This document shows, one piece after another, positions 1 to 64,000 of a stretch of DNA of 64,000 nucleotides. How positions within the stretch are numbered: position 1 is the first letter of the stretch; every line of letters begins with the position of its first letter. The stretch covers positions 1-64,000 of the forward strand of contig NZ_PVNB01000005.1 of the NCBI RefSeq assembly GCF_003001995.1, read 5' to 3'. The DNA comes from Orenia metallireducens (GTDB lineage: Bacteria > Bacillota > Halanaerobiia > Halobacteroidales > Halobacteroidaceae). The notes under the pieces were generated by a model. The model did no database searches. It worked only from the letters and a program-made list of their open reading frames with translations, and was not told the origin of the DNA. Both the position numbers and the translations under genes were made by a program.

Positions 1-64
1 GTGAATACACATTTAATAACAAAAGTTTGATTAGCTCTATATTACGCTTGGTCAAAACTTGCAT

Positions 65-84
65 TGTTTAGTTTTCAAAGACCA
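65..84 (-). promoter_or_regulatory. boxA-like antitermination site in an rRNA operon leader
   Basis: On the minus strand these 20 bases read TGGTCTTTGAAAACTAAACA, which matches the Bacillus/Clostridium rRNA boxA (TGTTCTTTGAAAACTAAACA) at nearly every base. In Firmicutes this element lies in the leader just upstream of 16S rRNA. A 16S gene is therefore expected to start a short distance left of the window, transcribed leftward. The identification rests on sequence match plus the promoters upstream of it. Confidence 0.8.
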
Positions 85-117
85 AATTTAGTGCCGCCTT
101 TAGTAGCGACATTTAAT

Positions 118-146
118 ATCTTATCAAATCTCATTTCAGTTGTCAA
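118..146 (-). promoter_or_regulatory. rRNA promoter, proximal of three tandem copies
   Basis: On the minus strand a perfect -35 TTGACA (141-146) is followed after 17 bp by TAAGAT (118-123). It is the nearest of three tandem sigma-A promoters to the boxA leader. Confidence 0.75.
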
Positions 147-233
147 TAACTTTTTGAAAGTTTTTTTGGCAACAACAGAAAATAGAACCTGTCCAAGATT
201 TTTTAAGGAAAACTTCAATACTCAACAAAGGTT

Positions 234-262
234 ATTCTATCAAATTTTATATTAATTGTCAA
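234..262 (-). promoter_or_regulatory. rRNA promoter, middle copy
   Basis: Minus strand TTGACA (257-262), 17-bp spacer, TAGAAT (234-239). It lies 116 bp upstream of the proximal promoter with the same -35 and spacer length. Confidence 0.8.
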
Positions 263-375
263 GAAAAAGTTTTAGATTAAATCTAACAAGTATATCTCAT
301 AGTAAAAACAATAATTGAGATTTTTTATTATAAATTGAAATCTTTTTTATATAATTCTTGCAAACAACAGTTAAC

Positions 376-404
376 ATACTAACATCTAAACTATAGCTTG
401 TCAA
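376..404 (-). promoter_or_regulatory. rRNA promoter, distal copy
   Basis: Minus strand TTGACA (399-404), 17-bp spacer, TAGTAT (376-381). Flanking DNA is AT-rich, as expected for UP-element contact. The rest of 1-530 holds no convincing gene; it is leader and promoter DNA plus the terminator of the next gene. Confidence 0.75.
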
Positions 405-463
405 TAATTATTTAATAATAAGTTTATAATGCTTAATATTGAGGTATAAAATTAGTCAACATC

Positions 464-513
464 AAAAAATCTATACTCAACATTATAAAGAAACTGTAAA
501 TGCTGAGTATAGA
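464..513 (-). terminator. Rho-independent terminator of the methyltransferase gene
   Basis: Inverted repeat TCTATACTCA / TGAGTATAGA (470-483 with 500-513) followed on the minus strand by a six-T run (464-469). It separates the methyltransferase transcript from the rRNA promoters downstream. Confidence 0.85.
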
Positions 514-530
514 CTTTTATTTCTTATTAT

Positions 531-1133
531 TTACCTACATAAAGCAACCATCAAATAATAATCTTTACCTTTAATCGGCTTTTCTATAGTCTTATCACAT
601 TGACAATATAAATCTATTTCTGAAAATGGACTTAATAATTCTCTAAATTCTTCTTCTGTATATTGTCTATAGTGATATGGATTAACACATTCAAAGTCTC
701 TACCCCTTCCAAAAGGAGTAGAGACAATTAATAAGCCATCTTTTTTTAATAATTTTTTTAAGTTATAAACAAAAGTATGATCATCCTTAATATGCTCTAT
801 TGTCTCCATACTAACGATAGTATCGAATTTCCCTATTTTATCACAAAGAGATTTATCATTAACATCTCCTACTAAAAATTCATTCCATGAATAGTTATAT
901 ACCCTTTTAGCATATTCAATTGTCTCTTCATCTATATCTATTCCTATTATCTTATCAATCCCTTCACCCATTGCCATTAGAATTTCACTTCCATATCCTA
1001 CTCCACAGGCGATATCTAAGACTCTTCCTTTAGCAAAACGGCTAGCAAATTTGTATCTAGCTATATGCTCTATTACTAAACCATTTCTAGGATTCATTTC
1101 TTCTGGAATAACTCGCTCCCCTGTAAATTCCAT
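531..1133 (-). CDS. class I SAM-dependent methyltransferase
   Basis: A 200-residue protein with a Rossmann-type methyltransferase core. Motif I VLDIACGVGYG is at residues 38-48, and an acidic ribose-binding loop GIDIDEE at 64-70. FDTIVSMETIEHI near 104-116 fits motif IV/post-II, and the GLLIVSTPFG strand follows. This is the Methyltransf_11/23 type that methylates small molecules, lipids or glycans; the substrate is not evident. The start ATG lies inside the 3' end of the upstream gene (40-bp overlap) behind GGAAGAGAG, so translation is probably coupled. A strong terminator follows. Confidence 0.85.
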   Translation of the reverse strand: MEFTGERVIPEEMNPRNGLVIEHIARYKFASRFAKGRVLDIACGVGYGSEILMAMGEGIDKIIGIDIDEETIEYAKRVYNYSWNEFLVGDVNDKSLCDKIGKFDTIVSMETIEHIKDDHTFVYNLKKLLKKDGLLIVSTPFGRGRDFECVNPYHYRQYTEEEFRELLSPFSEIDLYCQCDKTIEKPIKGKDYYLMVALCR

Positions 1134-2353
1134 CTCTCTTCCATTCCCTTCTTACTCTCATCTTTTACTGCACTAATTGTATAAACTGATCTAGGATTCC
1201 ACAATAACCAACTAGATATCTGATTATCCTTTACAGCCTTTATCTGTTCTTTAACTTCTTTATCTGTATATATATGTCTCAAAGAAAAATCTTGTAACCA
1301 TGGTCTTAATTTATAACTCTTATCACCTAGCTTTTCTCTTGCATCTTCTAAGCTTTCAAAAATTATATCATAGGGGTTACTATCAGGATTATCTATCCCA
1401 TAAAATCCGGCACTATAATGAGAAGGATAAATCATCGGTGACAGATAATCTACATAATCAACTAATCTTGTAATATCCTGTCCTATCTTTAAATCACCTT
1501 TTGCAGTAGTAGTCAAACCAAATACATCTGCAGAGATCAAAATATTATATTTCCCTAATCTCTCATTAGCAAACTTCAAAAAACCCTCTATAGCATCTGT
1601 TCTTGATCTATTCTCTTCCAACCTAATAATCAACTCACTATTTACTGCCAAGGTAGGAAATCTAATGTAATCAAACTGAATCTCATCCAATCCTAACTTA
1701 ACCGCCTGCTCTGCTATCGTTATGTTATGCTTCCAAACCTCTTTGGAATAAGGACTGGTCCAGAGGTTACTATTAATTACAGTTTCATTGTCAATAGCAG
1801 ATATATATTTCAAAGCGTATTTTGAGTTCTTTTTAGCAAAGACAGGATCTTTAAAAACGGCTAACCTTCCAATCACATATATCCCTTTTTTATGGGCTTT
1901 ATCTATCAATTCTTTTAATCCATTCCCAAATAAATTTGAAATATCATTCTGATTCTTAGAAAATGTAATACGCCCTGTTACATCCTTTAAATCCACTACA
2001 ATTGAATTCAAATTACTCTCTTCAACCTCTTTTATCAAATTATCAATCTTTCTCTCATTACTCACTACCCAACCATTTATATAGATACCTCTAACCTCTT
2101 TAGAATAAGTAAAATGAGGTGATACTAAATCAATTTTACTTAAACTATAATCACTTTTATTTCTAATAGGAAGATTGAGAGTAATCCTATCAGATGTAAG
2201 TGATCCTTTATTTATATTAGATATATTAGATTGAGTGTAATCATTTAACTCTAATTCTTTCTTATAATCTAACACAAGACTAGCATCAACATTAAAGGAA
2301 AATAATGAAGCTAAAAACATAGTTATTACAATTACTGATATTTTTTTTATCAC
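1094..2353 (-). CDS. secreted DUF4015 glycoside-hydrolase-like protein
   Basis: About 419 residues with an N-terminal signal peptide (IKKISVIVITMFLASLFSF) and then a TIM-barrel domain of the DUF4015/COG1306 type. Recognition segments are VRGIYINGWV, SIVVDLKD and DEIQFDYIRFP; the last is the hallmark strand carrying acidic residues. The family is predicted to act on glycans outside the cytoplasm, but the substrate is unproven. I prefer the GTG at 2351-2353, six bases after AGAGGTG; a GTG at 2362 would lie within that ribosome-binding site. It overlaps the methyltransferase gene by 40 bp. Confidence 0.8.
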   Translation of the reverse strand: MIKKISVIVITMFLASLFSFNVDASLVLDYKKELELNDYTQSNISNINKGSLTSDRITLNLPIRNKSDYSLSKIDLVSPHFTYSKEVRGIYINGWVVSNERKIDNLIKEVEESNLNSIVVDLKDVTGRITFSKNQNDISNLFGNGLKELIDKAHKKGIYVIGRLAVFKDPVFAKKNSKYALKYISAIDNETVINSNLWTSPYSKEVWKHNITIAEQAVKLGLDEIQFDYIRFPTLAVNSELIIRLEENRSRTDAIEGFLKFANERLGKYNILISADVFGLTTTAKGDLKIGQDITRLVDYVDYLSPMIYPSHYSAGFYGIDNPDSNPYDIIFESLEDAREKLGDKSYKLRPWLQDFSLRHIYTDKEVKEQIKAVKDNQISSWLLWNPRSVYTISAVKDESKKGMEERWNLQGSELFQKK

Positions 2354-2406
2354 TCTCAACACCTCTTATTTTTTAGCAATTGTCTCTAATTCTTATTCTA
2401 AATCTT

Positions 2407-2412
2407 ATTATA
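2407..2412 (-). promoter_or_regulatory. extended -10 promoter for the DUF4015 gene
   Basis: Minus strand TGTTATAAT gives a TGN-TATAAT extended -10 about 54 bp upstream of the start. No good -35 is visible. Confidence 0.45.
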
Positions 2413-2452
2413 ACATATGTTAGAGGCGCTTTTTATATAAATTTATTAGGTA

Positions 2453-2485
2453 AAAAAACAAAAAGAGGTGGCACTACCACCTCTT
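2453..2485 (-). terminator. terminator of lysS
   Basis: Stem AAGAGGTGG/CCACCTCTT (2463-2471 with 2477-2485), 5-base loop, then a T-rich tract on the minus strand at 2453-2462. Confidence 0.85.
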
Positions 2486-2514
2486 GAAGAAAAATCTATA
2501 AACTACTAAAGATA

Positions 2515-3987
2515 CTATTTAACCTCTGGTCTTAAATGTGGGAAGAAGATAACCTCTCTGATAGATGGAGAATCTGTTAATAACATAATCAATCTATCAA
2601 TTCCAATCCCTAATCCTCCTGCAGGTGGCATTCCATATTCTAATGCTCTAATAAAGTCTTCATCCATCATATGAGCTTCATCATCTCCTGCTTCCCTTTG
2701 GGATACTTGGGCTTCAAATCTTCCTTTTTGATCAATTGGATCATTAAGCTCAGAAAAGGCATTAGCTATCTCATTTCCTGCAATAAATAACTCAAATCTA
2801 TCTGTAAAATCAGGATTATCTGGATTACGTTTAGCCAGTGGAGATACTTCTACAGGATATTGTGTGATAAATGTTGGTTGGATTAATTTAGCTTCTACAA
2901 ACTCCTCAAAGAATTCATTTATAATCTCTCCAACAGATGTCTTGTCATCAACTTTAACACCTTTTTCCTTAGCTAAAGCCTTTGCTTCCTCTACCGTACT
3001 TATTTCAGAAAAATCCACTCCAGCATACTTTTTAATAGAATCAACCATAGTCATTCTATCCCAATCACCTAAATCAATCTCTAAACCATCATAAGAAATC
3101 TCTAAAGTTCCTAATACATCTTGGGCAACTGTCTTAATTAAATCTTCAGTAATCTCTATCATATCTTCATAATCAGCATAAGCCTCATATAACTCTAAAG
3201 AAGTGAATTCTGGATTATGTTTAGTTGATAAACCTTCATTTCTCATATTTTTACCAAGCTCAAATACCTTTTCAAAGCCACCAACTAGCAACCTCTTTAG
3301 ATAAAGTTCTGGTGCAATTCTCATATATAAGTCGATATCCAAGGCATTATGATGAGTCACAAAAGGTCTAGCAGAAGCTCCACCAGCTATTGGATGCATT
3401 AATGGAGTCTGAACCTCTAAGAAATCTCTTCCTTCTAAATAACTTCTAATTTTATGTAAGATTCGACTTCTTAAAATAAACTTATCTTTTACTTCAGGAT
3501 TTACTACCAAGTCAACATATCTTTGACGATATCTTAACTCAACATCCTTTAGACCATGCCATTTTTCTGGTAATGGACGTAAAGATTTTGATAATAATTT
3601 AAAACTCTTAACTCTGATACTGATCTCTCCACGTCTAGTTTTAAAAACAGTACCCTCTATTCCAACATGATCACCGATATTTAAGCTAGTAAATAACTCA
3701 TATAACTCTTCACCTAGTTTATTCTGTTGAGCATAAACCTGAACTCTCCCTGACATATCCACAATATCAGCAAAAGAAGACTTTCCATGATTTCTAAAGG
3801 CCATGATACGACCAGCAGCCTTGATAACCTTCTCTTTAGCTTCTAATTCTTCAAAATTATCTAGTATATCGGCTACTATGTCCTCTCGATCAAAGTCATT
3901 ACTATAAGCTTCAATTCCTGCTTCATTTAAATCATCTAACTTCTTATGGCGCTCCATCATCAACTCATTCAATTCATTTTCTAACAT
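2515..3987 (-). CDS. lysS: lysyl-tRNA synthetase, class II
   Basis: Class II LysRS of about 490 residues that charges tRNA-Lys in the cytoplasm. An N-terminal OB-fold anticodon-binding domain covers about 55-150. The class II catalytic domain follows, with motif 1 around [11 protein letters not shown], motif 2 [15 protein letters not shown] and motif 3 [14 protein letters not shown] near the C-terminus. The ATG at 3985-3987 (MLENELNEL) is preferred over a TTG at 4005. greA lies 47 bp upstream on the same strand, an arrangement common in Firmicutes, and the pair is probably one operon. Confidence 0.97.
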
Positions 3988-4034
3988 AACCCTATATACC
4001 CCCAAGTTTCATAAATTTATTACTATTTAAATTA

Positions 4035-4511
4035 TTATTTTGTAATTGATAATATTTCAAATTTGACTGTCCCAACTGGTACTTCAATCTCAACAGTATC
4101 TCCCACTTTGTGACCTATTAAGCCATTTCCAATTGGAGAAACATTTGAAATTCTATTCTCATCTGGGTCAACTTCAGTAGGTCCTACAATTTTAAATTCT
4201 TCTTCCTCATCAAACTCTAAATCTCTAACTGTAACTGTAGTTCCTAAACTGACCTTATCAGTAGTGATATTTTCTGTATTTATAACTTCAGCATTCTTTA
4301 GCATCTGCTCTAGTTCTCTAATTCTTCCTTCAATAAAGGCCTGTTCATTCTTAGCATCATCATATTCTGAATTCTCACTAATATCACCTAATGCTCTTGC
4401 TTCTTTGATTCTTTTAGCAATCTCTTTACGTTTAGGTCCTCTAAGCTGTTGCAACTCTTCTTTTAATTTATTTAAACCCTCCTGCGATATAACAATTCTC
4501 TCCTCTTTCAT
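4035..4511 (-). CDS. greA: transcription elongation factor GreA
   Basis: A full-length GreA of 158 residues. The N-terminal half is the antiparallel coiled coil that enters the RNA polymerase secondary channel, with the acidic tip in the LGDISENSEYDDAK region. The C-terminal half is FKBP-like, including SPIGNGLIGHKVGD. It rescues backtracked polymerase by stimulating transcript cleavage. The start follows a GGGG-type ribosome-binding site, and lysS follows closely downstream. Confidence 0.97.
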   Translation of the reverse strand: MKEERIVISQEGLNKLKEELQQLRGPKRKEIAKRIKEARALGDISENSEYDDAKNEQAFIEGRIRELEQMLKNAEVINTENITTDKVSLGTTVTVRDLEFDEEEEFKIVGPTEVDPDENRISNVSPIGNGLIGHKVGDTVEIEVPVGTVKFEILSITK

Positions 4512-4565
4512 CCTAGATACCCCTTTTCTTAAATTTTATAATATATTTATTATTTCAAAAATATA

Positions 4566-4600
4566 AAATAGTGTCAAGACATATTGACTTAACACTATTT
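4566..4600 (-). terminator. terminator downstream of the AAR-like gene
   Basis: 13-bp stem (AAATAGTGTCAAG 4566-4578 with CTTAACACTATTT 4588-4600, one G-U pair), then TTATATTTTT on the minus strand. It isolates greA-lysS from the gene upstream. Confidence 0.75.
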
Positions 4601-4643
4601 ATCACACTTTAATAAATTATTATAATTCAACTTGTAAAAATTG

Positions 4644-5714
4644 TCAAGTAGAGCTAACTATTCTCCGAACTTTACTGACCTGTTGTAAAGTAACCTCCCT
4701 TTCTAGACTCCTTAAACTGGATAATCTAAATCCATGCTTATCAGCTAAATTGCTAATTTCAATTATCTTCTCTAAATCCAGCTCTGCACCTAAGCTATAA
4801 TTCTCATACCTTCCTTCTAAGGATAAAATCATAGTCTCTGCCATACAGGCATAAGATGTTCCTTTTGGAAAACCAAAGTTTAAATTAAATTCTACCTCCC
4901 CTGGAACCTCTACTATCCCTCCATCTATAACTAAAATATCATCTCTTTTAAGTGCTATCTCTTCTGCAACATCACGAGGTCTAGCAATATCACAGACTAT
5001 TGCTCCTGACTTTAATAAACTTACATCAATCAGGCTATCTACTGAACTAGATACGGTTACCACAATATCTGCTTCTGGTAATAGTTTATTTAAATCTATG
5101 CCAGTCTCCACTTGAACATTATATCCAGTTCTTAATTCATCAGCTAGCTCCTTTAATCTCTCTTCTCTTCTAGCTACCAACATTAAGTATTTATTATCTC
5201 TTGCTAATATCTTACTACAAGCCTTACCTATAGAACCAGTAGCTCCTACAATTAAGATATTACTTTTTCCCATATTGATTCCCATGATATCACTTGCTAG
5301 TCTAATTCCCTCTAATGCTGTAGCCACTGTATAACTATTACCTGTAGTTACAGGAATATTGAGGTTTTGGGCAACTGTAAGACCTTTATCCCCTACTACA
5401 GAGGTAAATGCACCTAATCCCACAATCTCTGCCCCCAACTCTTCTGCCTTTCTTCCAGCATCAATAATCTTTTCTATAACCTCTTCTGTTGGCAGTTCAA
5501 TCATCTGTCTAGCAGTTAGAGGGCAACAAACAAAGTATCCCTCCGCTTTAACCCCCTTAACTGATTCAATTCCTGTAATATGTGATGCTTTAAAAGCTGG
5601 CACTACCTTAAGCATCTTCTCTAATAACCTATCTGAGAAGAATCTAGAGACAGGAAATTTCCTTGCTATGTCACTAACATCAAGAGGGTGAATTATAAAT
5701 CCAAATTTCTTCAT
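4644..5714 (-). CDS. acyl-ACP reductase-like dehydrogenase (COG5322)
   Basis: 356 residues. The sequence follows the pattern of cyanobacterial acyl-ACP reductase (AAR) along its length. It has TTGNSYTVAT near 123-132 and a nucleotide-binding GATGSIG at 157-163. It also has SYACMAET, whose Cys290 aligns with the acyl-thioester cysteine of AAR, then SLEGRYENYSLG and a C-terminal KHGF. AAR reduces fatty acyl-ACP/CoA to aldehyde with NADPH. Firmicute homologues are usually annotated as shikimate or amino-acid dehydrogenase-like, with unknown substrate. No aldehyde-deformylating oxygenase is nearby. A conserved partner gene lies 85 bp upstream on the same strand. Confidence 0.75.
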   Translation of the reverse strand: MKKFGFIIHPLDVSDIARKFPVSRFFSDRLLEKMLKVVPAFKASHITGIESVKGVKAEGYFVCCPLTARQMIELPTEEVIEKIIDAGRKAEELGAEIVGLGAFTSVVGDKGLTVAQNLNIPVTTGNSYTVATALEGIRLASDIMGINMGKSNILIVGATGSIGKACSKILARDNKYLMLVARREERLKELADELRTGYNVQVETGIDLNKLLPEADIVVTVSSSVDSLIDVSLLKSGAIVCDIARPRDVAEEIALKRDDILVIDGGIVEVPGEVEFNLNFGFPKGTSYACMAETMILSLEGRYENYSLGAELDLEKIIEISNLADKHGFRLSSLRSLEREVTLQQVSKVRRIVSST

Positions 5715-5799
5715 TAATTTGCCTCCTTATGATCACAATTGATTAAATCTTAACTACTTATAGTTACTTTGACTCCTATACCCTCATTTCAAAATGTAG

Positions 5800-6714
5800 T
5801 TATTTGATCAAATAATCCTGATTGAACTCTTCTAGTCTTGGTTCAAAATCAATCTCACGTAATATATTCAGATAATCCGAGACCCTTATTTCATCTAATG
5901 GCTTGTCTAACAAGGTTACTAAGATTGCTTCCATTACATTGGTACCAAAAGAACGCCCTCTAAACTCTGGTGTAGTTGTAATTAATTTATTTAATCCTCT
6001 CTGCTTTAATAAGTCTATATCTGAAGTTGTGACTGTATTTGTAATTACTATTTTATTTTTCAAATTTGACGGCAAATATCTCTTTATATAATGAAAGTCT
6101 CCTGCTATAATATCAGCCCACTGATAATACTTGCTATATTTATCTCTACTCTCTTCTTGTTTATTTCCTGTAGGATATAATAGCTTAAAGGGTAATCTAC
6201 TGACAACAGGCATGATAATCTGTGCTATATTATGTAGTGCATCTAAAGACTTTAAAGGGACAGGTATACCTAATCCAAAGATTAAATCACCAATCAATAG
6301 TTCAGCTCCAATATCTTTAAGGGCTTCTGCCATTCCAAATCTATCTAAGGCACAGACCATTAAAATCTTCTTATCCTTTAAGTTGATCTTCTGATTAACA
6401 TGACGTATTGCTCTACGTTCTAAAGTATTTTTTAATCCACTACCATCAACGATAGGTGTCTTATTAATATTTTTTATGATCTTCTTAGCATCCCTTAACA
6501 GATATCTCTTCTTACCAGCATAAAGGTATAAATCTATCCCACCTAAACCAAAAGCATCTACCTTACCATCAAGATCATTAAACATCTTAATAGCCTTATC
6601 CATATCACCATCGGTACCTATCCGTTCAATAATAAACTGCTCTCCTAGTATCTCCCTTTGTACCCGATGATCTCTAGCGGAAGATCCTAAGCTTATACTT
6701 ACTACTCTTTTCAT
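5800..6714 (-). CDS. conserved protein, sometimes labelled quinate 5-dehydrogenase
   Basis: 304 residues, no signal peptide. It starts MKRVVSISLGSSARDH and has a glycine-rich segment DAFGLGGIDLYLYAG. Homologues in anaerobic Firmicutes are often auto-named quinate 5-dehydrogenase, but I see no classical Rossmann dinucleotide motif, so that name is weak. The late TTTPEFRGRSFGTNVMEA block looks like a conserved active or binding site. It lies upstream of the AAR-like gene and probably shares its transcript, so the two may act on the same metabolite. Function unknown. Confidence 0.6.
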   Translation of the reverse strand: MKRVVSISLGSSARDHRVQREILGEQFIIERIGTDGDMDKAIKMFNDLDGKVDAFGLGGIDLYLYAGKKRYLLRDAKKIIKNINKTPIVDGSGLKNTLERRAIRHVNQKINLKDKKILMVCALDRFGMAEALKDIGAELLIGDLIFGLGIPVPLKSLDALHNIAQIIMPVVSRLPFKLLYPTGNKQEESRDKYSKYYQWADIIAGDFHYIKRYLPSNLKNKIVITNTVTTSDIDLLKQRGLNKLITTTPEFRGRSFGTNVMEAILVTLLDKPLDEIRVSDYLNILREIDFEPRLEEFNQDYLIK

Positions 6715-6796
6715 CTAATTCACCTCTTGAGGTTTAAAACTAATAAATTACTCTCACTTTAATATGTGATAATGATTTTAAATTTATGTATAAAAT

Positions 6797-6830
6797 AAAA
6801 AAAAAGCTGACAATCTCTAGAATGTCAGCT
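6797..6830 (-). terminator. terminator overlapping the dusB stop codon
   Basis: Stem AGCTGACA/TGTCAGCT (6805-6812 with 6823-6830) followed on the minus strand by a long T-run. The right arm contains the dusB stop codon (6825-6827). Confidence 0.85.
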
Positions 6831-7796
6831 CAACTCTGCTTGATAATCTCTTAATATTTTATTCATCACATCTACACTCTCTGCTTGATTCAAAAGATCT
6901 TTAATTGTTGTACAGTTTTGCAACCCTTTGATATACCAACTAGCATGCTTACGCATCTCTCTAACTGCTACATATTCCCCTTTATAGTCGACTAGATTCT
7001 CTAGATGAATAATTGCAGTCTCTAGTTTCTCTACTGGACTGGGAGGAGCTAATAATTTACCAGTTTTGAGATAATGGGAAGTTCTTTTAAAAATCCATGG
7101 ATTACCTTGAGCACCTCTACCAATCATCACTCCATCACATTTTGTCTGCTTAATCATCTTTAAAGCATCCTCTGGCTTAAAGATATCGCCATTGCCGATT
7201 ACAGGTATAGTTACTGCTTCTTTAACCTGGGCTATAATCTCCCAGTCTGCCTTGCCACTGTAAAATTGGTTTCTAGTTCTCCCATGTACAGCAATAGCCT
7301 CAGCTCCATTCTCTTCAGCAATCTGGGCTACCTCTACAGCATTGATACTATCTTGGTCCCAACCTGTCCTAATCTTAACGGTAACAGGTCTACTTACCGC
7401 CTCTACCATCGACTTTACTATCTCACCTAATAACTTAGGCTCTTTCATTAAAGCAGAGCCATATCCATTCTTAACAATCTTGGGAGTAGGACATCCTACA
7501 TTCAAATCGATTATCTCTGGGTTACTCTCTTCTTCCACCTTTTTAGCAGCTTGAGCCATCACTTCAGGATCATTACCAAATACTTGGAGCGAAACTGGTC
7601 TCTCCTCTAAAGCCACCTCTAATAACTTCTCAGTCCTCTGATTCTCATAAACCAACCCATTGGCACTGACCATCTCGGTACAGACTAAGCCACATCCCAT
7701 CCCTTTAACCAGCTTTCTATATGGTAAGTCTGTAACACCTGCCATTGGTGCCAAAATAACTGGATTATCTATTTCTACATCTCCTATCTTCAACAA
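6825..7796 (-). CDS. dusB: tRNA-dihydrouridine synthase (DusB type)
   Basis: About 323 residues. An FMN TIM barrel starts with PVILAPMAGVTDLPYR. NVGCPTPKIVKNGYGSAL carries the catalytic cysteine loop, and VKIRTGWD, AVHGRTRNQFYSG and GNGDIF form FMN/tRNA contacts. It reduces uridine to dihydrouridine in tRNA. A TTG start at 7794-7796, six bases after GAGGTG, gives the family's usual N-terminus MLKIG; an upstream GTG at 7805 lies inside the ribosome-binding site. Confidence 0.93.
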   Translation of the reverse strand: MLKIGDVEIDNPVILAPMAGVTDLPYRKLVKGMGCGLVCTEMVSANGLVYENQRTEKLLEVALEERPVSLQVFGNDPEVMAQAAKKVEEESNPEIIDLNVGCPTPKIVKNGYGSALMKEPKLLGEIVKSMVEAVSRPVTVKIRTGWDQDSINAVEVAQIAEENGAEAIAVHGRTRNQFYSGKADWEIIAQVKEAVTIPVIGNGDIFKPEDALKMIKQTKCDGVMIGRGAQGNPWIFKRTSHYLKTGKLLAPPSPVEKLETAIIHLENLVDYKGEYVAVREMRKHASWYIKGLQNCTTIKDLLNQAESVDVMNKILRDYQAELS

Positions 7797-7836
7797 AATG
7801 CTCACCTCATTTGAAATTTTCTAAATTAAAAGTTAA

Positions 7837-7860
7837 AAGGGAAACCTAAAAGTCTCCCTT
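7837..7860 (-). terminator. terminator of coaX
   Basis: Stem AAGGGAAAC/GTCTCCCTT (7837-7845 with 7852-7860) followed by TTTTAACTTTTAATTT on the minus strand. Confidence 0.7.
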
Positions 7861-7919
7861 GATAGTACATATATTAAAATAAACCTATAGTAATTTAGGT
7901 ACTAATCACTCTTTATTCC

Positions 7920-8693
7920 TTACTGTTTATCTCTATTCATCTTTTCAATGATCCTCAAGCCCTCTAAAGTAAGAAATTCATTAACAATATCGATCTCCTC
8001 AGAACGTGGACTAATCAGCTCTGCTAAACCTCCTGTGGAAATAACCTTAGCATCCTTAGCAAACTCTTCTTTCATCCTTCTAACTATTCCATCTACTTGT
8101 CCTACAAACCCATATAAGATTCCCGACTGTAATGCATCATGGGTATTCTTCCCAATTACATTCTGAGGAAAGTTTAACTCTATTCTAGGTAGCTTGGCTG
8201 CTCTATCAAACAAGGCCTCAGTAGAGATACCTATACCTGGAGCAATAACTCCTCCTAGATATTCACCATTAGTAGATAAGGCGTCAAAGGTAGTTGCTGT
8301 ACCAAAATCAACTATAATAGCTGGACCACCATATAGTTCATCAACTGCAACAGCATTTACTATTCTATCAGCCCCTACTTCTCTAGGATTATCCATCTTG
8401 ATATTGATTCCAGTCTTAACCCCTGGACCAATTACTAAGGCTTCTACTCCAAAATACTTGATCGCTACCTCATCTAAAGTGTTGATAATTGGAGGCACAA
8501 CCGATGAAATCATCATCTTATCTACATCCTCTAACTTAAAACCATTACTCTCAAAAAGATTAATCAATAATATTCCATATTCATCTACAGTCTTACTTCT
8601 ATCAGTAGAGATTCTCCAATCTATTAATAGCTCATCATCCTGATATAAGCCTAATACAATGTTAGTGTTACCTACATCAATAGCTAAAATCAT
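7920..8693 (-). CDS. coaX: type III pantothenate kinase
   Basis: About 257 residues from ATG 8691-8693, which has a purine-rich ribosome-binding site (AAGGAGAGAAGG) directly upstream. The N-terminal [15 protein letters not shown] is the ASKHA phosphate-binding loop, [10 protein letters not shown] follows, and DFGTATTFD is the second phosphate loop typical of CoaX. It phosphorylates pantothenate in the first step of CoA synthesis and is insensitive to CoA feedback. It follows birA by 26 bp in a common Firmicute birA-coaX pair. Confidence 0.95.
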
Positions 8694-8719
8694 CTTCCTT
8701 CTCTCCTTATCATTTATTA

Positions 8720-9718
8720 TCAATTCCCAGAATTAAAGCCCTGATGACATAAAGATACTTCACCAGAGTAAAACTTTCTAACTTTATCATCAACCTTAAC
8801 AAGCAATGCCCCATCTTCGGCTATATCGATAGCCTCTCCTATTATCTCTTCTCTTTTACTATCTATCTTTACTATCCTACCAAGGGTATAAGAGTATGCT
8901 TTCCATTCTTCTAATATCTCTTCGAAATTATTTAGCTTATAATAGATCCTCTCTATCTCTTCTAGCAGTGCTTGTACAAATTCAACTCTACTTACCTTCT
9001 TACCAGTCTCATGATAAATAGTAGTTACCTTATTATGTAAAGATTCATCAAAGTTGTCTAAAGAAAAATTGAGATTAATCCCCATTCCAACTACTAGATA
9101 GTCAACTCTATCTAATTCAGCACCCATCTCAGTCAAGATTCCACTGACCTTCTTATCACCAATAAGAATGTCATTAGGCCACTTTATCTTAGCATCTACA
9201 GCACTTAGCTTATTTATTGTCTTTACTATAGCTAAGGAAGCTATATAGGTAGCTCTAGTAGCCAATGTAGGCTTGATATCAGGGCGTAGAATACAAGATA
9301 ACCAAATCCCCCCTAAAGGGCTACAGAACTCTCTGCCTAAGCGTCCCTTGCCTCTCTTCTGTTCTTCAGCTATAACTACTGTTCCTTCATCCACACCACT
9401 TTGGGCTAACCTCTTAGCTGTATCATTGGTCGACTCTATCTCTTTATAATAAATTATCTCTTGTCCAATTATCTCTGTATTTAAATTACGCTTAATCTCT
9501 TCTGGCAATAGATTATCAGCAGAAGTAATCAATCGGTAGCCTACCTTTGATGAAGATTCGATCTGATAACCTGCCTCTCTTAAGTAATTAATATACTTCC
9601 AAATTGAAGTTCTAGATACCCCTAATTTATTACTCAACTCTTCACCAGATAAATACTTATCTTGATTTTGATATAATAGATCCAATACTTTCTCTCTACG
9701 ACTTAGATTCTTTTTCAT
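8720..9718 (-). CDS. birA: bifunctional biotin-protein ligase / biotin repressor
   Basis: About 332 residues from ATG 9716-9718. An N-terminal winged helix ([20 protein letters not shown]) binds biotin operators. The catalytic core has [11 protein letters not shown], the biotinyl-AMP loop [10 protein letters not shown] and [17 protein letters not shown], followed by a C-terminal SH3-like domain. It biotinylates carboxylase subunits and can repress biotin genes. coaX follows downstream. Confidence 0.95.
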
Positions 9719-9775
9719 AGCTTCACCTTCTTTTTCTAACAACAATTATATAATATCTTACCCCAAAATACAAAA

Positions 9776-9803
9776 TAAAAAAGAGAGGATTACTCCTCTC
9801 TTT
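9776..9803 (-). terminator. terminator of the fructose operon
   Basis: Perfect 10-bp stem AAAGAGAGGA/TCCTCTCTTT (9780-9789 with 9794-9803) followed on the minus strand by TTTATTTTGTATTTT. Confidence 0.85.
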
Positions 9804-9815
9804 GAAATATTTATA

Positions 9816-11192
9816 TTAAGCTTTTACTTCATCCTTTAAAATACTAATTAAAGCTGCAGAGACTATAGTACCAACCAAGATAGACACTGCATACATCACT
9901 ACATTTCCTACAGCTCCAGGGATAAAGACAGTAAAGATTCCACCATGAGGGGCTCTTAAGGTTGCATTAAATAGCATTGATAATGCTCCAGTTACGGCAG
10001 ATCCAGCGATAATAGAAGGGATTACCTTCACTGGATCAGCTGCTGCAAAAGGAATTGCACCCTCTGTAATAAAGGAGATACCTAATACTGCTGCTGCTTT
10101 ACCAGCTTCTTTTTGCTGTTTGTCAAATTTCTTTGGAGCAATAAATGTAGCTACAGCTACAGCTAATGGTGGTACCATACCAGCTGCCATCACAGCTGCC
10201 ATTGGAGCATAAACCTCAGATGCCAATAATCCAGTTGCAAAGGTATAAGCAGCTTTATTAACAGGTCCACCCATATCAAAGGCCATCATCGCACCTAAAA
10301 TCAATCCTAACAATACTCTATTGGTTCCAGACATTCCTTGTAACCAAGCAGTAAGAGCATCCATGATATTCTTCATCGGAGTTCCCAGTACATAAATCAT
10401 CAATAAACCAATGATTAATACAGACAATAAAGGTAAAATCAAGACTGGCTTTAATCCTTGGAAGTTCTTAGGTAACTTAATGTTGTCATTTAAGAACTTA
10501 GTAATATAACCAGCTAAAAATCCTGCTACCAGCCCACCTAAGAAGCCAGCACCAATATTGGCAGCTAACATACCTCCAACCATACCTGGAGCAAAACCAG
10601 GACGATCAGCAATAGAGCTAGCGATAAATCCTGCCAATACTGGAATCATTAAGGCAAATGCTGTTCCTCCACCAATTGTCATTAAAGCTGCAGCTAAAGT
10701 TCCCTCTTGCTCAAAAGCCTTGATCCCAAAGACAAAGGAGAGGGCAATTGCCAAACCACCAGCAACAACAAAGGGTAGCATATTAGAAACACCATTCATT
10801 AAGTGCTTATAGAATCCTGTTCTTTGAGAGCTTCTTTCTGCTTTATGCTGTTGAACATTATCTAATAGGTCTTCTTCTGGCTCAAAGTCTTTAGCCTTCT
10901 CTAAAGCTTCTTCTATCAAGCCAGCAGGGTCCTTAATCGCAGCTCCTACTGGTACAGAGACAACAGGCTTTCCTTTAAAACGATCAACATCTGCATCGGT
11001 ATCAGCAGCAACAATAATTGCTTCTGCTTCCTTAATATCTTCTGGAGTCAACCCATTCTCTACTCCTACAGAACCTCTAGTCTCTACTTTAATCTCAATC
11101 CCTTTCTCCTTAGCAGCTCCTTCTAAAGCTTCAGCAGCCATATAAGTATGGGCTACACCAGTTGGACAAGCAGTTACAGCTAATATTCTCAT
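9816..11192 (-). CDS. fruA: PTS fructose transporter, EIIBC
   Basis: 458 residues. An N-terminal IIB domain (1-100) has the phospho-cysteine loop CPTGVAHTYMAAEA at Cys9. A linker near 100-120 leads to a IIC membrane domain of about eight to ten helices with the conserved SFITEGAIPFAAADP segment and RAPHGG near the end. It imports fructose as fructose 1-phosphate across the inner membrane. IIA is a separate gene directly upstream. Last gene of fruR-fruK-IIA-IIBC, with a terminator after it. Confidence 0.95.
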   Translation of the reverse strand: MRILAVTACPTGVAHTYMAAEALEGAAKEKGIEIKVETRGSVGVENGLTPEDIKEAEAIIVAADTDADVDRFKGKPVVSVPVGAAIKDPAGLIEEALEKAKDFEPEEDLLDNVQQHKAERSSQRTGFYKHLMNGVSNMLPFVVAGGLAIALSFVFGIKAFEQEGTLAAALMTIGGGTAFALMIPVLAGFIASSIADRPGFAPGMVGGMLAANIGAGFLGGLVAGFLAGYITKFLNDNIKLPKNFQGLKPVLILPLLSVLIIGLLMIYVLGTPMKNIMDALTAWLQGMSGTNRVLLGLILGAMMAFDMGGPVNKAAYTFATGLLASEVYAPMAAVMAAGMVPPLAVAVATFIAPKKFDKQQKEAGKAAAVLGISFITEGAIPFAAADPVKVIPSIIAGSAVTGALSMLFNATLRAPHGGIFTVFIPGAVGNVVMYAVSILVGTIVSAALISILKDEVKA

Positions 11193-11276
11193 TTTATTTC
11201 CCCCTTTAAAATAATAGTTATTTATATCTAGATTCCATTTACCAATATTACCTATACCTCTTCTAAAGCTTAATAA

Positions 11277-11729
11277 TTACTCATTCTCTTTTATAACTGT
11301 TAAAATCTCTTCTTTTGTATTGGCAGCCATCAATGCTTCTCTAAAATCTGCATGCATTAATTTACGGGATAACTGAGCCAATACTTTCAAATGCTCATCA
11401 TTCTTTCCTTCTGGAACTGCAATCATAAAGAAGATTTTTGCTGGCTGGTCATCAAAGCTCTCAAAATCAATCCCTTTCTCTGACTTAGCAAAAACTAAGG
11501 TAGGCTCTTTAACAACACCACTTTTCCCATGGGGAATTGCGACACCATTTCCTACACCAGTTGTACTTTTAGCTTCTCTGGCTAAGATTGTCTGATAAAA
11601 CTCCTCCTTAGAAGTAATTTTACCAGCAACATCTAATAAATCTACCATCTCTGCTAAAGCTTCATTTTTAGTATTATTGGCTAAATTAAGTTTGATTAAA
11701 TCTTCACTCATTAAATTACTAATTTTCAC
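11277..11729 (-). CDS. PTS fructose IIA component
   Basis: 150 residues, a PTS_IIA_2 (mannitol/fructose) domain. The phospho-histidine is in GVAIPHGKS (His67). It passes phosphate from HPr to the IIB cysteine of FruA. The start codon is GTG behind AAGGGAG. It sits 15 bp after fruK and upstream of the IIBC gene. A near-identical paralogue lies at 13809-14261; the two C-termini (LKVLAQLSRKLMHADFR) are almost the same, so the copies are recent duplicates or kept similar. Confidence 0.93.
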   Translation of the reverse strand: MKISNLMSEDLIKLNLANNTKNEALAEMVDLLDVAGKITSKEEFYQTILAREAKSTTGVGNGVAIPHGKSGVVKEPTLVFAKSEKGIDFESFDDQPAKIFFMIAVPEGKNDEHLKVLAQLSRKLMHADFREALMAANTKEEILTVIKENE

Positions 11730-11744
11730 CTATACTCAACTCCC

Positions 11745-12677
11745 TTATTCTAAGATTTCTATCTCAACTTGAGTTAATAACTCTTCAACTTCATCCTTCT
11801 TACAGATTTGTGTACCTGACTGCATAACAGTATTAGCACTAGCCGCAGTAGCATAATGGATAGCTTCTTTTAAACTTTTCCCTTGACTTAACTTCAAGGA
11901 TATAGCCCCTACCAAAGTATCACCTGCCCCAACAGAGCTAGCCACTTCAATCTTAGGAGCTTTTATCTTTAAGACTCCAGCGTCACTAACAACGATTGAT
12001 CCCTCGCCTCCTAAAGAGACAACTATAATCTCAATCCCCTGTTGGTGGAGTTTCTTAGCTGCACTAATAACCTCATCAGTATCTTTTAGAGGTTTGTTAA
12101 TCAACTTCTCTAACTCATCTAAGTTGGGCTTAATCAGATAAGGTTTTGCTTCTAACGACTTCATTAAAGAAATCCCTGATGTATCCAAAACTACTTTAAC
12201 ACCTTTGCCTTGTAGTTTAGCTATCAACTGGGCATAAAAATCTTCTGGAACCCCTCTTGGCAGACTACCAGCTAGTACTACTAGATTATCCCTTATGATG
12301 TTATTTAATAAATTTTCTTCTAAATTAATTAAATCTGATTTGCTAATACTAGGACCTGGTTCATTAACCTCTGTCTCCTCAGTAGTAGCAAGATCAATAA
12401 TCTTTAAATTGGTACGGGTCTCACCCTCTACTTCAGTAAAAGAATGATTAATTCCAGCACTAGTCAACCTATCTTTAATAAACTGACCACTACTGCCTCC
12501 TACAAATCCTAAAGCCTTTGTACTACCATCTAGTTCAGCAATTACCTTTGAAACATTAATCCCTTTACCCCCAGCGTCCTTTCTAACATGTTTAATCCGA
12601 TTTAATGCTCCAACTTTAAAATCGAATAATTCAACAGTCTTGTCTACGGCAGGATTTAAAGTTACTGTTATAATCAT
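11745..12677 (-). CDS. fruK: 1-phosphofructokinase (operon copy)
   Basis: 310 residues of the PfkB family. GGKGINVSKV near 37-46 is PfkB signature 1. The late GAGDTLVGA supplies the anion hole and catalytic aspartate. It phosphorylates fructose 1-phosphate to fructose 1,6-bisphosphate, the step after PTS import. The start ATG follows AGGAGGTG. It lies between fruR and the IIA gene. A paralogue is at 14275-15207. Confidence 0.95.
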   Translation of the reverse strand: MIITVTLNPAVDKTVELFDFKVGALNRIKHVRKDAGGKGINVSKVIAELDGSTKALGFVGGSSGQFIKDRLTSAGINHSFTEVEGETRTNLKIIDLATTEETEVNEPGPSISKSDLINLEENLLNNIIRDNLVVLAGSLPRGVPEDFYAQLIAKLQGKGVKVVLDTSGISLMKSLEAKPYLIKPNLDELEKLINKPLKDTDEVISAAKKLHQQGIEIIVVSLGGEGSIVVSDAGVLKIKAPKIEVASSVGAGDTLVGAISLKLSQGKSLKEAIHYATAASANTVMQSGTQICKKDEVEELLTQVEIEILE

Positions 12678-12688
12678 CTGCTCACCTC

Positions 12689-13453
12689 CTAAGCTAAGAT
12701 AATATCAACCTTCTCTTTAAAACTATCTACTAACTCTTCTTTTAAGCTACTATCACTTACAATAATATCTACCTCTTCAATTTCAACCACTTTAACAAAG
12801 GATGTCTCTTCAAATTTACTATAATCGGCTAATACAATTACCTCTTTGGCTCTTTCTAGCATCGTCTTTTTGGTATTGGCTTCTACTAGATCAGGGGTTG
12901 TTATCCCTGCCTTTAAATCAATTCCATTGGTTCCTAAAAAGACTTTGTCGGCATAAAATTTACTTAAATTGTCTTCAGCAACAGGACCTACCATAGCTAA
13001 GGTATGCTTTCTTAAATGACCTCCAATTAAAATTACTTCACAGTTACCTTGTGATAATTCTAAGGCAATATTGACACCATTTGTTACAACTGTCAGGTCT
13101 TGATAATCACCTAAATGCTTAGCTAATTCAGTTGTAGTTGTCCCTGCATCCAAGATTATCGTATCTCCTTCATTGATTAATCCTGCAGCTTTGCGCCCAA
13201 TATTTACTTTGGCTTGATGATGCTCTTTTTCTTTCTCAATAAAGGATGGTTCAAACTTTGTCCCTCCTTTAGCTACTGCTCCTCCATGAGTTCTCTGAAT
13301 TAAACTCTGCTCTTCTAATAGTTGTAAATCCCTTCTGATTGTAGAAGCAGATACATTGAACTGTTCACATAATTGATTAACTGTAACAGAATTATTCTTT
13401 TCAAGTATCTCTACTATTTTCAATTGTCGTTCTTCTGCAAAAATTTTAATCAC
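12689..13453 (-). CDS. fruR: DeoR-family fructose operon repressor
   Basis: About 250 residues. An N-terminal DeoR winged helix (NNSVTVNQLCEQFNVSASTIRR, in two overlapping halves) precedes a phosphosugar-sensing domain with the DAGTTTTELA loop. First gene of the operon, so probably autoregulated; fructose 1-phosphate as inducer is known for the family and inferred here. The start is odd. The GTG at 13451-13453 lies inside the ribosome-binding site AGAGGTG, whereas family N-termini and spacing point to ATT at 13442-13444, six bases downstream (giving MFAEERQ). Confidence 0.92.
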   Translation of the reverse strand: MIKIFAEERQLKIVEILEKNNSVTVNQLCEQFNVSASTIRRDLQLLEEQSLIQRTHGGAVAKGGTKFEPSFIEKEKEHHQAKVNIGRKAAGLINEGDTIILDAGTTTTELAKHLGDYQDLTVVTNGVNIALELSQGNCEVILIGGHLRKHTLAMVGPVAEDNLSKFYADKVFLGTNGIDLKAGITTPDLVEANTKKTMLERAKEVIVLADYSKFEETSFVKVVEIEEVDIIVSDSSLKEELVDSFKEKVDIILA

Positions 13454-13492
13454 CTCTTATCTTGATATCTGTTTAGAAGTTTTCCACCAGCT

Positions 13493-13560
13493 AAACAAAA
13501 AATACCCTCCCTCAATTTTAGACTATCTACTTTTACAGATAGTAATTGAAAGTGGGTATT
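13493..13560 (-). terminator. attenuator-like hairpin in the fruR leader
   Basis: Three nested complementary pairs: AATACCC (13501-13507) with GGGTATT (13554-13560), CAATT (13512-13516) with AATTG (13544-13548), and CTATCT (13523-13528) with AGATAG (13537-13542). On the minus strand the stem ends in TTTTTGTTT. It lies between the fruR promoter and fruR with no gene in between, so it would act on the leader transcript. Confidence 0.65.
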
Positions 13561-13647
13561 ATCATCTTATATGGTCTTATCCCATTTATCTACTTTAGTG
13601 TAGATTATATTCGATTTTTATTCAAGAATGAACTTTTTAGTTTAATC

Positions 13648-13713
13648 ACTTATGATTGCTTATGCTTGTTTGTTGTTACTTATGATTATATTATAAGTTT
13701 TCAGAAAAGTCAA
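13648..13713 (-). promoter_or_regulatory. fruR promoter with phased operator repeats
   Basis: Minus-strand -35 TTGACT (13708-13713), 17-bp spacer, -10 TATAAT (13685-13690). Overlapping the -10 and extending downstream are three CTTATGATT-like repeats (plus-strand reading) starting at 13649, 13659 and 13679, that is 10 and 20 bp apart. The fruK2 promoter has the same layout, so these are probably FruR sites. Apart from this promoter and the leader hairpin, 13445-13808 holds no gene I can support. Confidence 0.75.
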
Positions 13714-13752
13714 GCCCATAACTTATAAAAGTTCCAATAATCTTTGACGACA

Positions 13753-13791
13753 GAAAAAGAGAAGGTTTACCCACCTTATGATAACCTCTCT
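13753..13791 (-). terminator. terminator of the second fruK-IIA pair
   Basis: Stem AGAGAAGGTT/AACCTCTCT (13758-13767 with 13783-13791, one bulge) followed by TTTTTCTG on the minus strand. It separates the upstream pair from the fruR promoter. Confidence 0.7.
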
Positions 13792-13808
13792 AATTATTTT
13801 ATAATCTT

Positions 13809-14261
13809 CTATTCATTCTCTTTGATTACTGCCAATACTTCTTCTGCAGTGTTAGCAGCTAATAAAGCATCTCTAAAATCAGCATGCATTAATTTACGAG
13901 ATAATTGAGCCAATACTTTCAGATGTTCGTCATTCTTTCCTTCTGGAACTGCAATCATAAAGAAGATTTTTGCTGGATTATCATCGAAACTTTCAAAGTC
14001 TACTCCTGCTTCAGAATTAGCAAAAACAAGAGCAGCTTCCTTAACAACACTACTTTTCCCATGAGGAATAGCAACTCCATTACCTACACCAGTAGAGCTC
14101 TTTTCTTCTCTAGCTAAAATTGTTTGATAAAACTCTTCATTAGATGTAATCTTAGCATTCTGATCTAATACATCCACCATCTCTTGTAAAACAGCATTCT
14201 TTTCAGTATTCTCTAAACCAATTTTAATTAACTCTGGACTTAATAAACTACTAATTTTCAT
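13809..14261 (-). CDS. PTS fructose IIA component, paralogue
   Basis: 150 residues and a close relative of the IIA at 11277-11729, with the same active-site block GVAIPHGKS and nearly the same C-terminal half. It presumably phosphorylates the same FruA IIB domain because no second IIBC gene is present. It starts at ATG behind AAGGAGAGG, 13 bp after fruK2, and a terminator follows. Confidence 0.92.
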   Translation of the reverse strand: MKISSLLSPELIKIGLENTEKNAVLQEMVDVLDQNAKITSNEEFYQTILAREEKSSTGVGNGVAIPHGKSSVVKEAALVFANSEAGVDFESFDDNPAKIFFMIAVPEGKNDEHLKVLAQLSRKLMHADFRDALLAANTAEEVLAVIKENE

Positions 14262-14274
14262 CTTTATCCTCTCC

Positions 14275-15207
14275 TTATTCTAATATGTCTATAGTAATTT
14301 GATCTAACAATTGATCAATCTCATCCTGTTTACATAACTGAGTCCCTGCTTTAGTTACACTGTTAGCACTAGCAGCTGTAGCAAAATGTATTGCTTCTTT
14401 TAAATCTACCCCTTGGCTTAATTTTAGACTTAAAGCCCCAACAAGAGTATCACCAGCTCCTACTGTACTTTCTACCTCTACTTTAGGAGCATTTACCTTT
14501 AGTACTCCATTTTGACTAACTACAATTGAACCTTCACCACCTAAAGAAACAACTACTATTTCAACCCCACTTTGATGTATCTCTTTAGCAGCTTCTATAA
14601 CTTTAGATGTTGATTCTAAAGGTCTAGCAACTATCTTTTCTAATTCATGAATATTTGGTTTAACTAAAGATGGCTTAGCCTTAACTCCTTCAAGAAAAGG
14701 TTGCCCATATGTATCTAAAACCACTTTTCCACCTTTTTGCTTAACCTTTGTTATTAAATCAGCATAAATATCTTCAGGAGTACCTTGTGGTAAACTTCCT
14801 GTGAGAATTACAAAATCTCCAGTCTTAACTGTATTTAATAAATCATCAGTTAATTTAGCCAAATCTTCAGCACTTACCTGTGGACCTGGTTCATTAATCT
14901 CAGTCTCCTCATCAGTAGCTAGATCGATCATCTTCAGATTAGTACGGGTCTCACCAGCTAACCATGTAAAGTTATGCTTAACCCCTATCATTTCTAAGCT
15001 ATCTGCGATAAATTGACCACTGCTACCAGCTAGAAAACCTAATGCTTTGGTCTGTCCCTGTAGCTCAGCTACTACCTTAGAAACATTAATCCCTTTTCCT
15101 CCTGCATCCTTTCTAACCTCTTTAATTCTATTTAAAGAGCCTATTTCAAAGTTAGACAACTTGACCGTCTTATCGATTGCAGGATTTAAAGTTACTGTTA
15201 TAACCAT
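14275..15207 (-). CDS. 1-phosphofructokinase, paralogue
   Basis: 310 residues of the PfkB family, the same length as fruK at 11745-12677 and collinear with it (GGKGINVSKV, VGAGDTLVGA). The start ATG follows GGGGGGGTGG. It forms a separate transcription unit with the second IIA gene, under a promoter with the same operator spacing as fruR. Allosteric or sugar-specific divergence between the two kinases cannot be judged by eye. Confidence 0.93.
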   Translation of the reverse strand: MVITVTLNPAIDKTVKLSNFEIGSLNRIKEVRKDAGGKGINVSKVVAELQGQTKALGFLAGSSGQFIADSLEMIGVKHNFTWLAGETRTNLKMIDLATDEETEINEPGPQVSAEDLAKLTDDLLNTVKTGDFVILTGSLPQGTPEDIYADLITKVKQKGGKVVLDTYGQPFLEGVKAKPSLVKPNIHELEKIVARPLESTSKVIEAAKEIHQSGVEIVVVSLGGEGSIVVSQNGVLKVNAPKVEVESTVGAGDTLVGALSLKLSQGVDLKEAIHFATAASANSVTKAGTQLCKQDEIDQLLDQITIDILE

Positions 15208-15294
15208 TATTCCACCCCCCTGTGTTGTTATTATTTCTATCTTATCCTTAAATTGATTTAAAACTTCCTTATCTAAAGTCTTATTAATGTATGT

Positions 15295-15359
15295 TTTATG
15301 ATTGTTTTTGATTGAATATTGTTATTTGTGATTATATTATATTGTTTTCTAAAAGTCAA
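15295..15359 (-). promoter_or_regulatory. fruK2 promoter with phased operator repeats
   Basis: Minus-strand -35 TTGACT (15354-15359), 17-bp spacer, -10 TATAAT (15331-15336). Plus-strand repeats TTTATGATT, TTTTTGATT and TTTGTGATT start at 15295, 15305 and 15325. Spacing (10 and 20 bp) and offset to the -10 are identical to the fruR promoter, so both are likely controlled by FruR. Confidence 0.75.
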
Positions 15360-15390
15360 GGTAGTAATTATGAAATTAAACTTTAGAAGG

Positions 15391-15687
15391 ATATTATGAC
15401 ATTTTTACTTTTTAAAAAGTAGATAAATTATTAGGTTCCGCCTAAGGGCGGGTTACGTTTTTCCTTGATGAAAAAGTAACCAAAAAATCAAGAAGAAAAT
15501 TAAACTCGCTACACAATCAATATTAATTGAAAACAAGACAGCTAAGAGTTCTACTTCAAAGATTATTTTATAAATTATTATTTTTTTAGAATACTTGCTC
15601 CGCTCAAACATTAATTTCCTTCGCGTTAAAATATTTTAAATATTAACTTTTAACTCTTAATTTTTAACTATAAAACTGTCGCAATAT
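15391..15687. repeat. palindromic intergenic element, copy 1
   Basis: Left end ATATTATGACATTTTTAC, right end ACTGTCGCAATAT: inverted ends of the dispersed family. The core includes TTAGGTTCCGCCTAAGGGCG and is shared, in opposite orientation, with copies at 18921 and 56566. No ORF of note inside. The remainder of 15360-15817 shows nothing else. Confidence 0.7.
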
Positions 15688-15817
15688 ACCAATTAAGTCT
15701 CACTTCAAACTTGAACATCAACCTAAGTAAAATTTCATCTTGAAATTTTTGAAATTAATTTAACACTTTTCCATTAATAGGAATAGGATATATTAGCTCA
15801 AATATGGAGGTGATTTA

Positions 15818-15994
15818 ATGGCTCGTAATCGACCAAATATAGAAAAAGAACATTATCCTAGTCGTGATTTTGAACTAGCACAAGCTTATATTCCCTTTCA
15901 AAACTATGGACCACGTTATAGTCCAAGGGAAGCATTAAAAAGAGGCACTATCTTTATCGACCTGTATCGACCATACAAAAGGAAAAAAATCTAG
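15818..15994 (+). CDS. cotJA: spore coat protein CotJA
   Basis: A 58-residue protein: starts MARNRPNIEK, contains ELAQAYIPFQNYGPRYSP, ends YKRKKI. The AYIPFQ...Y.P.EAL.RGT.F..L..PY pattern is that of CotJA, a small protein of the inner coat or forespore-surrounding layer made in the mother cell. The start ATG follows a perfect GGAGGTG. cotJB follows 24 bp later and cotJC after that, the classic cotJABC operon. No convincing sigma-E promoter was found by eye. Confidence 0.9.
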   Translation: MARNRPNIEKEHYPSRDFELAQAYIPFQNYGPRYSPREALKRGTIFIDLYRPYKRKKI

Positions 15995-16018
15995 TCCCAT
16001 AGATAAGGAGGTGAAGAG

Positions 16019-16270
16019 ATGACTAGAGAGCAATTAGAGATGCTTAAAGAACTTATGGCTCTTGATTTTTATGTATTAGAACTGAGTCTATTTTTGAATA
16101 CTCATCCTAATAATCGCCAAGCTTTGGAAGACCATAATATGACTGTTAGAAAATATCAAGATTTGAAGATGGATTATGTCAGAAGATATGGTCCATTATG
16201 TATTGGCTGTGTCAGTGAATATCCATGGCAGTATATCGAGACAGCATGGCCATGGGAAATTGAATATTAA
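16019..16270 (+). CDS. cotJB: spore coat protein CotJB
   Basis: 83 residues. Typical CotJB features are the helical MLKELMALDFYVLELSLFL start, the TVRKYQDLKMDYVRRYGPL stretch and the aromatic C-terminus PWQYIETAWPWE. It is needed with CotJA and CotJC for coat assembly in relatives; its biochemical role is unknown. The start follows AAGGAGGTG. cotJC begins 17 bp downstream. Confidence 0.95.
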   Translation: MTREQLEMLKELMALDFYVLELSLFLNTHPNNRQALEDHNMTVRKYQDLKMDYVRRYGPLCIGCVSEYPWQYIETAWPWEIEY

Positions 16271-16287
16271 AAGGAGGAAAGAAAGAT

Positions 16288-16869
16288 ATGTGGAATTATG
16301 AAAAAATACTCCAATATCCAGTTAAGGTAAGTAAAAATGATTTAGAGATGGCAAAATATCTTTATGCTCAATATGGAGGCCCTGATAGTGAGCTATCAGC
16401 AGGAATTAGATACTTAACTCAAAGATACTTTATACCTACTGATGAGGCTAAGGCTACTTTAACAGAAATCGGAACTGAAGAACTGGCTCACTGGGAAATC
16501 TTGGGTACTTTGATCTATAAATTAACTGAAGGGCTCCCCGTTCAGGCTTTAAGAGATGCAGGGCTAGGTGCTCATTATGCTCAACATGGTAAGAATTTAT
16601 ATCCCCATGATGCAGCGGGGGTTCCTTGGACGGCTTCATATATTCAATCCCATGAAGACCCTATTGCCACTTTACATGAGAATTTGGCTGCTGAACAGAA
16701 GGCAAGGGCTACTTATGAATATTTAATTAACCTTAGCAATGATGCTGGAGTTATCGATACCTTAAGCTTTTTAAGAGAGAGAGAAGTAGTTCATTTCCAA
16801 AGATTTGGAGAAACCTTGGATATTGTTAGAGATTATTTAGAAAATGAGGGTGGGCGCAGAGATTATTAA
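16288..16869 (+). CDS. cotJC: spore coat protein CotJC, manganese-catalase-like
   Basis: 193 residues of the Mn-catalase/ferritin-like fold. Metal-ligand helices are visible as IGTEELAHWEILG and AEQKARATYEYLI, with REREVVHFQRFGE near the C-terminus. CotJC proteins are spore-coat manganese catalase homologues, and activity has been shown for some clostridial members. Last gene of cotJABC, ending at a strong bidirectional terminator. Confidence 0.95.
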   Translation: MWNYEKILQYPVKVSKNDLEMAKYLYAQYGGPDSELSAGIRYLTQRYFIPTDEAKATLTEIGTEELAHWEILGTLIYKLTEGLPVQALRDAGLGAHYAQHGKNLYPHDAAGVPWTASYIQSHEDPIATLHENLAAEQKARATYEYLINLSNDAGVIDTLSFLREREVVHFQRFGETLDIVRDYLENEGGRRDY

Positions 16870-16892
16870 TTTAACAATTATCTAGGAAAAAT

Positions 16893-16928
16893 AAAAAAGT
16901 GCTGCTAAATATTTAGCAGCACTTTTTT
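16893..16928. terminator. bidirectional terminator, cotJC and GT4 gene
   Basis: A perfect 18-bp inverted repeat (16893-16910 with 16911-16928) with A-rich left and T-rich right ends, so it works for the convergent genes on both strands. Confidence 0.9.
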
Positions 16929-16938
16929 ATTTTTAAAT

Positions 16939-18093
16939 TTAGGCTGATATAAAGGCTTCTCTAGACTTATAATCGATTACTTCTTGATAATTGCTAACTA
17001 ATCTTTCAAATACATTATACCATGACTTACTTAGTGCATATTTATGAGCATTATTGGCTAGTTCAGCCCTCAGCTCTTTATTTATAATCAATCTCTCTAA
17101 TTTAACAGCAAAATTTTCTGGGCTTATCTCTTCACAAGCTAAACCATTATAATTATCCAGCAAATTCTCTCTAACTCCCCCTTCTAAAAAACTAACAACA
17201 GGAAGTCCCGATGCCATCGCTTCTAAAATTACATTCCCATAGGTCTCAGTTATTGATGGAAATGCAAAGATATCTGCAGAAGCATATGCTTGGCTTAACT
17301 CTTTACCCTTCATATATCCAGTAAAGATAACATTTTCAGGTGAATCTGCTTTTAATTCAGCTGATAATGGGCCATCACCAGTAATTAATAAGTTAACCTT
17401 GTCTTTATACTTCCGATTGATTAGCTTCATACTCTTAATTAATAGACCTAAGTTCTTCTCTGGTGCTAAACGCCCTACGTATAATAAAGTTATCTTATCT
17501 TCTAATCCATAGCTCTTTCTCAAACTCTCATCTCGATAATCAGGAGAGTAAAGACTAGTATCAATGCCCCTATCCCAAATTGCTAAATCCTTAATTCCAT
17601 TCTTTCTTAGCTCTTCTAATGTTGCTTGTGAAGGGCAGAAATTCATTTCACAATGATCATGGAACCATTTAAAGAAGCTCCAGATCGGTTTTTCTAATAG
17701 TTTTAAATTATAATAATCAAGATAATGGGTAAAATTAGTGTGATAAGATGATACTAAAGGAATATTATAGCTAGTAGCATATTTCAAACCACACAATCCA
17801 AGATTAAAAGGTGTTACTATATGAATTAAATCAGGTTTATACTCATTTAAAATATTCTTGATTCTAAAATAATTAGGAACTGATAATCTACATTCTGGAT
17901 ACAAGAAAAATCTAAAACTTACCATCCGTTGAATATTATCCTCAAAGCTCTCATTATTCTTCTTATAGTCATCAGGTGCAAAGATTAGATAATCAATCCC
18001 CTTTTGATCAAAATGTTCTTTAAGCTTGCCTAAGGTCTTTGTTACACCATTAATCTGAGGAAAAAAAGTATCAGTAAAGATAGCAACTTTCAT
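16939..18093 (-). CDS. GT4 glycosyltransferase (glycolipid/mannosyl type)
   Basis: 384 residues, GT-B fold of family GT4. The N-terminal domain starts MKVAIFTDTFFPQINGV, a pattern of diacylglycerol glucosyl- and mannosyltransferases. The C-terminal domain has LLYVGRLAPEKN and the E-x7-E donor motif in ETYGNVILEAM. No signal peptide. It probably glycosylates a membrane lipid such as diacylglycerol at the inner membrane. Downstream of a PAP2 phosphatase on the same strand, which suggests lipid metabolism. The acceptor is not determinable. Confidence 0.85.
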   Translation of the reverse strand: MKVAIFTDTFFPQINGVTKTLGKLKEHFDQKGIDYLIFAPDDYKKNNESFEDNIQRMVSFRFFLYPECRLSVPNYFRIKNILNEYKPDLIHIVTPFNLGLCGLKYATSYNIPLVSSYHTNFTHYLDYYNLKLLEKPIWSFFKWFHDHCEMNFCPSQATLEELRKNGIKDLAIWDRGIDTSLYSPDYRDESLRKSYGLEDKITLLYVGRLAPEKNLGLLIKSMKLINRKYKDKVNLLITGDGPLSAELKADSPENVIFTGYMKGKELSQAYASADIFAFPSITETYGNVILEAMASGLPVVSFLEGGVRENLLDNYNGLACEEISPENFAVKLERLIINKELRAELANNAHKYALSKSWYNVFERLVSNYQEVIDYKSREAFISA

Positions 18094-18132
18094 GGTTAGC
18101 CTCCCTTAAATAACTTTATTCATAATTATCCC

Positions 18133-18663
18133 TTATAAACTCAATAGTAAGTGTATTATAGAGGAAAATAATATACTGATAATTATTCCAACAATTACAT
18201 CAGAAGGATAATGTACTCCCAAATATATTCTTGATACCCCTACCAACAGAGCAAGAGACAGAAATAAAACACTGAAAAAAGGAAAATAAAAGCTTAAAGT
18301 AATTGCTAGAGAGAAACTAGCAGTCGTGTGTCCAGAAGGAAAGGAATACTCTTCAAAGGGTATATCTAATACTTCAATCTCTTCAAGTAACCTATAAGGA
18401 CGTAAGCGATTGGTAATTCTCTTAATAATATAAACTAATAAATGACTACTTGATAGTACTAACAGTGCTTCATATCCAACATTATCAAGCTCTCTATTGC
18501 CAAAAATAACAAATAAACAAGGTAAAAGAATTGTAAAGACCGCCCCACCTAAATGAGTTATCTGAGACATAAAATAATCTAAAAAAGCTGATCTCTTTTT
18601 AGTATAAATAAAATCAAATAATTGCAAGTCCATTGTCAACAATTGATTTGTTAATCGATTCAT
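18133..18663 (-). CDS. PAP2-family membrane phosphatase
   Basis: 176 residues, about five transmembrane helices. The three PAP2 phosphatase motifs are present: KRITNRLRP, SFPSGHT and SRIYLGVHYPSD. Likely acts on undecaprenyl pyrophosphate (BcrC type) or phosphatidate at the outer face of the inner membrane. It has a good AAGGAGG site, and the GT4 gene lies 39 bp downstream. A paralogue is at 19330-19854. Confidence 0.9.
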   Translation of the reverse strand: MNRLTNQLLTMDLQLFDFIYTKKRSAFLDYFMSQITHLGGAVFTILLPCLFVIFGNRELDNVGYEALLVLSSSHLLVYIIKRITNRLRPYRLLEEIEVLDIPFEEYSFPSGHTTASFSLAITLSFYFPFFSVLFLSLALLVGVSRIYLGVHYPSDVIVGIIISILFSSIIHLLLSL

Positions 18664-18920
18664 AAAGCTACCTCCTTAATAAGGTAAATATTCTTAATAA
18701 TATTATACTAATAAAGTATTAAAGGGTTGTTAATTTTAAATTAATTAAACGTAAAATCCATTTGTGAATTTATGGTATTATAGAGGTGATACAAATTAAC
18801 AAGTAACAAGTAATTAGAAAAGGGCTTTAATTGCTAATAATTATCCTTACTCTCTTAATATTTCCATTGTGTGATACATCTATTATTTAATCCAATAAAT
18901 TTATCTAATACTTTATAATG

Positions 18921-19221
18921 ATATTGCGACACTTTCGTGTGATTTTACAGTGTACGGTGTACAGTTGACAGTTAGTTAAGGTCTTTAAAGGTGAAAAGAA
19001 TTATTGTTTGAACGGAGCAAAAATTGAGATTAAATTTAGAGTATAATTAAGTTTTAATTAAAGAAATAATAATTGATAATATTTATTACTTTGATTGCGT
19101 AGTGAGTTTAAATTCTTTTCTAGACTTTTTGCTTACTTTTGGGGTAATGCCAAAAGTAAGGCGCCCTTAGGCGCAACCTAAGAAATTTGTCTACTTTTTA
19201 AAAGTAAAAGTGTCGCAATAT
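18921..19221. repeat. palindromic intergenic element, copy 2
   Basis: Ends ATATTGCGACACTTT (18921) and AAAGTGTCGCAATAT (to 19221) are an exact 15-bp inverted terminal pair. The core is the reverse of copy 1 (TTAGGTTGCGCCTAAGGGCG on the minus strand). It occupies most of the 18664-19329 gap between the two PAP2 genes; I see no gene in the rest. Confidence 0.8.
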
Positions 19222-19268
19222 CCCCATTAATTCTCACTTTAAGTTTCTATAAAAACAATATAAACAAC

Positions 19269-19302
19269 AAAAAACTAGCTATCAGCTGATAGCTAGTTTT
19301 TT
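19269..19302. terminator. bidirectional terminator of the second PAP2 gene
   Basis: Perfect 17-bp inverted repeat with no spacer (19269-19285 with 19286-19302), ending in six T on either strand. Confidence 0.85.
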
Positions 19303-19329
19303 ATAAGATTTATTAAATTTTAAATTGAG

Positions 19330-19854
19330 CTAAAGTAAAATGAGAGCCCAGTTAGAAAAATAGATTCCAATTAAAGCACCTATAATTATATCAGAAGGAT
19401 AATGAACCCCTATATAAGCCCTTGAAATTCCAACTATACCTGCAACAGCTTGACTAACAGGATATAGACTTGGAAAGTTGGCTCCGCAAACAATTGCTAA
19501 CGAAAAAGCAGCTGTTGTATGACCAGAAGGGAAAGAATGTTCACCAAAGGGTGGTTTCTTAAAGTTTACCTCCTCTAATGCCAAATAGGGACGAGTTCTA
19601 CTGACAAGATGCTTAACAAGCTGTACTACTATTCCGCTGCTAAATAGCGCAATTAAAGATTGCCACCCCATATCACGAAATCTATCTTGACCAGATAAGA
19701 CCAACAAAAGGGTAAAGGTAATAGTAAATAAAGCTCCTCCTAAGTGGGTTATCTTAGGCATAAACCAATCTAGAAGTCCACATTTAATTTTACGATTGAG
19801 TAGATAGAAGAGTTGAACATCTCTATTTATAATTGATTGTAATAAATTACCCAT
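19330..19854 (-). CDS. PAP2-family membrane phosphatase, paralogue
   Basis: 174 residues, same architecture as the gene at 18133-18663, with KHLVSRTRP, SFPSGHT and SRAYIGVHYPSD. The two are probably tandem duplicates now separated by a palindromic element. Likely undecaprenyl-diphosphatase or lipid phosphatase. The start follows AAAGGAG. It ends at its own terminator and so is monocistronic. Confidence 0.9.
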   Translation of the reverse strand: MGNLLQSIINRDVQLFYLLNRKIKCGLLDWFMPKITHLGGALFTITFTLLLVLSGQDRFRDMGWQSLIALFSSGIVVQLVKHLVSRTRPYLALEEVNFKKPPFGEHSFPSGHTTAAFSLAIVCGANFPSLYPVSQAVAGIVGISRAYIGVHYPSDIIIGALIGIYFSNWALILL

Positions 19855-20077
19855 ATTTTCGACTCCTTTTCTTCCTATTTATATCAAGATTAATATAAAC
19901 ATTATATTATATTTTATAACTGCTCTCAACAATTTTATCTATACTAATATATTATGAGTATAAGTATAAAGTTAAGTATGAGTCGAGTTAAGATTAGTTT
20001 TAGCCTTAATCTAATTACACTTTTAACTCCTAAATTCATTCTCCAGTTCAAATAATTTATTTATATAATATAGTAGA

Positions 20078-20506
20078 TTATTCAGTTAGCCTCCTTGCTC
20101 CTGCAAACTTCTTTCGCCAAAATCTATTAAAACGGCTTACTTCTACATTCCTTCTTTGTAAAATATGAATAAATTCATGATCATTAATCATAATTCCTGA
20201 ATGGGTCACAACTCCATCTAATAATTCAAAGTAGACTAAATCTAAAGTCTGCAATTGCTCAAAATCAATTGCTTCTCCTATATTTAAAATACCTTTTAAA
20301 TAACGATCTGGGTCTTCTTTATACCATTCTTCAGAGATATATGAACCATCATCTGATGGTATTTCAATTCCAAACTCTCTATATACCGATATTAGTAAGC
20401 CTAAACAGTCTAAACCAGTCAAAGACCTGCCGTTATGCTTATAAGGTATATTCCTATATTTATTAACTATCTCTTCTACCTTCTTATCTATATCTTCCTC
20501 CTTCAT
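20078..20506 (-). CDS. NlpC/P60-like cysteine peptidase domain protein
   Basis: 142 residues, no signal peptide. NlpC/P60 triad candidates are the Cys in LTGLDCLGLL, the His in VVTHSGIMI and a late His in HEFIHI. The first motif resembles the phage-tail-associated NlpC/P60 group. It probably cleaves gamma-D-Glu-diaminopimelate or related amide bonds. The lack of an export signal is unusual for a wall hydrolase, so a cytoplasmic or phage-derived role is possible. GGGAGGTGG ribosome-binding site. Confidence 0.7.
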   Translation of the reverse strand: MKEEDIDKKVEEIVNKYRNIPYKHNGRSLTGLDCLGLLISVYREFGIEIPSDDGSYISEEWYKEDPDRYLKGILNIGEAIDFEQLQTLDLVYFELLDGVVTHSGIMINDHEFIHILQRRNVEVSRFNRFWRKKFAGARRLTE

Positions 20507-20615
20507 GAATCCACCTCCCTCTTATCATTTTCCCAATTGATAACAGTTATACTGCTGAAAATAGATTATCTAGAGATTATAAATTGTACTAAAAGCTTAT
20601 AATCTGCCAAACTCA

Positions 20616-20748
20616 ACTTTGTCCAGTTGATTAATTCATCTAGGGTTCTGCAACAAAATCAGTCACTTCATTAAGATTCACTTTGACCACTGGATAAGTT
20701 CATCTAAAACTCTGCGACAAAATCAGTCGCTTCGTCAAGATTCACTTT
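20616..20748. repeat. 64-bp tandem repeat, two copies
   Basis: The block from ACTTTG through TTCATCT, ACAAAATCAGTC and AAGATTC occurs at 20616 and again at 20680, with a third partial start at 20744; period 64 bp. Copies differ at scattered positions. The remainder of the 20507-20822 gap shows no gene. Confidence 0.75.
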
Positions 20749-20822
20749 ATAACATCATATGTAATAAATAGCAATTGGTGAAAAGTTTATTTGATTATTA
20801 GAAGGTGTGAGAAACACATTAT

Positions 20823-21485
20823 TTATTTTCCAAAAGAGAATATCTTAGCCAATTTTAAATTCTTCTTAATCAATTCAGGATTCTTCTTAAGATAATCTAA
20901 AAATTTCAATCTAAACTCAACTTCTACCTCTGTATCTTCTCCCATATTAGAACTATTGGCTTTAGCTTCCATTAATTTAGGAGACTTATTATTTACTGAG
21001 TCAACAGAATCTACAAAGCATAAAGGTGGAAATAAGACACACCACCAATTAGCCCCATTACCATCTCCTAAAATCACCCTTACTGCTTGATAATTACCTT
21101 CAGGTAAGGTTACACTACCATAAGTTCTCGTTGGAAAGTATGTTTCTTCTACTTTAATTGCTACCTTATAATCCTTACCTCTTCTGCTAAGTTCTTCATT
21201 TACTACTTCTGTTAAATAATCAATATTAGCTTCCATTATACTACTAGCATCAGTTACATCTTTAACATCAGTGAGAAGCTTTTTAGTTGATTCAATAACT
21301 TTGTTTCTAATCAATCTCTTTAATGCTTGATCAGCTAAAGTGTTACTATTTGCAATAACATGTAATCTTAATAAGTTATCAGGGGTATAATCTCTTGGCT
21401 CTAGTACAAAAGCTGTTTTACTCCCTAGTATTGATAATGTAAGTAAGGTAACTGCAATAATTAATATGAATCTTACTCTTTTCAT
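20823..21485 (-). CDS. spoIIR: stage II sporulation protein R
   Basis: 220 residues. An N-terminal membrane/signal segment (FILIIAVTLLTLSILG) is followed by the SpoIIR core with NLLRLHVIANSNT, the family hallmark, and GNYQAVRVILGDGNGANWWCVLFPPLCF. SpoIIR is made in the forespore and signals across the septum to SpoIIGA, which activates pro-sigma-E in the mother cell. Its ATG overlaps the sigG stop (ATGA), so the two are translationally coupled. Confidence 0.95.
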   Translation of the reverse strand: MKRVRFILIIAVTLLTLSILGSKTAFVLEPRDYTPDNLLRLHVIANSNTLADQALKRLIRNKVIESTKKLLTDVKDVTDASSIMEANIDYLTEVVNEELSRRGKDYKVAIKVEETYFPTRTYGSVTLPEGNYQAVRVILGDGNGANWWCVLFPPLCFVDSVDSVNNKSPKLMEAKANSSNMGEDTEVEVEFRLKFLDYLKKNPELIKKNLKLAKIFSFGK

Positions 21486-22264
21486 TTTGCTTCCTCCTTT
21501 AATTCAATCTCATTTCTTAATTTCTCTAGAGCCTTCTTTTGAATCCGAGAGACCTGAGCTTGAGATACACCAATTCTTTGAGCAACTTCTGCTTGTGTCT
21601 GCCCCTGAAAGAACCTTAAATTAATGATAAATCTCTCTCTAGCAGATAAGACAGCAAAGGCATCTTTGATATTAATCTCTTCTGTCCAGTCTAGCCCTCC
21701 ATTATCACTTAATTGGTCCATGATTCTCAATTGATCACCTTCATCCTCAAAGATTGGGGTAAAGATAGAGATAGGATTCTTGGTCGCTTCTAAAGCATAA
21801 ACTATATCCGCCCTAGGAATATCAATTATTTTTGAAATCTCATCCAAACTAGGTTCTTTTCCAGTCTTTTTACGTAACTTATCCCTTGTTCTTAAAGCTC
21901 GATAGGCCAATTGCCTTAATGAACGGCTTACCCTAACTTCACGATTATCCCTAATATAACGTTTAATCTCCCCTAAAATCATCGGTACAGCATAAGTAGA
22001 GAACCTAACTCCTTTACTTATTTTAAAATTATCAACAGCCTTGACTAGCCCAATACACCCTATTTGAAATAGATCATCTATTGGATGGCTACTATTTCTA
22101 AACCTTTGTAATACACTTAAGACCAATCTTAAATTACCATTAACTATTTCTGTTCTTGCTTCTATATCCCCATTATTAACTTTATTAAATAACTCCATCA
22201 TCTCTTTATTTGATAAGACAGGTAACTGTGAAGTATTAACCCCAGTTAGCTTTACCTTTTCCAT
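21482..22264 (-). CDS. sigG: RNA polymerase sporulation sigma factor G
   Basis: 260 residues. The N-terminus VNTSQLPVLSNKEM matches sigma-G (VDTSKLPVL in Bacillus) rather than sigma-F. Region 2 contains DDLFQIGCIGLVKAVDNF and FSTYAVPMILGEIKRYIRD; region 4.2 contains TQAEVAQRIGVSQAQVSR. It directs late forespore genes, including germination receptor genes such as those nearby. spoIIR follows with a 4-bp overlap. Confidence 0.95.
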   Translation of the reverse strand: MEKVKLTGVNTSQLPVLSNKEMMELFNKVNNGDIEARTEIVNGNLRLVLSVLQRFRNSSHPIDDLFQIGCIGLVKAVDNFKISKGVRFSTYAVPMILGEIKRYIRDNREVRVSRSLRQLAYRALRTRDKLRKKTGKEPSLDEISKIIDIPRADIVYALEATKNPISIFTPIFEDEGDQLRIMDQLSDNGGLDWTEEINIKDAFAVLSARERFIINLRFFQGQTQAEVAQRIGVSQAQVSRIQKKALEKLRNEIELKEEAK

Positions 22265-22301
22265 ATTATCACTCCCATTTTATACCATATTTTCTTAGTA
22301 C

Positions 22302-22331
22302 TAGCATTGACACGAATAACAGGAGTTATAC
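22302..22331 (-). promoter_or_regulatory. candidate sigma-F/sigma-G promoter of sigG-spoIIR
   Basis: On the minus strand GTATA (22327-22331) and AATGCTA (22302-22308) are 18 bp apart, close to the sigma-G pattern GMATR-N17/18-CATNNTA with one mismatch in the -10. Autoregulation of sigG is known in relatives. Confidence 0.4.
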
Positions 22332-22493
22332 ATATAAATTTTAATTTTTTTATTCTTAATATTATATAGCTATAGACCTTAAATGAATGAGAAACAAGAT
22401 CAAAAGTAATTATTATTTGAATACTTAGGTATAAAATTCTTATAAATACAAAAAATAACCTATAATAACTAGATATATCTGTGGAGTGATTAT

Positions 22494-23588
22494 ATGAAAA
22501 AGATCTCCAATTTACAACTCTTTATTTTAGTAGTTAATTTTCTACTTGGCAGTGCTATCCTATTTCCTCTCGGAATTAAGGCTAAACAGGACTCTTATCT
22601 GGTCATGGTTTTTGCCCTACCTTTAGGAATCATTTTGGCAATGATATATATCAAGATAAATTCTATAGATCCTCAAAAAAATCTAATTGAAATAAACAAA
22701 GAGATATTTGGTAGATATTTAGGATGGCTAGTAGGTATGATTTATTCTTCCTTCTTTCTTTACATAAGTATTAGAAATATTAGAGATTTTGCAGGACAGC
22801 TCAACCACTTTCTAGTTACACAAGCAAGTCTAAAGTCACTTACTCTATTAGCTATTATCTTAATTATATACTGTATCTATTATAATATTGAAATGATAGC
22901 AAGAGTTACCACCTTTACTCTTGTAATAGGCTTATTACTCTTAACACCTAGTACTATTTACTTATTATTCTTCAGTGCTGACCTTACAACTCTACAACCA
23001 GTTTTAGCTAAAGGATTGACTCCAATTTGGAAGGAGATATATCCAGGAATTCTTGCCTTCCCCCTTGCTGAGTTAATAATTTTTCCTATGGTCTTTTCTA
23101 AAGTCAATAATTATAAAAATATTAAGAGATACTTTATCAGAGCAATTAGCTTATCCTTTTTGATATTAACTATAAATACTGTTACTATCGTCTCAGTTCT
23201 TGGTATAACATTAGCTGAGAATGTAAGTTATCCTTTAGTTAGAAGTGGACAGATAGTCAGTGGAAATCTATTAAAATTGGACTTTTTTATCGCCTTAAGC
23301 ACCACCTTAATCTTATTTGAAAAGATCAAACTTTTAATGTATGGTGCTGTAAAGGGATTTTCAATTCTTTTTAATTTATCTTATAAAAGATTGTCCATTA
23401 TATTACCCATCATAGCAGGCTATCTATCAATTATTATCGCTCCTGGTCGGGTACAGCATCTAGAATTTGGCTTAGGTCCCTCCCTCTGGATTAATATAGG
23501 AATTGGAATTTATCTACCGATAATTAGTTTATTGGTCTATTATCTGAAGAGATTGTTTGTAAAAAATAAGAAAAGTGATGATGGCTAA
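22494..23588 (+). CDS. GerB-type spore germination permease 1
   Basis: 364 residues with about ten transmembrane helices, of the GerAB/GerKB (APC-like) family. The N-terminal helix has the typical SNLQLFILVVNFLLGSAILFPLGIKAKQD start. B subunits bind germinants in the spore inner membrane and work with GerA and GerC subunits. It stands alone on the plus strand, closest in style to the one at 32388, with IEAKQDAW/IKAKQDSY. No A or C gene accompanies it directly. Confidence 0.9.
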   Translation: MKKISNLQLFILVVNFLLGSAILFPLGIKAKQDSYLVMVFALPLGIILAMIYIKINSIDPQKNLIEINKEIFGRYLGWLVGMIYSSFFLYISIRNIRDFAGQLNHFLVTQASLKSLTLLAIILIIYCIYYNIEMIARVTTFTLVIGLLLLTPSTIYLLFFSADLTTLQPVLAKGLTPIWKEIYPGILAFPLAELIIFPMVFSKVNNYKNIKRYFIRAISLSFLILTINTVTIVSVLGITLAENVSYPLVRSGQIVSGNLLKLDFFIALSTTLILFEKIKLLMYGAVKGFSILFNLSYKRLSIILPIIAGYLSIIIAPGRVQHLEFGLGPSLWINIGIGIYLPIISLLVYYLKRLFVKNKKSDDG

Positions 23589-23593
23589 TGGGG

Positions 23594-23841
23594 ATAGTGC
23601 GACACTTTTAAAACTCCCCCCCTCCTAGCCTCCCCTACGAGTTTTTAAAAGACCAAAAACTCTTCGTGGAATCTCAATTTTTAAATGTCCCCCTTAAAAG
23701 GGGAGGGATAAAAAAGGTTCTTGAAGTCCTCTCCTTTTAAGGAAGAGGATTTAGGAAATTTATTGCGAAGTGGTCGTTAGACCCGAAAAGAGGGTGGTTG
23801 TTATATACTTAATCACACTAACACCCAAAGTGTCGCAATAT
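23594..23841. repeat. palindromic intergenic element, copy 3
   Basis: Ends ATAGTGCGACACTTTTA and AAAGTGTCGCAATAT. The core differs from copies 1, 2 and 7 and includes a nested hairpin CCTACGAGTTTT (23634) / AAAACTCTTCGTGG (to 23669). It fills most of 23589-23899. Confidence 0.75.
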
Positions 23842-23866
23842 CTCTATATTATCTCATTATATACAT

Positions 23867-23901
23867 AAAAAGAGTTGAGGAATTTTTCCTCAACTCTTTT
23901 T
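23867..23901. terminator. terminator of the gerA operon
   Basis: 14-bp stem AAAAAGAGTTGAGG/CCTCAACTCTTTTT (23867-23880 with 23888-23901). The right arm touches the stop codon of the small membrane gene. Confidence 0.85.
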
Positions 23902-24133
23902 ATGCTAATAATTGATTAAAGATATACTCATAAAGTGGTTTAAATAAATTTGATAATATTAAAATGGGATTAGGTAGTGACAGCTCCAGAAGTACCCCAT
24001 AACTATATAAGATCCCTATCGACATTAATAAAGTATATACAAATAATTCTTTCCATTCCTTCTGCTTGACCAGACCTTTAACTTGAAAATAAATTAAAAC
24101 TATAAAGAACAAAGTTAAAGTTATTATCTTCAT
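23900..24133 (-). CDS. small two-helix membrane protein of the ger operon
   Basis: 77 residues with two clear hydrophobic helices (about 3-20 and 30-50) and a third weakly hydrophobic C-terminal stretch. It starts 12 bp after the gerC stop behind AAGGGAG. Some Bacillus germinant receptor operons carry a small two-helix D subunit of this size that modulates receptor function; I infer the same role here from size, topology and position, not from sequence motifs. Confidence 0.6.
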   Translation of the reverse strand: MKIITLTLFFIVLIYFQVKGLVKQKEWKELFVYTLLMSIGILYSYGVLLELSLPNPILILSNLFKPLYEYIFNQLLA

Positions 24134-24145
24134 CTCTTTACTCCC

Positions 24146-25357
24146 TTATTGAGGTTTAGTGATTGGCTGTGAGATCATTCCTAATCGTTTGACAATAATC
24201 TCTACTTTAATATCTGTCACTACTGTAGGAAAGATTTGATCCCAATCATCCTTGATCTCTTCCCATTTCTTAGGATAGCTCCGATAGATAGCATTCCCAT
24301 AGCCAAAGATATCAGCATTATATTCCTGTTGAGCCGTCTTTAAAGTTGTCTCAATGTACTTTTTAACCTCTTTAGCTAAATCCTTCTGTAGTAACTCAAT
24401 ATCCTCGCTCTTGGTAAGATCTAACTTAGTAATTGCCTCAGTGATTGCTACATCTGTCTTAACCTCTAATTTAAAACTTACCTTCCCATTCTTAAATTCT
24501 GGCTTTAACTTAGATTTATTGCTCAATATCTCTGCTGAGAACTTTTCCTTTTCCTTAGAATACTCTACAATAGCCCCACCTTCAATTTCATCCGCTATAA
24601 ATAGATAACCCTTAGACTCTACTCTATCAAGCCAGCCCTTAAGTTTACCATCCTTTAAAACAGCCGCCCCTGATAAAGCAATTACATCCCTTAAATCAAC
24701 AGGAACATCTTTTACTAAATCTAGCTGTTCATAAGTTCCCTCTGGTGCTAGCTGAGGACGGTGATTGGTTAATCTACCAGTAATCTCATCAAAGTCATCA
24801 TCAGCTAATCTAATTAACATATCTTTTAAATTAATAGAATAAGACTCTGACCAATCTGTTTTGTTATTCTCAATTAAACCTTGAATCTCAGAAGGAAGAC
24901 TTCCTTCAAAGCGTGGATTAGACTCCAAAGTCTCCCTAATAGGATATTCAGAGATTAAAACCCAGCTATTATATCTAATCTCTTTATTTCTAGCAAAAAA
25001 ATCGATTATATCCTTTAAACCCTTTTTAGCTGCTTGCTCACCAATAATTATCAAATTACTATGAAACCAGACCAGTTTTTTAGAGACTCTAGATCTTAAA
25101 TTCTTACTGGCTCTCATTAAAGTTTTTCCAGTAGCAGTAGCATTCCAAAGTTGAATATTTGAACCACCCATTCCACCACCTGCTCTACTAGGAACAATTA
25201 CCTGTACCATAATTTCATACTTCTGCTGCTTTGGGTCCCAGTCAACAGCAGTTAGACCAACAATCCCTAATTCGTCCATCTCCCTCTTGCCAGCACAAGC
25301 AGTTAGGTTGACTACTAATAGTAATAATAGTAATAAACTGATAGACCTTCTATTCAT
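24146..25357 (-). CDS. germination receptor lipoprotein, Ger(x)C family
   Basis: About 403 residues. It has a lipoprotein signal with lipobox LTAC (SLLLLLLLVVNLTACAGKRE), then the GerAC fold with ELGIVGLTAVDWD and the TNHRPQLAPEG region. It is tethered to the outer face of the spore inner membrane as receptor C subunit. The ATG at 25355-25357 is preferred because it gives a normal signal peptide and follows AAAGGGG; it overlaps the gerA stop by 8 bp. Confidence 0.92.
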   Translation of the reverse strand: MNRRSISLLLLLLLVVNLTACAGKREMDELGIVGLTAVDWDPKQQKYEIMVQVIVPSRAGGGMGGSNIQLWNATATGKTLMRASKNLRSRVSKKLVWFHSNLIIIGEQAAKKGLKDIIDFFARNKEIRYNSWVLISEYPIRETLESNPRFEGSLPSEIQGLIENNKTDWSESYSINLKDMLIRLADDDFDEITGRLTNHRPQLAPEGTYEQLDLVKDVPVDLRDVIALSGAAVLKDGKLKGWLDRVESKGYLFIADEIEGGAIVEYSKEKEKFSAEILSNKSKLKPEFKNGKVSFKLEVKTDVAITEAITKLDLTKSEDIELLQKDLAKEVKKYIETTLKTAQQEYNADIFGYGNAIYRSYPKKWEEIKDDWDQIFPTVVTDIKVEIIVKRLGMISQPITKPQ

Positions 25358-26984
25358 CTTCATCATCCCCTTTAGCTGGTGAAGGCTTAACATTAGAGGC
25401 AATCCTTTGATTATCATCTTTAACCAGATAAGATGGGCGACTATTCTTAAACCACTCTGGAACTTTAATAAAGGAATCCTTTAAAGCTTCCCAATCTACC
25501 GGAGTAATTGGTGATAAATAGGGTACACCAAAGGTTCTTAGACTACATAAGTGGATTAACAAGGCTAAGACAGCAAAGGTAATCCCAAACATTCCCCAGC
25601 TAGCTGCTAAAAACATTACTCCAAAACGAATTAACCTCACACCTAGAGCAAAACTATAGGCTGGAATCATAAAGGAGGCAATACCTGTAAGTGCCACCAC
25701 AATAACCATGGCCTGAGAGACCAATCCCGCCTGAACTGCTGCTTCCCCCACGACTAAGGCTCCTACGATACTGACTGCTTGCCCAACGGTCTTGGGCAAT
25801 CTTATACCTGCTTCACGCAAGAATTCAAAGGCAATTTCCATAATTAATGCTTCTACTAAGGCAGGGAAGGGAACCCCAGCTCTTGAAGCAACAATACTTA
25901 AGAGTAATTTAGTAGGAATCATCTCCTGATGAAAAGTGGTAATAGCAATATAGACAGATGGACCTAGTAAAGCAACTAAAAAAGCTACAAACCTTAACAT
26001 TCTTACAAATGAGGAGAAAAAGAATCTCTGATAATAGTCCTCATTTGCCTGTAGGAAATGGACAAAGACACTAGGCATAACAAGTACAAAAGGAGTACCA
26101 TCAACAAATATACTTACCCTACCTTCATTTAAAGATGAAGCAACTCCATCAGGGCGTTCTGTATTAGATATTTGGGGAAAGGGAGAGAAGGGATCATCCT
26201 CAATTAGCTGCTCTATAATACCACTTTCATTAACTATATCTATATCTATCCGCTTGACCCTATTTAACACCTCATCTATTAAATCCTGAGGAGCAATCCC
26301 TTCAATATAAGCAACGGTAATATCGGTCTTGCTAACCCTACCTAATCTAAAGCTCTCAAACTTCAGATCAGGGGTCTTAATTCTTCCTCTTACTAAAGAT
26401 AAATTGATATCTATGCTCTCTACAAACCCTTCTCTAGGTCCCCTTACAACACTTTCAGTCTCAGGCTCAGCTACATTTCTAACTTCACGGGTTGGAATCG
26501 GTATAGAAATCGCCTCATCATAACCATCTATTAACAATACCGCATGTCCACATAACATATCATCTATTATTGTAGTAAACTCATCTCTTCTCTCTATAGT
26601 CCCCATAGTCAATAGTCTATCTTCTATTAAATCAATTAAATTTGAGTAACTTCTTGATAATTTTAAATCTTGATTTCTACTAACAATCATCAATTCTCTT
26701 AAGATAGTATCATTAATAAAACCTTTATTTACTATCCCTTGAACATATACCAAAGTAGCCTTGACCTCTTCATCACCTAACTTAAATTTTCTAGTATTAA
26801 AATCACTTGCTTTACTGAATAAAGCCTCAAGATAAACTAAGTTTTTCTCAAGGCTACTATATACTTTTAAATTATTAATATCTATGTCATTGAGATACTT
26901 CTCTTCTAATCTTTCTAAAACTTCTTCTTCATCCTTTCTTTTCTTTTCTTCTATTGTTAAAGGTCTTTTCATCTTCTTACTCAT
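25350..26984 (-). CDS. germination receptor A subunit (GerA/SpoVAF family)
   Basis: 544 residues. A long hydrophilic N-terminal domain (1-300) includes DDMLCGHAVLLIDGYDEA and a late NEGRVSIFVDGTPFVLVMPSVF. It is followed by four to six membrane helices with PTKLLLSIVASRAGVPFP. A subunits form the oligomeric ion-channel part of germinant receptors. It is the only A subunit among six B subunits in the window. Operon order gerA-gerC-small membrane gene. Confidence 0.95.
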   Translation of the reverse strand: MSKKMKRPLTIEEKKRKDEEEVLERLEEKYLNDIDINNLKVYSSLEKNLVYLEALFSKASDFNTRKFKLGDEEVKATLVYVQGIVNKGFINDTILRELMIVSRNQDLKLSRSYSNLIDLIEDRLLTMGTIERRDEFTTIIDDMLCGHAVLLIDGYDEAISIPIPTREVRNVAEPETESVVRGPREGFVESIDINLSLVRGRIKTPDLKFESFRLGRVSKTDITVAYIEGIAPQDLIDEVLNRVKRIDIDIVNESGIIEQLIEDDPFSPFPQISNTERPDGVASSLNEGRVSIFVDGTPFVLVMPSVFVHFLQANEDYYQRFFFSSFVRMLRFVAFLVALLGPSVYIAITTFHQEMIPTKLLLSIVASRAGVPFPALVEALIMEIAFEFLREAGIRLPKTVGQAVSIVGALVVGEAAVQAGLVSQAMVIVVALTGIASFMIPAYSFALGVRLIRFGVMFLAASWGMFGITFAVLALLIHLCSLRTFGVPYLSPITPVDWEALKDSFIKVPEWFKNSRPSYLVKDDNQRIASNVKPSPAKGDDEDE

Positions 26985-27102
26985 TGATTATCCCATCCTT
27001 TTTATGTATAGAGAAGTTAATATTTATTTAGTTACAAACTATAAGGTTATTGTGTACAACTAATAGCTCATTTATTAATTGATCTCATTCTATTTAAATC
27101 AT

Positions 27103-28176
27103 CTATGGATTAAACTTAACATTATTTTTAAATAGATAAGCTCCAATTAATAAGAGAAGAAAAGGGACTTCTAAAACAAATATAAAGATTGTTATAATAT
27201 ATATAAATAAAGTCTTTAAATAATGAATATCAGTTTGAAAATAGCCTAAAGAGACTGTAAATATCATAAATGGTAAAATTAGACTCCTATAACTACTTAA
27301 CTTAAACCATTCCTTGATTAAATATAAAGATGTGAAGTAATAAAATCCTACCTTAATCATTGTTGCCATAATCCAAGCCACAAAAACAGTTACATCCAAT
27401 CCAGTAATAGATAATGTACTCAATGTATAAAAAGGATATTCTATGATACTGCCTAACTGACTCCCAAATATCGTAATAGTAGTGGCTAATAAGACTGAAA
27501 TAATAACCATGCTGGTTAAATTACCTAATAGGCTAATCTTAAGCACCTTAGCCTTGTCTTTAAAAAAAGGTTTATATACTAAAAATAGATTAGGAATTAT
27601 TAAAAACCAATGTAATGGTAATAAACTACCTCTGGCTATTTGTTTAAAATCTAGTACTATAGGTTGTAACCTGGCAAAGTCGATTAAATCATAGTTAGTT
27701 GAGATAATAATAAAAATTGAAAATAACATAATAAATATTCCAAAACCATTTACCCGCATAATTGTTTCTATCCCTTTATAAGATAAATAACCTGCAATCA
27801 AAGCATTAGCAATCCAAATTCCCATTGCCCCTTTAGTCGGCATTACAAATTCTACAAATCCAACACTCTCGTATATTATTAAGATAGTTAATTCTATATT
27901 TAGCATGATAAAAGGGATTAAAATCAGTCTTCCCAGTATCTTTCCAAAAATATCTATACAATCTTGGACAAGGCTTTGATTAGAAAATTGGCAGCTTAAT
28001 TTAAAAACTATATAATGTATAGCCAGAATGAGAAGACTGGCAAAAATAATTGAAATCCAAGCCGCTCTCCCAGCAGACATAATCATTTCACTTGGCACAA
28101 GCAATATAATAGTTGTTAAGATTACATTTAATGACAATAGAAAGGCCTGTTTATTACTTATCTTTTTTGTTGACAT
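27103..28176 (-). CDS. GerB-type spore germination permease 2
   Basis: About 357 residues, ten transmembrane helices, APC/GerAB family. ATG 28174-28176 (MSTKKISNKQAF) is preferred, with AGGTGA upstream; a longer reading frame would overlap the preceding gene. Shares SYKGIETIMR with the copies at 28214 and 29457. It follows permease 3 closely and precedes gerA by about 118 bp, so it is the most likely partner of GerA. Confidence 0.9.
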   Translation of the reverse strand: MSTKKISNKQAFLLSLNVILTTIILLVPSEMIMSAGRAAWISIIFASLLILAIHYIVFKLSCQFSNQSLVQDCIDIFGKILGRLILIPFIMLNIELTILIIYESVGFVEFVMPTKGAMGIWIANALIAGYLSYKGIETIMRVNGFGIFIMLFSIFIIISTNYDLIDFARLQPIVLDFKQIARGSLLPLHWFLIIPNLFLVYKPFFKDKAKVLKISLLGNLTSMVIISVLLATTITIFGSQLGSIIEYPFYTLSTLSITGLDVTVFVAWIMATMIKVGFYYFTSLYLIKEWFKLSSYRSLILPFMIFTVSLGYFQTDIHYLKTLFIYIITIFIFVLEVPFLLLLIGAYLFKNNVKFNP

Positions 28177-28213
28177 TATATCACCTAATATAAATTTAGT
28201 ATTGTGTATCCAT

Positions 28214-29284
28214 CTACCCATTCCTCCTACCCACTAAAGCATATGCCAGTATTAATAATAAAATAGTAGGTAAACTAACAGTTAATAAAGCACCAATAAC
28301 AAAGTATTTAGTATCTGAACCAGGTAGACGAATATCGGTACTGTACACTGTTAAGGCAAGAATAGAGAACGTAAAGGGAATCACTATCTTCCTATAATCC
28401 TTTAACTCAAACAAATTGGCAATCAATTTGACAGCTGCAAAGTTAAATATCCCAATCTTTAAGATATTACCTAAAATCCAAATTACAAAGGTAATAGTCT
28501 CTACACCTGCCAATGATAAATCACTTAGATTATGAAAGGAGAAATTCAAAGTAACAGCTAATTCTTTACCAAAAGTAGCAACTAATAGGATTACTAAGAT
28601 ACTGACTACTATCTGAATTATTAGATTTGATAGTCCAATAGCCTTAATTGCTCCTCTTTTCTTACTAAAATAAGGCTTTAATACTATTAGGATAACTGAA
28701 TGATAAAAGAATAACCTTGCTGGATATAATCCTCCAGCGATAACCTTCTTAAAGCTAAAGATTAAAGGTTTTAAGTTATCTAAGTTTATAGTTATAACTA
28801 AGGGAGTCGTTAGTATAATAATAACTATACCAACTAATAAGATAAAGCTTCCAATAGTATTGCTTCTGGCAATAGTTTCAATACCACTATAGGATAAGTA
28901 TCCTACTAAAATACTAATAGCAATCCACAGACCAACTCCAGACGCCTTCTCCATCACAAATTGAATATACCCAGTACTAAAGACCAATAGAAAGAGATTG
29001 GTAATGATTAAAACAGCAATATATGGTAGTAAAATTACCTTACCTAATATTTTTCCAAATATCTCTTTACTATCATCAACAATGCTCTTATTAGAAAAAT
29101 TACAGCCTAAAGTTAAGAATAGATGATTTAATGACCCCATAAATGTACCTGCCACTATTATAGGTGCCCAAGCAAGACCACCACAGGCTTCAATCACAAT
29201 ATTTGGAGCAGTCATCACGATAGTAGGTAAAATAACTGCTATTCCTATCCAGAAGGCTTCAAAACTGCTTATTTTTTCACTCAT
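28214..29284 (-). CDS. GerB-type spore germination permease 3
   Basis: About 356 residues from ATG 29284 behind GGGTGA. Starts MSEKISSFEAFWIGIAVILPT, then repeated membrane helices with the conserved GYLSYSGIETIAR segment. It belongs to a tandem set of three B subunits on the minus strand (29457, 28214, 27103). Very similar neighbours indicate local duplication. Confidence 0.9.
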   Translation of the reverse strand: MSEKISSFEAFWIGIAVILPTIVMTAPNIVIEACGGLAWAPIIVAGTFMGSLNHLFLTLGCNFSNKSIVDDSKEIFGKILGKVILLPYIAVLIITNLFLLVFSTGYIQFVMEKASGVGLWIAISILVGYLSYSGIETIARSNTIGSFILLVGIVIIILTTPLVITINLDNLKPLIFSFKKVIAGGLYPARLFFYHSVILIVLKPYFSKKRGAIKAIGLSNLIIQIVVSILVILLVATFGKELAVTLNFSFHNLSDLSLAGVETITFVIWILGNILKIGIFNFAAVKLIANLFELKDYRKIVIPFTFSILALTVYSTDIRLPGSDTKYFVIGALLTVSLPTILLLILAYALVGRRNG

Positions 29285-29364
29285 TTTATCACCCAACTAT
29301 AAGATGTTATTTTAACCTATTGTGCTAGTTGAGCTTCAATATTGGTAATAACTATTAATAGGTA

Positions 29365-29444
29365 GATTACAACACTTTTACTTTTTAAAAGTTCCTCTCT
29401 CTTGGGAGGGGGAGAAGAATTAAAATTCAAAAGTGTCGCATTAT
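29365..29444. repeat. palindromic intergenic element, copy 4 (short)
   Basis: 80 bp with ends ATTACAACACTTTTAC and AAAAGTGTCGCATTAT. Nearly all core is lost, leaving a hairpin-like remnant between two gerB genes. Confidence 0.6.
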
Positions 29445-29456
29445 CCTTATAATGTA

Positions 29457-30530
29457 TCATTTTTTACCAATCTTCAAGCTCATCCAATATCCTATACTCA
29501 CTAGAAATACTGTCGGCAGACTAATGACCGTCAAAAATCCTATAATAGCATACTTAATCTGTAATTCAGGTACAGGCATCTGAGTACCATAAAGGGTTAA
29601 TCCTAAAATTAAAATAGAGAAAGGTATTATTATCTTCCTATAATCTCTAATACCAAACCAATCTCTGATTAATTTAAGGGATACAAAGTGGAAGATAGAC
29701 ATCTTTAGAACATTACCTAAGACCCAAATTATAAACATAATAACCTCTACCCCTCTTAAAGTTAAAGTACTTAAAATATAAAAAGGATATTGTATTATTT
29801 TAATCAAGTCAACCCCTAATAAACCTATAAAGACTACTATCAAAGTAGTTATAGCTAATTGATTAATTAAATTAGCTATGTTTACTGCTTTAATTGCCCT
29901 CTTCTGATTGCTAAAGAAATCCTTAAGCTGAATTACTATAATAGAATGGTACAAGAATAATCTGGCTGGATAAATACTTCCTGCAAATATACCCTTGAAG
30001 TTAAATACAAAGGGCTTTAAATTGTCAAAATCTATCCCTTGATTAGTGAAAATCGAACCTGTAATTATAATAAAGCCAATTAATAGAATAAAAATAGCGA
30101 CAGCACTAACCCTCCCTATTACCTCAATCCCCTTATAAGATAATAATACAAGCAGTATCATCATTCCAATCCAGAAGAAGCTTAGAGGGGTACGGGGCAT
30201 GATGACCTCGATATCACCAGTACTCTGATATAATAGATATAAATTGGTTATTGTAATTGCAAATATATAAGGAATAGTAATTATCCTTCCCAAAATCGGA
30301 CCAAAGATGTTTTGGACATCCTCTATAACTCCTTTATCAGAGAACTTACATCCTAATGTTAGAAAGATATAATTTACTAAACCTATAATAGTTCCAGCCA
30401 CTATGATAGATACCCAACCCATCTGTCCAGCTTGAGTAACAACAAAGTTTGGTATCCCAACAACAGCAGTTGGTAGTATTAGCCCTACTGATATCCAAAA
30501 TAGTTGAAAGCTACTTGTTTTCTGCTCCAT
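29457..30530 (-). CDS. GerB-type spore germination permease 4
   Basis: 357 residues, start MEQKTSSFQLFWISVGLILPT behind AGGTGA. Same fold and the same central LLSYKGIEVIGR helix motif as permeases 2 and 3. First of the tandem set of three. It probably determines a different germinant specificity for a shared A/C pair; this is inference. Confidence 0.9.
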   Translation of the reverse strand: MEQKTSSFQLFWISVGLILPTAVVGIPNFVVTQAGQMGWVSIIVAGTIIGLVNYIFLTLGCKFSDKGVIEDVQNIFGPILGRIITIPYIFAITITNLYLLYQSTGDIEVIMPRTPLSFFWIGMMILLVLLSYKGIEVIGRVSAVAIFILLIGFIIITGSIFTNQGIDFDNLKPFVFNFKGIFAGSIYPARLFLYHSIIVIQLKDFFSNQKRAIKAVNIANLINQLAITTLIVVFIGLLGVDLIKIIQYPFYILSTLTLRGVEVIMFIIWVLGNVLKMSIFHFVSLKLIRDWFGIRDYRKIIIPFSILILGLTLYGTQMPVPELQIKYAIIGFLTVISLPTVFLVSIGYWMSLKIGKK

Positions 30531-30915
30531 TTAATCACCTATTATTAAAATAATATTTATTAATAACTTTGGCTATTTGCTTAATAATTATTAAAAATAC
30601 TATTATAAGAGATAATTCTCAACAATATAAAATTTATTTTGCTTACTTTTAATTTAAACAACTATCTCAAACTTATAGCCTTTATTCTTAGTAATTAAAG
30701 CTATTTTTATCCAAAATAGAACATATAATTTCAAATTTTAGCTATATTAGTAACAATAGATTCAAGAGATATTACAATACTTTAAATATAAATTTGAGAT
30801 TAATTTTAAGCTTGAATAAATCATAAAATATTCTTTTAGCACTCTACTTGGGCTTAGCTAAATCTATTCCCTAGCAAAGTAAAATTATTTGAATTGTGCT
30901 ACTTTAATGCTATGA

Positions 30916-30944
30916 TTGCTAAACCTATCAAAACTTAGTATTAT
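30916..30944 (+). promoter_or_regulatory. promoter of the ferritin-like gene
   Basis: TTGCTA (30916-30921), 17-bp spacer, TATTAT (30939-30944), about 20 bp before the start codon. The rest of the 30531-30964 gap is very AT-rich and shows nothing else I can support. Confidence 0.6.
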
Positions 30945-30964
30945 ATAAAGAGGAGGTGTTTGAT

Positions 30965-31453
30965 ATGTCAACCCAATTTAATGCTTTAGAGATATTAAAG
31001 ATTGCTATGAATGTTGAAAAACAAGGGGAGATATTCTACAGAAGATGTGTAGAGGTCAACTCTGAACCAGAGGTGAAGGCAGTTTTTAAAGAATTGCAAG
31101 AGGATGAACAAGAGCACTACCAATACTTTAAAAGATTATTAGAAGTCTTTGACGAAGAGGATAAAAGTATCACTAGAGACTACCTCTATGACCAAGAGGT
31201 TAACCAATACTTACGCGCTTTGGTCGATACTAAGGTATTTCCTGATGATGAAGAGGTTACTGATGATATCGCTCACAATCTACTTGAGGCGATCGAGGTC
31301 GGTATTAAGGCTGAAAAGAACTCTCTGCTACTTTATAGTGAATTATTGGAGATGGAGACCGATGATCAGACCCTTGATGCTTTAGAAAAGCTAATAATTG
31401 AAGAGAAACGCCATTTAATTAAGTTAGAGGTATTAAAGAGTACTATCTCATAA
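30965..31453 (+). CDS. ferritin-like diiron protein (rubrerythrin family)
   Basis: About 162 residues from ATG 30965, six bases after GGAGGTG. Four-helix bundle with two ExxH-type diiron halves: NVEKQGEIFYRR with DEQEHYQYF, and EVGIKAEKNSLLLY with EEKRHLIKL. There is no rubredoxin domain. Likely a peroxide-scavenging or iron-handling protein in this anaerobe. It converges with the AhpD-like gene on a shared terminator. Confidence 0.88.
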   Translation: MSTQFNALEILKIAMNVEKQGEIFYRRCVEVNSEPEVKAVFKELQEDEQEHYQYFKRLLEVFDEEDKSITRDYLYDQEVNQYLRALVDTKVFPDDEEVTDDIAHNLLEAIEVGIKAEKNSLLLYSELLEMETDDQTLDALEKLIIEEKRHLIKLEVLKSTIS

Positions 31454-31455
31454 TG

Positions 31456-31490
31456 AAAAAGATTAACCTCTAACTGAGGTTAATCTTTTT
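31456..31490. terminator. bidirectional terminator, ferritin-like and AhpD-like genes
   Basis: Perfect 15-bp stem AAAAAGATTAACCTC/GAGGTTAATCTTTTT (31456-31470 with 31476-31490). The right arm overlaps the last codons of the minus-strand gene. Confidence 0.9.
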
Positions 31491-32019
31491 CTATATTTAA
31501 TATTGCTGTAACACGATTTAATCCTGAAAATAAATCGATTACTGCTACCAACTCCAATAGTTCCTCTTCTTGTAAAGCCAGCTCTTCAAAATCATCATCA
31601 GCCAGCTCCCAGAAATTATTGGTGGCTTTATCTACAAACTCTAAGATTCTAGCTTCTATCTCAGTTAATAACTGATAATCACCTTCTCTAACCTGTTCTA
31701 ATACTTCTGGTGGATAACCCACCTGCATCAGCCCATTGTAGTGAGCATTGATACAGTATTCAGCATTATTTAAGATAGATACTCGTAAAGCTACCAACTT
31801 CTTTACCTTTGCTGGCAGCTTTTCATCCTTCATAATGGACTGCATTCGATTCCAAGTTGACCTTAAGATTTGAGGCTTATGAGCTAAAGTCTTAAAGAGG
31901 TTAGGGATACTCCCCTTCTGCTGCTTAATATCTAAAAGAACATCCTTAACTATTCCAGTCGACTCTTCTAACTCAATTCTCTTAACCTTATCCTTGACTA
32001 TAGTGATTGAATTAGCCAT
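31480..32019 (-). CDS. AhpD-like / carboxymuconolactone decarboxylase family protein
   Basis: About 179 residues of the CMD/AhpD all-helical family. The active-site helix reads EYCINAHYNGL: one cysteine and the histidine of the usual CxxC..H are present, while the second cysteine position is alanine. This suggests a peroxidase-related rather than a full AhpD disulphide role. Start ATG 32017-32019 behind AGGAGGTG. An AU-rich hairpin overlaps that ribosome-binding site. Convergent with a ferritin-like gene, which fits oxidative defence. Confidence 0.8.
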   Translation of the reverse strand: MANSITIVKDKVKRIELEESTGIVKDVLLDIKQQKGSIPNLFKTLAHKPQILRSTWNRMQSIMKDEKLPAKVKKLVALRVSILNNAEYCINAHYNGLMQVGYPPEVLEQVREGDYQLLTEIEARILEFVDKATNNFWELADDDFEELALQEEELLELVAVIDLFSGLNRVTAILNIEKD

Positions 32020-32028
32020 CTTTCCACC

Positions 32029-32060
32029 TCCTATATATATATCTTCCACTATATATAGGA
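32029..32060 (-). promoter_or_regulatory. hairpin overlapping the Shine-Dalgarno of the AhpD-like gene
   Basis: 11-bp arms TCCTATATATA (minus strand 32060-32050) and TATATATAGGA (32039-32029) with a 10-base loop. The 3' arm contains the AGGA of the AGGAGGTG ribosome-binding site, so folding would hide it. Confidence 0.55.
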
Positions 32061-32218
32061 TTTTCATTCAATAAGCTATTTGATTTATCAAATTAAATCT
32101 ATGTTTAATATTATTACTTTATACACAAAATAAGACAAATGTCAGGTTAGCATCAATAAAATTCATTCTAAACTTAGAAAAAATATAGATAAAAACTTTA
32201 AAATAAAAAAATAGAATG

Positions 32219-32309
32219 ATAATGCTATGGTTTGGCTGTCTGGAATCAGAAATCAGTTATAAACATTGGTTCCAGATTCCTGATTCCCGACACGAAAGTG
32301 TCGCAATAT
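32219..32309. repeat. palindromic intergenic element, copy 5 (degenerate left end)
   Basis: Right end GAAAGTGTCGCAATAT is clear; the left end ATAATGCTATGG is degenerate. An inner inverted pair GGAATCAG...CTGATTCC is present. The gap 32061-32387 shows no gene besides this. Confidence 0.5.
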
Positions 32310-32387
32310 ACTCATTAAGTTTCATTTTAAATTCAAATACCTATAATAACTTATTGACTCATTTAATAATTAAGAAGGGGCTCATAT

Positions 32388-33476
32388 ATGAAATTTATCA
32401 ATGATAATCAATTATTTGCTATAATGCTTACCTTTGTAATAGGTAACTCAACTATCTACCCTATGGGCATAGAAGCTAAACAAGATGCTTGGATTGCTGT
32501 ATTACTGGCATTATTAATGGGAATTATCTTAGTTAAAATCTATCTACAAATACAAGCTAGTTTTCCCAATAAAAACTTAATTGAAATAATAGAAGTACTC
32601 TTAGGAAGATTTATCACAGTCCCCTTGGGTTTACTTTATACCTGCTATTTTCTCTATATCTCTTTATTGAATCTATTTGATATTAGTATTTTTTTAAATT
32701 CACGCTTATTAGAAGATGCTTCACTATCAGCAACTCAAATAATGATTTTAATGATTATTTTCTACCTTCTCTTTTTGGGAATTGAGACTATGGCTAGATT
32801 CACAGAGGTAATTACATACTTCTTAATCATCCCACTAGTTATAATTGGAATCTTCTTGATAATCGGTTCTGGGGAATTGAATTTCGATAATTTAAAGCCA
32901 ATATTAAGTCAGGGATTAAAACCTATCATTAAAGTTTCCTTCTCTCAGCTTTTAACCTTTCCTTTTGGGGATATGATAACTTTTTTAATGGTTTGGCATT
33001 ATCTTAAATCTAGAGATTATCTCAATGAAATCTCTTTTACTAGTACTATTATAGGAGGAATATTAGTCTGCTTATCAGTGATTAATATGATAGCTATTTT
33101 AGGGGTCCAATTAACTAAGCATACCACTATTCCTATTATGAGTATCAGCACTATTATAGATTTAGGCGAAATAATCCATGGAATGGATCCTCTAGTAGCA
33201 ATTATTCTCTTTATCACTGGAATTATTAAGTTAGCATTCACCTGTTATGCTTCTGTATTATCATTCATAACTACCTTTAAGATAAAAAAAAGAAAGCTTG
33301 TTCTTATTTTCTTTATTTTAACTTTGATTCTAATTGCTAATAACTCTTTTAACCCAGTCAGCTTTCTGATTTTTCTCAAAGACTCACCAGAAAATTATAT
33401 TCAACTTATCTTTGAATTAGCCATTCCAATTATACTCTTATTAATCTGTTACAAAAAAAAGAAAAAGAGTGTCTAG
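32388..33476 (+). CDS. GerB-type spore germination permease 5
   Basis: 362 residues, about ten helices. It begins MKFINDNQLFAIMLTFVIGN with IEAKQDAW, resembling permease 1 more than 2-4. It is a plus-strand orphan between repeat copy 5 and the cold-shock gene. AAGGGG precedes the start by eight bases. It shares a terminator with the convergent csp gene. Confidence 0.9.
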   Translation: MKFINDNQLFAIMLTFVIGNSTIYPMGIEAKQDAWIAVLLALLMGIILVKIYLQIQASFPNKNLIEIIEVLLGRFITVPLGLLYTCYFLYISLLNLFDISIFLNSRLLEDASLSATQIMILMIIFYLLFLGIETMARFTEVITYFLIIPLVIIGIFLIIGSGELNFDNLKPILSQGLKPIIKVSFSQLLTFPFGDMITFLMVWHYLKSRDYLNEISFTSTIIGGILVCLSVINMIAILGVQLTKHTTIPIMSISTIIDLGEIIHGMDPLVAIILFITGIIKLAFTCYASVLSFITTFKIKKRKLVLIFFILTLILIANNSFNPVSFLIFLKDSPENYIQLIFELAIPIILLLICYKKKKKSV

Positions 33477-33500
33477 GAAAAAACCTAAGCACTCTTTTAA
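33464..33500. terminator. bidirectional terminator, gerB5 and cold-shock gene
   Basis: Stem AAAAGAGTG / CACTCTTTT with an additional inner CTAGG/CCTA pairing; T-rich on both strands. Confidence 0.8.
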
Positions 33501-33503
33501 GAT

Positions 33504-33848
33504 TTATAACTTAACTACATTCTGAGCTTGTAGTCCTTTGTCAGTTTTCTCAATAGAGAATTCTACACTCTCACCCTCTTCAAGGTTTCTAAATCCATCC
33601 TCTTTGATTGCAGAGAAATGAACAAATACATCATCTCCACTTTCTCTTTCAATAAATCCGAACCCTTTCTCACTATTAAACCATTTTACTTTACCATCAA
33701 ATCTTTCTCCAGCATCTTCTACTGTTACTTTAGTAGTCCTTTTAGCTTGAGATTTTCTTGCTTCCTTTTTAGCTTCTTTATTAACTTTTTCTACTCTACT
33801 ATCATCAACAACTCCTGCTTTGGCAAATGCTTCGCCTAAGTTCAACAT
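33504..33848 (-). CDS. cold-shock domain protein with basic N-terminal extension
   Basis: About 114 residues from ATG 33848 behind GGAGGGG. The C-terminal two thirds is a cold-shock OB fold with RNP1 KGFGFI and RNP2 VFVHF ([16 protein letters not shown]). Normal Csp proteins are about 66 residues; here about 48 extra residues precede it ([25 protein letters not shown]). This extension is helical and basic and recalls the start of DUF2058/YaiL nucleoid-type proteins. Likely an RNA chaperone; the extension may add nucleic-acid binding or oligomerisation. Confidence 0.85.
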
Positions 33849-33932
33849 AGAGATCCCCTCCAAAAACCTTTTATTTTATATATGCTCTAATTATGATAAC
33901 ATTCTCAAATCCCATTGTCAAATTTACTAGCA

Positions 33933-34259
33933 CTACATTCTCCTAGCCCATTTACCTGTAATTGGATAAGAAAAGTCATAATCATTCCATACTTTCACAA
34001 CGGCAACAATAGCTGCAATAATCGATAGAGGACCAATTACTGCTAAAAAAGCAAAGCCAATAAGCACAAAAGTTAAAACTGCACTGATTACCGTAGCCAC
34101 CACCATCAGCCCTTGAAAGAATAATGCTTCTTTAGCTTGAATCTTAACAAAAGAGTCTTCACTTAAGAAGAATATCAGTAATGGAGCCAAAATCGGTGCT
34201 CCAAATAAAATTCCTATATGAGCAATAGTAGCCAAAATCTTCTGATCTGAAGTTAACAT
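33933..34259 (-). CDS. DUF4870 (Tic20-like) small membrane protein
   Basis: About 108 residues from ATG 34259 behind AAAGGAG. It has the DUF4870 pattern: TSDQKILATIAHIGILFG at the start, QAKEALFFQGL in the middle, and PITGKWARR at the end, with three or four membrane helices. The family is widespread and of unknown function. Confidence 0.8.
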   Translation of the reverse strand: MLTSDQKILATIAHIGILFGAPILAPLLIFFLSEDSFVKIQAKEALFFQGLMVVATVISAVLTFVLIGFAFLAVIGPLSIIAAIVAVVKVWNDYDFSYPITGKWARRM

Positions 34260-34327
34260 TATCCCACTCCTTTCTAACAATATAATCAATTATATTATAT
34301 TCAAGTTTTATTTAAAAGGTTATTTTA

Positions 34328-35590
34328 TTAATACCCTAATATCTCACGAATCTCTTTATACTCTCTTCCTTGATCCTCTAAGATAAGCTCCCTTGGATAG
34401 TAAAGATTATACATGACCTCTCTTTTACCTGCTATAGCCTTCACTGGATCTGACAGCTGAGAGAGCTCTTTTATACTTCCGCTCTTACTCTGCAAATAGA
34501 TTGGATTCTTGCTATGCTCATCCTCTGGCTGATAGTAATCATAAGGAATATGATAGGGATGATCTATAACTAAGTAATATTTAGGGTTGATTCCTACCTT
34601 CTCAAATAATGGTACTAACCTTTCGTATAATCCATCCTTATCTTCACATTCGATTCTCTTTAAGAGTCTGCGGTCTAAGATTCTAGAGCTTAAATCAGCT
34701 AAGATCGGATCAGAACAATCTCTCCATTCTTGAAAGAGTGTCAAGATTAAAGAATCATCTAATTTTAAATAATCTGCTATATTTATCTTCCCTTTTAGCA
34801 CATTTCTCAGACTCTCTGGTAGATAAAAGTCAAACCCTTTTTCGAAGAGATCAAGCACTCTTTCAAATATCTTCTTTAAAATTATCTCTCCACTACGGTT
34901 GGTCGGATGGAAATAGACCTGCCAATACATAGCATAACGTGCTAGGATATAAGCTTCAATAGAGTGCATCCCTGCTTCTCTAAATAGAATCTGCCCTTCA
35001 GTAGGCTTCATTACCCTAATAATTCTATCTAAATCAAAATCCCCATAAATAACCCCAGTTGCTTTAGAGTCCCGTAATAGATAGTCCATCCGATCAGCAT
35101 CAATCTGGCTTGAAACTAGACTAACTATCAGCTTATTAGGATGCTTCCCATCTAAGACCTGTACTACCTCATCAGCAAAATCAGGACTAACCTCTGATAA
35201 TATCCTATTGACTTCACTATCAGCAGCTATAATTCTCTTGCTCCACAGCTCATGGTTACCACCAAAGACACTCTCTAAGGAGTGGGAGAAAGGGCCATGA
35301 CCTATATCATGTAATAAAGCAGTAACCTTGCATAATAACTCTTCTTTCTTAGATAATACTAACTCTCCTTTACGGGCTAGCTTTGATAGAATCTTTCTCA
35401 TCACCTCATAAGTTCCTAAAGAGTGAGCAAATCTACTATGCTCAGCACCATGATAGGTTACATAAGCTATACCAAGCTGTTTAATTCTTCTTAACCGCTG
35501 CATCTCCTTACTATCAATTAAGTCTAAAATCACTTGGTCATAGACATATACAAAGTTATGTACTGGATCTTTAAAGACCTTTTCTTTCAA
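34328..35590 (-). CDS. HD-domain phosphohydrolase (dGTPase-like)
   Basis: 420 residues of the COG1078 (YwfO-type) HD family. It has FKDPVHNFVYVYDQVILDLID at the start, RLRRIKQLG, HSRFAHSLGTYEVM and the metal site LLHDIGHGPFSHSLE. SSQIDADRMDYLLRDS is the second metal/substrate block. Relatives hydrolyse (d)NTPs or nucleotides. The start is TTG with a strong AGGAGG site seven bases upstream. Single gene in this strand run. Confidence 0.9.
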   Translation of the reverse strand: MKEKVFKDPVHNFVYVYDQVILDLIDSKEMQRLRRIKQLGIAYVTYHGAEHSRFAHSLGTYEVMRKILSKLARKGELVLSKKEELLCKVTALLHDIGHGPFSHSLESVFGGNHELWSKRIIAADSEVNRILSEVSPDFADEVVQVLDGKHPNKLIVSLVSSQIDADRMDYLLRDSKATGVIYGDFDLDRIIRVMKPTEGQILFREAGMHSIEAYILARYAMYWQVYFHPTNRSGEIILKKIFERVLDLFEKGFDFYLPESLRNVLKGKINIADYLKLDDSLILTLFQEWRDCSDPILADLSSRILDRRLLKRIECEDKDGLYERLVPLFEKVGINPKYYLVIDHPYHIPYDYYQPEDEHSKNPIYLQSKSGSIKELSQLSDPVKAIAGKREVMYNLYYPRELILEDQGREYKEIREILGY

Positions 35591-35667
35591 ATTATCAACC
35601 TCCTTTAGCTCTAAGTTAGCTATCTATCTATCTATGAATTCCAGTTTAAATATAATACTATGTGGGT

Positions 35668-35812
35668 ATATTGCAATAGTTTTGCTACTAGCTTATAGCT
35701 ACTGGTTATTAGCTAAGACCTTAAAAGCTAAAGGCTAGAAGCCAGCAGCGGATTTATCACAAAGGGCTTGTTTTTAGCCCTGAAGGAGTAGCTAATAAAA
35801 AAGTGTCGTAAT
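35668..35812. repeat. palindromic intergenic element, copy 6
   Basis: Ends ATATTGCAATAGTTTT and AAAAAGTGTCGTAAT. The core is different from other copies and itself contains inverted segments (TAGCTTATAGCTACTGGTTA). It fills most of 35591-35893. Confidence 0.5.
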
Positions 35813-35852
35813 CTCTCTATATAATTTCATTTAATAATCCAAAATATCAATA

Positions 35853-35882
35853 AAGATAGCTGATAATTTTATCAGCTATCTT
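35853..35882 (-). terminator. terminator of the ABC-2 operon
   Basis: 13-bp stem AAGATAGCTGATA/TATCAGCTATCTT (35853-35865 with 35870-35882). The following tract is T-rich but interrupted. Confidence 0.65.
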
Positions 35883-35893
35883 ATTGATTCACT

Positions 35894-36655
35894 TTAACTT
35901 TTAACCTTATAGCCGATTTTGAATAGATAAGTAACTAATAGCAATAATCCTACAGCTAGTCCCCCAATTATCACCAATGAGAAGCTAGGATTGACATCAG
36001 ACTGACCTATAAAGGCATATCTAGTAGCATCTACCATATAGAAGACTGGATTGAATAAGGAAACCTTACTCCAAATACCAGGTAGCCCTTTGACAGAATA
36101 GAATACTCCACTTAAAAAGGTTAAGGGTGTGATAAAGAAATTCGAGAAGATTGAGACATGGTCAAACTTCTCAGCCCATAAGCCTGCAATAATTCCTAAC
36201 AAGGAAAATATAGAAGAGACTAAAAAAGCAAACAAGAGTGCCAATAAAGGGTGGACAATCTCTCCTCCATAAAATAGGATAGACACCAAATAGATTACAC
36301 TTCCTACTAGCATACCTCTGACAATTCCACCGATCATAAAACCTAAAGTAAGTTCAATATAGGAGAAAGGAGCTAATAAGAAGTCAACAATATTGCCATT
36401 ATACTTCGCCCCAATCAAGGATGATGATGTGTTGGCAAAGGAATTTTGAATCAAGCTCATCATAATCAAGCCAGGAACGATAAAACTAATATAAGGGATT
36501 CCATATCCCACAACTTCTCTGCTCTTAAAAGAGTAAGAAAAGATAATCAAATATAATCCAGTTGAGATTAAAGGAGCAAAGATAGTCTGAATAGCAACCT
36601 TAGAAAACCTAGATACCTCTCTTTTAACAAGACTATAAAAGGTAATACTATTCAT
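35894..36655 (-). CDS. ABC-2 type transporter permease
   Basis: About 253 residues with six membrane helices and the ABC-2 signature region around NPVFYMVDATRYAFIG. It resembles NodJ/DrrB-type permeases. ATG 36655 follows AGGAGGTGATAG and overlaps the ATPase gene by 8 bp, as in translationally coupled pairs. It probably exports a lipid, drug or polysaccharide precursor; the substrate is not evident. Confidence 0.9.
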   Translation of the reverse strand: MNSITFYSLVKREVSRFSKVAIQTIFAPLISTGLYLIIFSYSFKSREVVGYGIPYISFIVPGLIMMSLIQNSFANTSSSLIGAKYNGNIVDFLLAPFSYIELTLGFMIGGIVRGMLVGSVIYLVSILFYGGEIVHPLLALLFAFLVSSIFSLLGIIAGLWAEKFDHVSIFSNFFITPLTFLSGVFYSVKGLPGIWSKVSLFNPVFYMVDATRYAFIGQSDVNPSFSLVIIGGLAVGLLLLVTYLFKIGYKVKS

Positions 36656-37571
36656 CTCTATCACCTCCTAAATTAGTCAATTTGATAAAGACATCTTCTA
36701 GTTTTGCACTCTCAATATTCATATCAACAATATGTAAGTCTAAATTATTAATAAATTTGAGCAGATCATTTAAATCATTCTTGCTTGCCTCTATCTCAAT
36801 TCGATTCTCCTCTTCATCTATTTTACAGCTTGTTCCTTCTAATTTTTCAGCCAGTCCAATAACTGAGTCAGCAAATTTAACACTAACCACCTTTTTGTCA
36901 ATAGAATTGATTAAGTTTTCTTTAGTATCAATTTTTACTATCTCACCTTTATTCATAATTGCAATCCGATCACATAAGGTCTCTGCCTCTTCTAAGTAAT
37001 GAGTAGTTAGAATAATCGTCTTTCCCTGACTATTTAACTTAATAACATAATCCCACAAACTATTTCTCAACTCTACATCTACCCCTGCTGTGGGCTCATC
37101 TAAGACGATTATCTCTGGGTTATGGACTAAGGCTTTAGCAATTAATAGCCTTCTTTTCATCCCACCAGATAATTGGCGTGGTCCTATCTCCGCTTTATCA
37201 GTCAGATCTAACGCCTTTAGAAGTTCATTAATCTTCTCATCATTATTCTTGATTCCAAAGTAGCCAGATTGAATCTCAAGGGTCTCTCTGACATTAAAAT
37301 AAGGGTCAAAAGTAACCTCTTGAGGAACAATTCCTAAAGACTTCTTAGTTTCTCTATAATTAGAGATAATATCCTTGCCTAAAACAGTAATTCTCCCAAA
37401 ATCCTTATTAACTAAACCTCCCAAAATTCCAATCAAGGTACTCTTTCCAGCTCCATTAGGTCCTAATAAGCCAAAAAATTCCCCTCGATTAATCGTTAAA
37501 TTGATATCTTTTAATGCTTCTAAATCTCCATACTTCTTATTAATATTTTGAATTTCAATAGCAACTGACAT
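36648..37571 (-). CDS. ABC transporter ATP-binding protein
   Basis: About 307 residues from ATG 37571 (GGAGGAGG upstream). Walker A GPNGAGKST, signature LSGGMKRR, Walker B IIVLDEPTAGVD and switch TTHYLEEAE are all present; the C-terminal domain is of the DrrA/NodI sort. It energises the adjacent ABC-2 permease. The pair forms a two-gene operon. Confidence 0.93.
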   Translation of the reverse strand: MSVAIEIQNINKKYGDLEALKDINLTINRGEFFGLLGPNGAGKSTLIGILGGLVNKDFGRITVLGKDIISNYRETKKSLGIVPQEVTFDPYFNVRETLEIQSGYFGIKNNDEKINELLKALDLTDKAEIGPRQLSGGMKRRLLIAKALVHNPEIIVLDEPTAGVDVELRNSLWDYVIKLNSQGKTIILTTHYLEEAETLCDRIAIMNKGEIVKIDTKENLINSIDKKVVSVKFADSVIGLAEKLEGTSCKIDEEENRIEIEASKNDLNDLLKFINNLDLHIVDMNIESAKLEDVFIKLTNLGGDRDE

Positions 37572-37964
37572 CCGCAACCTCCTCCTTTATTAATATAATA
37601 ACTCTTCAAAGTAAAATAATCAAAAATTTAATTTAATTTCAATGTAAAATATTAAGTTAATCTATATATATGAAGAATTTAATTTTTTCATAATAAATTT
37701 AGAGATTAAAAAGATTATAAGAATTTAAAATCAAAAAATCTATTAGACGCAGATTTACACAGACTAAAAGAAAACTAAAATATAAAAAAATAAAATTATT
37801 AAAAGTTTTAAGTCAGAATTTAATCAGATTTTAGTTTGCGTCAGAAAAAGGTTTTGATTTATATCTTTTATGAAAATCATTAATTCAATCTATATAGTTT
37901 AGCTAGGTAGAAAAATAAAGAGGGGGATTATGAGAAAAATAACAGGGTTATCAGAGGTCTTGGA

Positions 37965-39020
37965 CTAATTTTTACTTGATAGCAAATAACCTATACTTAT
38001 TATTAATAAAATAGGAATTTGAATCACTAAATATCCTACTACATAATAATTAGTATTAAGAAATTTAATTATAGGGACTTGACTTTTAAAGATAGATATC
38101 GCTAATATCATAATAGAAAAGGGAATAATTATTTTCTTCCATCTATTTAATTCAAACCATTCAGCTATACTTTTGATACTAATAAAATAATATAATGAAA
38201 TTTTTACGATATTTCCAGAAATCCAAGCTACAAAAATAATAACACCTAAGCCCTCTATAATTAATGTGCCTAGACTATAAAAAGGATAACTTAATATAGA
38301 AAGTAAATTAATATCAAAAACCAAAATACAGATAACAATTAAAATAGTGATCAATAATTGACTGAATAGACTCCCTAATAGACTTGATTTAATCGCTTTA
38401 TTATTATCCTTAAAGAAAGGTTTAAGAAATAATAAAACGATGGAGGGTAATATAAACCAACTAAAAGCATAAATACTACCTTTAAATATCTGATTAAAAT
38501 CTATAAGTATAGATTTTAATCTATCTTCATAGTTTGGATAGTTTAATAACATAACAATTAAAATCACCATAATCAATAATGATGATGTTAATAAAGCAAC
38601 TCGTGCTATATTCTCTATCCCAGCATAGACAAAATAGACAATTAATAATGTAATTCCTATCCAAATACCGATAATAAAGCTTCGAGGCATAAAAAATTCA
38701 ATAAACTCAATAAGCTGATTTAATAAGGTAGTGGTATCATAAATTATCATAGAGAGATAAGGAAAAATTATTATTCTTCCTAATAATGGTCCAAAGATAT
38801 CTTTAACATCTTCAACTATACTTTTATTGGAAAAACCACAGCCTAATTTTAATATAATATATTGTAACACTAACCCTACAATTCCAGCAACTATAACAGT
38901 AATCCATGCTGTCTCTTGGGCAAGACCAACTTCAACTGCAGGAACCCATAGAATAATTGTTGGTATAATAATTGCTATTACTAAGCAAAAAATTTGCTCT
39001 GAACTAATCTTTTCTTTCAT
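37965..39020 (-). CDS. GerB-type spore germination permease 6
   Basis: About 351 residues from ATG 39020 (MKEKISSEQIF) behind AGGAGAGG. Same fold and sequence style as permeases 2-4 (WIGITLLIVYFVYAGIENI). It stands alone between the ABC operon and the CODH cluster. The upstream side of the ABC genes (37572-37964) is AT-rich, with fragments such as TTAGACGCAGATTTACACAG but no gene. Confidence 0.9.
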   Translation of the reverse strand: MKEKISSEQIFCLVIAIIIPTIILWVPAVEVGLAQETAWITVIVAGIVGLVLQYIILKLGCGFSNKSIVEDVKDIFGPLLGRIIIFPYLSMIIYDTTTLLNQLIEFIEFFMPRSFIIGIWIGITLLIVYFVYAGIENIARVALLTSSLLIMVILIVMLLNYPNYEDRLKSILIDFNQIFKGSIYAFSWFILPSIVLLFLKPFFKDNNKAIKSSLLGSLFSQLLITILIVICILVFDINLLSILSYPFYSLGTLIIEGLGVIIFVAWISGNIVKISLYYFISIKSIAEWFELNRWKKIIIPFSIMILAISIFKSQVPIIKFLNTNYYVVGYLVIQIPILLIISIGYLLSSKN

Positions 39021-39172
39021 CCAAGAACCTCTCCTAGCAATCAATTTAAATAATCTAGTTAAATAAAGGAGAAATACAGACTAACTTTCTGTTTCTTTCT
39101 GATAATTAACTATCTTATAATTTGAGATATCCTTAGTTTATTCAAACTATGTTACTATTATCCAATACAAGT

Positions 39173-39201
39173 AAAAAAAGACCTCGAAAGCTTCGAGGTC
39201 T
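39173..39201 (-). terminator. terminator of the CODH operon
   Basis: Stem AGACCTCGAA/TTCGAGGTCT (39179-39188 with 39192-39201) followed by seven T on the minus strand. Confidence 0.88.
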
Positions 39202-39205
39202 AAAC

Positions 39206-40456
39206 TCAATAACTAAAAACTCCATCCTTATTCTCTTTAAAGAAGTCAGCATAGCTTAGATTGAAGAGATTATCTAATCTATCATTTAGGTCTATTCTAT
39301 CTTTAATCAACCTGCCATAAACACCAGAACCATCAATCTCTCCTTGGAAGATTGCTCCCTTTAATTTATTACCTTCTAGAATCAACTTTTGATAATTATC
39401 CTTATCCTCTATAAACAAAATCTGATAGCTATCATCTTCAACCTCAATTAAACCATAAGTAATAGTTGATAAACCTAAAAATCTCATTGAATTTTGATAA
39501 GCAAAATTATCACTAAGCTTGGTACTAATACCTGCCATATTAGAAGCAGCTACCTCTCCTTGCTTAGTAGCTAAAGGCCAAATCGGAGTTAAAGTTAACT
39601 CATTACTAAATAACTCCTGAGATTGAGCTACATCACCAGCTGCATAAATATCCTCTAGATTAGTCTGCTGATGCTTATTCACTACTATTCCTTGATCTAC
39701 TTCTATATCTGTTTCTTTGATTAAATCTATATTAGGTCTAATACCTGTAGCTACTACAATTAACTCTCCAGCTATTATCCTATCATCGGCCAACTCCAAC
39801 CCTACAACAGAATTATTATCATCAACCAAGACCTTCTTAGCCCTAGCACCAATAACTATCTCAATTCCCTTCTCTTCAAACCTAGTTTGGTATCTAGAAG
39901 CTGCTTTAGCATCTAACTGTAATGGTAAGATTCTATCTGCCATCTCAACAATAGTTACTTTAACTCCTAGCTCAGCCAATCCTATCGCTGCATCTACTCC
40001 TACCAGTCCTGCCCCAATAACTATCGCTTGTTGGATCTCTTCTGCTTTCTCTTTAATCTCTAGAGCATCATCTAAATTCCTTAAACCATAAATACCTTCA
40101 GTTTCATCTAAATTGTTAATAGGTGGGAAAAAGGAGCTTGCTCCTGTAGCTAATAATAACTTATCATAAGCAACATTTTCTCCATCTTCTAAGAGAAGTA
40201 ATTTTTGCTTAGGTAGAACAGAAGTAACAGACTTTCCTTTAAGCCAATTAATCTTATTCTCTGTAAAAAAGTACTTTGGGGTAAAGTCTAATTGCTCTAC
40301 ATCTCTCTGCCCACCAATTAGATAATGGAGCATACAGCGAGAGTAGACCTTAGTATCCTTAGAGATGATAGTTATCTCACTATCATCATCCAACTCCCTT
40401 AGCTTCTTAGCAGCACTAATTCCTGCTGCACTAGCACCTACAATTACATATTTCAT
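39206..40456 (-). CDS. FAD/NAD(P) oxidoreductase linked to CO dehydrogenase (FNOR)
   Basis: 416 residues. FAD-binding GASAAGISAAKKL at the N-terminus, NAD-binding VIGAGLVGVDAAIGLAELG in the middle, and IYAAGDVAQ late: the pyridine-nucleotide-disulphide oxidoreductase fold of the rubredoxin/ferredoxin reductase class. It follows cooF with a 4-bp overlap. The cooS-cooF-FNOR set is known in several anaerobes and is thought to pass electrons from CO to NAD(P) or to detoxifying enzymes. Confidence 0.88.
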   Translation of the reverse strand: MKYVIVGASAAGISAAKKLRELDDDSEITIISKDTKVYSRCMLHYLIGGQRDVEQLDFTPKYFFTENKINWLKGKSVTSVLPKQKLLLLEDGENVAYDKLLLATGASSFFPPINNLDETEGIYGLRNLDDALEIKEKAEEIQQAIVIGAGLVGVDAAIGLAELGVKVTIVEMADRILPLQLDAKAASRYQTRFEEKGIEIVIGARAKKVLVDDNNSVVGLELADDRIIAGELIVVATGIRPNIDLIKETDIEVDQGIVVNKHQQTNLEDIYAAGDVAQSQELFSNELTLTPIWPLATKQGEVAASNMAGISTKLSDNFAYQNSMRFLGLSTITYGLIEVEDDSYQILFIEDKDNYQKLILEGNKLKGAIFQGEIDGSGVYGRLIKDRIDLNDRLDNLFNLSYADFFKENKDGVFSY

Positions 40457-40902
40457 ACTCTTCCCTCCCCTACTTCAATTAATTCTATTGCTCCCATAGG
40501 ACAGTTTTCAACACAGGCTGTTTCTTCCTTATCCTTACATAAATCACACTTAAAAGCCACATTAGTTTGAGTATCCTTCTTAATCATTCCATAGGAACAG
40601 CTCATTACACACATCCAACAACCAGCACATCTATCCTGATCTAAGGAGACAATTCCACTCTCTTTATCCTTAGTTAAAGCACCAGACATACAGGCTTCAA
40701 CACATTCTGGATCATCACAATGGCGACAGAAAAGTGGAGATAGTTCCCCCTGATTACTCTGTTTAACTAAATTAGCACTTTGATTAGTAGTATCTGATAA
40801 ATTTAGACTATCAATATCAGTATTATTACTTTTAGCCATACAAGCTAACACACAGCCTTTACAGGCTTCACATAGATCACGATCAATATATATTCTCTTC
40901 AT
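40453..40902 (-). CDS. cooF: CooF-like polyferredoxin
   Basis: 149 residues with four Cys groups for up to four [4Fe-4S] clusters: CEACKGCVLAC, CRHCDDPECVEAC, CAGCWMCVMSC and CDLCKDKEETACVENC. It carries electrons from CooS to the FNOR. Starts behind AAGGAGG and overlaps the FNOR gene by 4 bp. Confidence 0.92.
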   Translation of the reverse strand: MKRIYIDRDLCEACKGCVLACMAKSNNTDIDSLNLSDTTNQSANLVKQSNQGELSPLFCRHCDDPECVEACMSGALTKDKESGIVSLDQDRCAGCWMCVMSCSYGMIKKDTQTNVAFKCDLCKDKEETACVENCPMGAIELIEVGEGRV

Positions 40903-40952
40903 AAGATTATAAAGTCCCTCCTTTAACTTAGTGAAAATTCAGACTTTTTTAA

Positions 40953-40980
40953 TAAGACCTGTGATTTATCACAGGTCTTA
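40953..40980 (-). other. intercistronic hairpin between cooS and cooF
   Basis: Perfect 13-bp stem TAAGACCTGTGAT/ATCACAGGTCTTA with a 2-base loop. Neither strand has a T-run after it, so it looks like an mRNA processing or stability element rather than a terminator. Confidence 0.6.
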
Positions 40981-40989
40981 CTCTTAAAA

Positions 40990-42900
40990 CTAAGCTGGAC
41001 GTTGACACTCATCTTCATTTTCCAATCCTAGATTAGTTCTTCTATCTAAAATAATCTCTTCTAACTTATCAGCACTACTCTCAATTTCAGTGTCTATAAT
41101 CAACTGACCTCCAGTAATTTCAGGTAAGCTCTTAGTTAGAGTATCGACTATAATCTCACTTCCTGTGACAAATGGAGGTAAAGCTAAGTGTAATGGTAAT
41201 CCTAGTGCCAATCCAAAGGCACCATCAGCTAAGGCCTGCTCCTCTAACCATTGAGGAGCTGATAATACTGCTGGAAGTTGTGGTAAATCAACATCCAATG
41301 CTTTAGCTAACTCCACAGCAACCTGCTCTACCCGACCAATTGATAAACAAGGTCCAAAGTTCAATACAGGAGGTATGCCTAACTCTTCACAGACCTCTCT
41401 TAAATTATCTCCTGCTAAACTAGCAGCACTAGGAGAGACCAATCCACAATTCTCTAAGCCTCCTGTTGTACAACCAGCTGATAAGACTAAGATATCACGC
41501 TTGATTAGCTCCTTAGTCAATCCTACTGAGAAGACATCATGTCCTTTGGCTGTCAAGTTAGAACATCCTACTACAGCAGCTACACCTTTGATCTTACCAC
41601 TAGCAATTAAATCAATTAATGCTTTGTAATTTCCTCCTAAGAACTTACGTAATGACTTCTCACTAACACCAGTTACTACATCATCATAACCATGATCCTT
41701 TGGAATATCAATCTCAACCTGGCTACGGCGATTCTGATAGCTCTCTACTGCTGCTTTAATCAGCTTATCAGTAATTTCAGGTGCTTTAGCTGGATCAAAC
41801 TTAATCATCTCCGCACTAGCTTTCTTAGCCACATCATCAATTGCAATCATCTTGACATCATACTCTTGAGCTACTAACTCTAAACCTGGAATAGTACAGT
41901 TAAATTCTGATACTATCAAGTCAATACCACCAGTAGCTACTAAAGCCTCACTAGTATAGTTATTACCAGCATGACCTGCAAAGACATCCTTGTAATGTGC
42001 CCCACGTAGTTGCAAATCTTGACCTACACAGGTTGAACCAACTATCTTAAATCCTTTTGCTCCAGCCTCTTGAGCCAGCTTAGTAGCTTCTTTTGTCACT
42101 AAAGCATCCTGTAAATGGGCAATCATTGTATGCTGATGACCTGTTATTACAATATTGATATAATCTTCATCTACAACCTTGAACCCAACCTTATCTTGAG
42201 TTATTTCTGGCTCCCCTAACATTACATCATTAAGCAAATTAGTCATATGTAGTCCATACAATCCTGTAGAGATTCCTAAGTTAAGCACATGCATTAACAT
42301 ATCCACTGGATCACTAGATAGGTTAGTGCTAGTCTTCACAAGGGCATCAAAAACTTCTGATTTAGCTCCCCCTGGCATAATATCTAGCTCTTTCCACTTC
42401 TTAAGCCTTGGTTCATAAGCCAGTTTCTCTACTAACTCCATCTTCTGATAACGAGGCTTATATAGATCAGCCAATACCTTCTCGGCTACTTGAACTGCTT
42501 TATCATTTACATCTTCAGCCTCAACTTCAAAAAGCTCAGCCAATTCATCTAACATCTCTAACCCCTTTAACTCTGTAGCATAATTACCTAGACCTGCTTC
42601 TCTTAAATTATTAGCTGTATTCTCAACTACATGAAGATAACAGGCTGCTCCTGCAGCTACATTTCTTAGGAAATTGCGAGATACAATCGTATCAGCATCG
42701 GCACCACAGACTCCTCTTGGTGATTTAGGAGTAATACGACAAGGTCCATTAGAGCAGAGACGACAACAAACACCCTTCTTTCCAAAACCACATTTCACAG
42801 ATTGCTTAGGTTCACGATTGAATGAAGTCTCCAAATCTGGCTTACTATCCAAAAAGTCACATAACCTACAATCAGCAGAAGTACATCTTTCTTTAACCAC
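40990..42900 (-). CDS. cooS: anaerobic carbon monoxide dehydrogenase, catalytic subunit
   Basis: 636 residues, the usual length. N-terminal cysteines CTSADCRLC...CGFGKKGVCCRLC...C form the D and B clusters. C-cluster ligand regions visible are GHQHTMIAH, STCVGQD, EFNCTIPG, VVGCSN, SAGCTTGGLENCG and NFGPCLSIGR. It oxidises CO to CO2. There are no acetyl-CoA synthase genes nearby, so it serves redox or CO detoxification. GTG start behind GGGGGAT. Downstream of an Rrf2 regulator with operators in between. Confidence 0.96.
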   Translation of the reverse strand: MVKERCTSADCRLCDFLDSKPDLETSFNREPKQSVKCGFGKKGVCCRLCSNGPCRITPKSPRGVCGADADTIVSRNFLRNVAAGAACYLHVVENTANNLREAGLGNYATELKGLEMLDELAELFEVEAEDVNDKAVQVAEKVLADLYKPRYQKMELVEKLAYEPRLKKWKELDIMPGGAKSEVFDALVKTSTNLSSDPVDMLMHVLNLGISTGLYGLHMTNLLNDVMLGEPEITQDKVGFKVVDEDYINIVITGHQHTMIAHLQDALVTKEATKLAQEAGAKGFKIVGSTCVGQDLQLRGAHYKDVFAGHAGNNYTSEALVATGGIDLIVSEFNCTIPGLELVAQEYDVKMIAIDDVAKKASAEMIKFDPAKAPEITDKLIKAAVESYQNRRSQVEIDIPKDHGYDDVVTGVSEKSLRKFLGGNYKALIDLIASGKIKGVAAVVGCSNLTAKGHDVFSVGLTKELIKRDILVLSAGCTTGGLENCGLVSPSAASLAGDNLREVCEELGIPPVLNFGPCLSIGRVEQVAVELAKALDVDLPQLPAVLSAPQWLEEQALADGAFGLALGLPLHLALPPFVTGSEIIVDTLTKSLPEITGGQLIIDTEIESSADKLEEIILDRRTNLGLENEDECQRPA

Positions 42901-42919
42901 TATAAATCCCCCTTATAAC

Positions 42920-42936
42920 TATACTGTTTTTGTATA
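42920..42936 (-). promoter_or_regulatory. degenerate Rrf2-type operator near the cooS start
   Basis: TATACT-N5-TGTATA, a weaker version of the two perfect sites upstream, 20-36 bp before the cooS start codon. Confidence 0.45.
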
Positions 42937-42968
42937 CTTTTAGTTAAAAATAAAATCCGAATTTCAAA

Positions 42969-42985
42969 TATACCTTTTCGGTATA
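42969..42985 (-). promoter_or_regulatory. Rrf2-type operator upstream of cooS
   Basis: Perfect palindrome TATACC-TTTTC-GGTATA. On the minus strand the right half runs into TATATT, a possible -10, as in the rrf2 promoter. Confidence 0.7.
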
Positions 42986-43021
42986 CTTTTAAACAGAATA
43001 TTTAGCCAATAGCCTAAACTA

Positions 43022-43438
43022 TTAGCTCTTCAATAAATCTGCAAAGCTATACTCATCTAACTTGCTAACAATTGTCTGTTGGACATCAAATAAAGCTCCA
43101 TGAATTTTGCATGTTCTACATGAACTACCATTTATCTTATTACACTCAGCAGGATCGATCAAGCAACGATTGACTACAATCGGTCCATCTACTGCCTCTA
43201 TTACATCTCTTAAGGTTATCTTAGCTGGGTCTAATGCTAAAGCATAGCCACCATTTTTGCCACGATAAGATTCAATAATCCTAGTTTGAGCCAACTCCCT
43301 AAAGATCTTTAAGAGAAATCTTTTTGGAATCTTCTCATCTTCACAGATAGTCTGTGCATCTACTATAGTTCCTTCTCCTTGCCTTGCTAAATATAATACA
43401 GCACGTAAGGCATAATCTGCTGCCTGACTTAGTCTCAT
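43022..43438 (-). CDS. Rrf2-family Fe-S transcriptional regulator
   Basis: 138 residues. Winged helix at the N-terminus (MRLSQAADYALRAVLYLA) and recognition region IPKRFLLKIFRELAQTRIIES. The C-terminal part has four cysteines in CLIDPAEC-x7-CRTC, suitable for a redox-sensing Fe-S cluster as in IscR/NsrR-type members. Lies just upstream of cooS in the same direction; palindromic sites sit at both promoters, so it probably regulates itself and cooS-cooF-FNOR. Confidence 0.88.
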   Translation of the reverse strand: MRLSQAADYALRAVLYLARQGEGTIVDAQTICEDEKIPKRFLLKIFRELAQTRIIESYRGKNGGYALALDPAKITLRDVIEAVDGPIVVNRCLIDPAECNKINGSSCRTCKIHGALFDVQQTIVSKLDEYSFADLLKS

Positions 43439-43484
43439 TTAATTACCTCATTTCTTAATCATAGAGCAACTTACTGACAATTAA

Positions 43485-43513
43485 ATTATACCAATCCGGT
43501 ATACTTATGTCAA
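43485..43513 (-). promoter_or_regulatory. rrf2 promoter with operator in its spacer
   Basis: Perfect -35 TTGACA (43508-43513), 17-bp spacer, perfect -10 TATAAT (43485-43490). The palindrome TATACC-AATCC-GGTATA (43487-43503) spans the spacer and the -10, an ideal repressor site. Confidence 0.85.
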
Positions 43514-43567
43514 TGATTGGATAAAATTATAAATGATTATCATTATCATAGTTATGTACTTCTAGCT

Positions 43568-44086
43568 TTAATCTGCTATATCCACTACTTCGACTAGCTT
43601 AGCTCCATTAAAAGTCTCCGTTGGAGCATAGCGAATTATATAGTCCTTTATAGCTACTTTGGCATAGCCATCAGGGGCTCTTTTCCCAAAGATACCTTTA
43701 GCCATCTCCTGATTATCAAAGATAAACCACGTTCTTCGTTCATCAAACTCTAATTTGGGGAGTCTGTTTTCTGTTTGAGCATTTACCTCAAAAGCAACTG
43801 CATCCCCTAGAAATTCATCATCTTCATAATTTATATATCTTCCTTCAACTATTACTTCTCCTGAAAATTGAACAGTCGCTGAGTATCTATTAGTGTTTTC
43901 AATTTGATGCAGAGATAATGATTCTATTTTAAGATCAGCAACCTCATCACCGATATTGACCTCTTGGGGATTAAAGATATTCCCCTCTTGCTTATTACTT
44001 AAATCTTGAGTTGAATTATTATTCTGATAAATAAAAAAGACTATAATTAGTACAATAACAAGCAGAAAAATAAACTTCTTTATCAT
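43568..44086 (-). CDS. membrane-anchored protein of unknown function
   Basis: 172 residues: one N-terminal membrane anchor (FIFLLVIVLIIVFFIY), then a soluble, probably beta-rich domain (SATVQFSGEVIVEGRYINYEDDE). No lipobox cysteine and no motif that I recognise. It stands alone between the CODH regulator and PadR. Outside-facing location is inferred from the anchor. Confidence 0.6.
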   Translation of the reverse strand: MIKKFIFLLVIVLIIVFFIYQNNNSTQDLSNKQEGNIFNPQEVNIGDEVADLKIESLSLHQIENTNRYSATVQFSGEVIVEGRYINYEDDEFLGDAVAFEVNAQTENRLPKLEFDERRTWFIFDNQEMAKGIFGKRAPDGYAKVAIKDYIIRYAPTETFNGAKLVEVVDIAD

Positions 44087-44242
44087 GCGTTAATATCTCT
44101 CCCTAAAAATCTTTTAATATTATTACAACTTAATTTGTGATAAAGATAGATATTTATTCATTATCTCTTTAAAGAATTAATTTAATTCAAACTTTTAAAT
44201 TATAGACTAAATAATAAATTTATTTTTACCTCTAATTAACTG

Positions 44243-44779
44243 CTACTGGCTACAGCGTTTGATAGAACGCTCTAACCACTCTACATAAGCCGCTTCACGC
44301 AAAATTGCACTCTCTAACACTAGATAATCACCAAATTCTTGACTTCCAAACTGAGGAACTTCACTATATCCATCTATTTTTTTCTTTAAAGTAGCCAGTT
44401 TCTCCCTTCTTTGCTCTAATTGACTCTCTAGTAATTCAACCAAATGCTCTTGCTCTATATTACTTGAGAAATACATTCGTAATCTAAACTTATCTTTAGC
44501 AGTTGGAACCATCTTCTCATCCTTATTTAACCATTCTAATAGCTCCTCTCTACCTTTATCCTTAAGCGAATAGACCTTCTTTTCTAAGGCTTCTCCTGCA
44601 ATTACAGTTTCATATTCTATTAAACCTTCATCGACTAATCTCTTTAATTCTGGATAAATCTGACTATGCCTTGCTCTCCAAAAGTTTCCTAATTCAGCCT
44701 TAAACTCCTTAGTAATATCATAACCTGTACTTGGTCTACGATTAATTAAGCCCAAAATTGCATATTTTAAAGTTCTCAT
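44243..44779 (-). CDS. PadR-family transcriptional regulator
   Basis: 178 residues. N-terminal winged helix MRTLKYAILGLINRRPSTGYDI with the FWRARHSQIYPELKRLVDEG recognition segment, followed by the C-terminal dimerisation coiled coil (PadR subfamily 2). PadR proteins often sense phenolic acids or drugs. It is divergent from the OYE-type reductase gene, with an ATGT-N8-ACAT operator between, so it likely represses that gene. Confidence 0.92.
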   Translation of the reverse strand: MRTLKYAILGLINRRPSTGYDITKEFKAELGNFWRARHSQIYPELKRLVDEGLIEYETVIAGEALEKKVYSLKDKGREELLEWLNKDEKMVPTAKDKFRLRMYFSSNIEQEHLVELLESQLEQRREKLATLKKKIDGYSEVPQFGSQEFGDYLVLESAILREAAYVEWLERSIKRCSQ

Positions 44780-44817
44780 CTGATTATACCTCCTAATGTA
44801 TTAAACTTTCTTAATCT

Positions 44818-44823
44818 ATTATA
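44818..44823 (-). promoter_or_regulatory. extended -10 of the padR gene
   Basis: Minus strand TGATATAAT, a TGN-TATAAT extended -10 about 40 bp upstream of the padR start. Confidence 0.5.
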
Positions 44824-44849
44824 TCATTAACTAGAAAAATTAAAAGCAC

Positions 44850-44891
44850 AATCATGTCAATATTTACATGATTTCTTTTGCGTGATATATT
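44850..44891 (+). promoter_or_regulatory. PadR operator overlapping the reductase promoter
   Basis: Inverted repeat AATCATGT (44850-44857) and ACATGATT (44866-44873): exactly the PadR consensus ATGT-N8-ACAT. The plus-strand -35 TTTACA (44863-44868) lies in it, with -10 TATATT (44886-44891) after a 17-bp spacer. Confidence 0.8.
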
Positions 44892-44949
44892 TATTATAAG
44901 GTATTAAAATAGTAATAATTGAAAAAATATGAAGAAGAAAGGAGAACAA

Positions 44950-46944
44950 ATGATAGACTATAAGAATTTATTTACACCAACCAAAATTGGTTCTTTGGAG
45001 CTTAAAAACCGCTTTGCCCTTGCACCAATGGGACCTTTAGGATTGGGTGATGCAGAAGGTGGATTTAACCAACGAGGAATTGATTATTATACTCAGCGAG
45101 CTAAAGGAGGCACAGGTCTAATTATTACAGGGGTTACCTTTGTAGATAATGAGATAGAAGAGCATGGAATGCCTAGTGTTCCTTGTCCAACCCATAATCC
45201 TGTTCACTTTATCAGAACAGCCAAAGAAATGACTGAAAGAATTCATGCTTATCAGTCCAAGGTCTTTTTACAAATGTCTGGTGGCTTTGGTCGAGTGACT
45301 ATCCCCACCAATTTAGGAGAATACCCTCCAGTAGCACCATCACCAATTCAGCATAGATGGCTTGATAAGACCTGTCGTGAATTGACAGTTGAGGAGATTC
45401 AGACTATCGTCAAAAAATTTGGTGAAGGAGCTTATAATGCTAAACGGGCTGGCTTTGATGGAGTTCAGATTCATGCTGTCCATGAAGGGTATTTAATTGA
45501 CCAATTTGCTATTTCTTTGTTCAATCATCGTAATGATGAGTACGGTGGTTCTTTAGAGAATAGACTCCGTTTTGCGAGAGAAATTGTAGAGGAGATTAAA
45601 GAACGCTGTGGAGAAGATTTCCCAGTTACTCTACGCTATAGTCCTAAAAGCTTTATTAAAGGTTTACGTGATGGGGCCTTGCCAGGTGAAGAGTTTGAAG
45701 AACAAGGACGGGATTTAGATGAAGGGATTAAAGCAGCTCAACTCTTAGTCTCCTATGGCTATGATGCTTTAGATGTTGATGTAGGCTCTTATGACTCTTG
45801 GTGGTGGAGCCATCCCCCAATGTATCAAGAAAAGGGATTATATAGACCTTATGCTAAACTGATGAAGGAAAATGTAGATGTTCCAATTATCTGTGCAGGA
45901 AGAATGGATAATCCCCAGATGGCAACAGAAGCAATTGCTGATGGCACCTGTGATATCGTTAGTTTAGGTCGTCCCTTACTGGCTGACCCTGATTATGTTA
46001 ATAAACTTCGTCGTGGCGAGGTAGAGGATATTCGTCCATGCATCTCTTGCCAAGAAGGCTGTATGGGTCGGATTCAAGAATATTCAATCTTAAACTGTGC
46101 AGTCAATCCTCAAGCTTGCCGTGAACGAGTGACAGCCTATAATCCAATTCTAAAGCAAAAGAAAGTCTTGGTTATAGGTGGCGGAGTGGCTGGTTGTGAA
46201 GCTGCTAGAGTCTCAGCTTTAAGAGGTCATCAAGTAGAGTTGCTAGAAAAAAATGATAGATTAGGTGGTAACTTAATCCCTGGTGGTGCTCCTGACTTTA
46301 AAGAAGATGATATTGCATTAGCTAATTGGTATACCCATCAATTAGAAAAATTAGAGGTTGAGGTGAAATATAATACTACAGCTACCAAAGATTCAATCTT
46401 AGCTGCTAACTATGATGTAGTTATTATCGCTACAGGCTCAACACCTAAAGTGCTCCCCTTAGGTAATGATCAGCAGGTCTTGACCGCTACTGAAGTATTA
46501 AATAAAGAAAAAGACTGTGGAGATAAAACAGTTATTATCGGTGGAGGATTGGTTGGCTGTGAAACAGCACTCTGGTTAGCTCAACAAGGCAAGGACGTTA
46601 CCATTGTAGAGGCAATGGATAATTTACTTCAAAACAATGGTCCTTTATGCCATGCCAATAGTGAGATGCTAGAGGAATTGATTCCTTATCATAATATTGA
46701 AGTAATTACTAATGCAACAGCCACTGGCTATAAAAATAATCAGCTTAAAATTAAGGTAGATCAAAATGAGAAAGAACTTGCTTGTGATAGTGTGATTTTA
46801 GCTATTGGTTATCAATCAGAAGATTCTTTGTACCAAGAGCTAAAATTTGATATCCCAGAAATCTACCTATTAGGTGATGCTAAAAAGGTATCAAATATTA
46901 TGTATGGTATCTGGGATGCTTTTGAAGTAGCTAACCATATCTAA
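44950..46944 (+). CDS. OYE/BaiCD-type NADH:flavin oxidoreductase (PadR-linked)
   Basis: About 664 residues. An N-terminal FMN TIM barrel starts LFTPTKIGSLELKNRFALAPMG, with the HAVHEGYLIDQF active-site region. An Fe-S motif of the form CxxCxxxC-x11-C follows (begins CISCQEGC, near 370-390). A C-terminal FAD/NAD domain has VIGGGVAGCEAARV and VIIGGGLVGCETALW. This is the 2,4-dienoyl-CoA reductase / enoate reductase / BaiCD architecture that reduces activated C=C bonds. ATG 44950 is preferred, behind AAAGGAG. An esterase gene follows. Confidence 0.92.
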   Translation: MIDYKNLFTPTKIGSLELKNRFALAPMGPLGLGDAEGGFNQRGIDYYTQRAKGGTGLIITGVTFVDNEIEEHGMPSVPCPTHNPVHFIRTAKEMTERIHAYQSKVFLQMSGGFGRVTIPTNLGEYPPVAPSPIQHRWLDKTCRELTVEEIQTIVKKFGEGAYNAKRAGFDGVQIHAVHEGYLIDQFAISLFNHRNDEYGGSLENRLRFAREIVEEIKERCGEDFPVTLRYSPKSFIKGLRDGALPGEEFEEQGRDLDEGIKAAQLLVSYGYDALDVDVGSYDSWWWSHPPMYQEKGLYRPYAKLMKENVDVPIICAGRMDNPQMATEAIADGTCDIVSLGRPLLADPDYVNKLRRGEVEDIRPCISCQEGCMGRIQEYSILNCAVNPQACRERVTAYNPILKQKKVLVIGGGVAGCEAARVSALRGHQVELLEKNDRLGGNLIPGGAPDFKEDDIALANWYTHQLEKLEVEVKYNTTATKDSILAANYDVVIIATGSTPKVLPLGNDQQVLTATEVLNKEKDCGDKTVIIGGGLVGCETALWLAQQGKDVTIVEAMDNLLQNNGPLCHANSEMLEELIPYHNIEVITNATATGYKNNQLKIKVDQNEKELACDSVILAIGYQSEDSLYQELKFDIPEIYLLGDAKKVSNIMYGIWDAFEVANHI

Positions 46945-46991
46945 TTTAAAAACTCAATTAAGTAAACTAATAATTAAGAGGGTGTGGTTTA

Positions 46992-47975
46992 ATGTACCTA
47001 AATAGAATGATTGTTTTAACAATAATATTAGCTTACTTATTAATCTCAAATTTTGGAGGTGATGTTTTGGCTCAGAATAATAATCTAACAAGCCAGAATC
47101 TCAATGTTCAATTAAAAGAGCCTTTAATTCAGTTAATTTCAGATGTTGTTTATGAACAAGTACCTATGGCTGGCTATAATAATGTTGCTATGAAAATGGA
47201 TATCTTAAAACCAGAAAAGGATAAAAAAATGCCAGCGATTATTTACATTCCTGGTGGAGGTTTTATTTCTGCCAATAAAGATAGCTATATTCAACAGAGA
47301 ATGAAGCTTGCCAAAGCTGATTATGTTGTTGCCAGCATTGAATATCGGGTTGCTCCCACTGTTACTTTTCCTCAACCTTTAGAAGATGTCAAAGCAGCAA
47401 TCCGTTACCTTAAAGCCCATGCTGAGCAGTTTAATATAGATCCTAATAAAATTGGAGTAATGGGAGATTCAGCAGGTGGATATCTAGCTGCAATAACTGG
47501 TACTACTAATGGAATGAAGCAATTTGATCAAGGTGATAATTTAGAGCAAAGTAGTGATATCCAAGCCGTTGTTGATCTGTATGGATTATCTGATTTAACA
47601 AAGATTGGAGATGATTATTCTCAGCAAGTACAGCAAGCACATAAATCAGCTGGAGCAACTGAAGCTCTATTGGTCAATGGTAGCCCTGTCTTTGGAGGTC
47701 AAGATGGTGGAATTTTAGCCAATAAAGAAAAGGCTGAAGCTGCAAATCCAATTAGCTATATCTCTAAGCAGACTCCTCCTTTTCTATTGATGCATGGAGA
47801 TCAGGATAGGATGGTATCTCCTAGTCAAACTCAAATTTTACATCAAGCATTAGTAGAAAAAGGTATTGAATCTATCCGATATCTTGTCAAAGGTGCTGAT
47901 CATGGCGGGGTTTACTGGAATCAACCTGAAGTAATGAAGAATATAATTGACTTTTTCAATAAGTACCTTAAATAA
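46992..47975 (+). CDS. secreted alpha/beta-hydrolase (esterase/lipase)
   Basis: 327 residues with an N-terminal signal peptide (IVLTIILAYLLISNF...VLAQ). Oxyanion motif YIPGGGF, nucleophile elbow GDSAGGYLA, acid in HGDQDRMV and catalytic His in GADHGG: the hormone-sensitive-lipase/BD-FAE esterase pattern. It is outside the inner membrane, so it probably hydrolyses an external ester. Forms a unit with the PadR-controlled reductase and ends at a very strong terminator. Confidence 0.9.
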   Translation: MYLNRMIVLTIILAYLLISNFGGDVLAQNNNLTSQNLNVQLKEPLIQLISDVVYEQVPMAGYNNVAMKMDILKPEKDKKMPAIIYIPGGGFISANKDSYIQQRMKLAKADYVVASIEYRVAPTVTFPQPLEDVKAAIRYLKAHAEQFNIDPNKIGVMGDSAGGYLAAITGTTNGMKQFDQGDNLEQSSDIQAVVDLYGLSDLTKIGDDYSQQVQQAHKSAGATEALLVNGSPVFGGQDGGILANKEKAEAANPISYISKQTPPFLLMHGDQDRMVSPSQTQILHQALVEKGIESIRYLVKGADHGGVYWNQPEVMKNIIDFFNKYLK

Positions 47976-47992
47976 ACACAAGAACATTAAGT

Positions 47993-48038
47993 AAAGATAG
48001 ACAGTATAGGGCTAAATAGCCCTATACTGTCTATCTTT
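47993..48038 (+). terminator. strong terminator of the PadR-controlled unit
   Basis: A perfect 21-bp stem (47993-48013 with 48018-48038), 4-base loop, then TTTTT. Confidence 0.95.
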
Positions 48039-48093
48039 TTTACAATATTAAATTAAAGTAATATCATTGTCATAATCTCTCTAAAAACTCGAT

Positions 48094-48121
48094 AAATATA
48101 CTTATTATAATAAGTATATTT
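48094..48121 (-). terminator. AT-rich terminator of the CocE-type gene
   Basis: 12-bp arms AAATATACTTAT/ATAAGTATATTT (48094-48105 with 48110-48121) overlapping the stop codon of the hydrolase gene. Confidence 0.5.
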
Positions 48122-50315
48122 ACTTACCTTGTTTTACTAGAGGTAAGACTGGCAATTGCAGATATGATAACGCTATTTCACCTGTATAAATTGTATTCTC
48201 TGACCCTTTTCGATAACTCTCTTCATTATAATTTACCCACCGATTATCTACTGGATCAATCTCTAAACAGATCTTCCATCCAGCTCTAATAACTCCTGTA
48301 GTGGGGAAAGTTCCTACTTCACAACTAACCATTTCTTCAGGAACTAAGGGTTGATATGCCTCTTTAGTATGCTTATAAACTGGCAAATAGTCTCTAGAAC
48401 GTTCTTGATCTAATTCACGATGGGATGCCAGCATAGCACCAAATCCTAAAGGCAATTCTCGTTCCATACTAGTTCTGGCAGGATAGATTACTTCACGATC
48501 ATTTTCATCAAAAATACGAACTTTGATATGAATTTCCATATCATTAGTAGTTGAAGAGACATAAAGTCCAGCTTTAATATAGCCTGCAACTTCCAGATCT
48601 TCTTTTAGAGGTTCACTAATAAAAGTTGCACCTTCCACTCTTTCATTTATCGAATGATAGACATCAGCATTATAGCTAACCTTTCCATCAGCCTCTGGTT
48701 TACTCTCACTTAAAGACATCTTTTTTGCATCTAAATAAAATTTCTTATATTCTGTCCCTGGAACAGGCCAGTCCTCTTCATATCTCCAGTAGTATCCACC
48801 ATTACCAGTTCGCATTTGAATTGAGACTGGAGGCTCATCCATAATATCATTATCCTCACCTTTTAACCAATAATCAAAAAATGATCTATATTTATTCAGA
48901 TAGAATTCATTATACATCCAATAATGAATTCCACAGCCATTGACAACTAATAATTTCTTGTTTTCAGATGAACAATTGATATAGGCTTCAGAACTTCCTT
49001 TTCCATGTAAACTGGCATCGGGTTCTACAGCCGACCAAATAGGATAATCAATCTTTGATATATCACAACTAGACATATATTCGCCTTCTACTCCATAGGT
49101 CTCTTCATTCCAGAAAGGTTCATCCAATGCCTTTTTCATAAAATCATATTCCTGGGGAGTTGTACAAGGATCCATATTATCTGCACGATTAAAGAGTCCA
49201 CCACCACTATAAATATAATCACGGTAAGAGTCATAATCTCCCATAATCGGAATCATAGCTGTCAATCCTTTGGGTCTTCTTTGAGCTGCTAAATACTGGG
49301 TCATTGCATAATATGAAGCTCCAAACAGTCCAATCTTGCCTGATGACCAAGGCATATCTGCTGCCCATTCGATAGCATCACAATAATCCTCTGCATTCTT
49401 TCGTCCAAACTGCTTAAATAATTCATCTTCACTTAGTGGGTTTTGCCCCATCCCCCGTTCTTCTATATTAATAACTACATATCCATAAGGAACCCAATCT
49501 AAAGCACAAGGTTGTTCAAAGGCTTCTGAAATTGGCACCAAACAAGGTGGTGGGCCATCTGGATGCACAACCTCATCCTCAGGATTTAAATTAGGGATAG
49601 GTAATGCAGAACCAAAGCATGATGCCATTCTGCGGAAAAATGCACCTTGTAGCAGCTTCTTAGTCTCAGTGCTCGAATAATCATCATAAAATTTGTCTTC
49701 TAGCATCTCAAAATATTCTTCATCTCCATCTTTTATTGGAAAACCATTGATAAAAGATTTTCCAAAAACACCCATACACATTACAACAGGATACTCTCCT
49801 CCCTGTAATGGTCGATAGACATCAGCTAGAACATAATTACCATCTCGTGTAGGAATTCTGACATCAGTCTCCTTTAAAATTCCTGCTGCACTTCTTCTGA
49901 CAAGATTCTTAGCAGTTTCAATTCTAGCTAACCTCTTCCCGAGCTTATCCATCATCTCTGCTGTAGCCTCTTCATATTTCTGTGGCTCCATTACTGGATT
50001 CCAAGTATACTGATACTCCTCAATTATTGCTTTATCTTGCTCAGTAATAGTCTTTAGCCCAATCAGCAATCTAGCAGTATTAACTACTTGATAATGACTG
50101 ACTGAAGCTTCCCTACAATCAGCCTCTACTACAAAATCTACTGGGGTAATATAAGCTTTAGCCTGACAAGAACCAATAACTAGATCTCCAATAGAAAAAG
50201 TAATCTCTTCTCCCTGCTCATATTCATAACACCCCTGCTCATCTATCACACCACTGTGAGTCTGAGTATAATAATCTAATCCTTTTATACTTCCATCTAA
50301 AAATATTCCCTTCAT
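48120..50315 (-). CDS. CocE/NonD-family acyl hydrolase with extra N-terminal domain
   Basis: 731 residues, no signal peptide. Residues 1-65 form a small beta domain (FLDGSIKGLDYYTQTHSG...TFSIGDLVIGS) typical of repeats in secreted adhesins and lipoproteins and odd here. The hydrolase core resembles X-Pro dipeptidyl-peptidase/cocaine esterase: VRIPTRDGNYVLADVYRP, nucleophile GLFGASYYAM, late His in NGCGIHYWMYNEFY, then the jelly-roll C-terminal domain. It probably cleaves an ester or amide. Last gene of the TetR-controlled cluster, 4 bp after the permease gene. Confidence 0.85.
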   Translation of the reverse strand: MKGIFLDGSIKGLDYYTQTHSGVIDEQGCYEYEQGEEITFSIGDLVIGSCQAKAYITPVDFVVEADCREASVSHYQVVNTARLLIGLKTITEQDKAIIEEYQYTWNPVMEPQKYEEATAEMMDKLGKRLARIETAKNLVRRSAAGILKETDVRIPTRDGNYVLADVYRPLQGGEYPVVMCMGVFGKSFINGFPIKDGDEEYFEMLEDKFYDDYSSTETKKLLQGAFFRRMASCFGSALPIPNLNPEDEVVHPDGPPPCLVPISEAFEQPCALDWVPYGYVVINIEERGMGQNPLSEDELFKQFGRKNAEDYCDAIEWAADMPWSSGKIGLFGASYYAMTQYLAAQRRPKGLTAMIPIMGDYDSYRDYIYSGGGLFNRADNMDPCTTPQEYDFMKKALDEPFWNEETYGVEGEYMSSCDISKIDYPIWSAVEPDASLHGKGSSEAYINCSSENKKLLVVNGCGIHYWMYNEFYLNKYRSFFDYWLKGEDNDIMDEPPVSIQMRTGNGGYYWRYEEDWPVPGTEYKKFYLDAKKMSLSESKPEADGKVSYNADVYHSINERVEGATFISEPLKEDLEVAGYIKAGLYVSSTTNDMEIHIKVRIFDENDREVIYPARTSMERELPLGFGAMLASHRELDQERSRDYLPVYKHTKEAYQPLVPEEMVSCEVGTFPTTGVIRAGWKICLEIDPVDNRWVNYNEESYRKGSENTIYTGEIALSYLQLPVLPLVKQGK

Positions 50316-50319
50316 CTTT

Positions 50320-51261
50320 TTACCTCCTAATAAACTTGTTCTTCCATCTCCATTTCACCAAAACCGGTGTTATTACTGCACTTAAGACCACAGCCATGGC
50401 AATTTGGGATAAGGCTCTCTCCATATAGACTGCATAAGAACTATCTGACTGAAGCAATAAGGCTGGAACTGTCAAAGCCAATCCTGCCACTGATGAAATT
50501 CCCATTGATACATATCCACTACTCTTTAAAAGTAGTTTTTCAACTAATACTAACGGTAAATTATTTAATAAGGTAAAGATAATAAATAAAATAATTCCTG
50601 TACCAACAGACTGAAAGGCTATTTTCAAGTCTATAGATGACCCTAGGCAAAATCCTAAAAAGGGCAACATAATCTCCATTCCAGGTCGAGTAAATTTCTT
50701 TATTTCTTGGTCGATACTTCCTAGAATAATCCCAATAATAAATGGAAGAATGGTAGCGGCTATAGAATTTAAATCTATACCATTTCCACCTGCATAGCCT
50801 AAAACAGCAACTGGTATAAAAGGAAGTCCTGTTACATTCAGTAAAGCAAACCCTGCTAAATCCCCTTCATCACCATATTGCTTCATCAGAGCAAGATATA
50901 ACCCAGCATTACAACTACAGATACAAGCAACTAAAGCCAAAGAAGAGATTCCATAAATTCCACCTTCACCTAAAACTCTGATTATAAATAAAGAACAAAC
51001 TATATTTAGTACTAATTTTAATACAATTAAAAAACCACTCTTTTTGACACACTTTCTTATGCTCTTGAAATTTGTATCAATACCAGCAAAAATTAATATA
51101 ATTCCAACAACAGTCATAGTACCTTGCTTAGAGAAGATAGCTGTCATAGGATTTCCTATCTCCACTATGTCAGGTATAAATGTGTGAATCACAGCCCCGA
51201 TTACCATCGGCACTAGCATAAGTCCTCCTGGTAGCTTTTTAACATTACTTAATATATTCAT
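50320..51261 (-). CDS. KdgT-like permease
   Basis: About 313 residues, around ten membrane helices. The pattern VKKLPGGLMLVPMVIGAVIHT at the start and LPFIIGIILGSID...FTRPGMEIMLPFLGF in the middle match the 2-keto-3-deoxygluconate transporter (KdgT) family, cation symporters for sugar acids or carboxylates. It sits in a cluster with a hydrolase and an enoate-reductase-type enzyme, so a carboxylate or conjugate substrate is plausible. Start ATG 51261; a TTG directly before it is possible. Confidence 0.8.
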   Translation of the reverse strand: MNILSNVKKLPGGLMLVPMVIGAVIHTFIPDIVEIGNPMTAIFSKQGTMTVVGIILIFAGIDTNFKSIRKCVKKSGFLIVLKLVLNIVCSLFIIRVLGEGGIYGISSLALVACICSCNAGLYLALMKQYGDEGDLAGFALLNVTGLPFIPVAVLGYAGGNGIDLNSIAATILPFIIGIILGSIDQEIKKFTRPGMEIMLPFLGFCLGSSIDLKIAFQSVGTGIILFIIFTLLNNLPLVLVEKLLLKSSGYVSMGISSVAGLALTVPALLLQSDSSYAVYMERALSQIAMAVVLSAVITPVLVKWRWKNKFIRR

Positions 51262-51341
51262 CAACTAATTCTCCCTCTATTTCTTATTACTTAAGATCAT
51301 ACACTCTAACCCAACTTTAAAATCTATTAATAATTAGAAAA

Positions 51342-51422
51342 TTAGCAACGACTAAACACGAATCATCGCAAATAAAAATATAAATATTTTACGATTTATG
51401 ATTCGTGCTAATTCGTTGCTAA
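51342..51422. repeat. 81-bp imperfect inverted repeat
   Basis: TTAGCAACGA (51342) pairs with TCGTTGCTAA (to 51422) and CACGAATCAT (51357) with ATGATTCGTG (51398). It lies in the 190-bp gap between the OYE and permease genes of one operon. No T-run follows. Confidence 0.7.
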
Positions 51423-51453
51423 AAATAATCCAAAAATCTCTCAATTAATTAGA

Positions 51454-53463
51454 TTAAATTTCAACTGCTGTATCAAAACCACTATGAACTGCAGTATATA
51501 CATCACCAATCTCTTTTCCATCACCAATAACAAATACTTCAGTTGGAGGTACTAGATTTCTTAATTCATTTATTGTCTGCTTACGAGGCTTCATCCCTAC
51601 TGCTAATACAACTGTATCTGCTTCATATTCATTCTTGCGGAAGTTAGAATTGATTGTTTTAATACCAGTAGTAGTTATCTCTTCTACATTAGTGTTGGTT
51701 ACAATTTCTACATTATTTTCTTCAAGTAGAGATTGTAATGAAAATTTATTAATCAAAGCTGCCCCTCTAAATAGATCCTCAGGACCACACATATCAACAA
51801 TAGTTACATCTTTTCCTTGCTTAGCAAGATTTAAAGCAGACTCTGCACCTGTTAGTCCACCACCGATTACTATAACCTTCTCTCCAGCTTCTACTTTACC
51901 AGAATCTATATCTCCAACCCAGTGTACGTTATCATTATCTATACCAGAAATATTTGGAATAAATGGCTCTGCTCCAACAGCTAAAATTAATGCATCTGGA
52001 TTCTCTTTAGCAATTACTTCAGCAGTAGCTTCAGTATTTAATTTAATCTCAGCTCCACATTTTTGGGTTTGTCTAACTATCCAGTTTAAGAAGTTACTCA
52101 AATCTTCTTTAAATTCAAGGTCTGTTGCATGGTGTAAAGTACCACCAAGCTTATCTGATTTCTCAAAAAGAACGACCTCATGTCCACGCTCAACTGCTGT
52201 TAAAGCAGCTTGCATTCCGGCTGGACCTCCTCCGACAATTACTACTTTTTTCTGCTCATCAGCTTTAAGAACTCCTTCAGGATAATATGTTTCACGACCA
52301 TTGATAGGATTTACTGCACAGCGTGTCTTTTTAAAGAAGGCTGCACGTCCACAGCAAGTATTACAACGCAGACATGGTCTGATATCCTCTTCCTTGCCAT
52401 GAGCTGATTTTCTCATAAACTCTGGATCTGATACAAATGGTCTAGCCATCGCTACAAAATCAACTAGCCCTCTAGCTAATATCTCTTCTGCATTCTCTAA
52501 GTTCATAATTGAACCAACAGTGGCTACCTTTACACTATCTCCAACTGCTTTTTTGATCTTTTCTGCAAAATGAACATTATATTTGTAAGGTATATAATTA
52601 GGTTGAATCATATATTGAATTACAAATGGATTTGCTAGCATTCCAGCAGAAACATGAAGGATATCTATCTTATCCTCTATCAGCTTGACAAATTCGATTA
52701 CTTCTTCAACTTTCATTCCACCTTCAACAAGTTCATCAGCACTTATTCGATATTCAATAATAAAGTTCTCTCCTACTTTTTCTCTAACAGCATCAAGCAT
52801 CTCAATACAGAATCTAGCTCTATTTTCAAAGCTTCCTCCATATCTATCAGTTCTTCTATTCACATAAGAAGAAAGAAATTGAGCAGGCAACATTCCATGA
52901 GCTCCATGAATCATAATCATTTTAAAGCCACTATCTTTACATCTAGCAGCAGCATCAGCATAATCTTGAATAGTCTTATAAATTAACTCTCTACTCATCT
53001 CTTCAACTTCTCCAGGAGTTTCTCCCTTTAATTTTGCAAAGTATTCATCAATCTCAGCAGGAAGAGGAGTTGAACTTACTGGCTTAAGTCCTTTTTCAGC
53101 CAAAACCATAGAATTTGAAAAACGACCACCATGATTTAATTCAATCGAGATATTTGCTCCATATCTTTGAATCTCATCTGCTAACTCATCTAGCCCCATC
53201 TTGACATTATCATGACCTAAATTTAATTGACCTTCATGGTCCATAGCATGTTGCCAGTTGATTGCAGAATCTCCTATAGTTACACTAGCTGCTCCACCTT
53301 TAGCAATCGGTCGATAAAATTCAATTAATTCTTTGGTTACCCAACCTTCTGGAGTTGCTAAACACGGTACCATCGGTGCTGACTGAATTCTATTCTTAAA
53401 TTCAACACCCTTAATTGTAATTGGAGAAAATACATTTTTATATCTATCCATCGCTTTACTCAT
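51454..53463 (-). CDS. OYE/BaiCD-type NADH:flavin oxidoreductase (TetR-linked)
   Basis: 669 residues with the same three-part build as the gene at 44950: FMN barrel (FSPITIKGVEFKNRIQSAPMV, MIHGAHGMLPAQFLS), Fe-S motif CLRCNTCC...RCAVNP, then FAD (VVIVGGGPAGMQAAL) and NAD (VIVIGGGLTGAESALNL) sites. It probably reduces an unsaturated acid or steroid-like enone with NADH. The sequence differs clearly from the PadR-linked copy, especially the start of the barrel. A TetR-type operator lies in the short gap upstream. Good AGGAGG ribosome-binding site. Confidence 0.92.
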   Translation of the reverse strand: MSKAMDRYKNVFSPITIKGVEFKNRIQSAPMVPCLATPEGWVTKELIEFYRPIAKGGAASVTIGDSAINWQHAMDHEGQLNLGHDNVKMGLDELADEIQRYGANISIELNHGGRFSNSMVLAEKGLKPVSSTPLPAEIDEYFAKLKGETPGEVEEMSRELIYKTIQDYADAAARCKDSGFKMIMIHGAHGMLPAQFLSSYVNRRTDRYGGSFENRARFCIEMLDAVREKVGENFIIEYRISADELVEGGMKVEEVIEFVKLIEDKIDILHVSAGMLANPFVIQYMIQPNYIPYKYNVHFAEKIKKAVGDSVKVATVGSIMNLENAEEILARGLVDFVAMARPFVSDPEFMRKSAHGKEEDIRPCLRCNTCCGRAAFFKKTRCAVNPINGRETYYPEGVLKADEQKKVVIVGGGPAGMQAALTAVERGHEVVLFEKSDKLGGTLHHATDLEFKEDLSNFLNWIVRQTQKCGAEIKLNTEATAEVIAKENPDALILAVGAEPFIPNISGIDNDNVHWVGDIDSGKVEAGEKVIVIGGGLTGAESALNLAKQGKDVTIVDMCGPEDLFRGAALINKFSLQSLLEENNVEIVTNTNVEEITTTGIKTINSNFRKNEYEADTVVLAVGMKPRKQTINELRNLVPPTEVFVIGDGKEIGDVYTAVHSGFDTAVEI

Positions 53464-53505
53464 AACTTCATTCCTCCTAAATTATTTTTGATCACCCTTT
53501 GCTTT

Positions 53506-53527
53506 GTTTGTTGTTACTAACTAACAT
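53506..53527 (-). promoter_or_regulatory. half-degenerate TetR-type operator upstream of the OYE gene
   Basis: Minus strand ATGTTAGTTAGTAAC then AACAAAC: the left arm and centre match the perfect sites at 55149 and 55319; the right arm is weaker. Confidence 0.6.
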
Positions 53528-53544
53528 TGGATTTAAAATAAATC

Positions 53545-54045
53545 TTAAGCAAATAATTTCAAGACAAATCTTTGAAACTTATCAACACCTACACCCACAT
53601 ACCAAACTCCAACAATCATAGAAATCCCAACTTGAATTGGCATTGAGCCCATCTTTTCTAATCCTATTGGGGTTAGAATAGTTAGACCGATAGCCCATCC
53701 ACATAACCAAGCTGGTAAAAATACATACTTTCTCATCGGTTTTGCGATAAGAACAGCCATTCCACCTAGGATAAAAAGTGTAAAAAAGAGCTCTAAATTC
53801 TGGTTCCACTCTAATATTTTCATTATCTTCAGTGCTAATACTGACCAGATATCTCCACATAAAAAGCCAATTGTTATCTTCATAGCATCCTCAAGCTTAT
53901 TCCCATTTGCTACATAAATTCCAGCACAGATTAATGCTACAGCACCTGTTGCAACTCCAATATATGGAGATAAAACTGCCCAAATTGGTGGTAACAAAGC
54001 AATCCCTAAGGCTAGTGTTAATGTATTTTTAGTTCTTTCTTTCAC
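53545..54045 (-). CDS. DUF1097-like inner membrane protein
   Basis: 166 residues, five or six membrane helices covering nearly all of the protein (GIALLPPIWAVLSPYIGVATGAVALICAGIY and later GVWYVGVGVDKFQRF). The pattern resembles DUF1097 (YcdZ type), of unknown function. GTG start behind GGAGAG. It lies between the flavodoxin and OYE genes of the TetR cluster, so it may be an accessory transporter for the same substrate. Confidence 0.6.
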   Translation of the reverse strand: MKERTKNTLTLALGIALLPPIWAVLSPYIGVATGAVALICAGIYVANGNKLEDAMKITIGFLCGDIWSVLALKIMKILEWNQNLELFFTLFILGGMAVLIAKPMRKYVFLPAWLCGWAIGLTILTPIGLEKMGSMPIQVGISMIVGVWYVGVGVDKFQRFVLKLFA

Positions 54046-54086
54046 AATTTTACTCTCCTTTAAAGAATCAATCCTTATTTAATCTC

Positions 54087-55022
54087 TTATTTCTCTGGCA
54101 TAGTTGCTGAAATAAATTTTTTATAATTACTCATACGTCGCTTATATTCATCAGACATTAGCATTTTCTTAAATGTTTTTACAGTTTCATCGATATCTCC
54201 TGCATGTTCAAATTTACCAGATAAAGTATCATGGGCATGTTCTAACTGCTCTTCAGGAAAGTCAAATTTAACCTTACCATCTACAACCTTAATATCTCCT
54301 TTAATACCACATAAACAGCAGATTGCTTCTGTTGATTGATTGTCTAAGAAGAAGTTTCTACTATGACAGTGTGGGCAGATACCCTCTTCACCTAGATAAG
54401 CAGCATTTTCGATATCTTGAGCAGCTTTAGCAAGATTTACCCCTATTTGATGTGCTCTAGCAACTGTATCATCATTCATAACAGCATCAGTAGACCAAGG
54501 GAAGATATCGTTATCAATCACCTTCCAAGCTGGAGTTAACGCCTGCATTGCTGAATCACATTGCATCCTTGTTACCCAGTCAGAACCACCAAAGCCCATA
54601 TAAGAAACTACCTTGTCTTTTAAAATCCTTGGATCTGGAATCTTACCTCCGTTTTCTTTGGCGATTTTAGTAGCTATTACATTATTTCCCCTGTCCATTC
54701 TAGGTCCAAAACGGTCCGTGATTGTCTGAAAGATTCCAGGCACACCCTTCTCAAAGATAGGATTTGCAAAGATCACACCATCAGCATCTAACATCTTATC
54801 TAAAAGCCAATCAAAATCATCTTTTAAAGCACACATATTTCCTCTACCTGACATAAGTGCATTAACACAGGCAATACACCCAGTACAGTGTTCAATATCT
54901 AAATCAAGTAGGCGAATAAATTCAATATCTGCCCCCACTTCTTGTGCACCCATTAAGGCTTCTTTACACATAGCATCATTTTTTTGATTTTTTCTTCCAG
55001 CTGAAATACCTAAAATTTTCAT
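54087..55022 (-). CDS. flavodoxin-fold NAD(P)H reductase with zinc-ribbon tail
   Basis: About 311 residues from ATG 55022 behind AAGGAGAG. The N-terminal FMN-reductase/flavodoxin fold begins MKILGISAGRKNQKND, with CTGCIACVNALMSGRGN (ferredoxin-like cysteines) and DGVIFANPIFEKGVPG. Residues near 230-260 contain a CPHCHSRN...CCLCG knuckle, a rubredoxin or zinc-ribbon-like insert. It may deliver electrons to the OYE enzyme. First gene of the TetR-controlled operon, with the operator just upstream. Confidence 0.85.
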   Translation of the reverse strand: MKILGISAGRKNQKNDAMCKEALMGAQEVGADIEFIRLLDLDIEHCTGCIACVNALMSGRGNMCALKDDFDWLLDKMLDADGVIFANPIFEKGVPGIFQTITDRFGPRMDRGNNVIATKIAKENGGKIPDPRILKDKVVSYMGFGGSDWVTRMQCDSAMQALTPAWKVIDNDIFPWSTDAVMNDDTVARAHQIGVNLAKAAQDIENAAYLGEEGICPHCHSRNFFLDNQSTEAICCLCGIKGDIKVVDGKVKFDFPEEQLEHAHDTLSGKFEHAGDIDETVKTFKKMLMSDEYKRRMSNYKKFISATMPEK

Positions 55023-55126
55023 TTTTAATCTCTCCTTATATAATATTAATTTATTTAACCATAACATCATTCATAATAGCTTTATGTTTTATTACTACCT
55101 ATAGCCATTACTTTTTTAAGATTATG

Positions 55127-55172
55127 ATTATAAGCTTAGCTTTAATTTATGTTAGTTAGTAACAACTAACAT
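55127..55172 (-). promoter_or_regulatory. TetR-controlled promoter and operator
   Basis: Operator ATGTTAGTT-N6-AACTAACAT at 55149-55172. The minus-strand -35 CTAACA (55150-55155) lies in its arm and the -10 TATAAT is at 55127-55132 after a 17-bp spacer, so binding would block transcription of the flavodoxin operon. Confidence 0.75.
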
Positions 55173-55318
55173 TTTGTCTAAAATAAATTTATAATTAATT
55201 ATCAAAGATACTAGACTTTTATTAATCACCCTTTCTGTTTTATAAAATATTTAATTAATTTTTTGAGTGAAGTATTAACTAAAGGAGATTAGCTTTAATG
55301 CTTAATCATTTAGCATTT

Positions 55319-55342
55319 ATGTTAGTTATTGATAACTAACAT
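55319..55342 (-). promoter_or_regulatory. second TetR-type operator
   Basis: ATGTTAGTT-N6-AACTAACAT, identical in arms and spacing to the site at 55149, placed 20 bp after the tetR stop. Together with 55149 it frames a 146-bp stretch that could be looped. The rest of 55023-55361 shows no gene. Confidence 0.7.
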
Positions 55343-55361
55343 ATCATTTGAAATAAAACCT

Positions 55362-55937
55362 TTATGATTCAATTAGTGAATCAATATAATCTTTAATACA
55401 GTCCTCAAGACTAACTTCTTTTAACATCTCAGGTAAACAATTGATATTAAAGAATAAGCCAAAATTAGTTGACAGAAAATTAATTGTTAAAGCTTCTAAA
55501 TCTCTTTCCTGCTTAATTAGCCCTTTTTTCTGCATCGTTAAAAAATAGTTAACTAACTTCTCCTTTAACTTAAGAGGAAAGGTATCTAAAGGAGACTGCG
55601 GATTAGTAATCAATTCATCATTTTTTAATTCCATCAAGATTATCTTCTTATTATTTTCCATAGTTTCCTGATATAGCTGACTGATCTTTAACAGATCGTC
55701 TTTTAAATTATAAGTTAAATCATTCTCAAAAAATTCTTTGAATTTAGGAATATATACATATTCAGCAAAAGATTTATTGAATAAATTTAACTTGTTATTA
55801 AAGTGTCTAAAGACTGTCATCTCACTTACTTGAGCTTCATTAGCTATTTCCTTAATAGTAACAGAGTTATATCCTTTTTTAGAAAAAAGATTTATAGCTA
55901 CTTCCAAAATCACTTCATATGTATCTTTATTTGGCAC
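55362..55937 (-). CDS. TetR-family transcriptional regulator
   Basis: 191 residues. Helix-turn-helix near 20-50: FSKKGYNSVTIKEIANEAQVSEMTVFRHFNNK. The C-terminal ligand domain is unfamiliar. GTG start behind AAAGGAG. Immediately upstream of the cluster; palindromes with AACTAACAT arms occur at its own promoter and at the promoters downstream, so it probably represses the whole set until a ligand binds. Confidence 0.92.
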   Translation of the reverse strand: MPNKDTYEVILEVAINLFSKKGYNSVTIKEIANEAQVSEMTVFRHFNNKLNLFNKSFAEYVYIPKFKEFFENDLTYNLKDDLLKISQLYQETMENNKKIILMELKNDELITNPQSPLDTFPLKLKEKLVNYFLTMQKKGLIKQERDLEALTINFLSTNFGLFFNINCLPEMLKEVSLEDCIKDYIDSLIES

Positions 55938-55953
55938 TGTATATGCTCCTTTA

Positions 55954-55977
55954 TTATGTGTTATTATTCACTAACAT
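55954..55977 (-). promoter_or_regulatory. weak TetR-type operator upstream of tetR
   Basis: One arm reads CACTAACAT (8 of 9 match to AACTAACAT); the other is degenerate. It lies 17-40 bp before the tetR start, consistent with autoregulation. Confidence 0.45.
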
Positions 55978-56176
55978 TAACAGTCTAGCAAATATTATCG
56001 ATATTGTCAACTAGATCAATTAAATTAACAGCTAATGATTTAATTCCAAAGTAAATATCTAAGGCGTTAGAATACTTTTATTATTCTAATCGCCTACTTA
56101 TTATAAAAAATTTGAATCTCTGATATTTTACTAATAATCTCTTCCCTTCCCTGAATCTTTAATCTCTATCAACTCT

Positions 56177-56497
56177 TCAGGATAAGCGATCTTTTAACAA
56201 AAAGCCATCTACCTGCTCTAAGGAATCTAAAAATTCTTGGCTAAATCGATTAATCTCATCAGTTACATCCCTTTTAGTAGCTGGCTGGACTAATCTAATC
56301 TCGTCATCCTCTTTAACAAGCCTAATTGTCTCTCTTGGAACACCTAAACCTATCTCCACTTCAGGGCAGACTGGAATAAACTCTACATAGTCCTTGAGCT
56401 TCTTAACAAGGTCATCACTGATCATTACCCCATTATAACGGCACTTAGCAAACTCTAAACATCTACTGATAACTATAATCGGCTTTACAAACTCCAT
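56177..56497 (-). pseudogene. truncated DUF523 protein, likely remnant
   Basis: About 106 residues. The N-terminus (PIIVISRCLEFAKCRYNGVMISDDL, then VEFIPVCPEVEIGLGVPRETIRLV) is clearly DUF523/COG1683. Full-length relatives continue with LKSRSPSCG and often a DUF1722 domain (YbgA-type, about 320 residues). Here the frame ends at FLLKDRLS, exactly before that conserved Fe-S cysteine motif. I see no continuation in the following sequence. The photolyase gene nearby recalls the usual ybgA-phr linkage. It could still be expressed as a short protein. Confidence 0.65.
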
Positions 56498-56565
56498 AAT
56501 TACTCCCACTAACATAAAGTTATTGTAATCTGCTGTGGTAATAATATTATTAATATAATAGAAGA

Positions 56566-56996
56566 ATAAAGCGACACTTTTACTTCAGTTTATAGTTGAC
56601 AGTTAAGATCTTTAAAACCGAAGAAAATTTATGTTTGAGCGAAGCAAAAATTGAACTTAAATTTAGAGCTTAATTAAATTTTAAATAAAGAATATTATTA
56701 ACGATAATAATTAGTACTCTGATTGCTGAGTGAGTGGGCTCTGCCACGAAGAGTCTTGGTCTGTGGACTCGTAGGTATATTTTCTTCTTGATTGGGCTGG
56801 TTTTACTGGTCTTGTGCGAAAGGGAATTTCTCTATATTCCCTGTAGAGCCACGGAAGGTTCTATGAACCTGTAGGTTTGGTTACTTTTTCATCAAGGACG
56901 TCCCGTAGGAAGTAGTCTTGGGCTGAAAACGTAACCCGCCCTTAGGCAGAACCTAAAGTTTTGTCTACTTTTTAAAAAGTAAAATTGTCGCAATAT
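56566..56996. repeat. palindromic intergenic element, copy 7 (long)
   Basis: About 430 bp with ends AAAGCGACACTTTTAC and GTAAAATTGTCGCAATAT. Same core and orientation as copy 2, but enlarged by nested hairpins at 56744-56775 and 56849-56875 and a further short insert (CGTCCCGTAGGAAGTAG). It takes up most of 56498-57044. Confidence 0.75.
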
Positions 56997-57044
56997 GCCC
57001 ATTAACCATCACTTCATAAACTTAAAATCAACTTGTAAAATAAG

Positions 57045-58430
57045 TTATGCTAATTTCACATCTACGCCTTTAACTTGACATAATTGATTAATCTTATCTA
57101 TATATTTATCAATCTTAAACTTCCGCTTTAAACCATTGGCATTCATATATCTGACCTTACCAAAGATCTCCCGTTCAGTCCAAGCCCGATCATGCTTTCC
57201 AAAACACCAAGCTACCCCTGCAAAAGCATTGGGATCTCTACCATCAAGACTATACTTATTATTAAGATAAAGAGCTATCTGAAAAGCCTCTTCTGGACTT
57301 TGAGCCCATTCTAAAATCTTCTTACCCCAATACATCCTCATATAACCTTGCATCTTACCTGTCAAGACCATCTCCAGCTGAGCAGCATTCCAATAAATAT
57401 CATGAGTCAATCCCTGCTCAAACTCCTCTCTAGTATAAATATCTTCTCGCAGATCATCCTTGTGCTCATCTAAAGTCTGATAAGCCCAATCGGATAAGGT
57501 ATCCTTCAAGGAAGCATCATACTTTTGATTATAATAGACAAAATTGATACTTAATTCTCTTCTCACAATCAACTCCTCTAAAAACTCTTCCTTGCCTGGA
57601 CTAAGTATTTCATCCACCTCTAGAGCTAGATAAAGTGGAGAGATCTGTCCAAAATGGAGATAAAAGCTCAAATTAGAGGTATAGTCTAAAGTAGGGTCAT
57701 TTCGTAGCTCCCCATACTTGTCCAACTTATTCTCCACAAAATCTTCAAAATACTTAATTGCTTCGGTAGTTCCACCTTTAAATTCTTCTACTCTGCCAAC
57801 ACTATCATCAATATCTAAACTTTCAATAATCCTATCTATCTCGTTGATATCCAAAGGCTCTAAGTCAAAATCTAAAGAAGAGATATCTACACTCCTTGTT
57901 TCTAAAGGAACTAAGTACTTATCTAACTGACGATGTATCTTCTTTCTAATAGTATAAGCTGCATACTCTTCCTTATTTGAAGCTTCTTCAACAGGTATAA
58001 TTATATTACTCTCTACCTCTATCAAAGGGCAATTAATATTCTCTGCTACTATCTGCCTCCACCTTCTCTCTATTCTCAGATAACCCTTATCTACTATCAC
58101 CAATGATGCATCTTGAGCTAATTTCTGTACTCCTAACTCTGGGCTCTCCTTTCTGAGAATAAACTTAATTTGCCGTTTAACTAAGTTCTCTGCCACCTCT
58201 TGTAGCCCTTCTAGCATAAAATAATAATGGCGGAGATTTGCTTCAGGAAAGTTATCGGTTAGACCAAAAAAGACTAGCAATGGTTGTTTAAGTTCATTGG
58301 CTTTATCTATTGCAAACTCCAAAGCATGGTTATATTCAGTCCGTTGCGAAGCCTGCATCCAATACAGAATATAATCCCCTTTTTGAACTGAATTATTATT
58401 CAAATCTTTAAATCTACTCTGCTGTATCAA
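57045..58430 (-). CDS. phr: class II CPD photolyase
   Basis: 461 residues. Class II deoxyribodipyrimidine photolyase: N-terminal DNA_photolyase domain (GDYILYWMQASQRTEYNHAL) and C-terminal FAD domain with MQGYMRMYWGKKILEWA, LNNKYSLDGRDPNAFAGV and WCFGKHDRAWTEREIFGK. It splits cyclobutane pyrimidine dimers with blue light. The start is TTG behind GGAGGGG. Light exposure fits a surface brine habitat, though that is speculation. Confidence 0.95.
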   Translation of the reverse strand: MIQQSRFKDLNNNSVQKGDYILYWMQASQRTEYNHALEFAIDKANELKQPLLVFFGLTDNFPEANLRHYYFMLEGLQEVAENLVKRQIKFILRKESPELGVQKLAQDASLVIVDKGYLRIERRWRQIVAENINCPLIEVESNIIIPVEEASNKEEYAAYTIRKKIHRQLDKYLVPLETRSVDISSLDFDLEPLDINEIDRIIESLDIDDSVGRVEEFKGGTTEAIKYFEDFVENKLDKYGELRNDPTLDYTSNLSFYLHFGQISPLYLALEVDEILSPGKEEFLEELIVRRELSINFVYYNQKYDASLKDTLSDWAYQTLDEHKDDLREDIYTREEFEQGLTHDIYWNAAQLEMVLTGKMQGYMRMYWGKKILEWAQSPEEAFQIALYLNNKYSLDGRDPNAFAGVAWCFGKHDRAWTEREIFGKVRYMNANGLKRKFKIDKYIDKINQLCQVKGVDVKLA

Positions 58431-58535
58431 CCTAGTCCCCTCCCGTCTTACTTGAATTATATCAATAATAATTACTATTAATAAAATACGATAAAACTAT
58501 ACTAATACCTTTATTAAAAATGATAAAACAGATAG

Positions 58536-58612
58536 ATAATGCAACACTTTTTTCTTTGGTAGTTAGGTAGTTTAGGGTGGTTTACACGAAGAGTCTTTTT
58601 TAGACTGGTAGG
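58536..58612. repeat. solo end of the palindromic element with nested hairpin
   Basis: ATAATGCAACACTTTTT (58536) matches the left end of the family; a nested hairpin ACACGAAGAGTC...GACTGGTAGG follows (58584-58612). No right end is found. The rest of 58431-58811 contains inverted TAGGTAGTTAG-like segments and the next promoter. Confidence 0.5.
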
Positions 58613-58706
58613 AGGTAGTTAGCTTTAATCTAACTATCTATCTACCTAATACTTAAACTGTCTAAATCTACTCCATTCGTACTAGTTAAATTACAACCTT
58701 ATTATC

Positions 58707-58735
58707 TTCAAAGTATTAATAAAATAACATATAAT
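58707..58735 (+). promoter_or_regulatory. promoter of the two-component operon
   Basis: TTCAAA (58707-58712), 17-bp spacer, TATAAT (58730-58735), 76 bp before the start codon. Confidence 0.55.
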
Positions 58736-58811
58736 ATCTAGTATAGATACAAGGACTTCCTTAAATTAATGAGAAGATAAATATTAAAACAACTACAAAG
58801 GAGAATGTATA

Positions 58812-59441
58812 ATGATTAAAGTCTATTTAGTCGATGATCATCCTTTTGTACTACAAGGATTAAAGGCTTTTTTAAGTACCCATGAAGAGATAGATATAGT
58901 TGGAGAAGCAAGCACTGGGAAGGATGCTTTAACAGATATCAAAAGGAAGAACCCTGAGATAGCCATTGTTGATTTACACCTTCCTGATATGACAGGAGTT
59001 AAACTAACCCAAGAAATCCTAAGTACTATTCCCTGTATACAGATAATAGTACTCTCTAGCTTCTGTGAGGATGATGAGGTTATAGCTGCAATCGATGCTG
59101 GAGCCTTGAGTTATCTGATGAAGGATTCACCACCTCAAAAGCTGATAGAAGCAATTTTTGCTGCTAAAGAGGGAGAACCTGTACTCCATCCCCGAATCGC
59201 AAAAAAATTAATGAAAAGAGTCACTAAAAAGAAAGCACTAATAGAACCCCTTACCTCTAGAGAGAAGGATGTGCTATTACACTTAAGCAAGGGGAAATCA
59301 AATAAAGCAATCGGTAAAGCATTATTCATCTCTGACAAGACTGTTAAAACTCATGTGAGTAATATATTAAGAAAACTAAATGTCAAAGATAGAACTCAAG
59401 CTGCTATAAAGGCGATTGAAGAAAATTTAATCAGGAGGTGA
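58812..59441 (+). CDS. NarL/FixJ-family response regulator
   Basis: 209 residues. Receiver domain with acidic pair VDDHP (Asp8, Asp9), phosphoacceptor Asp54 in IVDLHLPDM and Lys in MKDSPPQKL. The C-terminal LuxR-type helix-turn-helix has LTSREKDVLLHLSKGKSNKAIGK and SDKTVKTHVSNILRKL. The histidine kinase gene starts 4 bp later, so the two form one operon. Targets unknown. Confidence 0.95.
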   Translation: MIKVYLVDDHPFVLQGLKAFLSTHEEIDIVGEASTGKDALTDIKRKNPEIAIVDLHLPDMTGVKLTQEILSTIPCIQIIVLSSFCEDDEVIAAIDAGALSYLMKDSPPQKLIEAIFAAKEGEPVLHPRIAKKLMKRVTKKKALIEPLTSREKDVLLHLSKGKSNKAIGKALFISDKTVKTHVSNILRKLNVKDRTQAAIKAIEENLIRR

Positions 59442-59445
59442 TAAT

Positions 59446-60480
59446 ATGTGCAAAGGTAATTTTGTCACAATGTTAAAAACAGCTAAAAAATCAAGCTTGA
59501 TTGGAATTGGTATATCTTTGACCTTTATGCTAGTAATTAATGGTCCCATGATAACCCCCTATCTTGTAATAGGATTTATAATTTTTGGGATTATTGTAGG
59601 CTTTTTTATCTCCTTAGCTAATAATTTAATACATCGATTATTATTTTTAGGTGAAAATAATAACCTGATTCTTCAATTAATAATATCATATATTATCTCA
59701 TTTATAGTCTTTTATATTATCGCTTTACCCTTTGCTTATATTGGTAGTTTTTCTAAAGTAACATTATTATATGCTTCTTTAGCCACTGGACTAGCCTCAA
59801 TGATGATCAGTCTCTTTTTTATGACCCTTGGCGAAAAAGAGGAACGAATAAAACTAGAACAAGATAATAAAGAATTAGCTATCATTGAAGAGCGCAATCG
59901 TATTGCTCGTGAACTCCATGATTCCGTCTCACAAAATCTATTTGGTATCAATCTCAATCTCAATACCCTAAACTATCTATTAGAGCATAATCCAGAGAAA
60001 TCACAGGAGATGATTAAGCACTTACAAGAGATGGTACAAGAAGTACAAACAGAGATGAGATTGATGATTTATGGACTAAAGCCTTTAGATTTGACTGAAA
60101 GAGAATTCTTAGAAGCAATAGAGAATTTGATCTCTTTATTTAAAAGAAGATACAACCTAACTATCTTATTTTCAGTTATTGGAGATACAAACTTTATCAA
60201 TAATAAAGTACAGTTGACCTTATATAGAGTATTGCAAGAATCATTAAATAATATTGTTAAGCACGCTCAAGCAGATAAAATCGAAATCTCTTTAGAGATT
60301 AAAGAAGATAAGATCCAATTATCTATTCAAGACAATGGCAGGGGATTTAACCTCCAAGAAGTAGATAAAGACAAGAGCTTTGGCTTAGAAGGGATGAAAG
60401 AACGAATTAAATATATTAATGGTAGCTTAGCTATTGAATCAACCATAGGAGAAGGAACTATTATTAAAGCCATAATTTAA
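59446..60480 (+). CDS. sensor histidine kinase (HisKA_3 type)
   Basis: 344 residues. About four membrane helices within 15-130 with short external loops, so it senses at or in the membrane, like LiaS/VraS-type kinases. The dimerisation helix has the phospho-His in RNRIARELHDSVSQN (His158). The ATP-binding domain shows the N box ESLNNIVKHAQA, DNGRGFN and GLEGMKERI. Partner of the response regulator upstream. No LiaF homologue is adjacent. Confidence 0.93.
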   Translation: MCKGNFVTMLKTAKKSSLIGIGISLTFMLVINGPMITPYLVIGFIIFGIIVGFFISLANNLIHRLLFLGENNNLILQLIISYIISFIVFYIIALPFAYIGSFSKVTLLYASLATGLASMMISLFFMTLGEKEERIKLEQDNKELAIIEERNRIARELHDSVSQNLFGINLNLNTLNYLLEHNPEKSQEMIKHLQEMVQEVQTEMRLMIYGLKPLDLTEREFLEAIENLISLFKRRYNLTILFSVIGDTNFINNKVQLTLYRVLQESLNNIVKHAQADKIEISLEIKEDKIQLSIQDNGRGFNLQEVDKDKSFGLEGMKERIKYINGSLAIESTIGEGTIIKAII

Positions 60481-60518
60481 AGGAAGTCGAGAGAAGAATT
60501 CTTCTCTGGACTTCCTTT
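60479..60518. terminator. terminator after the histidine kinase gene
   Basis: Stem AAAGGAAGTC/GACTTCCTTT (60479-60488 with 60509-60518) extended by AGAGAAG/CTTCTCT inside. It could serve the convergent beta-barrel gene too. Confidence 0.7.
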
Positions 60519-60581
60519 AAATTATCTATATTGAAATTCAATCAGTACAGCTCATTATATAAGAAAATAATTAAATCAAAC

Positions 60582-61622
60582 TTATAAAAAATCAATAGTA
60601 ACTTTAAATTTAACAGTCCAATCTTTAGGGTTCTCTTGAAACTGACTATCTTTAGGTCCTAAAAAGTTAATAACTTCAACTGAGGGGGTTAATTTATCTT
60701 TAGCAGTATAAGCTAACTCAAAGCTCCTACGCTGACCAAAGTCACTGAGATTATACACTTCTTCTAGCTCCCATGACCAATCAGCAAAAGAATCACCTTG
60801 ATTTCCTATTACACAAATCAAATAGTCATCCTCTTTTCGATAGTACTCTAAAGTAATTACCTTACTTCCCTCAGTGATATACTCTCCCCCTAAGAGATAA
60901 TAGCTAGACTCCTCTCTTTCACTTCTCCAATAACGTAAATTATACTCTCCCCGCATCGTCAAACCATTGAGAAAATCTTTAGAATAGTTCATTCCTAAAT
61001 TAATCCCATCTTCTTTCCTTACAGTATTTGCTTTCTTTAAAGGTTGATATAAATCTTCTAATTCACTATCATCCTGTTGATAAGAGAGAATAAGAGTATA
61101 ATCACTACTTTCTAATAATGAATTGAACTTTATCCAACTAGAGTAGAATCTCTTATCATCACTATCTAGACTAGCACCTACTTTAAAGGTAGAATAATCA
61201 ACCATCCAACTTAGCTCACTGCCTATGTAATTTTCATCACTATTTAGAGGATAGGTTGGAGAATAATCAAAGCCTTTGCCCCAAGTCCAATCCCTTTTAC
61301 CAACCTCTAAGATACCATTAGCAATCATTCCACTGATAGTAGCCTCTTCTATATCCAAAGAGCTATCCTCAGTTTCCCCCTCTAAGATAATATTATATTG
61401 ATAAAGCTTATATATCCCAGAAAGGCTAAGTTCCAAGGTACTCTCTATATCACTCTCTAAATCCTCGATAACTGCTTTAGGCAAACTATTATCATCAATA
61501 TGGGAGTAATTAAATTCAGTAGTTAATTTACTATCTATTTCAATTGCTCTAACATTATCTATAACTGATAGATTGAAGATAAATATAAATAATAAGATCA
61601 ATAAGAACCTTTTATTAAGCAC
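60582..61622 (-). CDS. predicted outer-membrane beta-barrel protein
   Basis: 346 residues. Signal peptide (FLLILLFIFIFNLSVIDNVRA), then alternating hydrophobic/polar strands rich in Tyr, Trp and Ser with acidic turns (YSSWIKFNSLLESSDYTLILSYQQDD), ending in WTVKFKVTIDFL, a barrel-like C-terminal strand. No sequence family that I recognise beyond this. GTG start behind GGAGGG. It lies 13 bp after the LolA-like gene, so it may be the outer-membrane client or pore of that system. Evidence for a diderm envelope. Confidence 0.7.
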   Translation of the reverse strand: MLNKRFLLILLFIFIFNLSVIDNVRAIEIDSKLTTEFNYSHIDDNSLPKAVIEDLESDIESTLELSLSGIYKLYQYNIILEGETEDSSLDIEEATISGMIANGILEVGKRDWTWGKGFDYSPTYPLNSDENYIGSELSWMVDYSTFKVGASLDSDDKRFYSSWIKFNSLLESSDYTLILSYQQDDSELEDLYQPLKKANTVRKEDGINLGMNYSKDFLNGLTMRGEYNLRYWRSEREESSYYLLGGEYITEGSKVITLEYYRKEDDYLICVIGNQGDSFADWSWELEEVYNLSDFGQRRSFELAYTAKDKLTPSVEVINFLGPKDSQFQENPKDWTVKFKVTIDFL

Positions 61623-61634
61623 CTTAACCCTCCT

Positions 61635-62390
61635 CTAATCTCTGATAAGTAGATTAAATTTGCCCATCATTAATGGTTGAAAGGCCTTAGCAGATAGTTT
61701 CTTATTCTCTATATCGATATATCTTAATTCTGTAACCCTATCTTGATTTTGCAAGAGATTTTTAATTGCTATATCAGCAAGCTCGTGCTCTCCTATCTTT
61801 CTATAATTGCTATAGGTCAATTCCTTTAATAAAGTTCCAGTGATAGCCTTTAAAATAACCTGCTTGATATGGTAGTTGTCCTTACTGATAGTTAATTTAA
61901 CCTGTTGATAAGCAGTCTTGCTATCCTTAGCAATTAGCTCAAAGATATAATCTTTCTCTGATTGCTTAAACTCCTTAATCTGATAATCTCTATAATAATC
62001 TATTCCTACGGTCTCTCCGATTCCAGCATCACCAAATAACTTCTGACTTCCTGACACTCTAATAGGACGATGTAAGCCTTTCTTATACATCCAAGTATTA
62101 GTACCAATAGCTAAAAATTTATTATCAGTTAATCTTTCAGGAGCAGTAAAGGTTACCATCTGCCGTTCTCCACCATTATAGATATAAACCTTCAAGCTAG
62201 AGCTATCTCTCTTATCACCCTCACTTACTATACATTCCATCTCAAGCAGATATGAATCTTGATATAGATTCTGTTTTTCTAGGGCTAATTTAATTATATC
62301 CTTAGGTTCTTTGGCATAAATAACATTAGCACTGAAGATTAAGGTAATTAAAAATAAAAGTAAGATTAACCTTTTATTTATAGATTTCAT
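61635..62390 (-). CDS. LolA-like outer-membrane lipoprotein-sorting protein
   Basis: About 251 residues with a signal peptide (LILLLFLITLIFSANVIYA). The body matches the LolA-like TP0789-type family: YLLEMECIVSEGDKRDSSSLKVYIYNGGERQMVTFTAPER, NTWMYKKGLHRPIRVSG and FGDAGIGETVGIDYYRDY. Such proteins bind lipids or lipoprotein acyl chains in the periplasm and are often encoded with LolC/FtsX-type or MMPL transporters, as here. ATG 62390 lies six bases after GAGGTG; a GTG at 62399 is inside that site. Confidence 0.85.
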   Translation of the reverse strand: MKSINKRLILLLFLITLIFSANVIYAKEPKDIIKLALEKQNLYQDSYLLEMECIVSEGDKRDSSSLKVYIYNGGERQMVTFTAPERLTDNKFLAIGTNTWMYKKGLHRPIRVSGSQKLFGDAGIGETVGIDYYRDYQIKEFKQSEKDYIFELIAKDSKTAYQQVKLTISKDNYHIKQVILKAITGTLLKELTYSNYRKIGEHELADIAIKNLLQNQDRVTELRYIDIENKKLSAKAFQPLMMGKFNLLIRD

Positions 62391-62427
62391 TGAATACACC
62401 TCGACTTCAATTGTTTTTGATTGCTAA

Positions 62428-63801
62428 TCATAGTCTTTCAAAACCTCTAATCATATGCTTTCTCATATTCTTTTGAATCTCTCTTCTAATAAAAGGTACC
62501 TTGTAAAAAAAATTAGCAAATAAATTTATAAACCTTTGCTTCCAATTTTTTTGGGGGAAATCATATAATTTATTCTTTTTATAATAAATATGATCTGCTC
62601 TAAAAGGAAAACGAAGATCTCCCCAGATCTCATCTCTAAAGATCTTATATGCACTAACACCTCTACAGGTCATAGGTGCTATGAAATTCTCCCTTGAAAG
62701 TTCTACAAGCCTTTTTGCCGCACTATATAGTAATTCATCAATTACTGCCATATCATTATATTCATCAGCTATAATATCTACCAAATTGGCTTGATCAAAC
62801 TCAGTAGATGTTCTAATTATTTCATCTATATTATTATTTTGACTGATTACCCCTGAGATGAGATAGGCAACCTGCTTTCCAACAAGATGAGGTTGATGGG
62901 TCTTAAAGAACCGCCTATCTATAAACCTTTTAAATAAGGCACTAAGGTATCTATCTTTAATAGTAACTGCAAATACAATAATATCTGCTTGTTGAATCTT
63001 ACCTTCATATATCCCTCTAATAGCATCCTGATTGTCATAAGCACAGCTATTATCGTAAGCACATTTTAAACAACCAAGGCATCCCCCTTTAATATCTTCT
63101 TTTGAAAGATCGATCAGTTCAGGGCTTTGAGTAAAGAAAGATTTGAATCTATCTACCATTCTACCAAGGTTAGTGTCAGAGTCATAATAATCACAGATTA
63201 TCAGTATATTCTCTGTTCTATTAGCAATTTTTGGCTGATCGGTAGGTAGAGTTGGGTTATATTCTAGAACTTTCTTATCTATTCTTGAAAATCTCTTGCT
63301 AGTTCTTCTATTATTAGAGGCTGTATTCACTATCTCCTTAAAGAAATAGTTTAGTTTCTCTCTATTCTCTTCTGCTAACAAGTCATACATCTTAGCTGAG
63401 AAAGAGCTAATAAAGTTCATCTCCAAATCTTCAGATATCGCCTGAATATAATTATGAGCGGTATGGTCAAAAAAGTTAACTGAGGTACTCAATGATGCAG
63501 AGTATTTCCCTTTAAAGTCTTTAACATAATCGGATTCAAAGATCAGCTCGATAAATCTCTTATACTCTGAATGAACTAGGTACACATAAAGAGGAAAAGC
63601 CCAGAATACCAAATCACATTCAAGTATTGATTGCATTAAAGTATCGAACTCTTCTTTTGAGTCTTCAAGCTTTACTATTTGATTAGATACATTGAAGTAC
63701 TTAAATTGATGATCACTAAAGTTCTCCTCTAAATATTTCACATATTGCATAGTAACACTTGTCTGCCCCTTAGGACTTCCATTCAATATAGCAATTTTCA
63801 T
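62428..63801 (-). CDS. tandem flavodoxin-fold NAD(P)H-dependent oxidoreductase
   Basis: 457 residues containing two flavodoxin-like domains. The first (1-165) begins MKIAILNGSPKGQTSVT with FWAFPLYVYLVHSEYKRFIEL. The second (about 198-390) begins ENILIICDYYDSDTN and has GGCLGCLKCAYDNSCAYDN, cysteines like those of Fe-S flavoproteins. The C-terminal 60 residues are basic and aromatic. Redox function is predicted, substrate unknown. It lies between an FtsX-type permease and the LolA-like gene, an unusual place for a flavoprotein. Confidence 0.8.
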   Translation of the reverse strand: MKIAILNGSPKGQTSVTMQYVKYLEENFSDHQFKYFNVSNQIVKLEDSKEEFDTLMQSILECDLVFWAFPLYVYLVHSEYKRFIELIFESDYVKDFKGKYSASLSTSVNFFDHTAHNYIQAISEDLEMNFISSFSAKMYDLLAEENREKLNYFFKEIVNTASNNRRTSKRFSRIDKKVLEYNPTLPTDQPKIANRTENILIICDYYDSDTNLGRMVDRFKSFFTQSPELIDLSKEDIKGGCLGCLKCAYDNSCAYDNQDAIRGIYEGKIQQADIIVFAVTIKDRYLSALFKRFIDRRFFKTHQPHLVGKQVAYLISGVISQNNNIDEIIRTSTEFDQANLVDIIADEYNDMAVIDELLYSAAKRLVELSRENFIAPMTCRGVSAYKIFRDEIWGDLRFPFRADHIYYKKNKLYDFPQKNWKQRFINLFANFFYKVPFIRREIQKNMRKHMIRGFERL

Positions 63802-63844
63802 AAGAACACCTCGTTTTTAATTTTTTATTCTTAATTGCTTTTTA

Positions 63845-64000
63845 TCAAACATGTCTCAGCATCTCAACTACCTTAAGTCGTGATGCTTTTAAGGCAGGAT
63901 ATAATGCCGATAAAGTAGTTGCCAAAATTATTATGAAAAAAGGTGTTATTCCATTATTTAAAGCTAATTTAATATAGAGAGGAACCGCACCACTACTAGG
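63845..64000 (-). CDS. FtsX/LolC-type ABC permease, C-terminal fragment at window edge
   Basis: The last 51 codons of a gene that continues beyond the right edge. The end reads IIILATTLSALYPALKASRLK followed by VVEMLRHV, the very typical tail of the MacB/LolCE FtsX-like permease domain (final membrane helix then YPALKASRL..VEALR). It probably exports lipoproteins or other envelope components and supplies the LolA-like protein two genes downstream. Confidence 0.85.
   Translation of the reverse strand, partial: PSSGAVPLYIKLALNNGITPFFIIILATTLSALYPALKASRLKVVEMLRHV

Follow-up and report, generated by a model that had tools for sequence, protein, structure and literature searches.

The closest described relatives of the locus analysed here are the acyl-ACP reductase (AAR) of cyanobacteria and two enzymes of pigment pathways, TamH (tambjamine) and PigE (prodigiosin). 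C294 is named as the active centre of cyanobacterial AAR in a review (PMC9743570). TamH, according to PMC9594044, consists of an N-terminal transaminase and a C-terminal reductase and converts aldehydes to C7-C14 amines; in vitro, a C12 acid carried on the ACP of TamA was turned into the amine with NADH, and acyl-CoA was not accepted. For PigE, PMC8341465 describes reduction of a thioester followed by transamination of the aldehyde. Its activity required cell lysate, the purified protein giving no reduction, and the authors liken the pair of activities to glutamyl-tRNA reductase and its aminomutase. The combined chemistry of AAR and transaminase has hitherto been described from a few such pathways.

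We analysed a stretch of 64,000 nucleotides from Orenia metallireducens (hereafter the window). The first-pass annotation had proposed here a 356-residue protein with the AAR fold, Cys290 as its thioester cysteine, and the absence of a deformylating oxygenase. Its open reading frame and that of the paired gene were both confirmed at the coordinates given. When the product of the former was searched against PDB sequences, PigE (4ppm, E 4.8e-43) and cyanobacterial AAR (6jzq, E 1.5e-26) were matched, along with the further AAR entries 6jzu and 6jzz. The AlphaFold model (pLDDT 88.9, pTM 0.88) aligned with 6jzq over 327 residues (Z 36.7, rmsd 2.4, 27% identity) and with the AAR crystals overall at Z 34.6-36.7, the NADPH- and stearyl-bound 6jzy giving Z 35.0. 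After the carmabin reductase, the next fold family was that of shikimate dehydrogenase (Z 14.7). The GxxGxxG motif reads GATGSIG, and its three glycines and Cys290 were invariant in all 50 aligned AAR rows. By alignment, Cys290 falls on residue 294 of 6jzq, in agreement with its proposed part as the thioester cysteine. Because the AAR fold is matched and Cys290 lies on C294, the predicted enzyme is likely to reduce an acyl thioester and so form an aldehyde.

Among family models, the NCBIfam model for PigE (N-terminal part) gave 242.9 bits, under its cut-off, and that for cyanobacterial AAR (TIGR04058) gave 133.7 bits against a cut-off of 449.7. PF01488 scored 52.9 bits (cut-off 24.3) over residues 139-255, that is, the dinucleotide domain only. 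The source genome (4.10 Mb, 95 contigs) holds one AAR. Compared by this gene, the named organisms closest to it are Halonatronum and Natroniella, at 66-68% identity. The third proposal was likewise borne out: aldehyde deformylating oxygenase (PF11266) remained under the cut-off in all of 61 genomes, the source genome included, in a search that matched the positive control, Synechococcus elongatus.

The order of genes on the minus strand is birA-coaX-dus-PAR-AAR-greA-lysS (housekeeping names assigned by eye), where PAR is a name coined in this analysis for the gene paired with AAR; 85 nt separate the two. The coordinates of the features are collected in Table 1. The hairpin at the end of dus was found by folding energy and is not among the terminators of the pattern scan. 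A promoter scan of the window gave 13 promoter-like sites, against 11.9 expected in shuffles, and the sole site with a 12/12 score was the one ahead of greA, which presumably serves greA-lysS. Since a hairpin with a U run appears to close the dus transcript and a sigma-70 consensus precedes greA, PAR and AAR probably form a two-gene transcript unit of their own. In Caloramator (L057, L061, L076), AAR follows lysS immediately on its 3' side and adjoins neither PAR nor greA; its place by lysS thus outlives rearrangement of the locus. Elsewhere in the window, two closely similar 150-aa PTS EIIA-like genes (11277-11729 and 13809-14261, minus strand) lie near a fructose-type PTS operon (names by eye).

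Table 1. Coordinates of the features described in the text. Plain ranges refer to the window; prefixed ranges refer to other contigs or loci.
Feature	Position	Strand or place	Basis or remark
AAR-like thioester reductase, 356 aa	4644..5714	(-)	ORF; GxxGxxG 157-163; catalytic-type Cys290
PAR, conserved protein, 304 aa, two-domain Rossmann-like model	5800..6714	(-)	ORF and predicted structure
Terminator-like hairpin with U run, overlaps dus end	6795..6832	(-)	-14.3 kcal/mol, z -4.8
Sigma-70 consensus promoter, 12 of 12, TTGACA-17-TATAAT, overlaps AAR stop codon	4619..4647	(-)	pattern scan
Strong AAR-greA intergenic hairpin, a terminator or a leader structure	4556..4610	(-)	-18.3 kcal/mol, z -6.0
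Class III transaminase AT, type C, of source genome	G000:C42:19169-20398	different contig from AAR	profile match
GYFPS/AYFPS-like small protein	L128:4328-4720		
GYFPS/AYFPS-like small protein	L129:6157-6549		
GYFPS/AYFPS-like small protein	L131:6149-6541		
GYFPS/AYFPS-like small protein	L159:5464-5820		
GYFPS/AYFPS-like small protein	L172:8235-8654		

PAR, whose annotation name we take to be 'quinate 5-dehydrogenase', matched no Pfam or NCBIfam model and gave no significant PDB sequence match. Its structure was predicted with pLDDT 90.3 and pTM 0.86. The nearest solved folds (VIA-align) were AAR 6jzq (Z 13.1, 249 residues aligned) and the carmabin reductase 9e50 (Z 12.8), the whole group of AAR and carmabin reductase spanning Z 12.3-13.1, and the next group, the glutamate dehydrogenases, reached Z 10.8 at most. 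A Z of about 13 is ordinary in this superfamily, because AAR itself matches shikimate dehydrogenases at a higher value. Foldseek ranked sugar-binding proteins and dipicolinate synthase subunit A highest, at a TM of roughly 0.3-0.4, which was not informative. When the PAR and AAR profiles were compared by hhalign, the E-values were 0.12 and 0.018, not significant, and a shuffled PAR decoy scored 28.3 against AAR, compared with 24.9 for the real profile. PAR had been considered as a proven paralogue of AAR; the shikimate dehydrogenase control and the profile decoys do not permit that claim.

An alignment of 74 PAR rows contained neither the catalytic cysteine nor GxxGxxG. The expected place of the glycine motif is occupied by DRFGMAE, and the sole cysteine of the window protein, Cys121, is conserved in 36 of the rows. 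Invariant columns numbered 33, including Asp90, Lys95, Glu99, Arg125, Asp143, Asp206, Arg254, and the Thr258-Asn259 of the motif SFGTNVMEA. These residues look like a ligand site that would be PAR's own. One could guess, with low confidence, at a role of PAR in sensing or handling a ligand, which would be a metabolite either of the pathway or of the acyl donor. A plasmid search gave no match to PAR. Of 249 genomes sampled over the phylum, 186 contain PAR; a family of this breadth thus has neither a name nor a Pfam or NCBIfam model.

Conservation of the AAR-PAR link was assessed in 100 loci, a set in which at least four genomes are counted twice and one locus is the window itself. In 79 of these PAR immediately preceded a co-directional AAR (gap 0-175 nt, median 32), and AAR had no adjacent PAR in the other 21. 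AAR was called present at E < 1e-20 and weaker matches were treated as absent (27 in the 249-genome draw and four in 61 relatives). Under this threshold, 38 of the 61 relatives had both genes, 23 had neither, and no mixed case occurred. The 249 genomes, an even draw over the phylum, contained AAR and PAR together in 156, AAR only in four, PAR only in 30 and neither in 59 (160 AAR-positive, 89 AAR-negative). An AAR profile search of 28 of the 30 PAR-only genomes gave no convincing AAR; in one PAR-only genome (G196) a very diverged AAR-like gene adjoins PAR (E 7.7e-8). The other two (G169 and G211) had weak matches, E 3.8e-13 and 9.2e-18, that may be fragments. The linkage in other genomes, whose absence would have refuted the first-pass annotation, is therefore present, and the AAR-PAR module is real and conserved. 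In two loci the AAR slot after PAR holds a divergent or unmatched gene, namely a very diverged AAR of 357 aa (L126:5813-6883, 39 bits to the profile) and a 344-aa gene with no Pfam or NCBIfam match (L133:5476-6507).

A third gene, encoding an HTH protein of about 175 aa, was located 5' of PAR-AAR in 48 of the 99 loci in which AAR had been called; in 13 it immediately preceded AAR itself. A strong match to it was present in 153 of the 249 genomes, 152 of these PAR-positive; it was absent from the source genome and from the members of its family and order in the draw. Since HTH accompanies PAR in 152 of 153 genomes, including 23 of the 30 PAR-only ones, PAR and HTH (186 and 153 of 249 genomes) are the wider operon core, with AAR nested within it.

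The gene that AAR itself tracks is a class III transaminase (AT). In the source genome this AT matched the AT profile, of which it is itself a row, at E 1.5e-211. AT was called present at E 1e-140 or better, the best AT scores over the 249 genomes being bimodal. It was found in 140 of the 160 AAR-positive genomes, compared with four of the 89 AAR-negative ones. When the 36 genomes with AT-AAR fusions were left out, the corresponding figures were 104 of 124 and four of 89, with a Fisher p of 2e-34 that overstates the association because the genomes are related. Within PAR-positive genomes, AT was present in 136 of 156 with AAR and in none of the 30 without. Shared absence of AAR and AT recurs within families (G003 in family f1, G237 in f20, most of f3 and f9). 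Among 21 relatives, all 14 with a stand-alone AAR had a full-length stand-alone AT, 40-44% identical to the AT half of the fusion; three genomes lacking both AAR and PAR (G003, G013, G019) gave only weaker, ArgD-like AT matches.

At least 36 of the 249 genomes encode AT-AAR fusions (843-976 aa) whose domains are arranged as in TamH, and G239 may hold another. The three that were scanned scored 546-586 bits against the PigE model, the match falling in three stretches. Several genomes with PAR but no AAR at the dus...greA-lysS locus carry a fusion elsewhere (L101-L107, seven genomes; split in two ORFs in L103). In L176 and L177 the fusion directly follows PAR, with HTH before PAR, so that the AAR slot is taken by the fusion; in L135 the HTH gene adjoins the fusion. 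Separate AT genes also lie near AAR, 37 nt 5' of it in L159 and at a distance of up to about 11 kb in five further genomes; L160, L161 and L162 have AT on one stretch with HTH-PAR-AAR, and by coordinates G141 and G109 resemble them. In at least six genomes a diverged stand-alone AAR is retained besides the fusion. In trees, the fusions formed their own clades for both halves, and the reductase half grouped with proteobacterial fusions. The fusions thus speak for functional equivalence, and not for a fusion of these very genes, since they form a clade apart from the stand-alone AAR; judged from these trees, replacement of the separate genes by fusions seems likelier than an origin of the fusions from them. 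One apparent fusion, in L077, proved to be an antisense ORF.

The fusion query matched 2002 plasmid records, 16 of them with one place covering at least 80% of it; among these 16, the 15 matches listed were proteobacterial. On a plasmid of Leisingera thetidis (L183:8959-13146), a 1395-aa AT-AAR protein has an extra C-terminal part, and its cluster also holds genes for an adenylate-forming enzyme, pabB, outer membrane lipoprotein sorting and MMPL. An anaerobe of the same order as the source (G009) encodes an 841-aa protein (L108:6090-8612, plus strand) that has PigE's own domain order and scores 1348.7 bits on the PigE model, above the cut-off of 850; this genome has a normal PAR-AAR pair as well. 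A small protein (about 118-139 aa, GYFPS/AYFPS-like motif) is encoded repeatedly next to stand-alone PAR and next to AT or AT-AAR genes, and the one tested had no Pfam match.

Two types of AT, which differ in length and partner, were named here type P and type C. In the AT tree, type P, to which the AT adjoining AAR in L159 belongs, groups with PigE and the fusions (93/90), and type C with the E. coli putrescine aminotransferase PatA (88/81). An SRPBCC (PF03364) gene stood beside the type C AT in 10 of the 13 Halanaerobiia AT loci read; of the other three, two carry type P and one lies at a contig edge. The same neighbour was seen in L163, L164, L165 and L173, and in L164 and L165 the AT-SRPBCC pair adjoins spoIVA and a gpsA-like gene (gpsA by eye).

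SpoIVA (TIGR02836) was present in 211 of the 249 genomes. PAR occurred in 177 of these and in nine of the 38 without SpoIVA; 34 genomes had SpoIVA without PAR, and 29 had neither. The association is with a way of life, or perhaps with shared descent only. For AAR the counts were 152 with both, eight with AAR only, 59 with SpoIVA only and 30 with neither; on these counts together with those for PAR, AAR was rejected as a strict sporulation gene. PAR stands apart from AAR in, for example, G105, G255, G174, G140, G279 and G101; the neighbours of stand-alone PAR, where read, include GerMN, amidase and YkuD genes.

On the whole, we favour a two-step route to an amine, with a probability of about 0.55. 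AAR, a stand-alone NAD(P)H-dependent enzyme, would take an acyl group from acyl carrier protein or CoA onto Cys290 and release the aldehyde. This would then be converted to a primary amine, by analogy with the fused enzymes TamH and PigE, by a PLP-dependent class III transaminase whose gene lies elsewhere. PAR, usually with HTH as the wider operon core, might bind or sense a metabolite of the pathway or the acyl donor. Fold, catalytic residues, co-occurrence, fusions and gene order were computed; the direction, fatty acyl-ACP as the substrate, which amine is formed and what PAR does are what we infer. An amine is the likely end product, and the aldehyde an intermediate, because AAR tracks AT and the fusions join the two. 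The first-pass suggestion that AAR and PAR together make or use an aldehyde accordingly survives in part: the aldehyde stands, and the pair as a functional unit does not, because 30 of the 186 PAR-positive genomes lack AAR, of which 23 have the HTH gene, and because AAR tracks a transaminase located elsewhere to which fusions join it. Against the amine route count the 20 of 160 AAR-positive genomes without AT at the threshold, the four genomes with AT and no AAR, and the position of the source-genome AT, a PatA-like type C enzyme, apart from PigE and the fusions.

This last point makes a putrescine route a serious rival. AT would deaminate a diamine (putrescine, cadaverine), and AAR, run in reverse as an acylating aldehyde dehydrogenase, would yield an acyl thioester. 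Besides the tree, the best NCBIfam match of the source AT was PRK11522, a putrescine aminotransferase (534 bits, cut-off 612), and the AT profile was best on putrescine aminotransferase structures (513 bits, compared with 445 for PigE). However, it is with PigE and the fusions that type P, found next to AAR in L159, clusters; PMC9743570, PMC9594044 and PMC8341465 describe AAR, TamH and PigE, the relatives that have been characterised, in the reducing direction; and no polyamine-uptake gene was noticed by eye beside the pair in the loci read. We consider the catabolic direction unlikely. The aldehyde itself, or an alcohol made from it, could instead be the product, destined for instance for wax or for lipids of the ether or vinyl-ether type; shared ancestry would then account for the link to AT. 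AAR alone yields free aldehyde in cyanobacteria (PMC9743570), and Bacillota do make ether and vinyl-ether lipids according to PMC13274423. That paper, however, credits PlsA and Ger for ether formation in Bacillota, and the words 'aldehyde' and 'acyl-ACP reductase' are absent from its text. AT is moreover missing from every PAR-positive AAR-negative genome, and AT-AAR fusions occupy the operon slot, which leaves this alternative quite improbable.

That AAR and PAR might be two subunits of one enzyme, PAR being a degenerate paralogue that shapes or regulates the active AAR, is suggested by the AAR structures as the nearest solved folds of PAR and by the full agreement of presence and absence in the 61 relatives. 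The PAR-only genomes, the insignificant profile comparison with its higher-scoring decoys, the ordinary level of the fold match and the 33 invariant columns that suggest a site of PAR's own all argue against it, and we regard it as very improbable. Hardly credible is a shikimate or quinate 5-dehydrogenase, a reading that starts from the PF01488 match to AAR: this match spans the dinucleotide domain only, the AroE model TIGR00507 gave 24.7 bits against a cut-off of 200.2, and the fold similarity to shikimate dehydrogenase is far below that to AAR.

Returning to the amine-forming route, the AAR and AT set is widespread in anaerobic spore-forming bacteria. Both activities are predicted together in 140 of the 249 sampled genomes and the reductase adjoins core housekeeping genes; the product is therefore more likely to be a general metabolite than a rare natural product. 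A bolder proposal, which we put forward tentatively and with some doubt, is that most anaerobic spore-forming Bacillota make an undescribed long-chain or lipid-bound primary amine by a split TamH-like route (AAR and AT, to which some lineages add an SRPBCC protein of lipid-binding type encoded beside spoIVA), with PAR and HTH controlling it as a new pair of sensor and regulator. The amine prediction is made directly testable by the co-occurrence and the fusions. A search of the literature on fatty amines in Clostridia or Firmicutes, of sporulation gene surveys and of annotation names found nothing that names this gene set.

Compared with cyanobacterial SeAAR (6jzq/6jzy, TIGR04058), the window protein has in common the whole-length fold, the catalytic-type cysteine and GxxGxxG; it differs in its score far under the TIGR04058 cut-off, in the lack of an ADO, and in its partners PAR, HTH and AT. 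The carmabin reductase 'TAD' (9e4s, 9e4u, 9e4x, 9e50, 9e56) also shares the fold (Z 33.3-33.9) at about 15% identity. The protein to which it belongs bears the name amino acid adenylation domain protein, and by their titles some of these entries contain NADH and some a disulfide between cysteine and dephospho-CoA. E. coli PatA is the nearest named relative of the type C transaminase of the source genome, which falls under the family cut-off and belongs to a type with an SRPBCC neighbour in most loci read. With TamH and PigE the present set shares two activities, predicted here as a thioester reductase and a class III transaminase; the Bacillota fusions share the domain order of TamH, and the window AAR scores higher on the PigE model than on that of cyanobacterial AAR. 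In TamH and PigE, however, both activities reside in one chain, whereas the window protein is a reductase only, its AT gene lies on another contig and is PatA-like, and AAR is conserved across the phylum beside housekeeping genes. The type of reaction is thus already known; in the form predicted here its two steps are divided between separate genes, occur widely and go with a core family that has no name.

Follow-up and report, generated by a model that had tools for sequence, protein, structure and literature searches.

Flavone reductase (FLR) is the first enzyme in plant flavonoid breakdown by gut bacteria, and Fcr-type enzymes open the C-ring of flavanones reductively to give dihydrochalcones. 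The FLR of Flavonifractor plautii has been crystallised (PDB 7d38-7d3b); its FMN/substrate residues G106, W149, H271 and I275 were found important by mutation, T279 was named in a proposed water relay, apigenin was converted in tests of 11 further FLRs, and the electron donor was reported as unknown (PMC7862272). In the flr-fcr-phy system of Clostridium butyricum, chalcone isomerase is absent and was reported to be dispensable (PMC11868195). Related arrangements are the phy-OYE-FLR(II) gene rows (L221, L128, L222), where phy stands for phloretin hydrolase, the TetR-FLR unit of Halanaerobium salsuginis (L040/L062), and the FLR-CHI-LVIVD-DUF1097 clusters of Clostridium carboxidivorans, C. drakei and C. 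muellerianum.

We compared with these systems a gene cluster of the salt-loving anaerobe Orenia metallireducens, located at 48120-55977 of the window (the whole stretch of DNA analysed, 64,000 nucleotides; Table 1). This cluster, formerly without a pathway name, most likely represents the known anaerobic flavonoid breakdown in a shortened form equipped with its own switch. The Orenia protein shares with the F. plautii FLR 64.7% identity over the whole length, the active-site residues and the cysteine-rich tail, whereas TetR/operator control takes the place of the F. plautii neighbours, chalcone isomerase is missing from the genome and T279 is replaced by V, at a position variable among relatives. 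The C. butyricum system and the phy rows also combine FLR with an OYE/4Fe-4S reductase and do not need chalcone isomerase, and the OYEs of the phy rows are 75-83% identical to OYE1 of the window; in contrast, the FLR of the window belongs to the F. plautii type rather than to the C. ljungdahlii type, and the cluster carries KdgT and CocE in a genome lacking a PF18089 hydrolase. The H. salsuginis unit, with TetR (72%) upstream of FLR (75%), has the same 24-bp operator, again perfect and covering the FLR -35, and the same tetR promoter layout, but no DUF1097, OYE1, KdgT or CocE gene adjoins it, and an OYE2-PadR pair is present elsewhere in that genome. In the three Clostridium clusters, FLR (72-74%) and DUF1097 (62-63%) are likewise neighbours, whereas chalcone isomerase is present, regulation is of the sigma-54/LysR/GntR type with no TetR, and oxidoreductase and kinase genes follow.

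Table 1. Features of the O. metallireducens cluster and its surroundings (window positions).
Feature	Position	Strand	Evidence or remark
PadR-type regulator gene, divergent from OYE2	44243..44779	-	PadR assigned from sequence; pair conserved in L209, L210, L211
OYE2, second OYE/4Fe-4S enzyme, outside 48120-55977	44929..46944	+	71% ortholog; 76-81% orthologs
BD-FAE alpha/beta hydrolase, after OYE2	46992..47975	+	Pfam BD-FAE 5.1e-58; association uncertain
CocE/NonD-family serine hydrolase, 731 aa	48120..50315	-	4 bp after permease; candidate triad S334, D433, H464
KdgT-family permease	50320..51264	-	Pfam KdgT 5.7e-96; below NCBIfam equivalog cut-off
OYE1, FMN/4Fe-4S/FAD ene-reductase, Fcr-type candidate	51454..53463	-	Domains; 75-83% orthologs; cysteine motif
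Operator copy, 2 mismatches	53504..53527	.	Between DUF1097 and OYE gene
DUF1097 membrane protein, 166 aa, about five hydrophobic stretches	53545..54045	-	Pfam 2.6e-23; orthologs beside FLR
flr, 311 aa, FMN_red domain and C-terminal cysteine-rich tail	54087..55022	-	PDB 7d38 match, 64.7% identity, residues, tree
FLR promoter CTAACA-17-TATAAT	55127..55155	-	-35 within operator 1; layout shared with H. salsuginis
Operator 1, perfect	55149..55172	.	Covers FLR promoter -35; perfect counterpart L040 12911-12934
Operator 2, perfect	55319..55342	.	Just downstream of tetR
tetR, TetR-family repressor, 191 aa, GTG start	55362..55937	-	Pfam TetR_N 1.6e-14; 72% H. salsuginis ortholog
Weak operator copy ATGTTAGTGAATAATAACACATAA	55954..55977	-	Just downstream of tetR -10; same place in H. 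salsuginis
tetR promoter TTGACA-17-TAGACT, extended -10	55982..56010	-	H. salsuginis counterpart TTGACA-17-TAGAAT

The repressor and its operators

The operator is a 24-bp palindrome, ATGTTAGTT-N6-AACTAACAT. Its two full copies, which the sequence-only reading had placed at 55149 and 55319, are both perfect, and the 4.1-Mb genome contains no further perfect copy. The first overlaps the -35 of the FLR promoter as had been proposed, and this overlap recurs in H. salsuginis (CTAACA-17-TATATT, L040 12928-12956). The weaker copy noticed before the OYE gene, then given as 53506, was recovered with 2 mismatches. Within the window, 4 matches with at most 3 mismatches were observed versus 0.06 expected; over the whole genome at 3 mismatches, the operator and a reversed-pattern control both gave 10, and for this reason we rely solely on the perfect copies and on the 2-mismatch copy inside the locus. 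Copies with 2 mismatches on contigs C3 and C9 were rejected as regulon sites, their contexts being unrelated.

The copy described before tetR is indeed weak, its left arm matching at 8/9 and its right arm at 3/9 positions, yet the same element (ATGTTAGT...AATAACA) occupies the matching position before tetR in H. salsuginis, and it is a predicted autoregulation site. With a TetR_N domain and, at its own and its target promoter, palindromes conserved across species, the protein fits the pattern of an autoregulated TetR repressor, strongly at the target promoter and weakly at its own. Since the matches of TetR to PDB chains run mainly via the DNA-binding domain, its ligand is not inferable from them. 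There is good support for a TetR regulon that has repeated operators and serves a catabolic or reductive role; this part of the earlier proposal of a new catabolic system stands, whereas its newness is not well supported, because the FLR and OYE orthologs belong to flavonoid degradation.

Gene products and missing pathway steps

The gene names given earlier agree with the Pfam and NCBIfam assignments. The flr start is most likely the ATG at 55022, with AAGGAGAG just upstream. The protein matched PDB 7d38 over 1-309 (E 1.8e-153), C-terminal extended domain included; G106, W149, H271 and I275 are all kept, the tail cysteines are conserved, and the placement in the FLR tree is in agreement with the assignment. 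The flr product is a flavone reductase ortholog, predicted to reduce the C2=C3 bond of flavones and flavonols. OYE1 has the architecture of Fcr, namely an OYE barrel, a pyridine-nucleotide oxidoreductase domain and 4Fe-4S cysteines, and its orthologs of about 75% or more (75-83%) adjoin a phloretin hydrolase gene in 5 of the 5 cases found. Its identity to two E. ramulus OYEs, of a different clade, is about 32-33%, in a comparison that excludes the characterised Fcr record itself. One OYE2 ortholog (71%) lies within a phloretin-hydrolase operon, and others (76-81%) adjoin PadR. The sequence-only reading had found no pathway to name; the core of the cluster is nevertheless part of the known anaerobic flavonoid degradation, because its first gene encodes an FLR ortholog and its OYE is orthologous to enzymes whose genes adjoin that of phloretin hydrolase.

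The DUF1097 orthologs of Clostridia (51-63%) adjoin FLR, and the link of this family with flavonoids holds for such FLR-adjacent orthologs. When DUF1097 alone was used as a guide, its loci from a random draw of the phylum contained, at the chosen cut-off, no further genes of the window, and this approach was rejected. The predicted DUF1097 structure has a pLDDT of 53. Judging from titles and the openings of abstracts, none of the five papers in the searched literature that mention DUF1097 is about flavonoids; no paper there joining Orenia and flavonoids was found. The KdgT-like permease of the earlier description is a member of that family but not an equivalog, scoring 172 bits against the NCBIfam kdgT cut-off of 453.8. 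CocE has 3 relatives among 398 genomes, all weak, and neither KdgT nor CocE on its own showed a flavonoid link, except for one distant CocE near FLR in L096. A hairpin (51342-51422, with no second copy within the window) also sits in the gap before KdgT, so that both genes may lie outside the regulon. Co-occurrence of the gene families was only partial: the full set TetR-FLR-DUF1097-OYE-KdgT-CocE is in no other genome examined, whereas the pairs TetR-FLR, FLR-DUF1097, FLR-OYE and OYE-DUF1097 were each found together elsewhere.

The canonical flavone-to-phloroglucinol pathway is incomplete in O. metallireducens at three steps. FLR relatives adjoin chalcone isomerase in many genomes, but no chalcone isomerase (Chalcone_N) was found in the genome by a search in which G347 was positive; the canonical phloretin hydrolase (PF18089), present in 10 other FLR genomes, is also absent; and the search for a close phloroglucinol-cyclohydrolase relative returned only a partial 32% match, the query (a dihydrophloroglucinol cyclohydrolase of the cyclase family) owing its identity to its gene neighbourhood. 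From these absences, flavonoid detoxification or electron-acceptor use appears a more likely role for the module than full degradation.

Proposed mechanism and alternatives

Sequence analysis established the anatomy, operators and orthologies of the cluster, from which we infer its reactions, ligand, transport roles and the role of CocE. The cluster is probably a TetR-switched module for flavone and flavanone reduction, of the known FLR/Fcr kind and responsive to flavonoids. When no ligand is present, TetR would occupy the palindromes and cover the FLR -35, the site before the OYE gene and its own transcript start, and a flavonoid or flavonoid product would presumably release it. FLR would then convert flavones and flavonols to flavanones by C2=C3 reduction, and the OYE/4Fe-4S enzyme, like Fcr-type enzymes, would open the flavanone C-ring reductively to yield a dihydrochalcone. 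Membrane passage could be provided by DUF1097 and the KdgT-like permease, and the CocE-type serine hydrolase may cleave an ester or, less likely, stand in for phloretin hydrolase.

Several other hypotheses could be considered. The last option would make flavonoid cleavage complete, with CocE as an unrelated phloretin hydrolase splitting the dihydrochalcone and the permease moving a product. The lack of PF18089 here, unlike in the other FLR genomes, the plausible triad of a serine hydrolase inside the cluster and the CocE relative near FLR and DUF1097 in L096 are consistent with it; nevertheless, the relatives are few and weak, that one distant neighbour is thin support, no close cyclohydrolase relative would take the product, and the substrates of CocE-family enzymes are, to our knowledge, esters and amides, so that we consider this hypothesis unlikely. 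Quite unlikely, too, is its extension to a phloretin-hydrolase-independent flavonoid cleavage of halophilic anaerobes, where CocE would split the dihydrochalcone, TetR would be a flavonoid sensor and DUF1097 a flavonoid-linked membrane component. The cluster could also detoxify or reduce other unsaturated cyclic ketones or aromatics (e.g., coumarins or quinones), flavonoids not being the natural substrate. The FLR and OYE families are broad reductases of activated alkenes, Halanaerobiales do not inhabit places rich in living plants and the pathway is truncated in the genome, but the orthologs of FLR, OYE1, OYE2 and DUF1097 stand in flavonoid gene neighbourhoods, which makes such a role improbable. 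The first suggestion, an entirely new catabolic pathway of five genes, would suit a full set seen in no other genome examined, and is very improbable given that the orthologs of 3 of the 5 structural genes lie within gene clusters for flavonoids.

Read as a flavonoid reduction module, a formerly unnamed cluster becomes testable beyond the gut, in halophilic Halanaerobiales. FLR gains a cognate TetR/operator pair, perhaps usable as a flavonoid sensor, and new contexts relevant to the question of its electron donor. OYE1 and OYE2 of the window are concrete candidates for Fcr-type enzymes, and the uncharacterised DUF1097 membrane family is tied to flavonoid genes in several lineages.

The reductase of the cluster and flavone reductase

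The gene families named by the sequence-only reading, TetR, an FMN_red protein with a zinc-ribbon-like tail, DUF1097, OYE, a KdgT-family permease and a CocE/NonD hydrolase, were recovered in agreement by Pfam and NCBIfam, the OYE (OYE1) consisting of an OYE plus a pyridine-nucleotide oxidoreductase domain. The unnamed pathway proposed for them gives way to a known one, most likely anaerobic flavonoid reduction.

A profile built from four relatives of the window reductase retrieved PDB 7d38 (also 7d39, 7d3a and 7d3b) at 1.8e-153, which we take to be the structures of the Flavonifractor plautii flavone reductase (FLR) paper. The molecule name in entry 7d38 is 'Cd1' only; since the protein of F. 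plautii ATCC 29863 (locus L079) is 100% identical to the 7d38 sequence (309 residues), the series was identified as F. plautii FLR structures (PMC7862272). The window reductase is 64.7% identical to this enzyme and keeps the C-terminal cysteines together with G106, W149, H271 and I275, whose mutation strongly reduces or abolishes FLR activity (PMC7862272); T279, a position variable among relatives, is replaced by V. All 11 further putative FLRs are reported to have converted apigenin, and FLR to make no direct use of NAD(P)H (PMC7862272). In the tree, the reductases of the window and Halanaerobium salsuginis are sisters (100/99) within a Clostridium branch, and two same-genus genomes contained only weak flavodoxin-domain matches.

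Of the 39 loci that a scan of GTDB genomes returned, 35 are clear relatives of FLR; Chalcone_N (bacterial chalcone isomerase), an LVIVD-repeat protein, DUF1097, LysR or sigma-54 regulators, 2-oxoacid:ferredoxin oxidoreductase, PTA_PTB and butyrate-kinase-like genes are the recurrent neighbours. Any DUF1097 is found in 12 of 199 phylum genomes, and orthologs of the window protein (51-63%) adjoin FLR in C. carboxidivorans, C. drakei, C. muellerianum, Lachnoclostridium UBA5725 and one Lachnospiraceae genome; a CocE-family protein also lies near FLR/DUF1097 at one locus (L096). The five genes claimed as one system occur as a full set in no other genome examined; sub-pairs are present elsewhere.

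C. carboxidivorans has a second, divergent DUF1097 gene between those for chalcone isomerase and FLR, so that FLR is flanked there by two DUF1097 paralogs. The LVIVD-repeat protein (~450 aa) recurs beside chalcone isomerase and FLR. In several clostridia the gene divergent from FLR encodes an AraC-type regulator fused to a domain of glycoside hydrolase family 39; this fusion protein may sense flavonoid glycosides or act on them as an enzyme.

Features of the window and of the loci compared (L, loci in other genomes; L038, window genome G000)
Feature	Location	Strand
CO dehydrogenase-like row	39206-42900	
PadR-OYE2 pair	44243-46944	divergent
OYE2	44929-46944	
CocE	48120-50315	minus
KdgT	50320-51264	minus
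Inverted repeat	51342-51422	
OYE1	51454-53463	minus
Operator-like copies	53504; 55954	
DUF1097	53545-54045	minus
Reductase	54087-55022	minus
Operators 1, 2	55149; 55319	
tetR	55362-55937	minus
ATGTTGGTTATTAATAACCAACAT	L038:6583-6606 (G000:C3:166582)	
Second DUF1097	L063:9318-9908	
LVIVD-repeat protein	L063:6876-8225; L060:6073-7425; L167:9561-10955	
AraC-GH39 fusion	L069:7159-9684; equivalents L065, L070, L075	
Second FLR type	L128:5284-6234; L214:8472-9419; L221:10419-11384	

OYE-type reductases and the missing steps

All OYE1 orthologs of at least approximately 75% identity that the searches recovered (L128, L129, L130, L221, L222) adjoin a phloretin hydrolase gene (phy). The row is phy-OYE-FLR (type II) at L221 and comprises OYE, DUF1097 and phy at L222, with a type-II FLR nearby; at L130 (C. 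puniceum) an upstream cyclase-like gene and others resemble the phloroglucinol cluster (compare PMC10470551), and the L129 OYE copy is frame-broken. In C. butyricum flr, fcr and phy are reported to be consecutive, Fcr (flavanone/flavanonol-cleaving reductase) to be a FAD-dependent, barrel-type oxidoreductase, and chalcone isomerase not to be required (PMC11868195). Because its close orthologs adjoin phy and this row has been reported, OYE1 is read as a candidate Fcr-type reductase. Its identity to the two OYEs located in E. ramulus is 32-33%, and the tree places it in a separate clade; it may not be the ortholog of E. ramulus Fcr. OYE and phloretin hydrolase genes are also paired with another type of FLR, which shares 27-31% identity with the window reductase, and two FLR types therefore serve similar gene rows.

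A second enzyme of the OYE1 kind, OYE2, lies outside the stretch first delimited. At 1e-40 the window genome yields no match of this kind besides these two, and two same-genus genomes yield none. OYE2 orthologs are 71-81% identical; that of Clostridium CF012 lies within a phloretin-hydrolase operon, and those of H. salsuginis, C. beijerinckii and C. frigoris (L209, L210, L211) stand, as in the window, beside a PadR-type gene in a conserved divergent pair. Beside the cluster, the PadR-OYE2 pair forms another reductase unit under separate regulation. A further gene row in the window appears, judged from its translations, to encode a carbon monoxide dehydrogenase together with an NAD(P)/FAD oxidoreductase and a protein resembling ferredoxin.

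The window genome contains neither a Chalcone_N gene nor a PF18089 phloretin hydrolase, the latter being detected by the same search in 10 other FLR genomes, and the cyclase-family protein of the C. puniceum cluster has no better counterpart there than a partial match at 32%; the module therefore looks truncated. Such a route would lead from flavone to flavanone and dihydrochalcone, perhaps ending there. CocE, with a serine triad plausible by motif spacing and a histidine unmatched in the nearest solved relative, could be the missing phloretin-cleaving hydrolase, but its relatives are few and its family is made up of esterases and amidases. Given a hairpin and terminator-like site in the 189-bp OYE1-KdgT gap, KdgT and CocE may or may not share the upstream transcript. 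A 25-nt inverted repeat (88%; 31-nt spacer) between OYE1 and KdgT could serve in termination or processing; it has no second copy within the window.

Operators and TetR regulation

Both 24-bp palindromes described earlier were found in place, as were the copy before the OYE gene (2 mismatches) and the one before tetR, weak by the same consensus. Sites with at most 3 mismatches number 4 in the window against 0.06 expected, and the 4.1-Mb genome holds no perfect copies besides the two of the cluster; since its 3-mismatch count equals that of a reversed-pattern control, loose copies elsewhere carry no meaning. TTTATTT lies upstream of all three window operators. The distance between operators 1 and 2, 170 bp or 16.2 helical turns, would allow looping. 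Elsewhere in the genome ATGTTGGTTATTAATAACCAACAT, a perfect palindrome differing from the operator by 2 bases, is flanked by genes for an MgtC/SapB-type-looking membrane protein and a glycosyltransferase-looking protein.

In H. salsuginis, of the same class and a different family, the gene for a TetR 72% identical to the window's immediately precedes that for a reductase with 75% identity, one perfect operator copy lying in the gap. In both species the operator's CTAACA forms the -35 of the reductase promoter, followed after 17 nt by TATAAT (window) or TATATT (H. salsuginis), and the tetR promoter, which has an extended -10, reads TTGACA-17-TAGACT or TAGAAT, with ATGTTAGT closely downstream. 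The operator arms are the longest strings common to the two gaps; a single arm (13 nt) is not longer than the longest string shared by shuffles, and the complete 18-position palindrome exceeds it. This conserved layout is good evidence, at the level of sequence, that TetR would be an autoregulating repressor of the reductase, and the TetR regulon is more solid than the sequence-only reading could have known.

The reactions that the cluster would carry out, the ligand that TetR would sense and what DUF1097, KdgT and CocE would do are inferred. The cluster is most likely a TetR-controlled variant of the known anaerobic flavonoid reduction without the known phloretin hydrolase.
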